From NCBI RefSeq assembly GCF_025165815.1, contig NZ_JAFFZE010000033.1:1-55550 (forward strand): a stretch of 55,550 bases of DNA, in the 5' to 3' direction. Below are positions 1 through 55,550 of the stretch, one piece after another. The notes beneath the pieces are model-generated. The model was not told where the DNA came from and ran no database searches. It saw only the letters and a program-made list of their open reading frames with translations. Source of the stretch: Actinophytocola gossypii. GTDB taxonomy: Bacteria; Actinomycetota; Actinomycetes; Mycobacteriales; Pseudonocardiaceae. Position numbers and translations under genes: made by a program. Position 1 is the stretch's first letter. Every line of letters begins with the position of its first letter.

Positions 1-407
1 AACGCCTCCGGGCGCTCCACCGCGAGCTGCTCGATCTCCACACCACCCTCGGCGGAAGCCATCGCCAGGAACGTCCGATTGGTGCGATCCAACAGGAACG
101 AGAAGTAGTACTCCTCGGCGATGTCCGAGGCCGGGGTCACCAGGACCCGACGCACGGTGTGACCCTTGATGTCCAGGCCCAGGATGTCCTCCGCGCGGGC
201 CTGCGCCTCGGCCGGGTCGGCGGCCAGCTTCACACCGCCCGCCTTGCCCCGGCCGCCGGTCTTGACCTGGGCCTTGACCACGACGGTCTGGCCGAGTTCC
301 TCGGCGATCGCGCGGGCTTGGTCCGGGGTGTCGGCCACGGAGCCCGGCAGCACCGGAACCCCATGAGCCCCAAAGAGGTCCTTCGCCTGGTACTCGTACA
401 GATCCAC
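1..407 (-). CDS. sucC: Succinate-CoA ligase (ADP-forming) beta subunit, N-terminal part
   Basis: About 135 codons are visible; the gene runs off the left edge. The protein begins [20 protein letters not shown], the conserved SucC ATP-grasp start, and continues with [18 protein letters not shown], the nucleotide-binding loop region. With SucD it makes the TCA-cycle enzyme converting succinyl-CoA to succinate with ATP or GTP formation in the cytoplasm. The GTG start at 407 is chosen because an AGGAG lies about 9 nt upstream and the N-terminus fits the family. Next to an M23 peptidase, pcrA and chorismate mutase it reproduces the order around Rv0948c-Rv0951 of M. tuberculosis. sucD presumably follows outside the window. 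Confidence 0.96.
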
Positions 408-509
408 TACGACGCTCTCCTGATCTACCGCTCGACGACCCGGTTCGGCACGACTGCAGACCCTAGCGACCAGCGTGGACCGCCGGTGCAGGGCGTCCGG
501 TGAGGTCGG

Positions 510-2312
510 TCACCGAGCGCGGTCCTGGTCGGGGGCCGGCCCGGCCGCCGCGATGGCGGCTCCGACGAGGAGAGCGAGGCAGCAGGCGAGCGAGAGCCAG
601 GTGCCGGAGCCGGCCGTGGCGTCCGCGACCCGGCCGGAGGTGAGCGGGAGTTCGAGGGCGTGCACGCCGACGACCGCGGCGGCGCCGAGCAGGAGCGCGG
701 CCGCGCGGGCGGGCCGGGCGAGGGCCGCGACGACCCCGGCGACGACCACCACGACCACGCCGAGCACGAGACCCCAGGAGGCGAACCGGAAGTCGGTCCA
801 GATGCCGGGGGCGACGAAGTTCGGCGCGGTGATCATGGGGAAGCCGAAGGCGCCGACGCTGAACAGGATGGCCGCGGCGACGGGCGCGACGACCGGGAGG
901 TGCGTGGAGCGCTCGGTGAGGTCGACGTCGTCGCGCTCGGCGCTCCCGGCGATCGTGGCGGTGATGGCCGCGGCGGCCGCGAGCACGACCGAGGCGCCCG
1001 CGAACCAGGCGCCCGCCCCGGTGCGAATGGTGTCGATCTGGTCGATGCCGGGGTAGGCGGCGAGGCTGCCGGACCCGGTGAACGCGGCGTCGAGCGCGGC
1101 GGCGGCGACGACCACGACCGACGCGAGCGAGACGACGAACGCTGGCCGGACGGTGGCGGCCCAGCGGTGGTGCAGGAGCGCGGCGCCGAGAACGCCGACG
1201 AGGATGCCGGCGGGCACGAGCTGCCGGTTGGCGTAGGCGGCGGGGTCGTCCGCCCCCTCGACGACGAGCAGCGGCGCGACGGCCCCGACCAGCGCGGCGA
1301 TACCGGTGAGCACGCCGAGCAGCCCGGTGGCCAGGTGCACCCGGCCGGGCTCGATGGCGAGTTCGCCTCCCGGTTCCTGGTCGGCGGAGACCCGTCCGCG
1401 CAGCCCCGCGGCGAGGAGCGCCAGGGCCGCGAGTGCCAGGTAGGGCCCCGCCGTCGGCTCGACCCGCTCGACGACCAGCCCGGCGACGATCTGCGGCACC
1501 GTGATCCCGGCGGTGGCGGCGAGGAGCCCGATCACGACGCCGCGCCGCACGGTGGTGGCCGCGTACACGCTCCCGCCGAGCACCGCGGCGACGACGAGGA
1601 GCCCGCCGATGCTGGGGAACGTGGAGGCGTCGATGAGGCCCTGGTCGAGCAGGAAGGCGTTGGTGGAGTGGAAGGGCGGCAGCGCGAGCCCGACCACCGC
1701 GAGCGGCCCGGCGGCGACCGCCCACCCGAGCGCGCGGCGGCGGGCGCGCACGTCACCGGTGCCGGCGTCGACCTCCAGCCCGTAGGCGGAGTCCGGGGCG
1801 GCCCCGGCACGTCCCGCCGCGAGCAGCCCGGCGAGCGCGGCGGCGAGGTGCCCCGCGACCAGTAGCCAGACCCCGTTGGCGTACTCGAGCTCGGTGAGGT
1901 CGGCCGGCACGAAGAACTCGGGCCGCGCGGCCCGGAGCGCGTCCCCGACGAACACGAGGTCGGCGACGGCGCGACCCGGTGCGAGGAGGCCGGCGCCGAC
2001 CAGAACCCCGGCACCGGCGAGCGCCCGCCCGGCGAGAACGAGCCCACCCGCGACGACCGGAACGAGAAAGGCGAGAAGGACGAGCAGAACCGTCGCGTCG
2101 TACCCGGCCGGCGGCGAGTCCTGGACGACGCCGACCAGCGCACCGGCGGTGAGGAGGGCGGCAGCGAGCACGGCCACGCCGAGCGCCGCTCGGAGGCGAG
2201 CGGGGGCGTCGCCCCAGCCGAGTCGCTCGGCCTCCTCGGCTGCGCGGACGTCGTCGAAGGTGTCACGCCGCCCACCCGAAGGGCCCTGCGGCGATCGAGT
2301 CCGCGAAGTCAT
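510..2312 (-). CDS. Large polytopic membrane protein of unknown function
   Basis: A 600-residue protein starting MTSRTRSPQGPSGGRR. A short charged cytoplasmic segment (RAAEEAERLGWGDAPARLRA) is followed by a dozen or more hydrophobic Ala/Val/Leu-rich helices up to the C-terminus, which ends in a short charged tail. No catalytic motif or named domain is recognised. A TTG at 2330 lies in frame upstream, but the ATG at 2312 is preferred because a TAGCGT -10-like hexamer sits 8 nt upstream, as in leaderless transcripts. It lies 102 bp upstream of sucC on the same strand, so co-transcription is possible. Function is not inferred. Confidence 0.85.
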   Translation of the reverse strand: MTSRTRSPQGPSGGRRDTFDDVRAAEEAERLGWGDAPARLRAALGVAVLAAALLTAGALVGVVQDSPPAGYDATVLLVLLAFLVPVVAGGLVLAGRALAGAGVLVGAGLLAPGRAVADLVFVGDALRAARPEFFVPADLTELEYANGVWLLVAGHLAAALAGLLAAGRAGAAPDSAYGLEVDAGTGDVRARRRALGWAVAAGPLAVVGLALPPFHSTNAFLLDQGLIDASTFPSIGGLLVVAAVLGGSVYAATTVRRGVVIGLLAATAGITVPQIVAGLVVERVEPTAGPYLALAALALLAAGLRGRVSADQEPGGELAIEPGRVHLATGLLGVLTGIAALVGAVAPLLVVEGADDPAAYANRQLVPAGILVGVLGAALLHHRWAATVRPAFVVSLASVVVVAAAALDAAFTGSGSLAAYPGIDQIDTIRTGAGAWFAGASVVLAAAAAITATIAGSAERDDVDLTERSTHLPVVAPVAAAILFSVGAFGFPMITAPNFVAPGIWTDFRFASWGLVLGVVVVVVAGVVAALARPARAAALLLGAAAVVGVHALELPLTSGRVADATAGSGTWLSLACCLALLVGAAIAAAGPAPDQDRAR

Positions 2313-3518
2313 CGCGGAGAACGCTAGCAAGGCGGAGCGTTTCCTACCCGTTACCCGTCGACGCCACGCCGAGCGGTGCGCCGGACGGTCGGGAATGGGG
2401 TTCGTCGGGCGGGGACGCCGGAGCCGGAAAGACGCCGGTTCGGAGGCGTGCGCTGTGCTGTCGCGCTACGCGTCCGCTGCTGGTCCGCTGCGCCCGGCGG
2501 GTCCGGCGAGCACGTCCGGCTTCGACCGCTGTCGAGGCCGAGCCACTGGTGACCCGCGCACCGGGCACTATGCGGGTCGCGTCTCGCTGGTCCGCCGTTC
2601 GCCGATTTCGCCAGCGGAGACTCGCGCGGGTGGCCACGGAAGGATCTGTGGGTCGGAAACGGGTACTCGCCGATCGCCAGCCGATCGCCAACGGGGGAAC
2701 TCCCTGGTCCCGAACGTGGGACTCGCACAACGGGAGCGGGGGACTCGCGGGCCCGGACCGACGGACTCCCGCAACGGGAGCGGGAAGCTCGCGGGTCCGG
2801 ACGGGGGAACTCCCGCGACGAGAGTGGGAACTCGCAGGTCCGGACAGGGGAACTCCCGCGACGAGAGTGGGAACTCGCAGGTCCGGACAGGGGAACTCCC
2901 GCGACGAGAGTGGGAACTCGCAGGTCCGGACAGGGGAACTCCCGCGACGAGAGTGGGAACTCGCAGGTCCGGACAGGGGAACTCGCGCAACGGGAGTGGG
3001 GGGACTCGCGGGTCCGGGCTGCGGCGTGGATCGGGAGCGGGGCGCTCGCCGGTCGTTGTAGGGCTCGTTGGTTGTGGACGTGGGAGGCGCTGGGGTTCGC
3101 GTTCGGAGGCGGTGGCTGGGGGGTGAGGACGGTGGTCCGGAGGGTGTCGAGGCGCTGAGGTTGCGTGCTTGAACAGTTACTTGGGTCACAGTTTGGGGTG
3201 GATTGAGCTTCACTTTGGGTCATTTTGGCTGGCTGGAGGGCTGGAGGGTGCCACCCGTTCGGCCCAGCTGGTTCGCGGAAGTTGCCCTGAGCGCTTCCCC
3301 TTCGTTACTGTCCCCCGGTCCGTTGTCACGGTCCGGTCACGAATTGGACAGGGTCGGCAACTGCTGACCCAGCCGGGATCCCCCGCCCGGTGTCCACGGA
3401 CGGCTCGCCCCCAACGAGCCGGACGTTCTGGTCGGACTCCCCGAAGGCGGAAGGGCAGGCCTTGTCTCGACATCGCTCCCCCGGCGATACCTGGGAGTGC
3501 GCAGCGCTCGACGAAGCT
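2313..3518. other. 1.2 kb intergenic region without a recognisable gene
   Basis: This lies between the start of the membrane protein gene and the chosen start of the M23 peptidase. Frames stay open on both strands only because of GC content and because a 43-bp repeat contributes no stops. It contains the tandem array at 2739-3030, a lower-GC patch around 3170-3235, and a hairpin of 8 pairs with an AACT loop at 3351-3370. The last part (about 3300-3518) looks like an untranslated leader of the peptidase, but no known riboswitch class could be matched. Confidence 0.7.
2739..3030. repeat. 43-bp tandem repeat array, about 7 units
   Basis: Four nearly identical 43-bp units occupy about 2808-2979, in exact register: the word AACTCCCGCGACG starts at 2808, 2851, 2894 and 2937, and AACTCGCG starts at 2980. 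More diverged units flank them on both sides. Each unit is two related halves of 21-22 bp, GGGAACTCGCAGGTCCGGACA and GGGAACTCCCGCGACGAGAGT plus one G. Because 43 is not a multiple of 3, the array is not a protein repeat. There are no unique spacers, so it is not CRISPR. The outer units contain ACTCGCGCAACGGGA, which links the array to the hairpin repeats at 29970 and 39524. Confidence 0.9.
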
Positions 3519-4298
3519 ATGGCCGAGCGCGCATCCAGCAACCGAGTTCGCGGATCACATCGAGTGGCACCACCCTCCTCCGCGCTTCGGGGTCGAGTCG
3601 TCGTCGCCGCGGTCGCGCTCGGTGCGATCGCCGCGGCCAGCGCCGGGCAGACGTTGCAGAGTGACGAGTCCTCCGCGGACATCTCGCCCCTCGCCGGCAG
3701 CCAGGGCACCCAGAACGCCTCCGCGGCCATGGGTATGGGCGGCAGCGGGAACAGCGCCAACACCGCCTCCCTCGCCGCGCCGGAGATCCTCACGGTCGCC
3801 GCCAAGAGCACGGCCGCCGCCCCGCTCGAGGCGCAGAAGATCGCCGCCACCGACACCATCGTGCGCAAGCGCGCCGAGCGGCTCGCCGCCATCGAGCGGG
3901 AGCGGAACCGGCCCAAGTTCGTCAAGCCCGCGCTCGGGCGGCTGTCCTCGGGCTACGGCGCCCGGTGGGGCGGGACCCACGAGGGCCTGGACATCGCCAA
4001 CCACATGGGCACCCCACTGGTGTCCGCCGCCGACGGCGTGGTCATCGAGGCCGGCCCGGCCAGCGGATTCGGGCTCTGGGTGCGGATCGAGCACGCGGAC
4101 GGCACCGTCACCGTCTACGGGCACATGGACACCATCACGGTCAACGTCGGCGAGTCGGTCAAGGCCGGCGACCAGATCGCCACCATGGGCAGCCGCGGCT
4201 ACTCCACCGGCCCGCACCTGCACTTCGAGGTCTGGGACCCGAACGGCTACAAGATCAACCCGCTGACCTGGCTCAACGAGCACGGCGTCTACTACTGA
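3519..4298 (+). CDS. M23 family metallopeptidase (LytM-type endopeptidase)
   Basis: A 259-residue protein. Basic residues precede a hydrophobic anchor or signal (RVVVAAVALGAIAAASA, about residues 25-41), then a charged, probably helical linker (about 90-130), then a C-terminal M23 domain. Zn-binding motifs are visible: HEGLDIA (first His and Asp) and HLHFEVW (HxH), with GLWVRIEHADGTVTVYGHMD in between. Such enzymes cleave peptidoglycan peptide bridges outside the membrane. The frame is open to a GTG at 3390, but the ATG at 3519 puts the basic N-terminus right before the signal. It occupies the position of Rv0950c beside sucC and pcrA. The last 26 bp overlap the convergent small gene. Confidence 0.92.
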   Translation: MAERASSNRVRGSHRVAPPSSALRGRVVVAAVALGAIAAASAGQTLQSDESSADISPLAGSQGTQNASAAMGMGGSGNSANTASLAAPEILTVAAKSTAAAPLEAQKIAATDTIVRKRAERLAAIERERNRPKFVKPALGRLSSGYGARWGGTHEGLDIANHMGTPLVSAADGVVIEAGPASGFGLWVRIEHADGTVTVYGHMDTITVNVGESVKAGDQIATMGSRGYSTGPHLHFEVWDPNGYKINPLTWLNEHGVYY

Positions 4299-4521
4299 TC
4301 CGCCGCACGAAGTAGGCTTCGGCCACCCGCCAGACCGAGCACGCTCCGCGTCGGCGACAGCCGTGACAGCCGTTGTGCAGTGCCAGCACGGCTCGCCAGG
4401 CGGCGACAAGCCGACGGGTCTCGACGGCGATCTTGCTCCGCTCCGGCTCGGCGAGCCGGTCGACCGCGTCGAGGTATCGGCCGACGCCCTCGGCGATGAG
4501 CCGGAACAGCAGCTCGTCCAC
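4273..4521 (-). CDS. Small conserved actinobacterial protein with Cys motif
   Basis: An 82-residue protein, VDELLFRLIAEGVGRYLDAV..., ending in an Arg-rich tail. It carries HNGCHGCRRRGACSVWRVAE, with three Cys in a CxxC-x5-C arrangement that could bind metal; this motif type recurs in small unnamed Pseudonocardiales proteins. The GTG at 4521 is favoured because AGGGGGA lies 7 nt upstream; an in-frame ATG at 4557 would add 12 residues and has no clear ribosome site. Its 3' end overlaps the end of the M23 gene tail to tail. Function unknown. Confidence 0.72.
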   Translation of the reverse strand: MDELLFRLIAEGVGRYLDAVDRLAEPERSKIAVETRRLVAAWRAVLALHNGCHGCRRRGACSVWRVAEAYFVRRISSRRRAR

Positions 4522-4596
4522 ATCTGAATCCCCCTGCCTGGTGGTGACAGGGATCATTTTCGCACAGGTGTTCGATGGCTGCCAGTCGGGTTCGAA

Positions 4597-6990
4597 CTAC
4601 AGTTTGACCAGCGGAACGCTGCCGATCAGCATCAGTCGGATCGTGCCCGCGGTGCCGAAGTCGATCGTGGCGGTGGCGCGCGGGCCGGCGCCGTCGGTGG
4701 CGACGACCGTGCCCAGGCCGTACTTGTCGTGGTTCACCCGGTCGCCGACGTCCAACGACAACGCCGGGGTGTCCTTCCACGCCCGCGCGGGGCCGAAGCC
4801 GGTCTGCGGACCGCCGCCGCCCCTGGCCCGGATCGCGTCCGAACGCCGCGAACCCCAGGTCGGCGCGCTGGGTGCGGAACGCTCCGGTTGCACCCGCCGC
4901 CAGTCGACCAGCTCCGCCGGGATCTCGTCGAGGAACCGGGACGGCGGGTTGGTCATCGGCTGCCCCCACGCGGACCGCACGATCGCGCGCGACAGGTACA
5001 GCCGCCGCTGCGCCCGCGTGATGCCCACGTACGCCAGCCTGCGCTCCTCGGCCAGCTCCACCGGGTCGCCGAGCGCCCGCATGTGCGGGAACACGCCGTC
5101 CTCCCAGCCGGTGCAGAACACCACCGGGTACTCCAGGCCCTTCGCGGTGTGCAGGGTCATCAGCGTGACCACCCCAGAGCCGGCCTCCTCGCCGTCCTCG
5201 GCTCCCGCGTCACCGTCCGGGATCTGGTCGGCGTCGGCCACCAGCGACACCCGTTCCAGGAACGCGGCCAGCGAACCCGGTTCGATCGCTGGCGGCTCCT
5301 CCGGGGCCTCGACGACCTCCTCCACACCGTCGAGGGCGTGCGCGAACTCCCTGGCGACGGTGACCAGCTCGGTCAGGTTCTCCAGCCGGGTGGCGTCCTG
5401 CGGGTCGTCGCTGTCCTCCAGTTCGGCGCGGTAGCCGGTGCGCTCCAGCACCGCCTCCAGCACCTCGGCCACCTCGTGGCCCTCGTCGACCATCGTGCGC
5501 AGGCCGTCGACCAGCTCGACGAAGCCGGCGATGGCGTTGCGGGAACGCGGGTTGAGCAGCGACACCTTGCCGTCGACGGCGTCGCGCAGGGCCGCGTTGA
5601 ACGAGATCCGCTCGCGGTCGGCGTGCGCGGACACGCAGGCCTCCGCGCGGTCGCCGATCCCCCGTTTGGGGACGTTGAGCACGCGGCGCAGGCTCACCGT
5701 GTCCTCCGGGTTGGCGAGTACCCGCAGGTAGGCGAGGGCGTCGCGGACCTCGCGCCGCTCGTAGAACCGGACGCCGCCGACCACCCGGTAGGGCAGGCCG
5801 AGCCGGACGAAGATCTCCTCGAACACCCGGGACTGGTTGTTCGTGCGGTAGAAGACGGCGACGTCCCCGTAGTGGAGGCCGTCGCCGGAATCCATCAGCT
5901 TGTCGATCTCGCCGGCGACGAACGCGGCCTCGTCGTGGTCGTTGTCGCCGACGTAGCCGACGATCTTCTCGCCGTCGCCGAGCGCGGTCCACAGCCGCTT
6001 GTCGCGCCGGTTCGGGTTGCGCGAGATGACGGCGTTGGCCGCGGTCAGGATGGTCTGGGTGGAGCGGTAGTTCTGCTCCAGCATGATCGTGGTGGCCTGC
6101 GGGTAGTCGCGCTCGAACTCGACGATGTTGCGAATGGTCGCGCCGCGGAAGGCGTAGATGGACTGGTCCGCGTCACCCACGACGCAAAGTTCACCCGGTT
6201 CTACACCGTTTTCACCCGTTCCAACGAGTTCGCGGACCAGTGTGTACTGCGCGTGGTTGGTGTCCTGGTACTCGTCTACCAGCACGTGCCGGAACCGGCG
6301 GCGGTAGTACTCGGCGACGTCCGGGTGCCGCTGCAGCAGCTCGACCGTGCGCATGATCAGGTCGTCGAAGTCGAACGCGTTGGCCAGCTCCAGCCGGCGC
6401 TGGTACTCGACGTAGACCTCGGCGGCGCGCCGCTCGAAGTCGTTGGCCGCGGCCTCCTTGGCGTCGGCGGCGACGACCAGCTCGTTCTTGAGGTTGGAGA
6501 TGTGCCCGGCGAGCCCGCGCGCGGTGTACCGCTTCGGGTCGATGTCCAGGTCGCGGGAGACGAGCGTGATCAGCCGCCGGGTGTCGTCGGCGTCGTAGAC
6601 CGAGAAGCTGGACTTCATGCCGAGCGTGGTGGCCTCGCGGCGCAGCACCCGCACGCACATGGAGTGGAACGTCGACACCCACATCGCGTTGGCGCGCCTG
6701 CCGACCAGCTCGACGACCCGCTCACGCATCTCGGCGGCGGCCTTGTTGGTGAACGTGATCGCCATGACCTGGCCGGGGTGCACGTCGCGTTCGGCGAGCA
6801 GGTAGGCGATGCGCCTGGTGAGCACCCTGGTCTTGCCCGAGCCGGCGCCGGCGACCACGAGCAGGGGTGTGCCGGCGTGCTGGACCGCCCGCCGCTGCTG
6901 GTCGTTCAGGTCGGCGAGCAGGTCGGCGGACCGCTTGCGGGGCCTGGCCGGAGCGGGGTTCTGGACGGGGATCTCGAACAGCGCACTCAT
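4597..6990 (-). CDS. pcrA: ATP-dependent DNA helicase, UvrD/PcrA family
   Basis: A 797-residue superfamily 1A helicase of normal length. Visible motifs are the Q-motif region LNDQQRRAVQH, Walker A GAGSGKT (about residues 48-54), AITFTNKAAAEMRERV (Ia), VDEYQDTNHAQY (II), GDADQSIYAFRGA (III), QNYRST (IV), TLHTAKGLEYPVVF (V) and YVGITRAQRRLYLSRA (VI). A C-terminal Tudor-like end (VGDRVNHDKYGLGTVVA) is typical of PcrA and of M. tuberculosis UvrD1. It unwinds DNA 3' to 5' in excision repair and in clearing transcription complexes. It is divergent from the chorismate mutase leader, an arrangement conserved in mycobacteria. Confidence 0.97.
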   Translation of the reverse strand: MSALFEIPVQNPAPARPRKRSADLLADLNDQQRRAVQHAGTPLLVVAGAGSGKTRVLTRRIAYLLAERDVHPGQVMAITFTNKAAAEMRERVVELVGRRANAMWVSTFHSMCVRVLRREATTLGMKSSFSVYDADDTRRLITLVSRDLDIDPKRYTARGLAGHISNLKNELVVAADAKEAAANDFERRAAEVYVEYQRRLELANAFDFDDLIMRTVELLQRHPDVAEYYRRRFRHVLVDEYQDTNHAQYTLVRELVGTGENGVEPGELCVVGDADQSIYAFRGATIRNIVEFERDYPQATTIMLEQNYRSTQTILTAANAVISRNPNRRDKRLWTALGDGEKIVGYVGDNDHDEAAFVAGEIDKLMDSGDGLHYGDVAVFYRTNNQSRVFEEIFVRLGLPYRVVGGVRFYERREVRDALAYLRVLANPEDTVSLRRVLNVPKRGIGDRAEACVSAHADRERISFNAALRDAVDGKVSLLNPRSRNAIAGFVELVDGLRTMVDEGHEVAEVLEAVLERTGYRAELEDSDDPQDATRLENLTELVTVAREFAHALDGVEEVVEAPEEPPAIEPGSLAAFLERVSLVADADQIPDGDAGAEDGEEAGSGVVTLMTLHTAKGLEYPVVFCTGWEDGVFPHMRALGDPVELAEERRLAYVGITRAQRRLYLSRAIVRSAWGQPMTNPPSRFLDEIPAELVDWRRVQPERSAPSAPTWGSRRSDAIRARGGGGPQTGFGPARAWKDTPALSLDVGDRVNHDKYGLGTVVATDGAGPRATATIDFGTAGTIRLMLIGSVPLVKL

Positions 6991-7034
6991 CGCCTGTCAA
7001 CGTTACCGGCAGGCACCGACAGCGCCGGCGCGGC

Positions 7035-7064
7035 TGGACACCGATGGGGCGGTGGTGACAGAAT
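7035..7064 (+). promoter_or_regulatory. Promoter giving a leaderless transcript for the aromatic leader peptide
   Basis: A -35-like TGGACA (7035-7040), an 18-nt spacer and a -10-like CAGAAT (7059-7064) are followed by 7 nt and then the GTG of the leader peptide at 7072. Transcription would therefore start at or next to the start codon. No Shine-Dalgarno sequence is visible. Each hexamer has one mismatch to the vegetative consensus. Confidence 0.6.
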
Positions 7065-7071
7065 CGATCCC

Positions 7072-7134
7072 GTGCGAAACCGCCACTTCGAGTTTTTCTA
7101 CGGGATCCGGACTCCGGCTCCCGTCGTGGCGTAG
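7072..7134 (+). CDS. Phe/Tyr-rich leader peptide upstream of chorismate mutase
   Basis: A 20-codon frame encoding MRNRHFEFFYGIRTPAPVVA, ending at the TAG 7132-7134. Three Phe and one Tyr fall within five consecutive codons (positions 6-10), matching the end products of the pathway whose gene lies 100 bp downstream. The likely start is leaderless (see 7035-7064). The rest of the frame encodes the first arm of a hairpin (7101-7123) that competes with pairing to the downstream terminator-like hairpin. This is the architecture of amino-acid attenuation: ribosome stalling at Phe/Tyr codons would signal charged tRNA shortage. The reading is inferred from sequence only. Confidence 0.75.
   Translation: MRNRHFEFFYGIRTPAPVVA
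7101..7123 (+). promoter_or_regulatory. Pause hairpin within the leader ORF, alternative to an antiterminator
   Basis: CGGGA (7101-7105) pairs with TCCCG (7119-7123), and CCGG (7107-7110) with CCGG (7114-7117), around a 3-nt loop. The same segment, GGACTCCGG (7109-7117), is a perfect 9-nt complement of CCGGAGTCC (7160-7168) in the left arm and loop of the downstream hairpin. The two pairings exclude each other, as expected for an attenuator switch. Confidence 0.6.
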
Positions 7135-7153
7135 CGCGTACCAAGACCACAAC

Positions 7154-7185
7154 GAAGCCCCGGAGTCCTCGGACCCCGGGGCTTC
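7154..7185 (+). terminator. Attenuator hairpin before chorismate mutase
   Basis: A perfect 10-bp stem, GAAGCCCCGG (7154-7163) with CCGGGGCTTC (7176-7185), encloses a 12-nt loop. It lies between the leader peptide and the chorismate mutase start at 7234. No U-run follows, which is usual for high-GC actinobacterial terminators. Its left arm overlaps the 9-nt segment that can instead pair with the leader ORF. Confidence 0.7.
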
Positions 7186-7233
7186 GGCGCACTGGGGCAG
7201 CGGGGCTCCACCGGAGCAGACGAGGATGAGGAC

Positions 7234-7521
7234 ATGCCCCAGAACACCGCCGCCGACGACACCGCGGGAGACGCGGCCGAGGTGGAGATCGACAAGCTCC
7301 GCGAGGAGATCGACTGGCTCGACGCGGAGATCCTGCGCCTGGTGAAACGCCGCGTCGAGGTGTCCAAGACGATCGGCGCGGCACGGATGGCGGCGGGCGG
7401 GCCGCGGATCGTCTACAACCGGGAGATCGACGTGCTGGCCCGGTACCGCGAACTCGGCACCGAGGGCCGCCGGCTGGCGATGGCGCTGCTCAACCTCGGC
7501 CGGGGGCCGCTGGGCCGCTAG
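7234..7521 (+). CDS. Chorismate mutase, AroQ type
   Basis: A 95-residue helical protein with the AroQ pattern: IDKLREEIDWLDAEILRLVK, then RRVEVSKTIGAARM, GGPRIVYNREIDVLARYREL and a short final helix. The length and motifs match the small mycobacterial enzyme Rv0948c (AroQ-delta), which gains full activity in complex with DAHP synthase. It rearranges chorismate to prephenate, the branch to Phe and Tyr. A GAGGATGAGGAC just before the ATG supplies the ribosome site. The upstream aromatic leader peptide and hairpins suggest regulation by Phe/Tyr supply. It is divergent from pcrA. Confidence 0.93.
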   Translation: MPQNTAADDTAGDAAEVEIDKLREEIDWLDAEILRLVKRRVEVSKTIGAARMAAGGPRIVYNREIDVLARYRELGTEGRRLAMALLNLGRGPLGR

Positions 7522-7584
7522 GCGTCCCCGAATTCAGGGATGTCACCCATCCCGGCGGGGGCGGCGGACGGGCACACTGGAGTC

Positions 7585-7893
7585 ATGTTCAACCTGATCG
7601 CCGTCGTCATCGCCATCGCCGCGGTGGTGGCCACCCTGGGTCACGTCGGTTACCTCGCGCTGCTGAACTCGGCGGCGAACAAGCGGGCTGGCGGGACACC
7701 GGTCGCCCAGTACGTGCGGTCGCGCTGGCCGGTGGCGGGCGTCACCACGGCCGGCGCGCTGCTCGCCTGGGCGCTGACCGCGGGCGACGCGGCCGTCGTC
7801 GACACGCTGGCGATCCTGCTGGCGGCCGGTTCGGGCGGGGTGGCGGCGAAGTCGCTGCAGTCGACGAAGGAGCGGTACCGCACCGGCCAGTAG
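7585..7893 (+). CDS. Small integral membrane protein, unknown function
   Basis: A 102-residue protein beginning MFNLIAVVIAIAAVVATLGHVGYLALLN, with further hydrophobic segments near VAGVTTAGALLAWALTAGDA and VVDTLAILLAAGSGGVAA, so three transmembrane helices are likely. The ATG at 7585 follows CTGGAG and starts exactly at the first helix; an in-frame GTG or ATG further upstream would add a hydrophilic tail without support. No domain is recognised. It lies 63 bp after chorismate mutase and may share its transcript. Confidence 0.75.
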   Translation: MFNLIAVVIAIAAVVATLGHVGYLALLNSAANKRAGGTPVAQYVRSRWPVAGVTTAGALLAWALTAGDAAVVDTLAILLAAGSGGVAAKSLQSTKERYRTGQ

Positions 7894-7960
7894 GCGTCAC
7901 CCTGTCGAGTGACAGGAGCCTGCGCACGCCAACCGTGCGCGACGGCTTACTGTGGGTCAG

Positions 7961-8692
7961 GTGAGTACCACGACTCCCCGGGTGGACGTGCGGTCGGCGT
8001 TGGTCGTCACCGCGCACCCGGATGACGTGGACTTCGGCGCCGCCGGAACCGTCGCGACGTGGACGGCCGCGGGCATCGAGGTCTCCTACTGCGTCTGCAC
8101 GTCCGGCGAGGCCAGCGGCGAGGCCGGCCGGGACGCCGCCGAGATGGCGCGTGTCCGGGAGGCGGAGCAGCGCGCGGCCGCCGAGCAGGTGGGTGTGCGC
8201 GAGGTGACGTTCCTGGGGTATGCCGACGGCGCGGTGGAGCCGTCGCTCGCGCTGCGGCGTGACATCGCGCGGGTGATCCGGCGGGTGCGGCCGGATCGGG
8301 TGTTGACGTGGTCGCCGGAGATCAACTGGTCGTTCATCCCGACCACGCATCCCGATCACCGTGCGGTGGGCGCGGCCACGTTCGCCGCGGTGTATCCCGA
8401 TGCGCGGAACCCGCACGCGTTCCCGGAGCTGCTGGCCGACGAGGGTTTGGAGCCGTGGTCGGTGCCGGAGCTGTGGCTGGCCGACGGGCCGGTGACGCTG
8501 CGCAACCACGCGGTGGACGTGACGGCGTATGCCGACAAGAAGCTGGCGGCGCTGCGGTCGCACGTGTCGCAGGTGGGCGCGGCGGAGGGGCTCGAGGAGA
8601 ACATCCGGGCGTACCTGGCCGGTACCGCGAGCCGGTACGGCATGGCGGATGGGCGGCTGGCCGAGGACTTCCAGGTGGTCGACACGGGCTGA
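7961..8692 (+). CDS. PIG-L family deacetylase
   Basis: A 243-residue protein of the LmbE/PIG-L fold. The metal site is visible as AHPDDVDFGAAGT near the N-terminus and THPDHRAVG in the middle, with the usual SPEINW segment between. Family members hydrolyse N-acetyl groups from GlcNAc-type substrates, including the mycothiol enzymes MshB and Mca; which substrate applies here cannot be told. The GTG at 7961 is preferred over the GTG at 7952 because a TACTGT -10-like hexamer (7948-7953) lies 7 nt upstream, indicating a leaderless mRNA. No operon partner is evident. Confidence 0.88.
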   Translation: MSTTTPRVDVRSALVVTAHPDDVDFGAAGTVATWTAAGIEVSYCVCTSGEASGEAGRDAAEMARVREAEQRAAAEQVGVREVTFLGYADGAVEPSLALRRDIARVIRRVRPDRVLTWSPEINWSFIPTTHPDHRAVGAATFAAVYPDARNPHAFPELLADEGLEPWSVPELWLADGPVTLRNHAVDVTAYADKKLAALRSHVSQVGAAEGLEENIRAYLAGTASRYGMADGRLAEDFQVVDTG

Positions 8693-9253
8693 GAGTGATC
8701 GCTTGGTCGCATCGCGTCATGAGCGGGAGGGAGAGTGGTCTCACAGCCATGAGTAGCGGGGGGTGGCCCGGAGCGGGGTCACGTCATGGCAAGCACCGAC
8801 GCGAGTCGGTGAACGAGGCATGGACGCCGGCGGTGCGCCCGAGCGAGGCGAGCCATGGGCCGACGCACGCGAGGATGGCCGGGGGGTCGGTTGGGTCGTG
8901 GGACCGGCCGAGTGACGGTCCACGGCGTCGACGCGGCGGCCGACCGGACCGGCCGAGCGACCAGGTTCCGGTCGACTCAGCACTTGCCAACTCCGTCGCC
9001 TCGCCGAGCCCGGTCAACTCCGCCGACCGTTCCGCCGACCGTTCCGCCGACAACGCCGCGCACGGTTCCGTCCATGGTTACGCCAGCAGATCCACCGATA
9101 GCCCCCTCGGTGATCCCGTCGACAGCTCCGCCGACCCGGGACACTCTCAGCGCCCCCCGACGTCCGCGCCCACAACCCCACACGCGCGCGCTCGCGCAGA
9201 CGTGAATGGCAGCCCCCACCCGCTCCGGGGGCACCCCTCAGCGCCAGTCTATC

Positions 9254-9288
9254 GGGGGGTTGGGGCTGGTGGGCGTGGGTTGGGGGGG
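9254..9288 (+). other. G-quadruplex motif
   Basis: Five G-runs (9254-9259, 9262-9265, 9271-9273, 9277-9279, 9282-9288) are separated by loops of 2, 5, 3 and 2 nt on the plus strand. This satisfies the classical four-run quadruplex pattern with room to spare. It sits about 70 nt before the suggested start of the downstream membrane protein gene, on its coding strand. Confidence 0.75.
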
Positions 9289-9290
9289 TT

Positions 9291-9299
9291 GTGGACAAG
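9291..9299 (-). promoter_or_regulatory. DnaA-box match TTGTCCACA
   Basis: TGTGGACAA on the plus strand is the exact complement of the high-GC actinobacterial DnaA box. It stands alone, directly after the G-quadruplex motif. A single 9-mer can occur by chance, so function is unproven. Confidence 0.35.
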
Positions 9300-9354
9300 T
9301 GGGGGTGCGAGTGTGCGGGGTCGGGTGGGGAGGGGGCTTGGGGACGAGCGGGGG

Positions 9355-10371
9355 GTGGAGGTCTGGCGGGAGCGGTTGGACGACTTGGACGGGGCTTGGC
9401 CGCCGATTGTCGCGGTCGCGGATGACCCGTTGGATCTGCCGCCTCCGCTGCCTCCCTCGCTGGTGGCGGGGCGGCTTTCGGGGCGTGGGGATGACGACGA
9501 CACGATGCCGCTGGCGCTCGTTCCGTTGCCGCGGGCCGAGGAGGCGGTCGTTTCCGCGCTCGAGACGCCGCCGGGGGGGTTGCGGTCGTTCGATCTCGGG
9601 ACCGTGCCGGCTTCGGTGACGCCGCCGCGTAGTTGGCGGCGGGCGGCGTGGTTCGCGATCGGGACTTCGGCGGCGGTGGTGTGTGGGCTCGCGGTCGCGG
9701 CGGTGCGGCTGGTGGGGGCGCCTTCGGCTACCGACACCATCGACGCGCTGCCCGCCTTTCCTACCGAGCCGTTGGATCTCGAGGAGCTGCCGGCCGAGCA
9801 CACCGCCGAGAACCCGACGGAGGAACGGGTTTCGCCTTCCAGCGGGAGTGTGGTGCCTACCGGCTCGGAGCGGGAGCGGGAGCGAGAACGGGAGACGCGG
9901 ACCGGTGAGCCGAGTGGGAACGTGACGACCACCGGCGCCGGCCGGCCGGGTACCACGGGCACCACCACCGGCACCGAAACCGGCACCGGCACCGGCACCA
10001 GCGAGACCTCTACGGAGCCGGCCCCTCCTACGCGCACCACGGTGGGCGCGGCACTGCTCATGGCCACCGACACGCAGGAGATGGGCGACCGGACCGAGCA
10101 GTACTTCGCGCTGGTGACCGAGGACCCGGAAGCGGCCCACTCCCTCTGTACGGGCACCATGGCACGCGAGGGTCCGGAGGGCATCAAAGCCCGGTACGCG
10201 GGGGTCGAACGGGTCGAGGTCCAGCAGATCACCATCGACCGGACCAGGGCGATCACGACCAGCCAGGTGCGACTCGTGCGCGAGGACGGGTCGGCGACGG
10301 TGGAGCGGCGGCAGCTCACGTTCACCTGGGGCACCGATCCGCGGATCAGCGATGAAGTGATCACGAACTGA
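9355..10371 (+). CDS. Single-pass membrane protein with extracytoplasmic NTF2-like-looking domain
   Basis: A 338-residue protein if the GTG at 9355 is used (VEVWRERLDDLDGAWPP...); the start is uncertain since the frame is open far upstream. A cytoplasmic N-part with a proline stretch (LPPPLPPSLV) leads to a transmembrane helix at about 98-119 (AWFAIGTSAAVVCGLAVAAV), a Thr/Gly/Glu-rich linker (about 150-230) and a C-terminal domain. That domain (QYFALVTEDPEAAHSL, then a hydrophobic and charged beta pattern) aligns by eye with the ends of the next protein and of the kinase at 13031. It probably senses or binds something outside the membrane in concert with the kinases; this is inference. Confidence 0.7.
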   Translation: MEVWRERLDDLDGAWPPIVAVADDPLDLPPPLPPSLVAGRLSGRGDDDDTMPLALVPLPRAEEAVVSALETPPGGLRSFDLGTVPASVTPPRSWRRAAWFAIGTSAAVVCGLAVAAVRLVGAPSATDTIDALPAFPTEPLDLEELPAEHTAENPTEERVSPSSGSVVPTGSERERERERETRTGEPSGNVTTTGAGRPGTTGTTTGTETGTGTGTSETSTEPAPPTRTTVGAALLMATDTQEMGDRTEQYFALVTEDPEAAHSLCTGTMAREGPEGIKARYAGVERVEVQQITIDRTRAITTSQVRLVREDGSATVERRQLTFTWGTDPRISDEVITN

Positions 10372-10510
10372 CGTCACGGGTTACTCCGTTCGAGTGACAG
10401 CGCGGACCGTTGATCGCCCCAATCGGGTGATCCACTCCAATTCGCTGGCGTTCGCGGTATGGACGGGAGTACCTGTTGGCCCTAACGCAACGCACGGAGG
10501 CCATCACACA

Positions 10511-11371
10511 GTGGATCGTCCGACGACCGGGCGGCGTCGTGTCCGCGCCGGCTCGGTTCACGTCACCGAGCTGATCGACAAGCGAGTGCGCCAGAGCGGC
10601 GCGCCCGCCTCCTCGGCCACCCCGCGGTCGCTCGGGCCACCGCGGGCGACCGTCCGTGTGCTCGAAACGACCGAACCGGCCACGGACGTGCCGGCGCCCT
10701 TTCGACGCCCGCCGTCGCGCGGCTCGCAGCTCGCCAAGCTCGCCGGGCTGGGGGCCGCGACCCTGGTGCTCTGCACCGCGATCGCCGCCGCCACCACGAT
10801 CAGCCACGAGCGGGCCGGCCAGCACGCCGTCGCCGACCGGCCCGTCCCGCGGATCACCGGCGACCAGGCACTTCTGCCGGACCGGCTCGATCGGACGCTG
10901 CCGTCCGCGCCTGCTCCGGCGGTCGACCACCGGCCGACCGGACAGCGGACCGCGCCGGCCGAACATCCCAGGACCCAGCCGTCGGTCACGCCGGTGTCCT
11001 CGACGACCGAGGCGCCGGCGTCGGTCGTCGAGGCCAGCGTCGAACCCACCCAGGACCCGGTCGGCGACACGATCTCCGACGTCGCCCTGGTCGAGCGGTT
11101 CTACGAGCTGCTGCCGGGCGACCCGGACCGCGCCTTCGGGCTGATCGCCCCCGACCTGCTGAGCACCACGCTTGGCGAGTTCCTCGACTCCTGGGCCAGC
11201 GTCACCGGCATCGACGTCGTCGACGTGCGCCGGCAGGCCGCCGGAGTGCTCGCCGAGGTGCGGATGACCCTCGCCGACGGGCACCACCTCAAGATCGAAC
11301 AGTTGCTCACGGTGGCCGACTCCCCCCGGCGGATCACCGGCGTCCAACTCCTGTCGGCCCAGCGCAACTGA
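10511..11371 (+). CDS. Single-pass membrane protein with the same extracytoplasmic domain
   Basis: A 286-residue protein. The GTG at 10511 is chosen because ACGGAGG lies about 10 nt upstream, although the frame is open to 10394. An Arg-rich cytoplasmic segment contains VHVTELIDKRVRQ, resembling a short motif frequent in Pseudonocardiales membrane proteins. A transmembrane helix follows at about 75-97 (LAGLGAATLVLCTAIAAATT), then a Pro/Thr-rich linker and a C-terminal domain starting VERFYELLPGDPDRAFGLI. That start closely matches VEDYYDLLPDDTDAAWKLL in the kinase at 13031. It is probably a paralogue of the preceding gene. Function unknown. Confidence 0.75.
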   Translation: MDRPTTGRRRVRAGSVHVTELIDKRVRQSGAPASSATPRSLGPPRATVRVLETTEPATDVPAPFRRPPSRGSQLAKLAGLGAATLVLCTAIAAATTISHERAGQHAVADRPVPRITGDQALLPDRLDRTLPSAPAPAVDHRPTGQRTAPAEHPRTQPSVTPVSSTTEAPASVVEASVEPTQDPVGDTISDVALVERFYELLPGDPDRAFGLIAPDLLSTTLGEFLDSWASVTGIDVVDVRRQAAGVLAEVRMTLADGHHLKIEQLLTVADSPRRITGVQLLSAQRN

Positions 11372-11566
11372 GGACTTATCCGATCAAGTAGCATTTAACG
11401 TCGCCGCGCACAGTGTGGTCCCCGTTCGTGTGCACAGCGTGAACGCCTAGCCTGGTGCTGGTCGGCGTACGTGGGCACCGGTTTCTGTGCCCTGCGGTCC
11501 AGGTATCCCACATTTTCGGAGTCGGCATGACAACCGATGGCCTGCAGGCAGGGAGGACTCGTCGCG

Positions 11567-12997
11567 ATGACCGATGAGGGTCGCCTCGTAGCCGGGCGCT
11601 ACCGCCTCGTCCACCGCATCGGCACCGGTGCCATGGGCGTCGTGTGGACGGCGCACGACGAGCGGTTGAACCGAACGGTCGCGGTCAAGAGACTCCTGCT
11701 GCAGCCCGGCCTCCCGCCCGACGAGGCGGCCGAGGCCGTCGCCAGGTGCATGCGCGAGGGCCGGATCGCGGCCAAGCTGCACCACCCGAACGCCATCGCC
11801 GTCTACGACGTGGTGGACGAGGACGGCGCGCCCTGCCTGATCATGGAGTACCTGCCGTCCAAGAGCCTCGCCATGGTGATGTCCGAGCGCGGCCCACTGT
11901 CCCCACGCGAGGTGGCCTGGATCGGCGCGCAGTCCGCCGCCGCGCTGGCCGCCGCGCACGCGGCCGGGATCGTGCACCGGGACGTCAAGCCGGGCAACAT
12001 CCTGATCGCCGACGACGGCACGGTGAAGATCACCGACTTCGGCATCTCCCGGGCCACCGACGACGTCACCGTCACCAAGACCGGCATGATCGCCGGCACC
12101 CCCGCCTACCTGGCCCCGGAGGCCGCGGTCGGCAACGAGCCGACGCCTGGCTCGGACGTGTTCTCCCTCGGCTCCACCCTGTACGCCGCGATCGAGGGCG
12201 AGCCCCCGTTCGGGCTCACCGACAACACCCTGCAACTGCTGCACGCGGTCGCCGCCGGGCGGATCAACCCGCCGCGGCAGGCCGGGCCGATGACCAGGGT
12301 GCTGACCTGGCTGCTGGCCGCCGACCCAGAGCAGCGGCCGTCCACCGTCCGGGCCAGGGACCTGCTGTCCGCGGTGGCCGCCGGTGAGACGCCGTCCGTG
12401 CCGTCGCTGCCCGGCGTTCCGCCCGCGGGTGGCACGGCGACCAGGATGGTGCTGCCGAACAGCGGCTACGGCGACGAACGCCAGGGCACCCGGTACGACG
12501 ACTACGACGACCGGTACGACGACGAGTACGACGACGGCGCGACCCAGATGGTCGGGGCCGGCACGACCCGTTCGGTGCCCCGCCCCCGGCCGACCGCGCC
12601 GCCGCCGAGCCGGTCGCGCAAGCCGCTGGTGTTCGCCGGCGTGCTGCTGGTCGCACTGGTCGCCACCGGCGCCTGGCTGCTCGGCGGCCGCGAGGACCCA
12701 CCGCCGGCCACGGACAACGACGATCCCGGCCAGGTCACGCAGTCCAGCAGCGTCGTCCCGACGACCACCAGCGAACCGGAGCCGACCACCGAGAACGAGG
12801 TGCCCGTCCCCGACGACAACGACGTACCTCCTCCTCCGGAGGACGACGAGACCACCACGACGACAACGACAACGACGACCACCACCACGACGACGACCAC
12901 CACGACCACCACGACGTCGGATGAGGAGACCACCGACGACGAACCGACCCCGCCGACCGAGCCCACGCTGCCGCCGGGCACGGGGGTCAACCAGTGA
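11567..12997 (+). CDS. Transmembrane Ser/Thr protein kinase with poly-threonine tail
   Basis: A 476-residue Hanks-type kinase. Visible are the glycine loop IGTGAMGVVW, ATP lysine K41, HRDVKPGN with catalytic D139, DFG at 157-159 and the TPAYLAPE activation-segment end. A juxtamembrane Asp/Tyr-rich stretch (YDDYDDRYDDEYDDG) is followed by one transmembrane helix (about 352-374) and a disordered Glu/Thr/Pro exterior containing 22 consecutive Thr (429-450, DNA 12851-12916). No PASTA or other sensor domain is present. The ATG at 11567 has GGGAGGA about 9 nt upstream. The paralogous kinase gene begins 33 bp after its stop, so the two are probably co-transcribed. Confidence 0.95.
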   Translation: MTDEGRLVAGRYRLVHRIGTGAMGVVWTAHDERLNRTVAVKRLLLQPGLPPDEAAEAVARCMREGRIAAKLHHPNAIAVYDVVDEDGAPCLIMEYLPSKSLAMVMSERGPLSPREVAWIGAQSAAALAAAHAAGIVHRDVKPGNILIADDGTVKITDFGISRATDDVTVTKTGMIAGTPAYLAPEAAVGNEPTPGSDVFSLGSTLYAAIEGEPPFGLTDNTLQLLHAVAAGRINPPRQAGPMTRVLTWLLAADPEQRPSTVRARDLLSAVAAGETPSVPSLPGVPPAGGTATRMVLPNSGYGDERQGTRYDDYDDRYDDEYDDGATQMVGAGTTRSVPRPRPTAPPPSRSRKPLVFAGVLLVALVATGAWLLGGREDPPPATDNDDPGQVTQSSSVVPTTTSEPEPTTENEVPVPDDNDVPPPPEDDETTTTTTTTTTTTTTTTTTTTTTSDEETTDDEPTPPTEPTLPPGTGVNQ

Positions 12998-13030
12998 TCA
13001 CCGACCAAACGCGAGGGCACGGGGGCGTCG

Positions 13031-14791
13031 GTGACGGCTGAGGGCGGCCTGGTCGCCGGACGCTACCGGTTGGGTCAGCGGCTGGGCTCCGGCGCGATGG
13101 GGATCGTGTGGCAGGCGCACGACGAACGGCTGCACCGGACCGTCGCCATCAAGCAGATGCTGCTGCAGCCCGGGCTGACCGACGCGCAGGCCGAGGAGTC
13201 GCGGCGAAGATCGATGCGGGAGGGGCGCATCGCCGCGCGGCTGGCACATCCCAACGCGATCACCGTCTACGACGTCGCCGAACACGACGGCGACCCGTGG
13301 CTGATCATGGAGTACCTGCCGTCCAAGAGCCTGGCCACCGTGCTCTCCGAGCGCGGCACGCTGCCGCCGGCGGAAGCGGCGGCGATCGGCGCCCAGGTGG
13401 CGTCCGCGCTGGTGGCCGCGCACGCGGCGGGGATCGTGCACCGCGACATCAAGCCGGCCAACGTGCTGCTCGCCGAGGACGGCACGGTCAAGATCACCGA
13501 CTTCGGGATCTCCCGGGCCACCGGCGACGTCACGGTCACCGCCACCGGCATGCTCGCCGGCACGCCGGCCTACCTCGCACCGGAGGTCGCCAAGGGTGAG
13601 AACCCGACGCCGGCCGCGGACGTGTTCAGCCTCGGCTCCACGCTCTACACGGCCGTCGAGGGACACTCCCCGTTCGGGCTGAGCGAGAACACGCTGGCGC
13701 TGCTGTACGCGGTCGCCGCCGGGAAGATCACCCCGCCGCGGCAGGCCGGCCCGCTCACCGCCCTGCTGATGCAGCTGCTGCGGGTCGACCCGAACGAACG
13801 CCCGTCGCTGACCACCGCCCGGGACGCCCTCGCCGCGGTCGCCGAGGGCCGCCCGGCGCCCACCCTCGCCACGAACATCGCCGGTGCCGGCGCCGCGACC
13901 ACCGACCGGATCGCCGGCAACCGCCTGCCACCTCCCGGCATGCGCGCCGGTCCGCCGACCCCACCGCGCGCCAGCCAACCTCCGTGGCCGCCGAAGAAGG
14001 ACTCCACCCGGCTGGACGTCAACCCGTTCGCCGAGCCGGCACCGAGCGGCCCCGGTCCGGTGATGTACCGCGAGCCGGTGCCGTCCGGTCCGAACAGCCG
14101 TCCCCGGCCGCCCGCGCCCGCCAACCGGGCCCGTTCGGTGGCGCTGACCGTGCTGGCGATCGTCGCCGCCGCGCTGGTCGGGATCCTGGTGGCGAGCCTG
14201 CTCACCAGCGGGGACGACGGCCAGCGGTCCCAGCAGCCGCCCGCCGACCCGACCCTGCCCGCCGAGCGGACGTCCGAGTCGACCGAGGACACGCCGACCG
14301 ACGCGACCGAGGACACGCCGACCGACACGACCGAGGAAACCACCGACGAGCAGCCCACCGAGGAGACCCCGACCAACGAGGACTACGTCCAGGCGGTCGA
14401 GGACTACTACGACCTGCTCCCGGACGACACCGACGCCGCCTGGAAGCTGCTGACCGAGCGGGCGCGGAACAAGTCCACCGGCGGCAAGAAGGGCTACGAG
14501 CGGTTCTGGAGCACCATCGACGAGGTCGAGGTGCGCGACGCGTACGCCGCGGGCAACCGGGTCGCCGCCACCCTGCGGTACAAGCGCGAGGACGGCGACA
14601 AGTCGACCGAGTCGTACTCGTTCGCGCTGGTCGAGCGCGACGGCGAACTCATGATCGACAACTTCGTGCGCACCGGTGGCGGCGGTGGCGGTGGCGGGGA
14701 CGACGACCGGGGCAACGGCAACGAGGGCAACGAGGGCCGCGGCAACCGAGGGAACGGCGGGGACGACGACGGGGAAGGCGGCGACGGCTAG
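13031..14791 (+). CDS. Transmembrane Ser/Thr protein kinase with C-terminal sensor-like domain
   Basis: A 586-residue paralogue of the preceding kinase; the kinase domains match nearly residue by residue (IGTGAMG versus LGSGAMG, both HRDxKPxN, DFGISRAT). K41, D139 and the DFG are intact. After a Pro-rich cytoplasmic linker there is one transmembrane helix (about 369-392), a Thr/Glu/Asp-rich spacer and an extracytoplasmic domain beginning VEDYYDLLPDDTDAAWKLL. The end is Gly/Asn/Asp-rich. The exterior domain resembles those of the proteins at 9355 and 10511. It starts with GTG at 13031, and its stop is 1 bp from the stop of the convergent response regulator. Confidence 0.95.
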   Translation: MTAEGGLVAGRYRLGQRLGSGAMGIVWQAHDERLHRTVAIKQMLLQPGLTDAQAEESRRRSMREGRIAARLAHPNAITVYDVAEHDGDPWLIMEYLPSKSLATVLSERGTLPPAEAAAIGAQVASALVAAHAAGIVHRDIKPANVLLAEDGTVKITDFGISRATGDVTVTATGMLAGTPAYLAPEVAKGENPTPAADVFSLGSTLYTAVEGHSPFGLSENTLALLYAVAAGKITPPRQAGPLTALLMQLLRVDPNERPSLTTARDALAAVAEGRPAPTLATNIAGAGAATTDRIAGNRLPPPGMRAGPPTPPRASQPPWPPKKDSTRLDVNPFAEPAPSGPGPVMYREPVPSGPNSRPRPPAPANRARSVALTVLAIVAAALVGILVASLLTSGDDGQRSQQPPADPTLPAERTSESTEDTPTDATEDTPTDTTEETTDEQPTEETPTNEDYVQAVEDYYDLLPDDTDAAWKLLTERARNKSTGGKKGYERFWSTIDEVEVRDAYAAGNRVAATLRYKREDGDKSTESYSFALVERDGELMIDNFVRTGGGGGGGGDDDRGNGNEGNEGRGNRGNGGDDDGEGGDG

Positions 14792-14792
14792 C

Positions 14793-15458
14793 TCAGACCA
14801 GTCGCCGGTCCGACGCCCAGCGGGACAGTTCGTACCGGTTGGACAGCTGGGTCTTGCGCAGCACCGACGACACGTGCGTCTCCACCGTCTTCACCGAGAT
14901 GAACAGCTCGGACGCGATCTCCTTGTACGCGTAACCCCGCGCGAGCAGCCGCAGCACGTCCCGCTCCCGAGGGGTCAGCAGGTCCAGCTCCGGGTCGGAG
15001 ATCGGCGCCGCCCCCGGCCGGTCGGCGAACGCGTCCAGCACGAACCCGGCCAGCCGCGGCGAGAACACCGCGTCCCCCTCCGACACCCGTACCACGGCCC
15101 GCACCAGCTCGTGGCTGGAGATCGTCTTCGTCACGTACCCGCGCGCGCCCGCCCGGATCACCGCGATGACGTCCTCCGCCGCGTCGGACACCGACAGCGC
15201 GAGGAACACCGTCTCCGGGTTCTCCGGCCGCGCCCGGCGCAGCACCTCCGCACCGCCCCCGTCCGGCATGTGCACGTCGAGCAGCACCACGTCCGGCTTG
15301 CGGTGCCCGATCCCGGCCACCGCCTCCCCGACGGTCCCGGCCTCGCCGACCACCTCGACCTCGTCGGTGATCGAGTCCAGCTCCGCGCGCACCCCGGCCC
15401 GGAACAACCCGTGGTCGTCCACCAGGAACACCCGGACCGGACCCTTCTCGCTGGTCAC
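14793..15458 (-). CDS. NarL/LuxR-family response regulator
   Basis: A 221-residue two-domain regulator. The receiver domain starts VRVFLVDDHGLFRAGV, with phospho-acceptor D61 in VVLLDVHMPDGGG and a conserved Lys in GYVTKTIS. The C-terminal helix-turn-helix begins LTPRERDVLRLLARGYAYKE and ends with VKTVETHVSSVLRK. It starts 12 bp after the stop of the histidine kinase gene, so the two form a two-component operon. The pairing with a PspC-domain kinase recalls MacRS of Streptomyces; targets probably include the divergent PspC/LiaF-like gene, by inference. Confidence 0.95.
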   Translation of the reverse strand: MTSEKGPVRVFLVDDHGLFRAGVRAELDSITDEVEVVGEAGTVGEAVAGIGHRKPDVVLLDVHMPDGGGAEVLRRARPENPETVFLALSVSDAAEDVIAVIRAGARGYVTKTISSHELVRAVVRVSEGDAVFSPRLAGFVLDAFADRPGAAPISDPELDLLTPRERDVLRLLARGYAYKEIASELFISVKTVETHVSSVLRKTQLSNRYELSRWASDRRLV

Positions 15459-15470
15459 GACACACCCCTC

Positions 15471-16748
15471 CTAAGCGCTGACGGTCTCGCGCGGCATGTG
15501 CAGCTGCACCTCGGTGCCCTCTCCGGGCGCCGTGCGCAGCCGCAGCTCCCCGCCGTTGCGCTCCATCCTGCCCCGGATGGAGTCGGCGAGGCCATGCCGG
15601 TCCCCGGGAACCGCCGCCGGGTCGAACCCCTTCCCCCGGTCCCGCACGAAGATGGTCACCTGCTCGGGCTCGACCTCGGCGTACACGCTGACCTCGGAGA
15701 CCTCCGCGTGCTTGGCCGCGTTCACCACCGCCTCCCGCGCGGCGAACACCAGGCCGGTCAGCCGCTCGTCCAGCTCGCAGTCGCCGACGACGACCTGCTG
15801 CACCTGGATCGCGAACGTGTCCTCCACCTCGCCGCACGACTGCGCGACCGACTCGGCGAACGTCATCCGGTCGGCGGCGTCCACCTTGTCGCCCGACCGG
15901 CCGTAGCCGGACGGCCCGTACAGCCAGCCGCGCAGCTGCCGCTCCTGCCCCCTGGCCAGCCGCAGCACCTCGCGCGGCGCCTCGGCCTGCTTCTGGATCA
16001 GCGCGAGCGTCTGCAGCACCGAGTCGTGCAGGTGCGCGGCGATCTCCGCGCGCTCCTCGGAACGGATGCGCTCCCGGCGCTCCTCGCCGAGGTCACGCAC
16101 CAGCCGCAGCCAGAACGGCACGGTCAGCACCGCCACCCCGATCAGCGCGGCCAGCACGGACAGCAGCGCGAACTGCATCTGGTCCAGGTCGACGCTGCGC
16201 ACCAGGAACAACGTGATCCCGGTGATCACCAGCGCCGCGCCGGACAGCACCCGCACCAGCGCACCGCGCCCGCCCTCACCGAGCACCAGTGACGACGCCC
16301 GGCGCCGGGTCGACTGGTCGGCCTCCTGCCACACCAGCGCGACACCGACCAGGGTGACGCCGATGCCGCCGGCGACCCAGCCGTTGAAGGTGTTGGACAG
16401 CGTGCCGATACCGATCGCGAGGCCGATGCCGAGTGCGAGCAGCCCCCTGGCCTGCTGCCGTTCCTTGCGCGACACCTCCGCGGTCCGCACGTCCCGCTTG
16501 GCCTGCGGCACGAACACCCACAGCATGCCGTAGGCGAGCACGCCGGCGCCGCCGAACGCGGCGAACAGCGCGAACGTCAGCCGCACCCACAGCACCTTGA
16601 CGTCGAGGTGGTCGGCGACGCCGCCGGCCACCCCGGCCACCGCGCGCCCGGACCGCCGGCGACGCATCTTCACCGCGTCGTCGGCCGGATCCGTCACGGC
16701 CCTCGACGCCGCGCGCTCGATGTCCGCGTCCCTCACCTTCACCACCAC
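15471..16748 (-). CDS. PspC-domain sensor histidine kinase
   Basis: A 425-residue membrane kinase. An N-terminal PspC domain (MRRRRSGRAVAGVAGGVADH... GGAGVLAYGMLWVFVP) is followed by two pairs of hydrophobic helices and a HisKA_3 dimerisation helix with the phospho-accepting His in EIAAHLHDSVLQTLALI (about residue 240). The HATPase_c domain shows NAAKHAEVSEVSV, DRGKGFDP and GEGTEVQLHMP. It probably reads membrane or cell-envelope stress. The gene is followed by its response regulator and is divergent from a PspC/LiaF-like protein gene, with 124 bp between the chosen starts. Confidence 0.95.
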   Translation of the reverse strand: MVVKVRDADIERAASRAVTDPADDAVKMRRRRSGRAVAGVAGGVADHLDVKVLWVRLTFALFAAFGGAGVLAYGMLWVFVPQAKRDVRTAEVSRKERQQARGLLALGIGLAIGIGTLSNTFNGWVAGGIGVTLVGVALVWQEADQSTRRRASSLVLGEGGRGALVRVLSGAALVITGITLFLVRSVDLDQMQFALLSVLAALIGVAVLTVPFWLRLVRDLGEERRERIRSEERAEIAAHLHDSVLQTLALIQKQAEAPREVLRLARGQERQLRGWLYGPSGYGRSGDKVDAADRMTFAESVAQSCGEVEDTFAIQVQQVVVGDCELDERLTGLVFAAREAVVNAAKHAEVSEVSVYAEVEPEQVTIFVRDRGKGFDPAAVPGDRHGLADSIRGRMERNGGELRLRTAPGEGTEVQLHMPRETVSA

Positions 16749-16872
16749 GAACCCATCGTCACACGTCCGGCACGCCGCATCATCGGGGAAATACCCGGAT
16801 GCCCGTTCTCGGGGTCGAACTCAGGGGTCGTCCCCGATGTGCGGACGCCGCCGGCGGGGGATGCTCGACATC

Positions 16873-18234
16873 GTGAGTGGGAACCGGACGAAATCGCACC
16901 TCGGCGCCATGCACGGCGACGTCGAGGACATGGCCAAGGACTTCTGGGCCACGCGGCCGAGGCGGCCGAGGCGTGGTCGAAAGATCGCCGGCGTCGCGGC
17001 CGGAGTCGCGAACCGCTACCGGATCGACCCGACGCTGGTGCGGGTCGCGCTCGTGGTGGCCGCGATCTACGGCGGCGCCGGCATCGTGGCGTACCTGCTG
17101 GGCTGGCTGTTCCTGCCCGAGCAGGACGACGAGGTGTCGCCGTTCGAGTCGATGATCGGCCGGGGCCGGTCGTCGACGTCGACGGGCTTCACCCTGCTGC
17201 TGTGCCTGGCGTTCTTCCCGACGTTCAGCTGGTTCTTCAACGGGTTCGCGCCCGGCTACCTGAGCCTGCTGGTCGTCGCCGGGCTGCTGTACCTGCTGCA
17301 CCGCAAGCGCGGGCACCTGGACGCCGAGCAGCCGGCACCGGTCGCGGACATGCCCGTGCCCGAGATGCCGACCATGCCGGTGCCCCCGACACCTCCGACG
17401 CCTCCGGCACCTCCGACGCCCCCGACGCCCCCGACGGCCCAACCGGCGGCGCGCGCCGAGGCACGGGCGGACGCGCCGGTCGAGCCCGAGGCGGAGCGGG
17501 CTCCGGAACCGGAGCCGACGCCGGAGGAGCGGATGACGCCGCCCGCGTGGGACCCGCTCGGCGCGGCCCCGTTCGCCTGGGACCTGCCGGACCCGACGCC
17601 GCCGCTGGAGCCCGAGGACGAGCCGGAGCCGCCGGTGCCGGCCCGCAAGTCCCGGATCGGGCTGCTGACCGTGGGGATCGCGCTGATCGCGGCCGCCGGC
17701 ATGGGGATGGCGAACCTCGACCCGACCATCATCGTCGGCGTAGCGCTCGCCGTGCTCGGACTCGGCATGGTGTTCGGCTCGTTCCTGCGGAGCGGGCGCG
17801 GGCTGATCGGGCTGGCCGTGCCGCTGTCGGTGATCGGTATCGGGATGACCACGGTCGCGTCGGACGGCTGGAACGGTGTCGGCGAACTCAACCTCCGGCC
17901 GACCACGGAGTCGCAGGTGCCGTCGGAGTTCAGCCGCTCGGTGGGCTCCGTCCACCTCGACCTGACCGACCTGCCGGCGACCGCCGAGGTGGACACCAAC
18001 CTCCACCTGGGGGCGGGCGACGTGACGGTGCTGCTGCCGGAGACGGCCGACGTGGACCTGGTCTGCCAGGCCGACATCGGCACGATCGACTGCCTCGGGC
18101 AGACCTGGGACGGAGTCAACGGCGGGGAACCGCACGCCATCGAGAACGACGGCCCGGACGGGCGAGGAGGTCTGAAGGTGGATCTCGAGATCGAGGTCGG
18201 TACCGGGGACCTGGAGGTGCGTCGTGTCCCGTGA
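16873..18234 (+). CDS. PspC domain protein with LiaF-like C-terminus
   Basis: A 453-residue protein. The N-terminal PspC domain (GRKIAGVAAGVANRYRID, then YGGAGIVAYLLGWLFLPEQ) is followed by two further transmembrane helices, a proline-rich linker (PPTPPTPPAPPTPPTPP), three closely packed helices and a C-terminal beta domain (VHLDLTDLPATAEVDTNLHL...). The C-terminal domain resembles the envelope-stress LiaF/DUF4097 group. The start is uncertain: GTG at 16873 fits related N-termini, while an ATG at 16861 and an ATG at 16909 are alternatives. It is divergent from the PspC histidine kinase and probably part of the same response. Confidence 0.88.
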   Translation: MSGNRTKSHLGAMHGDVEDMAKDFWATRPRRPRRGRKIAGVAAGVANRYRIDPTLVRVALVVAAIYGGAGIVAYLLGWLFLPEQDDEVSPFESMIGRGRSSTSTGFTLLLCLAFFPTFSWFFNGFAPGYLSLLVVAGLLYLLHRKRGHLDAEQPAPVADMPVPEMPTMPVPPTPPTPPAPPTPPTPPTAQPAARAEARADAPVEPEAERAPEPEPTPEERMTPPAWDPLGAAPFAWDLPDPTPPLEPEDEPEPPVPARKSRIGLLTVGIALIAAAGMGMANLDPTIIVGVALAVLGLGMVFGSFLRSGRGLIGLAVPLSVIGIGMTTVASDGWNGVGELNLRPTTESQVPSEFSRSVGSVHLDLTDLPATAEVDTNLHLGAGDVTVLLPETADVDLVCQADIGTIDCLGQTWDGVNGGEPHAIENDGPDGRGGLKVDLEIEVGTGDLEVRRVP

Positions 18235-18451
18235 GCGAACCGAGTCGGAGCGGACCGAGCCCCGGCGCAAGCTGGACGTGTTCACCCTGCTGGCCGGCCT
18301 GGCCACGCTGTTCGTGTCGAGCTACGTGCTGACCGACGGCCAGATCTGGCTGCCGACGACCGACCCGCGCTGGCTGCTCACCGGCGGCGCGCTGCTGGTC
18401 GGCGTGCTGCTGCTGATCTCGTCGCTGCGCGGCGGCCGCCGCAAGCGGTAG
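18224..18451 (+). CDS. Small two-helix membrane protein
   Basis: A 75-residue protein, MSRERTESERTEPRRKLDVF... with two hydrophobic helices (FTLLAGLATLFVSSYVLT and WLLTGGALLVGVLLLISSL) and a basic end (RGGRRKR). Its start overlaps the last 11 bp of the PspC/LiaF-like gene, so it is translated from the same message. It is probably an accessory of that protein. No named family was recognised. Confidence 0.85.
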   Translation: MSRERTESERTEPRRKLDVFTLLAGLATLFVSSYVLTDGQIWLPTTDPRWLLTGGALLVGVLLLISSLRGGRRKR

Positions 18452-18468
18452 CGAACGGTCTCCCACTC

Positions 18469-18502
18469 GAGGGTGGTCTCCCGGCACCGGGGGGCCACCC
18501 TC
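18469..18502. terminator. Bidirectional terminator-like hairpin
   Basis: GAGGGTGG (18469-18476) pairs perfectly with CCACCCTC (18495-18502). The loop contains a further CCCGG/CCGGG pairing. It lies between the convergent ends of the small membrane protein gene and guaA. Confidence 0.65.
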
Positions 18503-18506
18503 GCAC

Positions 18507-20060
<1,554 letters not shown>

Positions 20061-20102
20061 TCGGGAAGCATGTCACGGGCCCTCGGTCCTACGGTGGAGG
20101 GC

Positions 20103-21557
20103 ATGGACGAGACAGACCCGCACCTGCCGACCCCGCGGGCCGCGTGGATCGCCGGTCGGGCCGAGCAGAGCGACCGGACGCTGGCGGTGCACCACCCGTT
20201 CGACGGCGACGAGATCGCCTCGGTGTGCGTGCCGTCGGCCGACCAGGTGGAGCGTGCGGTGGACGCGGCGGCGTCGGTCGCCAGGGAGTTCCGCGGCACG
20301 CCGGCGCACGTACGGGCGGCCGCGCTGGACCACGTGTCGCGGCGGTTGGCGGAGCGCGCGGACGAGGTCGCGGAGACGATCACCGCGGAGAACGGGAAAC
20401 CACTCAAATGGGCGACCGTGGAGGTCACCCGGGCGGTGGCCACGTTCCGGTTCGCGGCCGAGGAGGCCAGGCGGTTCTCCGGCGACCTGCAACGGCTGGA
20501 CACCGACCCGAGCGCCGAGGGCAGGCTGGCGGTGACCCGGCGGGTGCCGCGCGGGCCGGTGCTGGGCATCGCGCCGTTCAACTTCCCGCTGAACCTGGTC
20601 GCGCACAAGGTCGCGCCGGCGATCGCGGTCGGCGCGCCGATCGTGGTCAAGCCGGCGCCGAGGACGCCGCTGTCCGCGCTGCTGCTGGGTGAGCTGCTGA
20701 CCGAGACCGATCTGCCGGCGGGCGCGTTCTCGGTGCTGGCGGTCGGCAACGAGGAGACCGCGGCCCTGGTCCGGGATCCCCGGCTGCCGGTGGTGTCGTT
20801 CACCGGATCGGGTCCGGTCGGCTGGTCCCTGATGGACAGCGCGCCGCGCAAGCAGGTGGTGCTGGAGCTGGGCGGGAACGGCGCCGCGGTGGTCTGCGCC
20901 GACTGGCCGGACCTGGACTTCGCCGCGAAGCGGATCGCCACGTTCGGCAACTACCAGGCCGGGCAGTCGTGCATCGCGGTGCAGCGGGTGCTGGTGGACC
21001 GGGCGGTGGCCGACGAGTTCGTGCCGAAGCTGGTGGACGCGGTGGCGAACCTGCGCACCGGCGACCCGCACGACCCGGAGGTGGAGGTCGGACCGCTGGT
21101 CGACGAGGCAGCCGCGGAGCGCGTCGAGTCGTGGGTGGCCGAGGCGGTGTCGGCCGGCGCGACGGTGCTGGTCGGCGGCAAGCGGGACGGCGCGAGCGTG
21201 GCGCCGACCGTGTTGGCCGACGTGCCGCGGGAGGCGAAGGCGTGGCGTGAGGAGGTCTTCGGGCCGGTGCTGGCGGTGTCGGTCACCGACGGGCTGGACG
21301 ACGCGTTCGCGCAGGTCAACGACTCCGTGTACGGGTTGCAGGCCGGGGTGTTCACCCGGGACGTCGGGGTGGCGTTCCGGGCGCGGGCGGAGCTGGACGT
21401 GGGTGGCGTGATCGTCGGCGACGTGCCGTCGTTCCGGGCCGACCAGATGCCCTACGGCGGGGTGAAGGGCTCGGGCTTCGGCCGCGAGGGCGTGCGCAGT
21501 GCGATGAACGACCTGACCGAGGAACGCGTCATGGTGCTCACCGGCCTGGAACTGTGA
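20103..21557 (+). CDS. NAD(P)-dependent aldehyde dehydrogenase
   Basis: A 484-residue ALDH superfamily protein. Visible motifs are APFNFPLNLVAHKVAPAIA, the substrate-specific loop SFTGSGPVGW, the catalytic Glu in VLELGGNGAAVV and catalytic Cys in YQAGQSCIAVQRV, then the EVFGPVLAV end motif. It oxidises an aldehyde to the acid in the cytoplasm; the substrate is not evident. The ATG at 20103 is used since upstream in-frame sequence is opposite guaA. Its stop is 9 bp from the stop of the convergent FAD monooxygenase, and it may belong functionally to that oxidative set. Confidence 0.95.
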   Translation: MDETDPHLPTPRAAWIAGRAEQSDRTLAVHHPFDGDEIASVCVPSADQVERAVDAAASVAREFRGTPAHVRAAALDHVSRRLAERADEVAETITAENGKPLKWATVEVTRAVATFRFAAEEARRFSGDLQRLDTDPSAEGRLAVTRRVPRGPVLGIAPFNFPLNLVAHKVAPAIAVGAPIVVKPAPRTPLSALLLGELLTETDLPAGAFSVLAVGNEETAALVRDPRLPVVSFTGSGPVGWSLMDSAPRKQVVLELGGNGAAVVCADWPDLDFAAKRIATFGNYQAGQSCIAVQRVLVDRAVADEFVPKLVDAVANLRTGDPHDPEVEVGPLVDEAAAERVESWVAEAVSAGATVLVGGKRDGASVAPTVLADVPREAKAWREEVFGPVLAVSVTDGLDDAFAQVNDSVYGLQAGVFTRDVGVAFRARAELDVGGVIVGDVPSFRADQMPYGGVKGSGFGREGVRSAMNDLTEERVMVLTGLEL

Positions 21558-21566
21558 CCGCGCCGA

Positions 21567-23135
21567 TCACGGCGGTACCCAGCCGGTCGCGCGGCGCAGG
21601 ATCTCGGTCACCGCTGGTGCGGCCGGGCCGTGTTCCGGCTCGTGCAGGACGCCCGCGATGTGCCCGTCGGGGCGGACGACCACGATCGAGCGGGGTCGCA
21701 GGCGCAGCGCGGTCACGAGCTCGTCGTCCTCCTCCTGGTCCAGTGGCACGGGCTCGTTCACCAGCTCGTGCTCCCAGCGGTCGGCCGGCCGCCACGAGCA
21801 CCAGTACGTGAGCACGACGAAGCGCGGGCCGACCAGCTCCCGCAGCCGCATCCCCCAGGACAGGTGCCCGTCCGGGCAGAGCACGCCGCCCACGGGTGGC
21901 CGGGCCGCGCCGGGGTCGCGGGGGAAGGTCGCGTAGGCGTGCAAGTCGGTGAACGTGGTGAGCGGTGAGTCGAGGTACCAGAACGGCTCGGCCAGCCGGC
22001 CGGAGTCGATCTCCTCGGGAGCCGCCTCGTCGTCGGCCGCGCGGGTGAGCACGTCGAGCCGGTGCGCCCGTTCGGCGTCGGTACCCGGCACGAGGAAGCG
22101 CATGGTGTCGCCGGTGACCCGCAGGTTCTCGTCGGCCGCCGCGCCGCGCTCGAGGTCGTAGGACTCGAGCAGCAGCGGCCCGGCGGTGCCGGCGCGGTCG
22201 AGCGCGATCTTCCAGACCGCGTTGTCGGCGTCGGCGATGCCGGAGTTGAGCCCGCGCGCCCCGAACGGGCTCATCACATGCGCGGCGTCGCCGGCGAGCA
22301 GCACCCGGCCGACCCGCATCCGTGGCGCGCGGCGCTGGTGGAAGCGGTAGACCGACAACCAGACGATGTCGTGGTCGACGTCGCCGACGACGGCCCGGAT
22401 CCGCCGGTCGAGCCCGCCGTCGGCGCGTTCGGCGTCGAGGTCGAAGTCGTCGGGGACCTGCCAGTCGATCCGGTGCACGCCCTGCGGTTGCGGGTGCAGC
22501 AGCACCTGCCGCCCGGGATTCCACGGCGGGTCGAAGTAGAACCGCCGCTCCGGCACGGCGAAGCCCAGGTCCGCGCGGATGTCGGCGATGAGGAACTTGT
22601 CCGGAAAGGACACTCCGTCGAACGGGAGACCGAGCGCCGCGCGGACCGCCGAACGCTGCCCGTCCGCTCCGACCAGATGCGAGCCGCGCACGTCTCCGTC
22701 CACTGTGGACACAGTAACGCCGTCGTCGTCCTGGGTGACGCCGGTGACCTCCTGGCCCCACCACAGCGTCACCAGCGGCTCGCGGGAGATCCGCTCCTCG
22801 AGCAGCAGCTCCAGCACCGACTGCGGGGTGTTGACGAACGGCGGGAAAGCGCTGTCCCCGTGCTCCGGGAAGGTGATCTCGAGGATCTGCCGGTCGCGGT
22901 AGTAGGTGCGGCCGCGGGTCCAGGTGACCCCGACCTCGGCGACCCGCGCGCCGAGCCCGACGCGTTCCAGGATGTCGAGCACGTCGCGCTGCACGCAGAT
23001 CGACCGCGACCCGACCGCGACCCGCCGCGGCTGCGCCTCGAGCACGATGCTCGGCACCTCGTACCGGGCGAGCAGCAGCGCGGTGACCATTCCCACCGGC
23101 CCGGCCCCGGCGACGATCACGGGCTTCGGTCTCAC
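21567..23135 (-). CDS. FAD-dependent aromatic-type monooxygenase
   Basis: A 522-residue flavoprotein of the PheA/TfdB/MhpA group. The dinucleotide-binding GAGPVGMVTALLLARY is at the N-terminus, the DG motif is VGADGQRSAVRAALGL, and the FAD ribityl motif is GDAAHVMSPFGARGLNSG. A thioredoxin-like C-terminal part fits the hydroxylase family. The enzymes use NAD(P)H and O2 to hydroxylate an aromatic ring; the substrate is unknown. The GTG at 23135 overlaps the stop of the MBL gene in a GTGA, so translation is coupled. Upstream in-frame residues are Arg-rich and belong to the opposite reading of the MBL gene. Confidence 0.93.
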   Translation of the reverse strand: MRPKPVIVAGAGPVGMVTALLLARYEVPSIVLEAQPRRVAVGSRSICVQRDVLDILERVGLGARVAEVGVTWTRGRTYYRDRQILEITFPEHGDSAFPPFVNTPQSVLELLLEERISREPLVTLWWGQEVTGVTQDDDGVTVSTVDGDVRGSHLVGADGQRSAVRAALGLPFDGVSFPDKFLIADIRADLGFAVPERRFYFDPPWNPGRQVLLHPQPQGVHRIDWQVPDDFDLDAERADGGLDRRIRAVVGDVDHDIVWLSVYRFHQRRAPRMRVGRVLLAGDAAHVMSPFGARGLNSGIADADNAVWKIALDRAGTAGPLLLESYDLERGAAADENLRVTGDTMRFLVPGTDAERAHRLDVLTRAADDEAAPEEIDSGRLAEPFWYLDSPLTTFTDLHAYATFPRDPGAARPPVGGVLCPDGHLSWGMRLRELVGPRFVVLTYWCSWRPADRWEHELVNEPVPLDQEEDDELVTALRLRPRSIVVVRPDGHIAGVLHEPEHGPAAPAVTEILRRATGWVPP

Positions 23136-24088
23136 CCTCGCAACTCCGCCCACACCGCGCGGTCCCGCTCGGCGGTCCAGACCCGCGGCCAGTCGATCCC
23201 GTCCAGCTCGTCCCAGTAGCGCTGGACGTTGAACGGCAGGCAGTGCTCGAAGATCGGCCAGCCGCCGAACTCGGGTGCCAACGCGGCGTGCGCGGCCGCG
23301 AACGCCTCCGCGAGGGTGCCCGACGCGGCGTGCACCTCGCCGACCGTCCGGCACAGCTCGTCGAGGAAGTGCCGGCTCTGCGCGACGGCCGCGCGTACGG
23401 CGTCCTCGCCCCGCACCACCGCGCCCCGACCGCCGACGAGGGTGCGGGCGCCGAACGCGGCGACGGTGTCGAGGGTGGCGGTGGCCCAGTCCCGGTGGAA
23501 CGCGTCGCCGGTGTAGAGGGCGGCCTTGGCCTCCACCAGGTCCCCGGCGAACAGGATCCGCTCGCGCGGCAACCAGGCGACGATGTCACCGGCGGTGTGG
23601 CCGCGACCGCAGTACCGAAGGACCAGCTCCCGGTCGCCGCCGAGCGGGATCGTCAGCCGGTCGGAGAACGTGAGCGTGGGCCAGGTCAGGCCGGGGATCG
23701 AGGCCGGCTCCTCGAACAGGCGCGGCATCCTGGCCAGCTCGGAGTCCCAGTCGGCGCGCCCGCGCTCGGCGATCAATGTCCTGGTCGTCTCGTGGGTGAC
23801 GATCTCGGCCGCGCCGAACGCGGCGGCCCCGAGCACCCGGACGGCGTGGTAGTGGCTGAGCACGAGGTAGCGGACGGGCTTGTCGGTCCGCTCCCGCAGC
23901 CGCTCCAGCCACCGCCGCGCGGCGACCGGAGTGGCCCGCGCCTCGAAGCAGACGAGGAAGTCCTCGCCCTCGACCGCCCCGACGTTCGGATCACCCTCGG
24001 CGGTGAGGGCGTACACCCCGTCCGCCAGCTCGGTGAACGTCTCCGCCTTCGCCTCGAGGTCCCCGCTGGACGCGAACTCCTTCGCCAC
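23132..24088 (-). CDS. MBL-fold metallo-hydrolase with altered metal motif
   Basis: A 318-residue protein of the metallo-beta-lactamase fold. The usual HxHxDH appears here as SHYHAVRVLG, so the Asp and third His are replaced by Val and Arg. Later ligands look present: the His in YCGRGHTAGDIV and the Asp in ILFAGDLVEAKA. The N-terminal ADGVYALTAEGDPNVGAVEG is typical of the fold. It starts with GTG (VAKEFASSGD) and its stop is the start of the FAD monooxygenase, so the two probably act on one pathway. Its own function is not assigned. Confidence 0.88.
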   Translation of the reverse strand: MAKEFASSGDLEAKAETFTELADGVYALTAEGDPNVGAVEGEDFLVCFEARATPVAARRWLERLRERTDKPVRYLVLSHYHAVRVLGAAAFGAAEIVTHETTRTLIAERGRADWDSELARMPRLFEEPASIPGLTWPTLTFSDRLTIPLGGDRELVLRYCGRGHTAGDIVAWLPRERILFAGDLVEAKAALYTGDAFHRDWATATLDTVAAFGARTLVGGRGAVVRGEDAVRAAVAQSRHFLDELCRTVGEVHAASGTLAEAFAAAHAALAPEFGGWPIFEHCLPFNVQRYWDELDGIDWPRVWTAERDRAVWAELRG

Positions 24089-24108
24089 ACGCCTACCCTG
24101 CCACGCGG

Positions 24109-25782
24109 TCAGCCGCGATGGGAGGCGAGTGCGGCCGGGGCGGTGGCGGGAACCGCCGGGGACGCCGGCGGCACCGGGGCCAGGCGCCGGTAGGGCGCGC
24201 CCGGCTCCGGGCGGGGGTCGGGGTCGCCCTTGTTCGGCCACAGGGCGAAGGCGCGCTCGGCCTGGGCGGTGATCGTCAGGGACGGGTTGACGCCGAGGTT
24301 CGCGGAGATGGCGGAGCCGTCGACGACCGAGAGGCCGGGGTAGTTGTGCACCCGGTGGTACGCGTCGAGCACGCCGTCCTCCGGCGTCTCGCCGATGGGG
24401 CAGCCGCCGATGAAGTGGGCGGTCAGCGGGATGTTGAAGATCTCGCCCCAGGTACCGCCGGCCATGCCGTCGATGTGCTTGGCGGCCAACTGGTTCGCCT
24501 CGTGGCCGGCCGGGATGAACGTGGGGTTCGGCTCGCCGTGGCCCTGCCGCGAGGTGTACCGGCGGCGGCCGAACACGCCACGCCGGGTGTACGTGGTGAT
24601 CGAGTTGTCCAGGCTCTGCATCACCAGCAGGATCACGGTGCGCTCGCTCCAGCGGTGCACCCGCAGCAGCCGCGCGCTCTGGACCGGGTGCCTGGCCAGG
24701 AACCGGAGCGCCTGGAGCCAGCGCGGCACGGACGCGGCGCCGTCGGTCGCGATCGTCTGCAGCAGGCCCATCGCGTTGCTGCCCCGGCCGTACCGGACCG
24801 GCTCGATGTGGGTGGACTCGTCCGGGTGGATCGACGAGGTGATCGCGACGCCGCGGGAGAAGTCCCGCGCCGGATCGACCGTGGTGCGCGCGGCGCCGAT
24901 GATGGCCTCGGAGTTCGTCCTGGTCAGCTCGCCCAGCCGGGGCGAAAGGCCGGGCAGGACGCCGGTGTCGCGCATCGTGTGCAGCAGGCGCTGGGTGCCC
25001 CAGGTGCCGGCGGCGAGCACGACCTGGCCGGCGCTGACCGTCGCGCGGGCACGGCGCCCGGTGCGGCGGAGGTCGACGTCGAAACCGCCGCCGTCGCGGG
25101 GGCGGACGGCGGTCACCGTGGTCAGCGGAACGACCTTCGCGCCGACCTGCTCCGCCAGGTACAGGTAGTTCTTGACCAGCGTGTTCTTCGCGCCGACCCG
25201 GCACCCGGTCATGCACGAGCCGCACTCGGTGCACCCGGTCCGCGCGGGGCCCGCGCCGCCGAAGTACGGGTCCGGCGCCGCGACCCCCGGCCGGCCGAAG
25301 TACACGCCGACCGGGGTCGGGTGGTAGGAGTCCGGCACGCCCATGTCGGCCGCGACCTTGCGCATCACCTCGTCGGCCGGGGTCGTGGTCGGGTTGGTGA
25401 CCACGCCGAACATCGCCGACGCCTGGTCGTAGTGCGGCGCGAGCTCGGCCTCCCAGTCGGTGATGTGCGCCCACTGCCGGTCGGCGTAGAACTGCCGGAG
25501 CGGGCGGTACAGGGTGTTCGCGTACACCAGCGAGCCGCCGCCGACGCCGGAGCCGGCCAGGATCATCACGTCCTTGAGCAGGTGGATGCGCTGAATGCCG
25601 TAGCAGCCAAGTCTCGGCGCCCACAGGTACCGGCGCAGGTCCCACGACGTCTTCGCGAACTCGTCGTCGGCGAAGCGGCGGCCGGCCTCGACCACCGCGA
25701 CGCGGTAGCCCTTCTCGGTCAGCCGCAGCGCCGCGACGCTGCCTCCGAAACCCGAACCGACCACTACCACGTCGTAGTCCAT
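24109..25782 (-). CDS. choD: GMC-type oxidoreductase, ChoD-like
   Basis: A 557-residue flavoprotein. The FAD-binding start is MDYDVVVVGSGFGGSVAALR, followed by the GMC signatures ILAGSGVGGGSLVYANTLYR and, near the end, VVDGSAISANLGVNPSLTIT. A Cys cluster, GCTECGSCMTGCRVGAKNTL, holds four Cys in a ferredoxin-like spacing. Length, motifs and position next to guaB3-guaB match M. tuberculosis ChoD (Rv3409c), annotated as cholesterol oxidase; the true substrate of this subgroup is unsettled. It lies 20 bp upstream of the MBL gene, likely in one transcript with it. Confidence 0.9.
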   Translation of the reverse strand: MDYDVVVVGSGFGGSVAALRLTEKGYRVAVVEAGRRFADDEFAKTSWDLRRYLWAPRLGCYGIQRIHLLKDVMILAGSGVGGGSLVYANTLYRPLRQFYADRQWAHITDWEAELAPHYDQASAMFGVVTNPTTTPADEVMRKVAADMGVPDSYHPTPVGVYFGRPGVAAPDPYFGGAGPARTGCTECGSCMTGCRVGAKNTLVKNYLYLAEQVGAKVVPLTTVTAVRPRDGGGFDVDLRRTGRRARATVSAGQVVLAAGTWGTQRLLHTMRDTGVLPGLSPRLGELTRTNSEAIIGAARTTVDPARDFSRGVAITSSIHPDESTHIEPVRYGRGSNAMGLLQTIATDGAASVPRWLQALRFLARHPVQSARLLRVHRWSERTVILLVMQSLDNSITTYTRRGVFGRRRYTSRQGHGEPNPTFIPAGHEANQLAAKHIDGMAGGTWGEIFNIPLTAHFIGGCPIGETPEDGVLDAYHRVHNYPGLSVVDGSAISANLGVNPSLTITAQAERAFALWPNKGDPDPRPEPGAPYRRLAPVPPASPAVPATAPAALASHRG

Positions 25783-25791
25783 ACCGGGAGG

Positions 25792-26820
25792 CTACTCGTC
25801 AGTACGTAGTTTTCCGTAGTGCACCAGATCACGTCGGACGCCCTCGCGCAGCTGGGCCCCGCGCAGGATCCCTTCCCGGGTGAAGCCGGCCCGCGCGAGC
25901 GCCTTCTGCTCGCCGACGTTGTCCACGTCCGTGCTGGCCTCGACCCGGTCCAGCTCGGTGGTGGCGAACAGGTACTCGGCCAGCAGCCGCTGCGCGATCG
26001 AACCGACCCCGCGCCCGCGCTCCTCTGGCAGCAGCCCGATGCCGATGTTCCACGCCGAGCAGCCGACCGTGCCGCCGTAGTCCACGGCGTGCCAGCTGAC
26101 CCCGCCGAGCAGCCGCCCGGAGGCGGCGTCCAGCACACTGAGCACCGAGCTGCGCGCCGGCCCGGTGATCATCGGCCGGTCGTCCCGGTCGACCTCGAAC
26201 GGCCCGGCGGCGTCGACGTAGAACTTCTCCCGCTCGCCGATCACCGGCGGTGCCAGCGCCACCCCGTCCCTGGCGATGACGATCTCCCGATCGGCGCCGG
26301 GCGCCGGCGGCGGCACGAGGTCGGTGCGCAACAGGCCGAACAGCATCATGTCCCGCCGCACGCCGCCACGCAGCTGGGCGCCGCGGACGACGCCCTCGGC
26401 CCGGAACCCGCTCTTGCCGAGCGCCCGCTGGGACCGCACGTTGGCCAGGTCGGCGCTCGCCTCGATCCGGTCCAGGTCGGTGGTGGCGAACAGGTGCTCG
26501 ACCAGCAGCCGCAACGCCTGCACGCCGACCCCGCGCCCCCGCGCCGCCGGCAACAGGACGATGCCCACGTTCCAGGCCCCGCACGGCCTGGTCCGGCCGT
26601 AGCCGACCGCGTGCCAGCTGACCTCGCCGACCAGCTCCCCGGCACTCAGGTCCACCACGGCCAGCCGGTACACCTCGGCGTTGTGCAACCGCTCCCGGTC
26701 ATCGGGGTCGACGTCGTACGCGCCGTCCCCCCGCTGCTCGAGCCACTCCCGATCGCCGTCGAGCACCTCGGCCAGCGCCACCCGCTCCCCGGCGGCCACC
26801 ACCTCGCGCCGCACGATCAC
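25792..26820 (-). CDS. Tandem double GNAT acetyltransferase
   Basis: A 342-residue protein holding two RimJ/RimL-like GNAT domains. Each repeat contains SWHAVxYG, a CGAWNVGIVLLPAARGRGVG or CSAWNIGIGLLPEERGRGVG acetyl-CoA loop, LFATTxLDRxEAS, a QxALxxxGF segment and a GAQLRxGVRRD end. The two halves are clearly homologous, so this is an internal duplication. The GTG at 26820 overlaps the guaB3 stop in GTGA. The substrate is unknown; RimJ/RimL relatives acetylate protein N-termini or small amines. It is followed 9 bp later by the ChoD-like gene. Confidence 0.9.
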   Translation of the reverse strand: MIVRREVVAAGERVALAEVLDGDREWLEQRGDGAYDVDPDDRERLHNAEVYRLAVVDLSAGELVGEVSWHAVGYGRTRPCGAWNVGIVLLPAARGRGVGVQALRLLVEHLFATTDLDRIEASADLANVRSQRALGKSGFRAEGVVRGAQLRGGVRRDMMLFGLLRTDLVPPPAPGADREIVIARDGVALAPPVIGEREKFYVDAAGPFEVDRDDRPMITGPARSSVLSVLDAASGRLLGGVSWHAVDYGGTVGCSAWNIGIGLLPEERGRGVGSIAQRLLAEYLFATTELDRVEASTDVDNVGEQKALARAGFTREGILRGAQLREGVRRDLVHYGKLRTDE

Positions 26821-27950
26821 ACCCGCACCGTCAGGCCGACCTTCTGGAACTCCTTGAGGTCGGAGTACCCGGTCTTGGCCATCGCCCGGCGCAGGGCTCC
26901 GAAGAGGTTGATCAGGCCGTCGGCGTCGGAGGACGGGCCGAACAGCAGGGTGCGGAGGTCGACGATCTCCTCGTCGTCGGCGACCGGCGCCACCCGGCTG
27001 CGCGGGAGCGACGGGTGCGCGGCGGCCGCGGTCCAGTACAGGCCCCGGCCGGGGGCCTCCTCCGCCAGCGCCAGCGGCGCGCCGAGCATCACGGCGTCGG
27101 CACCGCACGCGATGGACTTCGCGATGTCACCCGAGCTGTGCACGCCACCGTCGGCGAGCACGTGCACGTACCGGCCGCCGGTCTCGTCGAGGTAGTCGCG
27201 GCGCGCGGCGGCGGCGTCGACGATCGCGGTGGCCATCGGCACGCCGATGCCGAGCACGCTGTCGGTCGTGGTCACCGGGCCGGAGCCGTAGCCGACGATC
27301 ACCCCGGCCGCGCCGGTGCGCATCAGGTGCATCGCCGTGCGGTAGTCGTGCACGCCGCCCGCGATCACCGGCACGTCCAGCTCGGCGATGAAGTTCTTCA
27401 GGTTCAGCGGCTCGCCGCCGCGCGCCACGTGCTCGGCGGAGACGATCGTGCCCTGTACGACCAGGATCTCCACGCCCGCGGCCAGCAGGTCGGGGGTCAG
27501 CTCGGCGGCGCGCTGCGGACTGACCCGCGCGGCCGCGGTGACCCCGGACTCGGTGACCTTCTTGATCGCCTCGGCCACCAGCTCGGTGCGGATCGGGGCG
27601 GCGTGCAGTTCCTGGAGGACCCTGGTCAGCGCGGTCAGGTCGGCGTCCTCGGCGGCCGCGTGCACCCGGGCGAGCGCCTCGTCGACGTTCGCGTGCCGTG
27701 CCCACAGGCCCTCGGCGTTGAGCACGCCCAACCCGCCCAGCTCACCGACCGAGACCGCCGTGGCCGGGGAGACCACGGCGTCGGTCGGATGGGTGACCAG
27801 CGGGATGTCGAACCGGTAGGCGTCGATCTGCCACCCCGTCGACACGTCGCCGGACGAGCGGGTGCGCCGGGACGGCACGATCTCCACCTCGTCCAGCCCG
27901 AAGGCACGCCGGGCCGTCCGGCCCATGCCGATCTCGACAAGATCCCGCAC
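26817..27950 (-). CDS. guaB3: GuaB3-type IMP dehydrogenase-related protein
   Basis: A 377-residue TIM-barrel protein of the IMPDH/GMP reductase superfamily, without CBS domains. It begins VRDLVEIGMGRTARRAFGLDEVEIVPSRRT in two parts, as is typical of GuaB3, and shows VHDYRTAMHLMRTGAAGVIV and DETGGRYVHVLADGG. The active-site loop reads GSGPVTTTDSVLGIGVPMA where catalytic GuaB has [19 protein letters not shown]; the catalytic Cys position is therefore Thr. M. tuberculosis GuaB3 has also been reported without IMPDH activity. It lies 11 bp after guaB and overlaps the double GNAT gene, so the three form an operon. Confidence 0.93.
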   Translation of the reverse strand: MRDLVEIGMGRTARRAFGLDEVEIVPSRRTRSSGDVSTGWQIDAYRFDIPLVTHPTDAVVSPATAVSVGELGGLGVLNAEGLWARHANVDEALARVHAAAEDADLTALTRVLQELHAAPIRTELVAEAIKKVTESGVTAAARVSPQRAAELTPDLLAAGVEILVVQGTIVSAEHVARGGEPLNLKNFIAELDVPVIAGGVHDYRTAMHLMRTGAAGVIVGYGSGPVTTTDSVLGIGVPMATAIVDAAAARRDYLDETGGRYVHVLADGGVHSSGDIAKSIACGADAVMLGAPLALAEEAPGRGLYWTAAAAHPSLPRSRVAPVADDEEIVDLRTLLFGPSSDADGLINLFGALRRAMAKTGYSDLKEFQKVGLTVRV

Positions 27951-27961
27951 TGGGTGTCCTT

Positions 27962-29961
<2,000 letters not shown>

Positions 29962-29969
29962 CCCACCCC

Positions 29970-30050
29970 GAACGTACGACTCGCGCACCGGGAACGTACG
30001 ACTCGCGGGGGTCGCGAGTCGTACGTTCCCGTCCGGCGAGTCGTACGTTC
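29970..30050. repeat. 22-bp repeat pair arranged as a long inverted repeat, terminator-like
   Basis: GGGAACGTACGACTCGCG (29990-30007) pairs perfectly over 18 bp with 30013-30030 around a 5-nt loop. Outside it, GAACGTACGACTCGC (29970-29984) pairs perfectly over 15 bp with 30036-30050, with a short internal mismatch between the two stems. The left side is two direct copies at 22-bp spacing. It lies between two convergent genes, so a bidirectional terminator role is plausible. The same unit occurs at 39524-39563. Confidence 0.9.
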
Positions 30051-30068
30051 CCGTTCGGGGTCGGTGGG

Positions 30069-30248
30069 TCAGGGGTGTTCGCTGGCGGGGTGGTGGACGT
30101 GCCAGCCGTCGGCGCGCGGGCAGCGTTCGGCGGTGAGGCGGCCGGTGGACTCCTTGACCAGGGCCTTGGCCGCCTCCTCGACGAGCAGGGCCCGTCCGCC
30201 GCACTCGGTGCAGCGTGGGGCCTGGCTGTACACGTGACCCGCGATCAT
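30069..30248 (-). CDS. 59-residue zinc-ribbon-like small protein
   Basis: The product is MIAGHVYSQAPRCTECGGRA followed by LLVEEAAKALVKESTGRLTAERCPRA and a His-rich end (WHVHHPASEHP). Cys residues in CTEC and at ERCP, plus the His cluster, could form a small metal site. A TACGCT -10-like hexamer (30256-30261 on the minus strand) is 7 nt from the ATG, so the mRNA is probably leaderless. Codon third positions are strongly GC, as in real genes here. It lies just downstream of rsdA. Function unknown. Confidence 0.7.
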   Translation of the reverse strand: MIAGHVYSQAPRCTECGGRALLVEEAAKALVKESTGRLTAERCPRADGWHVHHPASEHP

Positions 30249-30270
30249 GCCCGGCAGCGTACCGATCCGG

Positions 30271-31230
30271 TCAGGGCGTGATGGTCTGCGGGACGTTCGC
30301 GGGGGCGTCGTTCACCGGCGGAGCACCGCCCTCGACACCACCCTCGATGTTGCCCGGGGTGCCCTCGCTCGAGCCGGGATCCGGGGAGTCGCTGCGCGGA
30401 GGCGACGTGGTGGTGGTCGTGGTGGTGGTCGGCGAGGTCGGGTCCGACTGGTCCGGGTCCTCGTCCGGCGGCGTGGACTCCGACGACTCGCCGGTACCCG
30501 GGTTGGTGCCGGTGCCACTGCCGGGATTGGTGCCGTCGGTGCCGCTGCCCTGGCCGGGCGCGGTGGTCGGGTTCGGCGACGGCGGCGAGGACGCCTCGCC
30601 GGACGGGTTGCCGGGCAGCTGCGCCATCAGCGACGCGTGCTGCTCCTCCAGACCCTGCTTGCCGTCCTCGCTGGACACGGTCGGGAGCACGGCGTGCGCG
30701 TCGTCCAGCTTGGACTTGGCCTCGTCGAGCCGGCCCGCGGACAGCGCGGCCTCCGCGTCACGGAGGTCGGCGCGCACCGCCTGGGCGGCCTCGACCGAGC
30801 GGGCGTGGTCGGCGTAGAGCACCTTGGTCAGCGCCCACAGCGGGTCGCCCGGCCCGGCCCCCTGGGCCAGCAGGCCGACACCGGCGAAGGCGATGGCGAG
30901 CACGGCGGCCGCGGCGGCCACCGGGACGAGCAGGCGGGGCCGGCGTCTGCGCCGCACCCGTGCCGCGTGCACGGTGACGGTGGCGAGCTTGTGGTCGACC
31001 AGTTCCTCGACGGGCTCGGCCTCGACGTCCCGGCGCCAGGCCAGCAGCAGCGCGCTCAACTGGTCGTCCGGCAGGCCGTCCTGGCCGTCCGGATCGTCCA
31101 GGTTCGCGCCGCCGAGGCGGTCCAGGTACTCGTCGTCGGCGTGCACCAGTGACAGGTCGAAGTCGAAATCGGTGTCCGGGTCGAGAGTCGGGTCCTCGTT
31201 CGGCGAGCCGGGTTCGTTCCGATCGTTCAT
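30271..31230 (-). CDS. rsdA: Anti-sigma-D factor RsdA family
   Basis: A 319-residue protein. The N-terminal sigma-binding region reads DFDLSLVHADDEYLDRLGG, followed by a helical cytoplasmic part, Arg-rich RVRRRRRPR, one transmembrane helix (LLVPVAAAAAVLAIAFAGVGLL) and an exterior part with helices and a long Pro/Gly/Thr/Ser-rich disordered tail (TTTTTTTSPP). RsdA holds SigD at the membrane until released by proteolysis. The ATG follows the sigD stop directly (TGA then ATG), so the pair is translationally coupled, as in Rv3414c-Rv3413c. Confidence 0.92.
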   Translation of the reverse strand: MNDRNEPGSPNEDPTLDPDTDFDFDLSLVHADDEYLDRLGGANLDDPDGQDGLPDDQLSALLLAWRRDVEAEPVEELVDHKLATVTVHAARVRRRRRPRLLVPVAAAAAVLAIAFAGVGLLAQGAGPGDPLWALTKVLYADHARSVEAAQAVRADLRDAEAALSAGRLDEAKSKLDDAHAVLPTVSSEDGKQGLEEQHASLMAQLPGNPSGEASSPPSPNPTTAPGQGSGTDGTNPGSGTGTNPGTGESSESTPPDEDPDQSDPTSPTTTTTTTTSPPRSDSPDPGSSEGTPGNIEGGVEGGAPPVNDAPANVPQTITP

Positions 31231-31803
31231 TCAGACCACCTCCTCCGCGGACAACGTCTTGCGCAACCGGGCCAGCGCGCGGTGCTGCGCCACCCGGACG
31301 GCTCCCGGCGTCGAGCCGACCGCCTCCGCGGTCTCCTCGGCCGACAGCCCGACCACCACCCGCAGCAGCACGATGTCGCGCTGCTTGTCGGGCAGCACCT
31401 CCAGCAGCTCCCGCATGCGGCGGCTCAGGTCCTGCTGCATGGCGCGCTGCTCCGGCCCGGCGTCGGTCTCCGGTTCATCCGGTACGTCGGCCACGGGCTC
31501 GGATCGGTTACGCCCCGCCGCGCGGTGGGCGTCCGCCACCTTGTGCGCGGCGATGCCGTACACGAAGGCCAGGAACGGGCGTCCCTGGTCGCGGTAGCTG
31601 GGCAATGCCGTTAGCACCGCGAGACACACCTCCTGTGCGACGTCGTCTGCCGAAGCGAACGAACGCTCCTGCCTGCCTACCCGCGCGCGGCAGTACCGCA
31701 CGACCAGAGGCCGGATGGACGCGAGCACCCGGTCAATGGCGCGTGGATCGCCCTCGACGGCAGCGCCAACTGAAGCGTCCAGTCCGTCCCCCAATGTGGT
31801 CAT
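31231..31803 (-). CDS. sigD: ECF-type RNA polymerase sigma factor SigD
   Basis: A 190-residue sigma factor with region 2 (RYCRARVGRQERSFASADDVAQEV, then RPFLAFVYGIAAHKVADAHR) and region 4 (LSRRMRELLEVLPDKQRDIV, ETAEAVGSTPGAVRVAQHRA). Length and sequence match mycobacterial SigD, which governs ribosomal and stress genes in stationary phase. Its anti-sigma gene follows without a gap and DUF5319 and guaB lie beyond, the conserved neighbourhood. The start ATG gives MTTLGDGLDASV. Confidence 0.95.
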   Translation of the reverse strand: MTTLGDGLDASVGAAVEGDPRAIDRVLASIRPLVVRYCRARVGRQERSFASADDVAQEVCLAVLTALPSYRDQGRPFLAFVYGIAAHKVADAHRAAGRNRSEPVADVPDEPETDAGPEQRAMQQDLSRRMRELLEVLPDKQRDIVLLRVVVGLSAEETAEAVGSTPGAVRVAQHRALARLRKTLSAEEVV

Positions 31804-32128
31804 CGCAGCGAGCAGCCTCAGTGTTACGTGCAGGTACGGTCAGTCGAACGTCACACCCCACGCGAGGTGTCAGCGTCCCTCAGGCAGGTGTCACCCACCG
31901 TACCGCGCGACGCAAAGGAGTCCGATTTACGCCGGTAGAGCGCACGTCGCCGTGTCTCTGCGTGATCGTCCTAGGCCGAACGGGGGAGGCCGCGCGCGAA
32001 AGAACCGGGGGGGACCAAGGAGTGAACGGTAACGACGCGCTGGCCCGCGAGCGGGGCCGAACGCGCTGAACGACGCCCTCCCCGCATGGCGTGCGGGTGG
32101 CGTCGTCCGGATCGCCGGGTGATGTGAT
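31804..32128. other. Intergenic region upstream of sigD, mostly featureless
   Basis: This 325 bp lies between the sigD start and the bldM-like stop. It should hold the sigD promoter on the minus strand, but no confident hexamers were picked. The hairpin at 32070-32106 is the only clear structure. A 15-codon frame after AAGGAG at about 32022-32069 on the plus strand has almost no spacing to its start and is not supported. Confidence 0.6.
32070..32106 (-). terminator. Terminator-like hairpin after the bldM-like gene
   Basis: ACGACGCC (32070-32077) pairs with GGCGTCGT (32099-32106), and CCCGCA (32081-32086) with TGCGGG (32092-32097), giving 8 and 6 bp stems around a small loop. It lies 22 bp beyond the bldM-like stop on the minus strand. 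Confidence 0.7.
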
Positions 32129-32725
32129 TCAGGAGACGAGGCCGCGCCGGAAGCCGTGCGCCACGGCCTGCGCGCGGTCGCGGACGCCGAGCTTGCGGAA
32201 CAGCCGGCGGGCGTGCGTCTTCACCGTGTCCTCGGACAGGTAGAGCTCGCGGCCGATCTGGCCGTTGCTCTTGCCCATCGCCATCCCGCGGAGCACCTGG
32301 AGCTCGCGGTCGGTGAGTTGGACACCCGGGTCGGACGGTTGCCGGGGCGCGGGCACCGAGGTGCTCGCCAGCGTGTGCGCGAGAGCGGCCACCAGCTCCG
32401 GACGGGACGCGTCCCACCGGAGGTACCCCCGGGCCCCGCCGGCGATCGCGGCCGCGATGCTGCTGGCGTCGTCCGGGGCGCCGAACACGATCACGTTGGC
32501 CTGCGGATTCGCCGAGACCAGACGCCTGGTCGCCTCGACCCCGGTCGGCACCGCGCGTTGGGTGCCGACGAGGACGACGTCGACCGGAGCCCGGGAGAAT
32601 CTGGCGAGCAGCTCGTCACCGTGTGCTACACAGTCGATGCGACTAACCCCTGGAACCGCGGACATGACACGGGTCAAACCCTCCCGCACCCCACGGCGGT
32701 CGTCGCAAATCAAGACCGTCGTCAC
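32129..32725 (-). CDS. bldM: BldM-like orphan response regulator without phospho-acceptor
   Basis: A 198-residue regulator. The receiver begins TTVLICDDRRGVREGLTRV and keeps the acidic D8-D9, but position 54, the phospho-acceptor Asp in BldM, is Gly (VVLVGTQRAV), and the usual Lys of the switch segment is Trp (GYLRWDASRPEL). The DNA-binding end matches BldM closely: GKSNGQIGRELYLSEDTVKT then HARRLFRKLGVRDRAQAVA. BldM controls aerial development in Streptomyces and acts without phosphorylation. The GTG at 32725 has GAAGGAG about 6 nt upstream. bldM is also linked to sigD and guaB in Streptomyces. Confidence 0.88.
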   Translation of the reverse strand: MTTVLICDDRRGVREGLTRVMSAVPGVSRIDCVAHGDELLARFSRAPVDVVLVGTQRAVPTGVEATRRLVSANPQANVIVFGAPDDASSIAAAIAGGARGYLRWDASRPELVAALAHTLASTSVPAPRQPSDPGVQLTDRELQVLRGMAMGKSNGQIGRELYLSEDTVKTHARRLFRKLGVRDRAQAVAHGFRRGLVS

Positions 32726-32847
32726 GGGGACTCCTTCCTGCAGCCGAGTGACGTACTACTCCCCTATCGGACGCTTCGGGGGGAACCTTGACACGATCTG
32801 GTGGTAATTCTTCCGACCAGTTCGCCCAGATGTCCGTACCCGCCCCG

Positions 32848-33738
32848 TCACCCGGTTGGGCCAGTGAGCCGGGGCACCCACGGGGAGCGCTCGGCGAGCC
32901 GGCGACCGACCGGATCGGTCCGGTGAACCACGCTCCGTAAGGCTAGGGCGGCGCACCGACGAAACCGGTCCGCGTCGGTCGGCACCAGTTCCGTGAGGAT
33001 CATCGCCGCGGGCCACACGAGCGTGAGCAGTCCCAGGTCGGCGGCGTCGTCGAGGGCGGGCGAGACCAGCGCCACGGCCCGCGTCCGGTCCCCGTTCGCC
33101 CCCAGCGCCGCCCCCAGGACCAGGGCGGACTTCACCCGGTGCCGGACCGAGCCGGACCACGCGGCCAGCTCGGCGGCCGGCTCCGCGTGCCGGACCGCGT
33201 CGCCCGGCCGGCCGGCCACCAGCTCGGTCTCGGCGCGCACCCAGCCGGTGCGGATCGCGGCGCGCCAGCCCGCGTCGGCCGGGACGGCGGCGACCAGCCG
33301 GCGGGCCGCACCCGGCCGGCCGAGCCCGACGGCGTCGGCGGCGAGCCCGAGCAGGACGTCGGCCCTGGCCTCACCCGTACGGCCGAACGACGAGCCGGGC
33401 CGGTTCTCGTCCGCCCGGCCGCGCGGGGCGTCCGAACGGGCGTCACCCACCCGGAGCAGGCTGGCGAGGCCGGCGGCGTCGTGCCGTCTGGCCTCCGCGT
33501 GGCCGCCGAGCTGGCGGCGGTGCGAGGCCAGGGTGGCGGCGGCGAGCGCGGCGAGGACCGGGTCGGGGTGCCGGCGCAGCTCGTCGAGCAACGTGGCCGC
33601 GCGGGCGTACCAGCCCTGGGCGCCGAGGACCACCGCGGCGAGCCAGCGCTCGCGCGGATCGGTGGGCACGGCGCGCACGGCGAGGTCGGGCCGGTCCCCG
33701 AAGGCGGCGGCGTGAAGGTCCGCGGGCAGGGAGGTCAC
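32848..33738 (-). CDS. Alpha-helical repeat protein coupled to a MerR regulator
   Basis: A 296-residue Ala/Arg-rich protein beginning VTSLPADLHAAAFGDRPDLA. Successive helical hairpins (WLAAVVLGAQGWYARAATLL, VLAALAAATLASHRR, KSALVLGAALGANGDRTRAV) suggest a TPR-like solenoid, and there is no enzyme motif. The GTG at 33738 overlaps the MerR-gene stop in GTGA, so both are made together. The C-terminus ends PWVPRLTGPTG. A partner or effector role for the regulator is possible; nothing in the sequence names its function. Confidence 0.8.
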   Translation of the reverse strand: MTSLPADLHAAAFGDRPDLAVRAVPTDPRERWLAAVVLGAQGWYARAATLLDELRRHPDPVLAALAAATLASHRRQLGGHAEARRHDAAGLASLLRVGDARSDAPRGRADENRPGSSFGRTGEARADVLLGLAADAVGLGRPGAARRLVAAVPADAGWRAAIRTGWVRAETELVAGRPGDAVRHAEPAAELAAWSGSVRHRVKSALVLGAALGANGDRTRAVALVSPALDDAADLGLLTLVWPAAMILTELVPTDADRFRRCAALALRSVVHRTDPVGRRLAERSPWVPRLTGPTG

Positions 33739-34739
33739 CGGGCGGCGCCGACGAGCGTGGCGATCCGGTCCGCCGCGTCGCCGACGTCCTCGGCGCGGTC
33801 CACCCGGTCGGGCAGGTCGGTGGTGAACCAGCCGGGGCCGCAGGCGAACAGCCGGACCCGTTGCCTGGTGCGCGGCACCCGCTCGAACAGCTCCGCGCCG
33901 GCGGACCCGGGCAGCTGCGACCAGACGGCGACCGCGGCGGGCCCGGTGCGGCGCACGGCGGCGGCGAGCGCGTCGGCGGGCAGCGCGGCGCCGAGCATCT
34001 GGGTGCCGACCCCGCCGTCGGCGAGCGCGGCGCGCAGTACGTACAGGGGCAGGGCGTGCCGCTCCTCGGGGGCGCAGCACAGCAGCACCGGACGCGGGTT
34101 GCGCGGCGCGGTCACCGCCGGGGTCGCGCCGATCACCGCGGCGAGGGTGCACTCGTGCACCAGGTGCTCGACCTCGACGCTCTCGCCGGACTGGGCGCAG
34201 CGGGTGGCGAGCGCGGTCAGCACGGGCCGGAGCACGTCGTCCCAGACGGCGACGACGCCGAGGCCGCGGATGCTGTCGGCGATCAGCTGCTGGGTGGCGA
34301 CGGCGTCCATGGCCATCGCCGCGCGGCCGAGCCCGAGCACGGCGGCGGACCGGGCGCCGGCGGCTCGCAACAGGTCCGACTCGCGCGGGACCGGCACCGA
34401 CTCGGCGGGGGGTTCCGGCTCGTGGTCCGTGGCGCGCAGGGCGTACTCGGCGGCCTCCGCCGGGCTGGATCCGCGCAGCAGCGCCTGCTGCATGAGTTCG
34501 AGCCGGGCGATGTCGGCCGGGGCGTAGCGGCGGTGCCGGCCGGTGGTGTGTTCCCGGGGGCCGATGCCGTAGCGGCGGTCCCAGGTGCGCAGGGTGGCCG
34601 GTGCGATTCCGAGCCGGCGGGCGACGGCGGCGACCGGCAGGGTCGGCTCCTCGATCCGCTCCCGCTCCATCGACACCGCACGATCCGGTTCGTCACTCGG
34701 CCCGAGCAGCGAGACCCCACCGTGCGATCGATCGCCCAC
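33735..34739 (-). CDS. MerR-family regulator with B12-binding-like domain (LitR/CarH type)
   Basis: A 334-residue protein. The MerR helix-turn-helix is at about residues 30-65 (LPVAAVARRLGIAPATLRTW, then DRRYGIGP). A helical cap follows with VWDDVLRPVLTALATRCAQS and the EH-type motif VEVEHLVHEC. A Rossmann-like C-terminal part contains CCAPEERHALPLYVLRAALA, where the His could be the lower cobalamin ligand as in CarH. Such proteins are light- or B12-responsive repressors. The GTG at 34739 is preferred because AAGGAGG lies 5 nt upstream. A perfect inverted repeat lies about 60 bp upstream, and a helical protein is coupled downstream. Confidence 0.9.
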   Translation of the reverse strand: MGDRSHGGVSLLGPSDEPDRAVSMERERIEEPTLPVAAVARRLGIAPATLRTWDRRYGIGPREHTTGRHRRYAPADIARLELMQQALLRGSSPAEAAEYALRATDHEPEPPAESVPVPRESDLLRAAGARSAAVLGLGRAAMAMDAVATQQLIADSIRGLGVVAVWDDVLRPVLTALATRCAQSGESVEVEHLVHECTLAAVIGATPAVTAPRNPRPVLLCCAPEERHALPLYVLRAALADGGVGTQMLGAALPADALAAAVRRTGPAAVAVWSQLPGSAGAELFERVPRTRQRVRLFACGPGWFTTDLPDRVDRAEDVGDAADRIATLVGAAR

Positions 34740-34797
34740 CGATGCCTCCTTCACGTCCGCCTCCCATCGTCGGGTGATCCACACGGTCCGGCAACTG

Positions 34798-34835
34798 GAT
34801 CGGTGAACACTCTCCGTCCACTTAGTTCACCGATC
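34798..34835. promoter_or_regulatory. Perfect 11-bp inverted repeat, candidate operator
   Basis: GATCGGTGAAC (34798-34808) and GTTCACCGATC (34825-34835) are exact complements separated by 16 nt. The site lies between the MerR/B12 regulator (start 34739, minus) and the whiB3 promoter (34869, plus). A spacing of this size would put the half sites on similar faces for a dimer or tetramer. It is a candidate autoregulatory operator. Confidence 0.6.
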
Positions 34836-34868
34836 GGCTGAAATGCCTGGCCAAAGAGTCGATCACCC

Positions 34869-34897
34869 TTGAACAAGCATTGGCGCGGTTCTAGCGT
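34869..34897 (+). promoter_or_regulatory. Vegetative-type promoter of whiB3
   Basis: TTGAAC (34869-34874), a 17-nt spacer and TAGCGT (34892-34897) form a good sigma-70-type promoter. Transcription would begin near 34904, leaving a leader of about 57 nt before the whiB3 ATG. Confidence 0.6.
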
Positions 34898-34960
34898 TGG
34901 TCCCGCTGCACCGAATGGAGTAGCCGGCAGTAGACGGATCCGGCTAGGGAGGCGGTCACG

Positions 34961-35260
34961 ATGGCGGACACTCGAAGGCTCCCCGGTCCCAACGCGGATG
35001 TGTGGGACTGGCAGCTCGACGGTTCCTGCCGCGGCATGGACAGCGCGTTCTTCTTCCACCCCGACGGCGAACGGGGCCCGGCCAGAGCCCGTCGGGAGGC
35101 CAGAGCGAAGGCGATCTGCCAGGCGTGCCCCGTCCTGGAACTGTGCCGCAAGCACGCGCTGGCGGTGCACGAGCCGTACGGCATCTGGGGTGGGCTCTCC
35201 GAGGGCGAGCGGGAGGCGATCATCAAGCTGGAGAAGCGCACCCTGGCCGTGGCGAACTGA
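34961..35260 (+). CDS. whiB3: WhiB-family Fe-S transcriptional regulator, WhiB3/WhiD type
   Basis: A 99-residue protein. Four Cys at positions 23, 53, 56 and 62 (C-x29-C-x2-C-x5-C) ligate the [4Fe-4S] cluster, and GIWGG (74-78) is the family turn. The N-terminus LPGPNADVWDWQLDGSC and FFHPDGERG are specific for WhiB3 of mycobacteria and WhiD of Streptomyces, which bind the housekeeping sigma factor and control redox response or spore maturation. GGGAGG lies about 8 nt before the ATG. Its position ahead of groEL1-groES matches Rv3416. Confidence 0.95.
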   Translation: MADTRRLPGPNADVWDWQLDGSCRGMDSAFFFHPDGERGPARARREARAKAICQACPVLELCRKHALAVHEPYGIWGGLSEGEREAIIKLEKRTLAVAN

Positions 35261-35275
35261 CCCACGACGACAAAA

Positions 35276-35303
35276 GGACGCCTCCGCCGCGGCGGAGGCG
35301 TCC
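35276..35303. terminator. Perfect 28-bp palindromic bidirectional terminator
   Basis: GGACGCCTCCGCCGC and its complement form a perfect palindrome over 35276-35303. It is flanked by AAAA (35272-35275) and TTTT (35304-35307), so each strand ends in a U-run. It separates the convergent whiB3 and groEL1. Confidence 0.95.
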
Positions 35304-35327
35304 TTTTCTCTGTGTCTTCTCTGTGTC

Positions 35328-36968
<1,641 letters not shown>

Positions 36969-36980
36969 CTACCTTTCTCG

Positions 36981-37030
36981 AACCCACAGCGCCCCGGCAG
37001 CCCCTTGGGGCCACCGGGGCGCTGTGGGTT
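36981..37030 (-). terminator. Strong hairpin between groES and groEL1
   Basis: A perfect 17-bp stem, AACCCACAGCGCCCCGG (36981-36997) with 37014-37030, surrounds a 16-nt loop that itself can pair CCCC with GGGG. It starts 14 nt after the groES stop and ends 15 nt before the groEL1 start, so the groEL1 ribosome site remains free. It may attenuate, stabilise or mark a processing point in the bicistronic message. Confidence 0.85.
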
Positions 37031-37044
37031 GTGTAAGCCAGGCG

Positions 37045-37338
37045 TCAGTTGACGACGGCCAGCACGTCGCGGGCGGAGAGGATGAGGTACTCCTCGCCGT
37101 TGTACTTCACCTCGGTGCCGCCGTACTTGGAGTAGATGACGACGTCGCCGACCGATACGTCCAGCGGGACGCGGTTGCCGTTGTCGTCGATCCGGCCCGG
37201 GCCGACGGCCAGCACCTTGCCCTCCTGGGGCTTTTCCTTGGCCGTGTCCGGGATGACAAGGCCGGACGCCGTCGTGGCCTCGGCCTCGCTCGCCTGGACA
37301 ACGATCTTGTCCTCGAGCGGCTTGATGTTCACGCTCAC
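37045..37338 (-). CDS. groES: Co-chaperonin GroES
   Basis: A 97-residue protein, [20 protein letters not shown]..., with the mobile loop [20 protein letters not shown] and the roof segment [18 protein letters not shown]. It caps the GroEL ring. The GTG at 37338 is used since GGAGG lies about 8 nt upstream; five extra in-frame residues exist before it. A CIRCE element lies about 105 bp upstream, so HrcA control of the operon is expected. Confidence 0.97.
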
Positions 37339-37443
37339 CGCGGTGACCTCCACGGGTCGACTCGATTGCGTTGGCAGTTACCTTGTTGCTGCGGCTCCTG
37401 CCACCCCGCCGTCGCGGGTGTCGGGGCGGTGTCGGCCGTACAT

Positions 37444-37470
37444 CTGGCACTCTACCCAGGCGACTGCTAA
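37444..37470 (-). promoter_or_regulatory. CIRCE element (HrcA operator) of groES-groEL1
   Basis: On the minus strand TTAGCAGTC, a 9-nt spacer and GAGTGCCAG match the consensus TTAGCACTC-N9-GAGTGCTAA, with one mismatch in the first arm and two in the second. The spacing and the place upstream of groES are those of genuine CIRCE sites. Confidence 0.85.
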
Positions 37471-37534
37471 CGGTGCAACGAGGGCTCCACCTGCGGTCAA
37501 GTGCTCACCAAGTCCGCTGATTGGGCGCGAACAA

Positions 37535-37563
37535 TTGACGCGGCGGGCCGGTGGTACCAGAGT
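37535..37563 (+). promoter_or_regulatory. Promoter of the secreted amidase
   Basis: TTGACG (37535-37540), a 17-nt spacer and CAGAGT (37558-37563) resemble a vegetative promoter. The amidase ATG follows 34 nt later with its own GGGAGGA. Confidence 0.5.
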
Positions 37564-37597
37564 GATCCTGTTGCAGAGCCCGTCCTGGGAGGACGCC

Positions 37598-39508
37598 ATG
37601 CGCCGGTCGTCAGCGATCATCGTTGCTGTTGCCACCGCTTCGGTGGCCGTCGGGGCCGTCAACGCGACGGCCGAGTCGCCGCCGGCGGACCGGCAGGGGC
37701 AGTACGCGGCGGCTGCCGAGGAGTTCGGCGTGCCGGCGAGCGTCCTGCTCGGCGTCTCGTACCTGGAGTCCAGGTGGAACGTCAACGCGGGCACGCCCAG
37801 CACCAGCGCCGGGTACGGGCCGATGCACCTCACCGACGTCGCCGCCGCCAACACCGGTGGAACGCACCACGACGACGGCACCGAGGACCCGCGCGGCGAC
37901 ACCGCCCGCCCGACGCTGCGACCGGAGCCCGGTGAGCTGGACCTGTCGTCGCCGACCCTGCGCACGGTCGAGCTGGCCGCCGACCTGACCGGGGTCGACG
38001 AGGCGACGCTGCGCACCGACGTCCGGCAGAACATCCGCGGCGGGGCCGCCCTGCTCGCCCACCACCAGCGGGAGCTCGGCGTCGACTCCGACCGCCCGGC
38101 CGACTGGTACGGCGCGGTCGCCAGGTACTCCGGCGCCACCGACACCGCCACCGCGGCGAACTTCGCCGACGAGGTCTTCGCCACGATCGCGGAAGGCGCC
38201 GAGCGGGTCACCGACGACGGCCAGCGGATGCGGCTGGCCGCCCGGGCCGTCGACCCGAACACCGGGCAGCTGGCTCGGCTCGGGCTGCGGCAGACCGACG
38301 AGGACGAGGCCGAGTGCCCGCGCGGGCTGGGCTGCGAGTGGCTGCCGGCGCCGTACGAGGAGTTCGAGGGCGGCTACGGCAACCACGACAAGGCGAACCG
38401 GCCGGAGTCGCAGAAGATCGAGTACATCGTCATCCACGACACCGAGGCGACCTGGGACACCACGCTGGACCTGGTTCAGGACCCGACGTACGTGAGCTGG
38501 CAGTACAGCCTGCGGTCCGCCGACGGGCACATCGCCCAGCACGTGAAGGCCAAGGACGTGGCCTGGCAGGCCGGCAACTGGTACGTCAACTCGAAGTCGA
38601 TCGGCCTGGAGCACGAGGGCTTCGCCGCGCAGGGCACCTGGTACACGGAGGCGATGTACCGGAGCTCGGCCAAGCTGGTGCGGTACCTCGCGGCCAAGCA
38701 CCGGATCCCGTTGGACCGGGCGCACATCATCGGCCACGACAACGTGCCGGGCACGGTCCCGTCGACGGTGCGCGGGATGCACTGGGATCCGGGCCCGTAC
38801 TGGGACTGGGCGCACTACTTCGACCTGCTCGGCAAGCCGTTCCGCGGGGTGGGGACGCCGCGGGCGGGCCTGGTCACGATCAACCCGGACTTCGACACGA
38901 ACCGGCCGGCGTTCACCGGCTGCGAGGTCGAGGGCGAGCCGTGCCCGTCCCGCGGGTCGACGTCGGTGATCCTGCGCACCGAGCCGCGGTCGGACGCGCC
39001 GCTGCTGACCGACATCGGGCTGCACCCGGACGGTTCGCCGGGCACGATGCACATCTCCGACCACTCGAGCCGGGTGGAGACCGGTCAGCAGTACGCGATC
39101 GCGGACCGGCGGGGCGACTGGACGGCGATCTGGTACCTGGGGCAGAAGGGCTGGTTCCACAACCCCCGGCACGCGCCGACCGCGGAGTGGTCGATCGGGT
39201 TGACGGCGACGCCGAAGCGGGGCCGGGAGTCGGTTCCGGTGTACGGGCGGGCGTATCCCGAGGCGTCGGCGTACCCGGAGCACATCACGCCGCAGGAGAT
39301 CGTGCCGCTGCAGTACACGCTGCCGGCCGGGCAGGAGTACGCGGTCGGACTGGTGACCGGGTCGGAGTACTACTGGGCGGTGAGCTACGACGCCGGCAAC
39401 CACACGGTGGTACGGGGGAAGACGAAGTACGTGCAGGTCCAGTTCGGCCACCGGGTCGCCTACGTCAAGCTGGCCGACGTGGACCTGCGGCCGTCGGTGT
39501 CGCGGTAG
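37598..39508 (+). CDS. Secreted N-acetylmuramoyl-L-alanine amidase
   Basis: A 636-residue exported protein. The signal peptide is MRRSSAIIVAVATASVAVGA with a likely cleavage after NATA. An N-terminal helical domain resembles lytic transglycosylase folds (AAAAEEFGVPASVLLGVSYL then ESRWN). An Amidase_2 domain follows with metal ligands in YIVIHDTEAT and HIIGHDNVPGT and the substrate groove IGLEHEGF. The C-terminal half has SH3-like repeats (VILRTEPRSDAP, VPVYGRAYP). It cleaves the amide bond between MurNAc and the stem peptide. The ATG at 37598 has GGGAGGA 4 nt upstream. Confidence 0.93.
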   Translation: MRRSSAIIVAVATASVAVGAVNATAESPPADRQGQYAAAAEEFGVPASVLLGVSYLESRWNVNAGTPSTSAGYGPMHLTDVAAANTGGTHHDDGTEDPRGDTARPTLRPEPGELDLSSPTLRTVELAADLTGVDEATLRTDVRQNIRGGAALLAHHQRELGVDSDRPADWYGAVARYSGATDTATAANFADEVFATIAEGAERVTDDGQRMRLAARAVDPNTGQLARLGLRQTDEDEAECPRGLGCEWLPAPYEEFEGGYGNHDKANRPESQKIEYIVIHDTEATWDTTLDLVQDPTYVSWQYSLRSADGHIAQHVKAKDVAWQAGNWYVNSKSIGLEHEGFAAQGTWYTEAMYRSSAKLVRYLAAKHRIPLDRAHIIGHDNVPGTVPSTVRGMHWDPGPYWDWAHYFDLLGKPFRGVGTPRAGLVTINPDFDTNRPAFTGCEVEGEPCPSRGSTSVILRTEPRSDAPLLTDIGLHPDGSPGTMHISDHSSRVETGQQYAIADRRGDWTAIWYLGQKGWFHNPRHAPTAEWSIGLTATPKRGRESVPVYGRAYPEASAYPEHITPQEIVPLQYTLPAGQEYAVGLVTGSEYYWAVSYDAGNHTVVRGKTKYVQVQFGHRVAYVKLADVDLRPSVSR

Positions 39509-39523
39509 AACCCCGGCTACGAC

Positions 39524-39563
39524 GGGAACGTACGACTCGCGCAACGGGAACGTACGACTCGCG
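39524..39563. repeat. Two direct copies of the 22-bp GGGAACGTACGACTCGCG unit
   Basis: GGGAACGTACGACTCGCG occurs at 39524-39541 and again at 39546-39563, a 22-bp period. It lies between the convergent ends of the amidase and DUF4873 genes. It is the same unit as in the hairpin at 29970-30050, here without the inverted half. The ACTCGCGCAACGGGA core is also present in the 43-bp array. Confidence 0.9.
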
Positions 39564-39566
39564 GGG

Positions 39567-39884
39567 TTAGTGCTGCTCGACCTCGGCGAGGGTCGTGGGG
39601 ATGGGGAACGGGGGGTGGGTGGTGCCGGTGATCCGGTAGCGCCCCCACGGGTCGGGGTCGCTGAGCGTGGCGTCGGCCTCGGCGTGCGGGGTGCGGATCA
39701 CCGCCCTGCCCTTGCGGGAGTCGAGCAACGCCGTCAGCTCCTCGTTCGGCTGGACGCGCCCGTACCAGTGGTACTTGCCGTCGATCGGCTCGAAGTGGCC
39801 GGTCAACGTGACCGTGACCGGCAGCTCCGTCGCGTCGACCACCAACGTCGCCGGGCCCTCGTAGCCGTCCTCGTCATGCTCCAT
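39567..39884 (-). CDS. DUF4873 family protein
   Basis: A 105-residue soluble protein, MEHDEDGYEGPATLVVDATE..., predicted mostly beta with GHFEPIDGKYHWYGRVQP as its most conserved stretch. The domain recurs at the end of some actinobacterial flavin monooxygenases and as stand-alone proteins. No enzyme residue is evident. It starts 10 bp after the stop of the upstream epimerase gene on the same strand, so they are probably co-transcribed. Confidence 0.88.
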   Translation of the reverse strand: MEHDEDGYEGPATLVVDATELPVTVTLTGHFEPIDGKYHWYGRVQPNEELTALLDSRKGRAVIRTPHAEADATLSDPDPWGRYRITGTTHPPFPIPTTLAEVEQH

Positions 39885-39894
39885 GGCGGGTATG

Positions 39895-40794
39895 TTACCG
39901 CAAGTAATAGGTATCCAGGAGGTCCCGGAACGCCGCCTCCAACGTCGCGTGCCGGAAGGTGAACCCGGAAGCCAGCAGCCGCTCCGGCACGGCCCTGGTA
40001 CTCGCCAGCACGATCTGCTCGGCGACCTCCACCCCGAACATCCGCCTGGTCAACCCCCTGGTCAACGCCAGGAACCTCGGCCGACCGAGCACAGCAGCCA
40101 GGATGTCCGCGTACTCCCGGTTCGCCACCGGATGCGGCGCGACCACGTTCACCGGACCGGCCAGGGTCGGCGTGACCAGCACGTGGGACACCGCGCGCAC
40201 CACGTCCGGCAGCGACACCCAGCTCACCCACTGACCCCCGGCACCCGCCCGGATCCCCAGCCCCCGCCGGAACCGCGGCAGCAGGTACGCCAGCGCCCCA
40301 CCCTCGGCCGACTGCACGATCCCCAGCCGCAGGTGCACCACCCGCAGCCCGGCCCGGTCGGCGACCGCCGCGGCCTCCTCCGCCTCCCGGTGCACCGACG
40401 CCAGGAACCCCTCACCCGGCCCGCTCGCCTCGGTCAGCACCTCCTCGCCCCGGTCGCCGTAGTAGCCGACCGACGACGCGCACAGCAGCGTCCTCGGCCC
40501 GTCCTCCATGGCGGCGAGCGCGGACGCCAGCGCACCCGTCCCGCCCACCCTGGACTCGCGGATGGACTCCTTGTGGTGCTCGGTCCAGCGCCCGTGCACC
40601 GGCTCGCCGACCAGGTGCACGACCGCCTGCACGCCGGCCAGCCCCTCGGTGTCCAGCTCCGGGTACCACAGCACCTCGTCCGGCGCGCTCGGCCGGCGTT
40701 GCACCAGCCGGACCACGCGGTCGCCCGCATCCCGCAGGTGGTGTATCAGGGCGTGGCCGATGAGGCCGGTGGAACCGGTGACCGCGACGTGCAC
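39895..40794 (-). CDS. TIGR01777 family NAD(P)-dependent epimerase-like protein
   Basis: A 299-residue extended SDR protein. The Rossmann motif is MHVAVTGSTGLIGHALIHHL, followed by VVHLVGEPVHGRWTEHHKES and ASSVGYYGDRGEE with the active-site Tyr pair. The C-terminus (LLASGFTFRHATLEAAFRDL) is the DUF1731 end typical of the YfcH/TIGR01777 group. In other bacteria these are linked to division or nucleotide-sugar roles, without a settled reaction. It lies 33 bp after the tsaD stop on the same strand. Confidence 0.93.
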   Translation of the reverse strand: MHVAVTGSTGLIGHALIHHLRDAGDRVVRLVQRRPSAPDEVLWYPELDTEGLAGVQAVVHLVGEPVHGRWTEHHKESIRESRVGGTGALASALAAMEDGPRTLLCASSVGYYGDRGEEVLTEASGPGEGFLASVHREAEEAAAVADRAGLRVVHLRLGIVQSAEGGALAYLLPRFRRGLGIRAGAGGQWVSWVSLPDVVRAVSHVLVTPTLAGPVNVVAPHPVANREYADILAAVLGRPRFLALTRGLTRRMFGVEVAEQIVLASTRAVPERLLASGFTFRHATLEAAFRDLLDTYYLR

Positions 40795-40827
40795 GCGGCG
40801 AGCCTACGGGTAGACGTGACGAACCTC

Positions 40828-41871
40828 TCAGACGGACACCGTGCCGACCGGCAGCGCGGGGTCCGCGGACAGGTCCAGCGCGGACGGCCGGGTGCCGGCG
40901 GCCACCAGGTGCGCGCCGAGCGCGGCGATCATCGCGCCGTTGTCGGTGCACAGCCGGGGCCGGGGCACCCGCAGCTCGATGCCGGCCTCGGCGCACCGCT
41001 GCGCGGCCAGCCCGGACAGCCGGGAGTTCGCCGCCACCCCACCGGAGAGCACCATCGTGCCGATTCCCAGCTCGTTCGCGGCACGCACGGCCTTGGCGGT
41101 CAGCACGTCGGCGACCGCCTCCTGGAACGACGCCGCCACGTCCTCGACCGGCACGGGGAGCCCGTCGCGCTCGCGGTGCTCCACCCAGCGCGCGACCGCG
41201 GTCTTCAGCCCGGAGAAGGAGAAGTCGAACGGTGCGTCCCGCGGGCCGGTGAGCCCGCGCGGGAACCGGATGGCCTCCGGGTCGCCCTTCGCGGCCGCCT
41301 TGTCGATCGGCGGGCCGCCGGGGTAGGGCAGGCCGAGGATCCGCGCCACCTTGTCGTAGGCCTCGCCGGCCGCGTCGTCGATGGTGGAGCCGACCTCGGT
41401 GATCTTGCCGGCCAGGTCGTCGACCCGCAGCAGCTGGGTGTGCCCGCCGGAGACCAGCAGCGCCAGGCACGGCGAGGGCAGCAGCCCGTGCTGCAGGGTG
41501 TCGGCGGCGACGTGGCCCGGCAGGTGGTTGACGCCGTAGAGCGGCACGTTCAGCGCGGCCGCGTACGCCTTGGCCGCGGACACCCCGACCAGCAGCGCGC
41601 CGGCGAGCCCTGGCCCGCAGGTCACCGCGACCGCGTCCAGGTCGCCCAGTTCGACCCCGGCCTTCGTCACCGCGCGGGTCACCGTCGGCACCATGGCCTC
41701 GAGGTGCGCGCGGCTGGCGACCTCGGGGACCACGCCGCCGAACCGGGCGTGCAGCTCGACGCTGGACGCCACCTCGTCGGCGAGCAGCTCGATCCGCCCG
41801 TCGGGGTGCAGCTTCGCGATGCCGGCGCCGGTCTCGTCGCACGAGCTCTCGATGCCGAGGACCAGACTCAT
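40828..41871 (-). CDS. tsaD: tRNA N6-threonylcarbamoyladenosine transferase TsaD
   Basis: A 347-residue ASKHA-fold enzyme. [20 protein letters not shown] opens the ATP fold, GVNHLPGHV is the metal-binding HxxxH, and [13 protein letters not shown] and [18 protein letters not shown] are family hallmarks. It transfers the threonylcarbamoyl group to A37 of ANN-decoding tRNAs with TsaB and TsaE. Its start touches the rimI stop without a gap (TGA then ATG), so tsaB-rimI-tsaD is one operon. Confidence 0.98.
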
Positions 41872-42345
41872 TCAGGCTTCCTCCCTGACCCGTGCCGGCC
41901 GGGCCATGGTGAACGCGTCCGCGCCGGAGGGCTGGTAGTACCCGCGCCGGCGGCCGATGGTGGTGAACCCGTGCGTCCGGTACAGGCCGATGGCCGGGGC
42001 GTTGTCGGTGCGCACCTCGAGGTAGACGGGCGCGTGCCACTCGTCGGCGACCGCGAGCAGACCCTCGAGCAGGGCGCGGCCGACCCCCCTGCCCTGCCAG
42101 GCGGGGTCGACGCCGATGGTGTGCACGCTGGCCTCGGCGTCGAGCCGCGAGCCGACGATGGAGATGCCGGCGTAGCCGACGAGCGAGCCGTCCTCGGCGT
42201 AGGCGCCGAGGTAGTGGTTGCCGTGGTCGAGCTCGGCGCGCAGGGTGGACTCGTTCCACGGGTCGTCGCCGGCGAACAGCTGCCGTTCCAGCTCCGCGAC
42301 CCGCGACAGGTCGGCGCGGTCGAGGGGGGCGAGCCGGACGGTCAC
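41872..42345 (-). CDS. rimI: Ribosomal-protein-S18-alanine N-acetyltransferase RimI
   Basis: A 157-residue GNAT enzyme. The acetyl-CoA loop is IGVDPAWQGRGVGRALLEGL, preceded by LERQLFAGDDPWNESTLRAE and followed by YLEVRTDNAPAIGLYRTHGF. RimI acetylates the N-terminal Ala of S18. The GTG start overlaps the tsaB stop in GTGA. The arrangement tsaB-rimI-tsaD is the conserved actinobacterial one. Confidence 0.95.
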   Translation of the reverse strand: MTVRLAPLDRADLSRVAELERQLFAGDDPWNESTLRAELDHGNHYLGAYAEDGSLVGYAGISIVGSRLDAEASVHTIGVDPAWQGRGVGRALLEGLLAVADEWHAPVYLEVRTDNAPAIGLYRTHGFTTIGRRRGYYQPSGADAFTMARPARVREEA

Positions 42346-42977
42346 GGCGTGGTCACCCGCTTGCGCGTGCCGGGGACGGTGGCGTCCGGGCGGCGCAGGT
42401 ACATCGGCACCAGTGGGCGGGCCGGCCGGTCGAGCTGTCCGGTGGCCGCGCGGACCAGGCCGGCGGGGCTGGGGTGCTCGACGCCGGTGTGCGGCATGGT
42501 CAGCACGTCGCCGTAGAGGGTGGTGCCGGCGCGGGCCGGCGCGGCCGGGAGGGTCGCCGGCGGGCCGACGGCGGGGCTGGTGACGCGGGCGCCGTCGTCG
42601 TAGGTCGCCCAGTACAGCTCCTTGCGGCGCGCGTCGGTGGTGACCAGCAGGGGCCCTTCGGTGCCGGCGGCGATGGCGTCCAGGGTGCAGACCGGGTGCA
42701 CCGGGATGCCGAGCGCGTGACCGAGGGCGGCGGCGGTGGCCATGCCGGCGCGCAGGCCGGTGAACGGGCCGGGCCCGATGCCGCAGACGATCGCGTCGAC
42801 GTCGGCGAGTGTGCGGCCGGTGTCGGCGAGCGCGGCGAGGAGGTGCGGGGTCAGCAGCTCGCCGTGCGCGCGGGCGTCGACGGTGACCCGCTCGGCGAGC
42901 ACCTCGAGGTCACCGTTCAGGGTGACCACTCCGGCGGTGACCGCGGGGGTGGCGGTGTCGAGGGCGAGAACCAGCAC
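42342..42977 (-). CDS. tsaB: tRNA t6A biosynthesis protein TsaB
   Basis: A 211-residue ASKHA-fold partner of TsaD. VLVLALDTATPAVTAGVVTL opens the fold and IVCGIGPGPFTGLRAGMATA is the conserved dimer and nucleotide segment. It has no catalytic site of its own and forms a heterodimer with TsaD. The GTG at 42977 gives the family N-terminus VLVLALDTATP. tsaE is unusually separated from it by the accessory block at 43010-46975. Confidence 0.95.
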   Translation of the reverse strand: MLVLALDTATPAVTAGVVTLNGDLEVLAERVTVDARAHGELLTPHLLAALADTGRTLADVDAIVCGIGPGPFTGLRAGMATAAALGHALGIPVHPVCTLDAIAAGTEGPLLVTTDARRKELYWATYDDGARVTSPAVGPPATLPAAPARAGTTLYGDVLTMPHTGVEHPSPAGLVRAATGQLDRPARPLVPMYLRRPDATVPGTRKRVTTP

Positions 42978-43009
42978 GGCACCCAAGCCTAGCCGGGCGT
43001 CCGCGCGGG

Positions 43010-43708
43010 TCAGCGCCAGCGGTCGAGTACCGAGGGCAGGTCGGACAGCCGTCGCAGGACCGCGTCCGGCTCGACGTCCACCGGCACCCGCTGGTCGGCC
43101 GGGAGGTCGCTGTGCGGGACCAGCACCGCGCGCATCCCGACGCCCTTGGCACCGCTGATGTCGTCGTAGGGGCGGTCGCCGACGTAGACGCAGTCGGCCG
43201 GGTCGTCGACGCCGACCGCGGCCATCGCGGTCAGGAACGCCGACGGGTGCGGCTTGGTGTACTCCAGGTCGCTGCTCCACACGGTGGCGTGGAACAGGTC
43301 GAGCACGCCGTCGCGGCGCAGCACCTCCTCGTGCCAGGCGGCGGGCCACGGCGTCGAGGACAGCACGCCGATTCGCAGCCCCTGTTCGCGCAGCGCGGTG
43401 ACCAGCGGGGCGACCTCGGGGTCGGTGTGCGTGGCGTGCTCCCAGTAGGCCCGGTACGCGGTGAACCCGTCCAGGTGCTCGACGGCACTCGCGGCGGCGA
43501 GCACCTGGGCGATGGTGAACGCGCGGTGCTCGTCGCGGACGAGCCGCCAGGCGGCCTCCTCGGCGGCGAGGATCGCGGCGGCGACGGTGGCGGCCCGCTC
43601 GGCGTCGCCCGGGTGGACGGCGTCGGCGTAGCTGCGCCACGCGGCTCGCTGGTCGACGGGCAGCCAGGGGGTGAGCGTGCCACCCCAGTCGAAGATCACC
43701 GCGCGCAT
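43010..43708 (-). CDS. HAD-superfamily hydrolase with atypical motif I
   Basis: A 232-residue protein. Motif I is VIFDWGGTLTPW, so the nucleophile Asp is present but the general acid/base Asp at position +2 is Gly. Motif II LSSTPW, motif III KPHPSAF and motif IV YVGDRPYDDISGAKG are normal. Substrate unknown; the altered motif makes ordinary phosphatase chemistry doubtful. It lies 10 bp upstream of the P1 peptidase-tsaB direction and reads toward tsaB, with 32 bp between. Confidence 0.9.
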   Translation of the reverse strand: MRAVIFDWGGTLTPWLPVDQRAAWRSYADAVHPGDAERAATVAAAILAAEEAAWRLVRDEHRAFTIAQVLAAASAVEHLDGFTAYRAYWEHATHTDPEVAPLVTALREQGLRIGVLSSTPWPAAWHEEVLRRDGVLDLFHATVWSSDLEYTKPHPSAFLTAMAAVGVDDPADCVYVGDRPYDDISGAKGVGMRAVLVPHSDLPADQRVPVDVEPDAVLRRLSDLPSVLDRWR

Positions 43709-43718
43709 GGCCTCCAGC

Positions 43719-44606
43719 CTAAGGCCGGGGCGCGAGTGCTTTTCCGGTGCGACCGAGGCGCCCGGTGGTCGTGGTGGCGGCGAACAGCGAGTTGAGCACG
43801 GCGTCCTCGGTGGCGTCCAGGGCGGCCTCGAACAGCGGGCTGAGCTCGGCGTCGGGGACCGGCTCGCCCCGGGTGGTGGCGAACGCGATGCCGTAGTCGC
43901 CGCTGCCGCCCGCGTAGGCGGCGCCGACCCGGCCGAGCGCGAACACCAGCCGGCGGGCGAGCCGGCCGAGCTGGCGGGCGTCGAGCGGCAGGTCGGTGGC
44001 GGCGACGATCACGCAGGAGCCGTGCTCGGGTGTCGGGTCGGGGCTGGGCCACCGGCGCAGGGTGCCGCCGAAGTTGGCCTGCACCAGGACGCCGAGGGTG
44101 TGCCCGCCGAGCCGGCGGGACGCGGTGCCGATGCCGGCCTTGTACCCGAGCGCGACGGTCCCGGTGCCGGCGCCGACGCAGCCCTGCTCGACCGGCCCCG
44201 GCGCGGCGGCGGCGATCGCGTCGAGGACGTGGGCCTCGGTGACCGGCCGGGCACGGATGTCGGACAGGTACCCGTCGTTGCACTCGCCGACGACCGGGTT
44301 GAACGTGGTGACGTCGGTGTTCTCCGGTTGGGCGAGCATCCAGGTGACCAGCGCGTCGGCGGCGCGGAAGGCGGAGAGCGTGCCGGTCAGCACGATCGGC
44401 GACTCGAGCTGACCGAGTTCGGCGAGCTGGGTGGCGCCGACCAGCTTGCCGAACCCGTTGCCGACGAAGAGCCCGGCCGGCACCGGCCGGTGTGGCCCGA
44501 TGCCGGCGGGGACGATCGCGGTGACGCCGGTGTGGATGTCGGGTGGCCGACGAACCGTGGTGTGCCCGACGAGGACGCCCGGCACGTCGGTGATCGCGTT
44601 GTGCAT
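43719..44606 (-). CDS. P1 family peptidase (DmpA/S58 type)
   Basis: A 295-residue protein of the DmpA/L-aminopeptidase fold. Key stretches are ITDVPGVLVGHTTV, the Asn-rich VVGECNDGYLSD, GTGTVALGYKAGIGTASRRL and the catalytic Ser in HGSCVIVAATDLPL. Such enzymes self-cleave ahead of the Ser and act as aminopeptidases, some on beta-peptides or D-amino acid amides. It lies 10 bp upstream of the HAD gene and 9 bp downstream of the aldo/keto reductase, so the three likely share a transcript. Confidence 0.92.
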   Translation of the reverse strand: MHNAITDVPGVLVGHTTVRRPPDIHTGVTAIVPAGIGPHRPVPAGLFVGNGFGKLVGATQLAELGQLESPIVLTGTLSAFRAADALVTWMLAQPENTDVTTFNPVVGECNDGYLSDIRARPVTEAHVLDAIAAAAPGPVEQGCVGAGTGTVALGYKAGIGTASRRLGGHTLGVLVQANFGGTLRRWPSPDPTPEHGSCVIVAATDLPLDARQLGRLARRLVFALGRVGAAYAGGSGDYGIAFATTRGEPVPDAELSPLFEAALDATEDAVLNSLFAATTTTGRLGRTGKALAPRP

Positions 44607-44615
44607 GCGGTCTTC

Positions 44616-45650
44616 CTACGCCGCCGGCGGGTTGACGCGCGCGAAGCCCTCCTGGGTGCGGTACGGGTAGTACGGGTACGGCGCCGGCACCGTGCTCGCC
44701 GCGTCCAGCCGGGCGACCTGGTCGGGCTCCAGCGACCAGCCCACCGCGCCGAGGTTGTCCAGCAGCTGTGCCTCGTCGCGCGCGCCGACCAGCACCGACG
44801 CCACCGTCGGCCGGCGCAGCAGCCAGTTCAGGGCGAGCTGCGGCGCCGTGCGCCCGGTCTCCTCGGCCAGCTCGTCCAGCACGTCGACCACCCGGTACAG
44901 CAGCTCGTCGGGCACCGGCGGGCCGAACGCGGCGGTGCGGTGCAGGCGGCTGCCCTCGGGCAACGGCCGCCCGCGCCGGATCCGGCCGGTGAGACGCCCC
45001 CAGCCGAGCGGGCTCCACACCACCGCACCGACGCCCTGGTCGGCGGCGACCGGCATCAGCTCCCACTCGTAGTCCCGGCCGACCAGCGAGTAGTACACCT
45101 GGTGGGCGACGTAGCGCGGGTAGCCGTAGCGCTCCGCGACGGCGAGGGACTTCATCAGCTGCCAGCCGGCGAAGTTGGACACGCCGACGTAGCGCACCTT
45201 CCCCGCGCGCACCAGGTCGTCCAGGGTGGACAGCACCTCCTCGACGGGAGTGCCGGCGTCGAAGGCGTGCAGCTGCAGCAGGTCGACGTGCTCGACGTCG
45301 AGCCGGCGCAGGGCGGCCTCGGTCGCGCTGACCAGCCGCGCGCGGGACGAGCCGGCGTCGTTCGGCCCGTCACCGGTCGGCAGGCCGAGCTTGGTCGAGA
45401 TCAGCGCCCGGTCGCGGCGGCCGCGGATGGCCGCGCCGAGCACCTCCTCGGACGCGCCGTCGGAGTAGACGTCGGCGGTGTCGAACAGCGTCACCCCGGC
45501 GTCCAGGCAGAGGTCGACGATGCGGCGTGCCTGCCGGGCGTCGGTGTCGCCCCACGCGCCGAACAGCTCACCCCGGCCGCCGAAGGTGCCGGCGCCGAAA
45601 CCCAGCGCTGGCACGGTCAGCCCGGACGCGCCCAACCTGCGGTACTCCAT
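44616..45650 (-). CDS. Aldo/keto reductase
   Basis: A 344-residue AKR. The catalytic tetrad is visible as Asp and Tyr in LFDTADVYSDG, Lys in LISTKLGLPTG and His in LLQLHAFDAG. The NADPH loop near LVGARDEAQLLDNLGAV fits the family. Substrate unknown. It is divergent from a TetR gene, and an inverted repeat lies in its promoter region, so it is the likely target of that regulator. The start ATG gives MEYRRLGASGLTVPALGFG. Confidence 0.95.
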   Translation of the reverse strand: MEYRRLGASGLTVPALGFGAGTFGGRGELFGAWGDTDARQARRIVDLCLDAGVTLFDTADVYSDGASEEVLGAAIRGRRDRALISTKLGLPTGDGPNDAGSSRARLVSATEAALRRLDVEHVDLLQLHAFDAGTPVEEVLSTLDDLVRAGKVRYVGVSNFAGWQLMKSLAVAERYGYPRYVAHQVYYSLVGRDYEWELMPVAADQGVGAVVWSPLGWGRLTGRIRRGRPLPEGSRLHRTAAFGPPVPDELLYRVVDVLDELAEETGRTAPQLALNWLLRRPTVASVLVGARDEAQLLDNLGAVGWSLEPDQVARLDAASTVPAPYPYYPYRTQEGFARVNPPAA

Positions 45651-45661
45651 CGTTCCTCCCC

Positions 45662-45683
45662 TAACGGTTCTACGGTTCCGTTA
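45662..45683. promoter_or_regulatory. Inverted repeat between the reductase and tetR genes
   Basis: TAACGG (45662-45667) and CCGTTA (45678-45683) are perfect complements 10 nt apart. The interior repeats ACGGTTC once more. Position 12 bp from the reductase start and 42 bp from the TetR start suits a TetR operator. Confidence 0.5.
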
Positions 45684-45725
45684 AGCTAGCATGGACTCGC
45701 TCGCTAATGGAACTGGAGTCCCGTT

Positions 45726-46325
45726 ATGACCGCGAACCGGCCAGGTGGCCGCACGGCCCGGGTACGCGCGGCGGTGCTGCGCGCCGCCGGGGACGTGCTG
45801 GCCGAGCAGGGGTTCGGGCACCTCGACCTGGCCGACGTCGCCCGCCGGGCGGTGGTCGGCAAGACGACCGTCTACCGGCGCTGGGGCACCGTCGCGGGGC
45901 TCGTCGCCGACCTGCTCGCCGAGATGGCCGAGGAGTCGCTGCCGCGCACCGAGACCGGCTCGCTGCTCGGCGACCTCACCGCCAACGCCCGCCTGGTCCG
46001 CGACACCCTCGCCGACCCGCGCCAGGGCGCGCTGTTCAAGGCCGTCATCGCGGCGGCGACCGGCGACGAGCACACCGCGCGGGCGTTGCACCGCTTCTAC
46101 GAGGTCCGGGTCGCCGAGTGGGCCCCGTGCGTCCGCCAGGCGATCGAGCGCGGCGAGGTCCCCGCCGGCACCGACCCGCACGAGGTCGTCCGCGCGGTCT
46201 CGGCGCCGCTGTACTACCGGCTGCTCACCACCGCCGGCCCGCTCGACGAGGCCGCCGCCGACCGGGCAGCGCGGGCGGCGGTCGCGGCGGCGGTCGCGGG
46301 GGCGTACGTAGGGTGGGAACCATGA
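45726..46325 (+). CDS. TetR-family transcriptional regulator
   Basis: A 199-residue regulator. The N-terminal helix-turn-helix reads RAAVLRAAGDVLAEQGFGHL then DLADVARRAVVGKTTVYRRW, and a C-terminal ligand domain of the TetR_C type follows (ALFKAVIAAATGDEHTARAL). It is divergent from the aldo/keto reductase, with an inverted repeat between the two. Its stop overlaps the start of the next HAD gene in ATGA. Confidence 0.95.
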   Translation: MTANRPGGRTARVRAAVLRAAGDVLAEQGFGHLDLADVARRAVVGKTTVYRRWGTVAGLVADLLAEMAEESLPRTETGSLLGDLTANARLVRDTLADPRQGALFKAVIAAATGDEHTARALHRFYEVRVAEWAPCVRQAIERGEVPAGTDPHEVVRAVSAPLYYRLLTTAGPLDEAAADRAARAAVAAAVAGAYVGWEP

Positions 46326-46975
46326 TCCAGGGTGTTCTGTTCGACTACTCCGGCACGCTGTTCCGCCTCGAGCCCGGCCCGGAGTGGCTGGCCGACGAGC
46401 CGAGGCGGGACGAGCTGTTCGCGCTGCTGACCGCGTCGACCCGGTCGGCGGAGCACCTGCCGGCGGAGCTCGCCGACGACTGGGCGCGCCGGGACCTCGA
46501 CCCGGAGACGCACCGCGCGGTGTACCTGGCGGCGCTGACCACCAGCGACATCCCGGTCGCGCCGGACGTGGCGGAGGTGCTGTACGAGCGGATGACCGAT
46601 CCGAGCGCGTGGCAGCCCTACCCGGACACGCTGCCGGCGCTGCGGCGGTTGCGGGCGGCCGGGGTGCGGGTGGCGGTGGTGAGCAACATCGCCTGGGACA
46701 TCCGGGAGGTGTTCGCCCTGCACGGCGCGGCGGACCTGGTGGACGAGTACGTCCTGTCCTACGAGGAGGGCGTGATGAAGCCGGATCCGAAGATCTTCAC
46801 GGTCGCCTGCCAGCGGCTCGGCGTCGACCCGGCGCGAACGCTGATGGTCGGCGACAGCGAGGACGCCGACGGCGGCGCGGTGTCGGTCGGCATGGATTTC
46901 GCCCTGGTGGAGCCGTCGCCGACGGACGAGCGGCCGAGCGCGCTGCTGGAGGCACTCGACGCGCGAGGCCGGTGA
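46322..46975 (+). CDS. HAD-superfamily hydrolase with atypical motif I
   Basis: A 217-residue HAD protein. Motif I is GVLFDYSGTLFRLE, with the second Asp replaced by Ser; motif II VVSNIAWDIR, the Lys in MKPDPKIF and motif IV MVGDSEDADGGA are present. The Tyr-Ser arrangement recalls haloacid dehalogenases more than phosphatases, but the substrate is unknown. The ATG at 46322 overlaps the TetR stop (ATGA), so both are translated from one message. Confidence 0.92.
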   Translation: MIQGVLFDYSGTLFRLEPGPEWLADEPRRDELFALLTASTRSAEHLPAELADDWARRDLDPETHRAVYLAALTTSDIPVAPDVAEVLYERMTDPSAWQPYPDTLPALRRLRAAGVRVAVVSNIAWDIREVFALHGAADLVDEYVLSYEEGVMKPDPKIFTVACQRLGVDPARTLMVGDSEDADGGAVSVGMDFALVEPSPTDERPSALLEALDARGR

Positions 46976-46996
46976 GCCTCGCTGACGGTGAGGTGC

Positions 46997-47461
46997 TCAG
47001 CGCGTGAGGGCGGTGAGCCGGTCGGTCCAGGTGCCGTGCGGGTCGAGTTCGGCGAGCCGGGCGTCGTCCTCGCGGCGGGTCAGCCGGATCAGCAGGTGGT
47101 CGGCGGAGAGCCGCTCGCCGGTGCCCTCGCCCCACTCGATGACCATGGCGGCGTCGACCAGCGAGGTGTCCAGGTCGAGGTCGTCCATCTCGTCGAGGCC
47201 GCCGAGCCGGTAGGCGTCCACGTGCACCAGTGGGATCCCGCGCCCATCCGGTGCCGGCCGGTGCTCGCGGGCGATGATGAACGTGGGCGAGCTGACCCGG
47301 CCCAGCACGCCGAGCCCGGCGGCGATCCCCTTGGCCAGCACGGTCTTCCCGGCGCCGAGCGGGCCGGCGAGCAGCACCAGGTCGCCGGGCTCGAGCAGCG
47401 CGCCGATCCGCCTGCCGAAGTCGAGCGTGTCCTGCTCGGTGGGGAGCTCGACCGCAGTCAC
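46997..47461 (-). CDS. tsaE: tRNA t6A biosynthesis ATPase TsaE
   Basis: A 154-residue P-loop protein, VTAVELPTEQDTLDFGRRIG..., with Walker A AGPLGAGKTVLAKGIAAG, SSPTFIIAREHR and the Walker-B-like VDAAMVIEWGEG. It drives the TsaBD cycle. The GTG at 47461 overlaps the alpha/beta hydrolase stop (GTGA); a GTG nine bases earlier (47470) is an alternative. alr-hydrolase-tsaE is a coupled run. tsaB lies 4 kb away. Confidence 0.95.
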   Translation of the reverse strand: MTAVELPTEQDTLDFGRRIGALLEPGDLVLLAGPLGAGKTVLAKGIAAGLGVLGRVSSPTFIIAREHRPAPDGRGIPLVHVDAYRLGGLDEMDDLDLDTSLVDAAMVIEWGEGTGERLSADHLLIRLTRREDDARLAELDPHGTWTDRLTALTR

Positions 47462-48519
47462 CTGCGCCACCATTTCCTGTCCTTCCCGTAGGCGCACCGC
47501 TGCGCCAGCATCACCAGGTGGTCGTTGACCAGCTGCGGCTGTTCGAACATGACCATGTGCCCCGCGCCGCGCACCCGCACCAGCTCGGCGTCCGGCAGCT
47601 CGACGGCCATCCGCTCGGCGTGCGAGAACGCGGTCATCCGGTCGGCGTCGCCGGAGAGCACCAGCACGTGGGTGTGCTTGAGCCCGGCGAGCGCGGCGTA
47701 GCGGTTGTGCGTGCCGAGGGTGTCGACGAAGTCGGCGAGCACCCGGACCGGGGTGGCGTCGAGCAGTTCGAGCAGGAAGTCGACCAGCGCGGGGCTGACG
47801 TCGCGGGAGCCGAACGCGAGGGAGCGGACCGCGCTGCGGGTGAGCTGCCCGCCGGCGGCGCGGACGAGTTCGACCATGCCGGGCTGCCAGTCGGCGAGCC
47901 GGCCGAGGCCGCGGGTCAGCGGGTTGTAGCGGGACAGCAGCGGCCGCGGCAACCCGCTCTTGCCGATCTCCCCGGCCGAGGTGCCGACGAACGCGACACC
48001 GCAGACCCGGTCGGCGAACAGCTCCGGACGCTGCTCGGCCAGGGCCATGATCGTCATCCCGCCCATGGAGTGTCCGACGAGGACGACGGGCCCGGCTGCG
48101 GTCTTGTCCAACACCTCGCCGAGGTCGCGCCCGAGCTGGTCGATGGTGCTGGAGGCCTCGGTGGCGCGGCCGGAGTCGCCGTGGCTGCGGTGGTCGTAGA
48201 GGACCTGGCGGACGCGCGGCTCGGTGAGCCGGGCGAGGGCCTTGCGCTGGAAGTGCCAGGAGCGGCGGGAGAGCGCGAACCCGTGCACGAACACCACGGT
48301 CAGCTCTGGCCGGCCGCCGTCCGCCGGGTCCACCTCCTCGACGGCCAGCTCGATCCCGTCGTCGGCGATGACGGTGTCGGTGCGGTCCGGCCGCAGCCGC
48401 CCGAGCGGCTCACCGGGCTCCCGGTCGTACCTGCGGCGGGACACGGCGAACGCGGTGCCCGCCGCGGCGAGCCCGATCGCGGTACCGATGATCGTGCCGA
48501 CCTTGCGGGAGACGGTCAC
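47458..48519 (-). CDS. Membrane-anchored alpha/beta hydrolase
   Basis: A 353-residue protein. An N-terminal hydrophobic helix (VGTIIGTAIGLAAAGTAFAV, about residues 7-26) is followed by basic residues and an alpha/beta hydrolase domain. The oxyanion segment is FVHGFALSRRSW, the nucleophile elbow GHSMGGMT, and the acid and base lie near LSGDADRMTAFSHAE and GAGHMVMFEQP. Substrate unknown. The gene is placed between alr and tsaE in many actinobacteria. It starts with GTG overlapping the alr stop and ends overlapping the tsaE start. Confidence 0.93.
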   Translation of the reverse strand: MTVSRKVGTIIGTAIGLAAAGTAFAVSRRRYDREPGEPLGRLRPDRTDTVIADDGIELAVEEVDPADGGRPELTVVFVHGFALSRRSWHFQRKALARLTEPRVRQVLYDHRSHGDSGRATEASSTIDQLGRDLGEVLDKTAAGPVVLVGHSMGGMTIMALAEQRPELFADRVCGVAFVGTSAGEIGKSGLPRPLLSRYNPLTRGLGRLADWQPGMVELVRAAGGQLTRSAVRSLAFGSRDVSPALVDFLLELLDATPVRVLADFVDTLGTHNRYAALAGLKHTHVLVLSGDADRMTAFSHAERMAVELPDAELVRVRGAGHMVMFEQPQLVNDHLVMLAQRCAYGKDRKWWRR

Positions 48520-49640
48520 CGCGCGTCCCGGTAGGTACGGACGATGCGGGGCCGGTACATCCCGGTGACGATCTCGTAGTCGATGGTCCCGATCGTGTTC
48601 GCCCATTCGGTGGCCGTCGGCTCACCCCGCGTGCCGTCCCCGAACAGCACGACCTCCTCGCCGACCGGGACGCGGTCGTCCCCGCAGTCCACGACGAGCT
48701 GGTCCATGCAGACCCGCCCGACGACCGGCCGCCGCCGCCCAGCGAGGAGGACGTCCATCCGCCCGGAGAGCAGCCGCGGCACCCCGTCGGCGTACCCGAC
48801 CGGAACCAACGCGAGATTCGTGTCCCGGTCGGCCGTCCAGGTCTGCCCGTAGGACACCGACTCCCCCGCCGCGATCCGCTTGGTGAGCGCGACCGAGGAG
48901 CGAAAGGTCATCGCCGGCCGCAGGTCCTGCGCGTAGGGCAGCGGGTTCAGCCCGTACATCGCGATCCCGACCCGTACGAGGTCGAAGTGCAGGTCGGGCC
49001 GGTCCAGCGTGGCCGCCGAGTTCGCCAGGTGCCGCACGGGCGTGCCCGCCGCCGCGCAGGCCTCCCGGAACCTCCGCGCCTGCAGGTCCACCGAAGGATG
49101 CCCCGGCTCATCCGCGCAGGCGAGGTGGGACCACACGCCCACCAGCTCGACCTCCGGCGCGCCCGCAGCGGCCGCCACCAACTCCGCCCACTCGTTAGGG
49201 GGACACCCGTTCCGGGACAACCCCGTGTCGATCTTCAAATGCACCCTGGCCCGCGCGCCGGCCGCCCGCGCCCCCTCGACGATCGCCCCCAACTCGCGGC
49301 TGCTGGAAACCGACAGGTCGATCCCCGCCGCGACACCAGGCGCGAAGTCGGTGTCGATGGTGTCGAGCCAGCTCAGCACCGGTACGTCGATGCCAGCGTC
49401 CCGGAGCGCGAGCGCCTCCCCGAGCGAACAGACCCCGAGCCAGGCGGCCCCGGCCTCGACAGCGGCCCGAGCGACCGGCACGGCCCCGTGCCCGTACCCA
49501 TCGGCCTTGACAACGGCCATCGTCGCGGCCCCGGACGCGCCCGCCCGCGCCACGAGCAGCGAGACATTGTGCCGAACAGCCCCAAGATCAACGACGACCT
49601 CGGCCCGAGGCAGGTTCCCATCAGCCATAACGCGCTTCAT
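48516..49640 (-). CDS. alr: Alanine racemase
   Basis: A 374-residue fold-type III PLP enzyme. The PLP Lys lies in MAVVKADGYGHGAVPV and the opposite catalytic Tyr in SVSYGQTWTADRD; HLKIDTGLSRNG is also conserved. It supplies D-Ala for peptidoglycan. The ATG at 49640 gives MKRVMADGNLPRAEVVVD; an inner ATG at 49628 is possible. It begins a coupled run alr-hydrolase-tsaE, and its upstream region holds a pair of DnaA-box matches and short repeats. Confidence 0.97.
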   Translation of the reverse strand: MKRVMADGNLPRAEVVVDLGAVRHNVSLLVARAGASGAATMAVVKADGYGHGAVPVARAAVEAGAAWLGVCSLGEALALRDAGIDVPVLSWLDTIDTDFAPGVAAGIDLSVSSSRELGAIVEGARAAGARARVHLKIDTGLSRNGCPPNEWAELVAAAAGAPEVELVGVWSHLACADEPGHPSVDLQARRFREACAAAGTPVRHLANSAATLDRPDLHFDLVRVGIAMYGLNPLPYAQDLRPAMTFRSSVALTKRIAAGESVSYGQTWTADRDTNLALVPVGYADGVPRLLSGRMDVLLAGRRRPVVGRVCMDQLVVDCGDDRVPVGEEVVLFGDGTRGEPTATEWANTIGTIDYEIVTGMYRPRIVRTYRDAR

Positions 49641-49973
49641 GCTCCCACAGCGCAGGGAGCACCCCCGCGCCCAGCCGCGCCCAAATCCATCGGCCCCAAA
49701 CCCAGCCGCGCCCAGACCCAGCCGCGCTCAAACCCAGCCGCCCCTCGACCCGGTGCGATAGCAAACACCCGCCCTCAGACGTCCCCACCGCGCGCAAGGG
49801 GGACCCCTGAGTTCCACACTACCGCCGAGCACCGACGATCCCGGTCGATGAGCACCAGGCCTGTGGACAACTCGGCCCCCGATCCAGGCTGTGGACAACT
49901 ACCCGGGCTCGCTACCGCCCCGCGGGCACGATCGCTTCATGACCCGCCAGCACACCGTCCACCGACGCTCCCC
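49641..49973. other. Intergenic region with short degenerate repeats and DnaA-box pair
   Basis: This 333 bp lies between the nnr stop and the alr start. From about 49665 to 49745 the word CCCAGCCGCGCCCA recurs imperfectly about five times. Further along are the two DnaA-box matches. No gene is supported. The alr promoter must lie here, but no clear hexamers were picked. Confidence 0.6.
49862..49898 (-). promoter_or_regulatory. Two DnaA-box matches 28 bp apart
   Basis: TGTGGACAA occurs at 49862-49870 and 49890-49898, each the exact complement of TTGTCCACA, with identical flanks (C before, CT or CTA after). Two perfect 9-mers this close are unlikely by chance. There is no dnaA or dnaN nearby, so this is not an origin. 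Confidence 0.5.
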
Positions 49974-51401
49974 CTACCGACCCGCCGCCACGACCGCCTC
50001 GCGTACCGCGCCCGGAATGGCGTCCACGACCACCGACGCCGATGTCGGCGCACCCCCCGCGGCCAGCACACCCGCACGCACATGCACCCAACTCGCACAC
50101 CCCACCGCCAGCAGCGGGTCCCCACCCGCCGCCAGCGCCGCCCCGACCAGCCCCGTCAGCACGTCCCCCGACCCCGCCGTCGCCAGCCACGACGAGGCGG
50201 CCGGGCTCACCAGCGTCCGCCCGTCCGGCTCCGCGATCACCGTCGCGTTCCCCTTCAACAGCACCAGCACGCCCAGGCGCGAGGCCAACGCCCGCGCCGC
50301 CGCCACCCGATCCACCCCGAGCGAGATCCCCAACGGCTCGGCCAGCCGCGCGAACTCCCGGTCATGCGGCGTCAGCACCACGACCTGGTCCGGATCCCGG
50401 CGGTCCCACAGCTCCGGGTACCGCGCCAGCAGCGTGATCCCGTCCGCGTCGACACACGTCGGCACCCCGGCACCGAGCACCGCCCCGAGCACATCACGGC
50501 TCACCTGGCCGGTACCCAGACCGGGCCCCGCCACCCACGCCTGCACCCGCCCCGCGTCCGCCACCGACCCCGTCGCGACCACCTCCGGCCAGCGCGAGCG
50601 CACCTCGTCGGCCGCCCAGCCGGCGTACCGCACCATCCCGGACGTCGCCCGCACCGCCGCGCCCGTCGTCAGCACCGCCGCACCCGGATACGTCGCCGAG
50701 CCGGCCGCGACCCCCGTCACTCCCTGGGTGTACTTGTCGTCCGCCGGCCCGGGCAGCCGCCACGCGCGCCCCACGTCCGCCGCCTCCAGCACCCGCAGGT
50801 TCGGATCCGGCAGGTCCAGCCCCAGGTCAACCACCCGCACGTCACCCGATCGGGCGGACAGCACGTGCACCGGCTTGCGCGCGCCGAACGTCACCGTCAC
50901 CGCCGCGTCCACCGCCGCACCCGGCGCGTCGCCGGTGTCCGGGTCGACCCCGCTGGGCAGGTCGACGGCCAGCACCGGAGCCGCGAGCCGCGACACCCAG
51001 TCCGCGGCCTCGGCACGCAGCGGACCCCGCGCGGACAGACCGACGATGCCGTCGATCACCAGGTCCGCCCGGTCGGCGATCCCCACCCGACCACCGGACC
51101 GGCGCAACGCCGCCAGCCCCTCCACGTGTGCGCGATCCGGCGCCAGCAACACGGCGGTCACCGCGACACCCCGACGCCGCAGGAAGTGCCCGGCCCACAA
51201 CGCGTCGCCGCCGTTGTTGCCCGAGCCGACCAGCAGCACGACCCGCCGCCCGCGCACCCCGCCGGTCCGCTCGCGCAGCACCTCGGCCGCCGCGACGGCC
51301 ACGCCGAACGCCGCCCGGCGCATCAGCGCCCCGGCCGGCGTGCGCGCGAGCGCCTCGTCCTCGGCGGCCCTGACCTGCCCGACCGTCCACACGCCGTACA
51401 C
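49974..51401 (-). CDS. nnr: Bifunctional NAD(P)H-hydrate epimerase/dehydratase
   Basis: A 475-residue metabolite-repair enzyme. The N-terminal epimerase half shows VVLLVGSGNNGGDALWAGHF and VIDGIVGLSARGPLR with AVDLPSGVDPDTGD. The C-terminal ADP-dependent dehydratase half shows GPADDKYTQGVTGVAAGSAT, VVLTPHDREFARLA, VLLKGNATVIAEPDG and WLATAGSGDVLTGLVGA. It restores hydrated NADH and NADPH. The GTG start lies 4 bp after the glmS stop, so both are in one operon, as around Rv3433c-Rv3436c. Confidence 0.96.
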   Translation of the reverse strand: MYGVWTVGQVRAAEDEALARTPAGALMRRAAFGVAVAAAEVLRERTGGVRGRRVVLLVGSGNNGGDALWAGHFLRRRGVAVTAVLLAPDRAHVEGLAALRRSGGRVGIADRADLVIDGIVGLSARGPLRAEAADWVSRLAAPVLAVDLPSGVDPDTGDAPGAAVDAAVTVTFGARKPVHVLSARSGDVRVVDLGLDLPDPNLRVLEAADVGRAWRLPGPADDKYTQGVTGVAAGSATYPGAAVLTTGAAVRATSGMVRYAGWAADEVRSRWPEVVATGSVADAGRVQAWVAGPGLGTGQVSRDVLGAVLGAGVPTCVDADGITLLARYPELWDRRDPDQVVVLTPHDREFARLAEPLGISLGVDRVAAARALASRLGVLVLLKGNATVIAEPDGRTLVSPAASSWLATAGSGDVLTGLVGAALAAGGDPLLAVGCASWVHVRAGVLAAGGAPTSASVVVDAIPGAVREAVVAAGR

Positions 51402-51405
51402 GCCG

Positions 51406-53265
51406 CTACTCCACCGTGACCGACTTCGCCAGGTTCCGCGGCTTGTCCACGTCGTAGCCGCGCGTCCTGGCGATCTCGGCGGCCAGCACCTGCAGCGGCA
51501 CCGTCGACACCAGCGGCTGCATCAGCGTCGGCACCGCCGGCACCTCCACCAGCTCGTCGGCGAACGGGCGCACGGTCTCGTCGCCCTCCTCGGCGATCAC
51601 GATCGTCCGCGCGCCGCGCGCCTGGATCTCGGAGATGTTCGACAGCAGCTTCTGGTGCAGCACCGCCCGCCCCTTCGGCGACGGCATCACCACCACCACC
51701 GGCAGGCCCTCCTCGATCAGCGCGATCGGGCCGTGCTTGAGCTCACCCGCCGCGAAGCCCTCGGCGTGCATGTACGCGAGCTCCTTGAGCTTGAGCGCGC
51801 CCTCCAACGCCACCGGGTAGCCGACGTGCCGGCCGAGGAACAGCACCGCCTTCGCCTCGGCCAGCGAGCGGCCGAGCGACCGGACCTTCTCGACCGTGCC
51901 GAGCACCCGCGCGACCGCGTCCGGCATCGCACACAGCCCGTCGTACTCGCGGGCGACCTCGTCCGGGTACTTGGTGCCCCGTGCCTGCGCGAGGGCCAGC
52001 CCGACCAGGTAGATCGCCGCGATCTGGGCCAGGAACGTCTTGGTCGACGCCACCCCGACCTCCGGGCCGGCGTGGGTGTAGAGCACGGCGTCGGACTCGC
52101 GCGGGATCTGCGCGCCGTTGGTGTTGCAGACCGCGAGCACCCTGGCCTTCTGCTCGCGCGCGTGCCGCACGGCCTCCAGCGTGTCGGCGGTCTCCCCGGA
52201 CTGCGACACGGCCACGACCAGGGTGTCCCGGTCGAGCACCGGGTCCCGGTAGCGGAACTCCGAGGCCAGCTCGACCTCGACCGGCAGCCGGGTCCAGTGC
52301 TCGATCGCGTACTTGGCGACCAGGCCGGAGTGGTACGCGGTCCCGCACGCCACCACGAACACCTTGTCCACGTCCCGCAGGTCCTGGTCGGATATCCGCT
52401 GCTCGTCGAGGATGATCCGGCCGTCACCGAAGTGGCCGCGCAGCGTGTCGGCCAGCGCCGTCGGCTGCTCCTCGATCTCCTTGAGCATGAAGTACTCGTG
52501 GCCGCCCTTCTCGGCGGCCGAGAGATCCCAGTCGACCCGGAACGGCCGGGTGTCGACGTCCTCGCCGGCGAAGTCGGTGACCCGGTAGCCATCGCGGGTG
52601 ATCGTCACCACCTGGTCCTGGCCCAGCTCCACGGCGTCGCGGGTGTGCTCGATGAACGCGGCGACGTCGGAGGCGACGAACGTCTCTCCCTCGCCGAGTC
52701 CCACCACCAGCGGCGACGACCGGCGGGCGGCGACGATCAGGTCCGGCTGGTCCACGTGCGTGACGACCAGCGTGAACGCGCCGTCGAGCCGGCGGCAGAC
52801 CGCACGGACGCTGGCCGGCAGGTCACCCGCGGTGTCACCCGCGTCGTAGGCGTGCGCGACCAGGTGGGCGGCGGTCTCGGTGTCGGTGTCGCTGGTGAAC
52901 TCGACCCCGCCCGCCTCCAGCTCGGCGCGCAGCGCGGCGAAGTTCTCGATGATCCCGTTGTGCACCACGGCGACCCGGTTGGTCACGTCGCGGTGCGGGT
53001 GGGAGTTCCGGTCGACCGGCGGGCCGTGCGTGGCCCAGCGGGTGTGCCCCATGCCGGCGGTACCGGCGAACCCGTCACGGCCGACCTCGTCGAGCCGGGC
53101 CTCCAGGTTGGTCAGCCGCCCGGCCTTCCGCTCGACCGCGAGCCCCTGACCAGCGAGGACGGCGACGCCCGCCGAGTCGTACCCACGGTACTCGAGCCGC
53201 CGCAGGCCGCCCAGGACGACCTCGAGCGCGGGGCGATGCCCTACGTATCCCACGATTCCGCACAC
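51406..53265 (-). CDS. glmS: Glutamine-fructose-6-phosphate aminotransferase
   Basis: A 619-residue enzyme of normal length. The N-terminal nucleophile is Cys2 in MCGIVGYVGHRPALEVVLGG, with RRLEYRGYDSAGVAVL and TRWATHGPPVDRNSHPH. Two SIS domains follow (VVACGTAYHSGLVAKY, AVSQSGETADTLEAVRHA), and the end is RNLAKSVTVE. It makes glucosamine-6-phosphate, the first step to UDP-GlcNAc for peptidoglycan. It is divergent from an alpha/beta hydrolase with 64 bp between, and leads into nnr. Confidence 0.98.
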   Translation of the reverse strand: MCGIVGYVGHRPALEVVLGGLRRLEYRGYDSAGVAVLAGQGLAVERKAGRLTNLEARLDEVGRDGFAGTAGMGHTRWATHGPPVDRNSHPHRDVTNRVAVVHNGIIENFAALRAELEAGGVEFTSDTDTETAAHLVAHAYDAGDTAGDLPASVRAVCRRLDGAFTLVVTHVDQPDLIVAARRSSPLVVGLGEGETFVASDVAAFIEHTRDAVELGQDQVVTITRDGYRVTDFAGEDVDTRPFRVDWDLSAAEKGGHEYFMLKEIEEQPTALADTLRGHFGDGRIILDEQRISDQDLRDVDKVFVVACGTAYHSGLVAKYAIEHWTRLPVEVELASEFRYRDPVLDRDTLVVAVSQSGETADTLEAVRHAREQKARVLAVCNTNGAQIPRESDAVLYTHAGPEVGVASTKTFLAQIAAIYLVGLALAQARGTKYPDEVAREYDGLCAMPDAVARVLGTVEKVRSLGRSLAEAKAVLFLGRHVGYPVALEGALKLKELAYMHAEGFAAGELKHGPIALIEEGLPVVVVMPSPKGRAVLHQKLLSNISEIQARGARTIVIAEEGDETVRPFADELVEVPAVPTLMQPLVSTVPLQVLAAEIARTRGYDVDKPRNLAKSVTVE

Positions 53266-53329
53266 TCGTCAGAGCGTAACGAGGCCGGGCGGCGGCGGCC
53301 CGCCCCGGATCTCGATAGGGTCACCGTTC

Positions 53330-54142
53330 ATGGCGACCAGGCTGGCGAGCAAGGCGAAGCACCTCGTCGAGGAGCTGTCGCACCAGGGGCCGCACCGGGT
53401 ACTGCGCGGCGACCTCGCCCTGGTGGGGCTGCCGGGCGTGGTGCACACACCGGCCGAGGGGCTGGGGCTGCCGGCGGTGGCGTTCGCACACGGGTGGCTG
53501 CAGCCACCGGTGCGGTACCGGGGGCTGTTGCGGCACCTGGCGTCGTGGGGGTTCGTGGTGGCCGCGCCCGGGACGCAGCTCGGTCCGCTGGCGTCCCACC
53601 GCCTGTTCGCGGCCGACCTGCGGACGGCGCTGGACGTGTGCACCGGCGTGCGGCTCGGCGACGGTTCGGTGAGCGTGGACGCCGGGAAGCTCGGGCTGGC
53701 CGGACACTCGGTGGGTGGGGGCTGCGCGGTCCTGGCCGCGGCCGAGGACTCCCGGGTGCGCGCGGTGGCGACCATGGCCGCCACCCAGACCAAGCCGTTC
53801 GCGACCGACGCGGCGAGCCGGTGCGGGATGCCGTCGCTGCACCTCGCGGCGGGCAAGGACCTGGTGGCGCCCGCGGTCGGCCACGCGAGCCTGATCGCCT
53901 CCAACTGGGCGGGCGAGGCCGGCCTTCGGACCCTGCCGAAGGCGACGCACATGGGCTTCACCGAGGGACGACACTGGTCGAACCTGCTGCTCCCCGGCAA
54001 GGCGGAGTACGCCACCCAGCGCGTCGCACGTGTCCTGCTGACCGCGTTCTTCCTGGTCCACCTGGCCGGCAACCGCCGCTACGCCCCGGTCCTCGACGCC
54101 GACGTCAAGGGCACCGTCATCGAGACCGCCCAGGCGGCCTGA
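53330..54142 (+). CDS. Alpha/beta hydrolase (dienelactone hydrolase or lipase-like)
   Basis: A 270-residue protein. The oxyanion region is VAFAHGWLQPPVRYRGLLRH, the nucleophile elbow AGHSVGGGCAVLAAAED, and later LHLAAGKDLVAPAVGH and KATHMGF provide the acid and the base His. The size and PPVRYRGLL...WGFVV pattern resemble chlorophyllase/PETase-type hydrolases. No signal peptide is visible. The substrate is unknown. Its stop is 4 bp from that of the convergent gene at the right edge. Confidence 0.9.
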   Translation: MATRLASKAKHLVEELSHQGPHRVLRGDLALVGLPGVVHTPAEGLGLPAVAFAHGWLQPPVRYRGLLRHLASWGFVVAAPGTQLGPLASHRLFAADLRTALDVCTGVRLGDGSVSVDAGKLGLAGHSVGGGCAVLAAAEDSRVRAVATMAATQTKPFATDAASRCGMPSLHLAAGKDLVAPAVGHASLIASNWAGEAGLRTLPKATHMGFTEGRHWSNLLLPGKAEYATQRVARVLLTAFFLVHLAGNRRYAPVLDADVKGTVIETAQAA

Positions 54143-54146
54143 CCGC

Positions 54147-55550
54147 CTACTTCTTCGGCGGCTTCTCCCCGGGATCGCGGCCGACGACGCCGCTGAAGTT
54201 GGCCGCGGGGTCCTGGTCGTCGAACAGCTGGCCGGTGGTGCGCCACTTGCTCTGCCGGGTCTGGTCGCCGCCACCCTGACCGCCGCCCGCGCCCATGCCC
54301 ATCGGCATCCCGCCCATCGCGCCGGGCTGGCCGCCGCCCCCACCGGCACCGCCGCCGGAAGCCGAGGCCGCCGCCGGGCGCTGCTCTGGTCCGCCGTCGG
54401 GAGCCTGGGAGCCGGTCATCGCACCCGGAGCGCCGCCGCCGGGGGCGGCACCCGACGTGCCGGGGGTCTCGGCACCGCCGAACGAGCCACCGCCACCACC
54501 AACACCACCGCCGCCGCCGAACGAGCCACCGCCGCCGCCAGCGCCGCCTCCGCCGCCACCGGCCAGGGATTCCGCGCCGGAGCCGAAGCTGGACGGCGGG
54601 GTCACCTCCGGGAGCGGGGTGTCGGCGCCGGGCAGATCGGAGTCCGGGCCGAAGTCCATGTCGTAGGTCTCGGGCGTGCCGTCGTCGACGGTCATCTTCA
54701 GGCGGTCGGTCGGGCCGGGGACCTGCTCCAGCGTGATCGCCGCGTCGCCGTCCTGGATCACCGCCTTGCCGTTCTCGGCCTGGATGACGCCGTCCTCGGG
54801 CACCTCACCCGGCTCGGCGGTCCAGTCGACCACGTACTCCGACGGTTCGCCCTTGCCGTCGTCGACGGTGACCGTGCTGCGGCCGCGGACGTCGGGCTGC
54901 CCGACGGTGATCGTCCGGTTGCCGTCGCGGATGGTCACCTCCTTGCCGGCGCCCGGCATGCCGGCACCGGGAAGGGACGCTCCGGGCAGTTGACCGCCGG
55001 GAAGACCGGACAGGCCGGTGTCCCCCAACGAGGAACCGGGTGGCACCAAGCCGGGTCCGGAGAACTGCGGGCTCGTCGAACCGGACGGACCGCCCACGCT
55101 GGACGGCACGGTCGGCACGTCCGCGGAGGACATGTCGGTGGACGAAGGGTCGGGCATGCTCGGCGGCGGGGTGCTCACCGGCGGCATCGAGGGACCGCCG
55201 GGTCCACCGGGACCACTCGGACCACCGGGGCTCCCCGGCCCGGTCGGGCCTGGGCCGGTCGGGCCGGGGCCAGTCGGACCCGGCTGCTGCGGCGGCAAAG
55301 CCTCACCAAACTTGTTCTCGTACTCCCCCAAATACGAATTCAACTCCTCATAAAACCTGTTCACCGCCTCCGCGGCGTCATCACACGTCTGCGTGAAAGT
55401 CTCATACAAAGAATCATGCAAATCAACATTGAACGAATCACGAATCCACGCCTTGCACTCCCGCCGCACATACTCCTTGTTCTCATCATTCAAATCACAG
55501 TCATCCGAACGAATCCGCCCCTCCAAATCCGTCCCACACTGCGAATCCAC
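54147..55550 (-). CDS. Gly/Pro-rich protein resembling type VII secretion-associated proteins, C-terminal part
   Basis: 467 residues are visible and the gene continues past the right edge; a GTG at 55550 is in frame only by the cut. A helical, charged, Cys-containing segment (residues 1-85) has low-GC DNA. Then comes a collagen-like GPTGPG run, a Ser/Pro/Gly linker, a beta-rich middle (VTVDDGKGEPSEYVVDWTAE), long Gly tracts, and a conserved end around SKWRTTGQLFDDQDPAANFS and GVVGRDPGEKPPKK. That end is of a kind often seen in Pseudonocardiales proteins near WXG100 genes. A role in the ESX system is inferred from the tail only. Confidence 0.75.
   Translation of the reverse strand: MDSQCGTDLEGRIRSDDCDLNDENKEYVRRECKAWIRDSFNVDLHDSLYETFTQTCDDAAEAVNRFYEELNSYLGEYENKFGEALPPQQPGPTGPGPTGPGPTGPGSPGGPSGPGGPGGPSMPPVSTPPPSMPDPSSTDMSSADVPTVPSSVGGPSGSTSPQFSGPGLVPPGSSLGDTGLSGLPGGQLPGASLPGAGMPGAGKEVTIRDGNRTITVGQPDVRGRSTVTVDDGKGEPSEYVVDWTAEPGEVPEDGVIQAENGKAVIQDGDAAITLEQVPGPTDRLKMTVDDGTPETYDMDFGPDSDLPGADTPLPEVTPPSSFGSGAESLAGGGGGGAGGGGGSFGGGGGVGGGGGSFGGAETPGTSGAAPGGGAPGAMTGSQAPDGGPEQRPAAASASGGGAGGGGGQPGAMGGMPMGMGAGGGQGGGDQTRQSKWRTTGQLFDDQDPAANFSGVVGRDPGEKPPKK

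What the first reader, a model, noticed from the sequence alone, without database searches (positions are those of the whole stretch)
7035..7233. Leaderless Phe/Tyr leader peptide with switchable hairpins ahead of chorismate mutase
A 20-codon frame (7072-7134) reads MRNRHFEFFYGIRTPAPVVA, with FEFFY codons at its centre. Its promoter hexamers place the transcript start on the GTG. GGACTCCGG (7109-7117) in the frame can pair either with its own hairpin (7101-7123) or perfectly with CCGGAGTCC (7160-7168), which would break the 10-bp hairpin at 7154-7185. Downstream is chorismate mutase, the branch to Phe and Tyr. This is the complete logic of an attenuator for aromatic amino acids. Attenuation leaders are known in actinobacteria for trp and branched-chain genes; an aromatic one for chorismate mutase is to my knowledge not widely described.
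Basis: partly seen in the sequence, partly recalled or inferred. Interest (0 to 1): 0.82.

Follow-up and report, generated by a model that had tools for sequence, protein, structure and literature searches.

The report
Phe/Tyr attenuator before chorismate mutase
A tiny reading frame rich in phenylalanine and tyrosine codons, followed by RNA hairpins that can switch partners, sits before the gene for an enzyme that makes these amino acids and recurs in many related actinobacteria, so it very probably turns the gene up when these amino acids run short.

Summary
In detail: frame, hairpin, alternative pairing and terminator-like stem are where stated, within 1-2 bases. It is not chance: an FFYG-type leader precedes chorismate mutase (CM) at 183 of 189 Pseudonocardiaceae (f1) loci and 23 of 24 loci of genus g47 (Mycobacterium by CM identity), but at 0 of 10 loci of its sister genera. 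A -10 box lies 6-7 nt before the start without Shine-Dalgarno, so it looks leaderless. Hairpin, stem and inner antiterminator helix co-vary; the outer antiterminator is nearly invariant in f1 and differs on both sides in other families. Four frameshifted leaders keep the RNA but lose the peptide tail. The first Phe codon is the rare TTT in 149 of 150 leaders. Related Phe/Trp/Tyr leaders precede DAHP synthase in family f18. Best reading: ribosome-mediated transcription attenuation of CM by Phe (and Tyr), a widely conserved member of a known kind. Untested in vivo; the window's stem lacks a U-run. A 2010 survey lists an ambiguous 'pheA' motif in Actinobacteria that may be this element.

The parts
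7035..7064 (+). promoter-like hexamers TGGACA - 18 nt - CAGAAT
   Evidence: a -10-like hexamer 6-7 nt before the leader start in 146 of 150 distinct f1 leaders
7072..7134 (+). leader peptide ORF, probably leaderless: VRNRHFEFFYGIRTPAPVVA, GTG start, TAG stop
   Evidence: conserved upstream of CM
7093..7101 (+). control codons TTT TTC TAC (Phe Phe Tyr); a further Phe codon at 7087-7089
   Evidence: TTT in 149 of 150 at the first, TAC in 150 of 150 at the third position (a TAY before GG was part of the rule by which leaders were picked)
7100..7124 (+). hairpin A (1:2, protector): ACGGGA.CCGG / CCGG.TCCCGT
   Evidence: covariation; exchanges between families
7109..7117 (+). antiterminator strand GGACTCCGG (element 2), helix B 5' strand
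7122..7131 (+). 5' strand of inner antiterminator helix C
7146..7154 (+). 3' strand of inner antiterminator helix C (ACCACAACG)
7160..7168 (+). antiterminator partner CCGGAGTCC (element 3), also part of the 5' arm of stem D
7153..7186 (+). terminator-like stem D (3:4), no U-run in the window
   Evidence: covariation at the stem base
7234..7521 (+). chorismate mutase gene (relative of Rv0948c)

Best explanation
The 5' end of the chorismate mutase mRNA is a ribosome-mediated transcription attenuator. RNA polymerase starts on the GTG; a ribosome starts at once on the leaderless 20-codon frame. If charged tRNA-Phe (and probably tRNA-Tyr) is plentiful the ribosome passes, hairpin A (7100-7124) forms, element 3 is left to stem D (7153-7186), and transcription ends before CM. 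If Phe is short the ribosome waits on TTT/TTC and covers the 5' arm of hairpin A; element 2 (7109-7117), with inner helix C, pairs with element 3 (7160-7168) before the last arm is made, stem D is late, and CM is transcribed. Shown: sequence features, conservation, covariation, thermodynamic compatibility of the stalled state. Inferred: termination at D, stalling, the order of folding, and the response to Phe/Tyr.
For: Leader by my rule at 183 of 189 f1 loci (150 distinct sequences; some genomes were counted from two collections), 23 of 34 f2 loci, 9 of 12 located loci of other families. Of the six f1 misses, read by eye, L226 and L236 have the leader with fewer aromatic codons, L060, L104 and L246 have the element with a frameshift, L245 is a second CM copy of its genome. 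-10-like box 6-7 nt before the start in 146 of 150, SD-like bases in 1 of 149. Helices A and D on all 87 non-redundant f1 leaders: 97.9% of cells paired, 45 two-sided changes against 8.0 in shuffles, 0 of 500 reach it. Helices B and C: 85.8% paired, 57 two-sided changes against 26.8, 0 of 500. Between families element 2 and its partner differ together: mean duplex energy own against foreign partner, f1 -15.1 against -9.8 (f20 arm), f20 -15.4 against -9.9 (f1 arm), f2 -16.9 against -9.5 (f1 arm). With a ribosome on the first or second Phe codon the antiterminator is the best fold before arm 4 is made in 139 and 138 of 141 f1 leaders. The target is the branch enzyme to Phe and Tyr (pathway from general knowledge).
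Against: No expression data. The window's stem D has one T in the 8 nt after 7186 and the terminator scan is negative; in 141 f1 leaders 3.5 T in 8 nt follow the GC core (background 0.77), but part of these pair within the stem. Equilibrium folding does not by itself give the switch: without a ribosome and before arm 4, the antiterminator is preferred in 86 and hairpin A in 55 of 141; in the window the antiterminator wins there too; the complete window RNA folds stem D even with the ribosome on Phe; and a ribosome on the stop codon leaves element 2 free. Helix B has no two-sided change within f1. For B and C together, two measures are not above the shuffles (pairs changed on both sides 71 of 500, pair types 120 of 500 reach the observed value), and helix C is paired in 71.6% of cells only; its main exchange (G-C 52, A-U 28) may be one old event. 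Some foreign partners pair as well as the own one: f1 element 2 with f2 arms -14.2, f3 with f2 arms -16.6 against own -15.3; own pairing is weak in f33 (-4.6) and f47 (-8.0); f20, f3, f33, f47 are 3, 2, 1, 1 sequences. Four of 23 g47 leaders have no stem D by the rule (L150, L154, L156, L249). The leader is absent in 10 of 10 loci of other f2 genera and in one g47 genome, L247.
Confidence: 0.86

Rival explanations
1. The leader peptide is a nascent-chain arrest peptide (conserved RTPAP tail) that stalls the ribosome itself, rather than a plain sensor of charged tRNA.
For: The tail GxRTPAPV is very conserved in f1.
Against: L204, L222, L237 and L242 have another frame after FFYG (PGLRRP, Y[RW]IRCP) while hairpin A and element 2 can still pair, by eye, with a G-U or a bulge in some; g47 has RSAVPV or RPAVPV, f20 has RPAG; the tail codons are the helix strands, so the RNA explains them.
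Confidence: 0.05
2. Translation attenuation or Rho-dependent control: the same ribosome-sensing switch, but stem D does not end transcription by itself; it affects the CM start or a Rho site.
For: Stem D has no U-run in the window; cys leaders of mycobacteria lack obvious terminators (passage of PMC1262725) and are said to act on translation in M. smegmatis (passage of PMC13236596).
Against: Stem D ends about 35 nt before the GAGGATGAGG stretch ahead of the CM start; T-rich stretches follow the stem core in relatives.
Confidence: 0.12
3. A structured RNA or protein-binding leader unrelated to translation, with a chance frame.
For: Strong RNA conservation and covariation.
Against: Start spacing and FFY codons with a rare TTT are conserved; no Rfam match at the gathering score.
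Confidence: 0.03

Closest known systems
'pheA' motif of Weinberg et al. 2010 (PMC2864571; only a table row and other passages seen)
   Same: Actinobacteria; judged probably cis-regulatory and not a riboswitch; pheA is, from memory, the COG name of chorismate mutase
   Different: marked ambiguous as an RNA, no Rfam number, no mechanism in the passages seen; its alignment (additional files) was not at hand, so identity with this element is unknown
aroR-aroF attenuator of Corynebacterium glutamicum (Neshat et al. 2014, not held; seen through passages of PMC11802643 and PMC4046766)
   Same: actinobacterial leader with Phe-Tyr-Phe codons before an aromatic pathway gene; responds to Phe, not Tyr
   Different: target is DAHP synthase, not chorismate mutase; its sequence was not compared here
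pheL-pheA attenuator of Escherichia coli (named in a passage of PMC11802643; details recalled)
   Same: Phe leader peptide with terminator and antiterminator before a chorismate mutase enzyme
   Different: fused CM-prephenate dehydratase; no Rfam leader family matched here
ilvB1 attenuator of Mycobacterium tuberculosis (passages of PMC13236596)
   Same: actinobacterial uORF with terminator and antiterminator
   Different: branched-chain codons, other gene, terminator with U-tract
Phe/Trp/Tyr leaders before type I DAHP synthase in family f18 (found here)
   Same: aromatic codons then YG, hairpin, GGACCCG/CGGGTCC (in one CGGCCCG/CGGGCCG) antiterminator, strong stem; a -10-like box 7-9 nt before the ATG in four, by eye
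   Different: also Trp codons; other gene; the family is not named by these tools

Membership tests
ribosome-mediated transcription attenuator | short leader ORF with clustered codons for the end product | tested here: met
   FFY 139, FYY 6 of 150 distinct f1 leaders; leaders were picked by at least 3 Phe/Tyr codons in 6 and a TAYGG, so the share is high in part by rule; the 6 misses of 189 loci are told
ribosome-mediated transcription attenuator | mutually exclusive 1:2, 2:3 and 3:4 pairings placed so that a stall frees 2 | tested here: met
   equilibrium folds that do not fit are told under evidence against
ribosome-mediated transcription attenuator | 3:4 is an intrinsic terminator with U-tract | tested here: inconclusive
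   strong stem, no U-run in the window; T-enriched tails in relatives
ribosome-mediated transcription attenuator | downstream gene makes the sensed amino acid | tested here: met
   chorismate mutase
ribosome-mediated transcription attenuator | expression rises on starvation for that amino acid | not testable with these tools
   no expression data
Rfam 15 families (leader families included) | match at the gathering score | tested here: not met
   0 matches in the window; a permissive search of 6950-7350 gives 9 weak ones, best F6 at 21.5 bits against a gathering score of 46
'pheA' motif of Weinberg et al. 2010 | same consensus RNA | not testable with these tools
   only its table row was seen; it has no Rfam number
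C. glutamicum aroR-aroF attenuator | homologous leader RNA on DAHP synthase | not tested
   its sequence was not at hand; the target gene differs
nascent-chain arrest peptide | conserved peptide tail independent of the RNA | tested here: not met
   four leaders with another frame in the tail

The most novel reading that the evidence does not exclude
One old, leaderless aromatic attenuator (aromatic codons, then YG, then switchable hairpins) is spread over much of the class and serves two genes: Phe/Tyr codons on chorismate mutase, Phe/Trp/Tyr codons on DAHP synthase. In Mycobacterium and Pseudonocardiaceae it sets the amount of the enzyme whose activity depends on contact with DAHP synthase, and the near-invariant rare codon UUU tunes the sensor.
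Probability: 0.45. Interest if true: 0.65.

Novelty: new member of a known kind. Interest (0 to 1): 0.5.

Why it matters
A 2005 survey of actinobacterial amino acid leaders reported no conserved RNA structures before phenylalanine or tyrosine operons (passage of PMC1262725), and a 2010 survey lists only an ambiguous 'pheA' motif. Here an attenuator-like leader is seen before chorismate mutase at 183 of 189 f1 loci and 23 of 24 g47 (Mycobacterium) loci read. It gives a testable control point for the Phe/Tyr branch in actinomycetes and mycobacteria, and a large natural set for the study of leaderless attenuation, including why a rare UUU codon is kept.

Tried and rejected
Pattern search over 296 genomes of the class (looser): 30 genomes had a match, the reversed control pattern matched in 41 by my count of the table, so outside CM the pattern is at chance; of the matches read, L111, L118 and L123 are the CM leaders. 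Rfam: nothing at the gathering score. A free hairpin search after the stop mixed up stem D with other stems and was replaced by the anchored search, which left 15 of 182 leaders without a called stem D (11 of them outside g47). DAHP synthase type II (L269), prephenate dehydratase (L270) and a second, type I DAHP synthase (L353) of the window's own genome show no Phe/Tyr leader by the scans, and the covariance model R1 finds only this place on the + strand, its two reverse-strand hairpins and one weak short match: no wider regulon seen in this genome. R1 in the class: 225 of 394 genomes gave a match at E <= 0.1, many of them plainly chance; of 20 places that I chose to open among the stronger hits, 10 had an aromatic leader (9 before a DAHP synthase-like ORF, 1 before CM) and 10 had none with a fitting gene, L316 among these with a frame of three aromatic residues. 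Alignment A1 holds 67 of 87 non-redundant f1 leaders; I had left out 20 with indels or a shifted register. The repeat with all 87 (A2) gave the same picture: A+D 98.7% then 97.9% paired, B+C 86.9% then 85.8%. Of 238 CM loci, 3 could not be located by tblastn, 20 had no leader by my rule, 33 were duplicates. The 15 loci of other families and the 24 of 25 g47 places were my choice. Papers: no CM leader named in the listings except the 'pheA' row found on opening PMC2864571; these searches cover open-licence papers only, and supplements could not be looked up, so a description elsewhere is possible.

Full report
Observation. The window 7035-7233 holds a sigma-70-like promoter, a 20-codon GTG frame with Phe-Glu-Phe-Phe-Tyr, a hairpin, a strong stem and a perfect 9-bp alternative pairing between them, then chorismate mutase. 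The divergent gene on the minus strand is pcrA, so stem D is not needed as its terminator. The window's genus is Actinophytocola: contigs of the same-genus genomes G031, G066 and G115 have the lengths of named Actinophytocola contigs (69,203, 63,479 and 212,725 bases, kinship).

Names. f1 is Pseudonocardiaceae by the genera of the named loci (from general knowledge); one of them, L036, is titled Rhodococcus rhodnii but lies on a contig of the same length as one of f1 genome G093. The CM of L149 (genus g47) is identical to the solved Rv0948c protein at 69 of 77 positions by my count of the alignment, so I take g47 to be Mycobacterium and f2 its family.

Conservation. I collected 238 CM loci. 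An FFYG-type leader was found at 183 of 189 f1 loci (150 distinct sequences), 23 of 34 f2 loci and 9 of 12 located loci of other families (15 fetched). All 23 f2 leaders are in g47 (23 of 24 read there, of 25 g47 places); the 10 loci of other f2 genera have none. Typical forms: FFYGTRTPAPVIA (f1), RFFYGYRSAVPVV (g47), FVFTYGIRPAG (f20), RFFYYGTGSPAAV (f3).

Leaderless start. In 149 of 150 distinct f1 leaders a -10-like hexamer lies before a GTG (116) or ATG (33) start; its distance is 6 nt in 106 and 7 nt in 40, and SD-like bases are seen in 1 of 149. The script chose the start with the help of the -10 box (allowed distance 4-10), so the tight spacing is in part a result of the choice; the absence of an SD is not.

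Codon choice. The first Phe codon of the cluster is TTT in 149 of 150 leaders; the second position is TTC 93, TTT 46, TAC 6, others 5. In 33 ORFs of the window TTT is 4 of 286 Phe codons (these ORFs were picked by high GC3, which favours TTC), and 0 of 24 in pcrA. A rare codon is thus kept where the ribosome should wait. Whether this slows decoding or serves the RNA is open.

Pairings. On all 87 non-redundant f1 leaders, hairpin A and stem D are paired in 97.9% of cells with five pairs that change on both sides; all but one of the five measures exceed every shuffle and that one is reached by 3 of 500. For B and C, percentage, cells changed and covariation score exceed all shuffles; number of changed pairs and pair types do not (71 and 120 of 500 reach them). 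Between families helix B differs on both sides: GGACTCCGG/CCGGAGTCC in f1, CGGTCCGCGG/CCGCGGTCCG in g47 (with mismatches in many), CGGCCCG/CGGGCC in f20. The cross-family energies mostly favour own partners, with exceptions told above. Hairpin A shows G-C to C-G and C-G to T-A exchanges between families. Cells are not independent events, and the structure was drawn from these sequences.

Switch. In the window, with 26 nt around a Phe codon blocked, the best fold before arm 4 exists is the antiterminator (helices B and C); the complete free RNA folds into hairpin A plus stem D. Over 141 f1 leaders (150 less 9 without a called stem) the stalled fold has the antiterminator in 139 (first Phe) or 138 (second Phe). 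Against a simple equilibrium view, the unblocked RNA before arm 4 prefers the antiterminator in 86 of 141, the complete window RNA folds stem D even when stalled, and a ribosome at the stop leaves element 2 free. The logic therefore rests on the order of folding during transcription, as is usual for attenuators, which was not modelled here. The 26-nt footprint is the value used in PMC13236596 (passage).

Against an arrest peptide. In L204, L222, L237 and L242 the frame after FFYG differs and gives PGLRRP or IRCP while the RNA can still pair (by eye for the pairing). The RNA, not the peptide tail, seems to be under selection.

Siblings. A covariance model of the element found, besides CM leaders, leaders such as MRTAFWFWYGDGP and MQRNFWRFYGYRP in family f18 before type I DAHP synthase; four of the nine downstream proteins were checked by NCBIfam, four more by the search or as its query, one (L310) by its beginning only. 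Their element 2 pairs with the stem in the same way in the four folded. Of the 30 best-scoring DAHP synthase loci (104 of 296 genomes have a match), 17 have such a leader by my rule: 14 of 14 in f18 and 3 of 4 in f30; none in f10 (6), f15 (3), f22 (1), f8 (1, only 82 bases upstream) or the window's own genome (1). This fits the aroR-aroF attenuator of C. glutamicum (passages), whose sequence I did not have.

Literature. Passages only were seen of PMC11802643, PMC1262725, PMC4046766, PMC13236596, PMC4633059, PMC10937400 and PMC2864571. [quoted passage not shown] PMC2864571 lists in its Table 1 a motif 'pheA' in Actinobacteria, ambiguous as RNA, probably cis-regulatory, not a switch, without Rfam number; this may be the present element, since pheA is (from memory) the COG name of chorismate mutase. 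The words chorismate and Rv0948c do not occur in the main texts of PMC13236596 and PMC4633059. Figures and supplements were not seen. Neshat 2014 and D'Halluin 2023 are not held and were not read.

Verdict. A real, widely conserved aromatic attenuator on chorismate mutase, by sequence evidence; a new member of a known kind, perhaps noted before as an unexplained motif. The mechanism is inferred from sequence only.

Noticed in passing
L304-L311, L313 (family f18): Leaders with Phe, Trp and Tyr codons (e.g. MRTAFWFWYGDGPESVRHLTLR) and the same hairpin logic precede type I DAHP synthase.
   Followed up: partly
L246 (genome G057, one-contig assembly): The leader frame differs and reads through the whole attenuator for 54 codons, ending on a TGA that overlaps the CM start GTG; if real, attenuation is replaced by coupled translation.
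   Followed up: no
7093-7095 and the same codon in relatives: The first control codon is TTT in 149 of 150 leaders though TTT is 4 of 286 Phe codons in high-GC3 ORFs of the window.
   Followed up: partly
L150, L156 (genus g47): Leader kept but stem D lost or deleted before CM: possible loss of the attenuator in some mycobacteria.
   Followed up: no
L142, L145, L146 (genus g48): CM has a long upstream region without the Phe/Tyr leader but with a similar GGTCTG...GGTGAA...GGTAAC stretch in all three, by eye; perhaps another control.
   Followed up: no
downstream of stem D in relatives, e.g. L028: The 3' arm of stem D can also pair with a GGGGTCCG stretch further downstream, a possible further alternative stem.
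   Followed up: no
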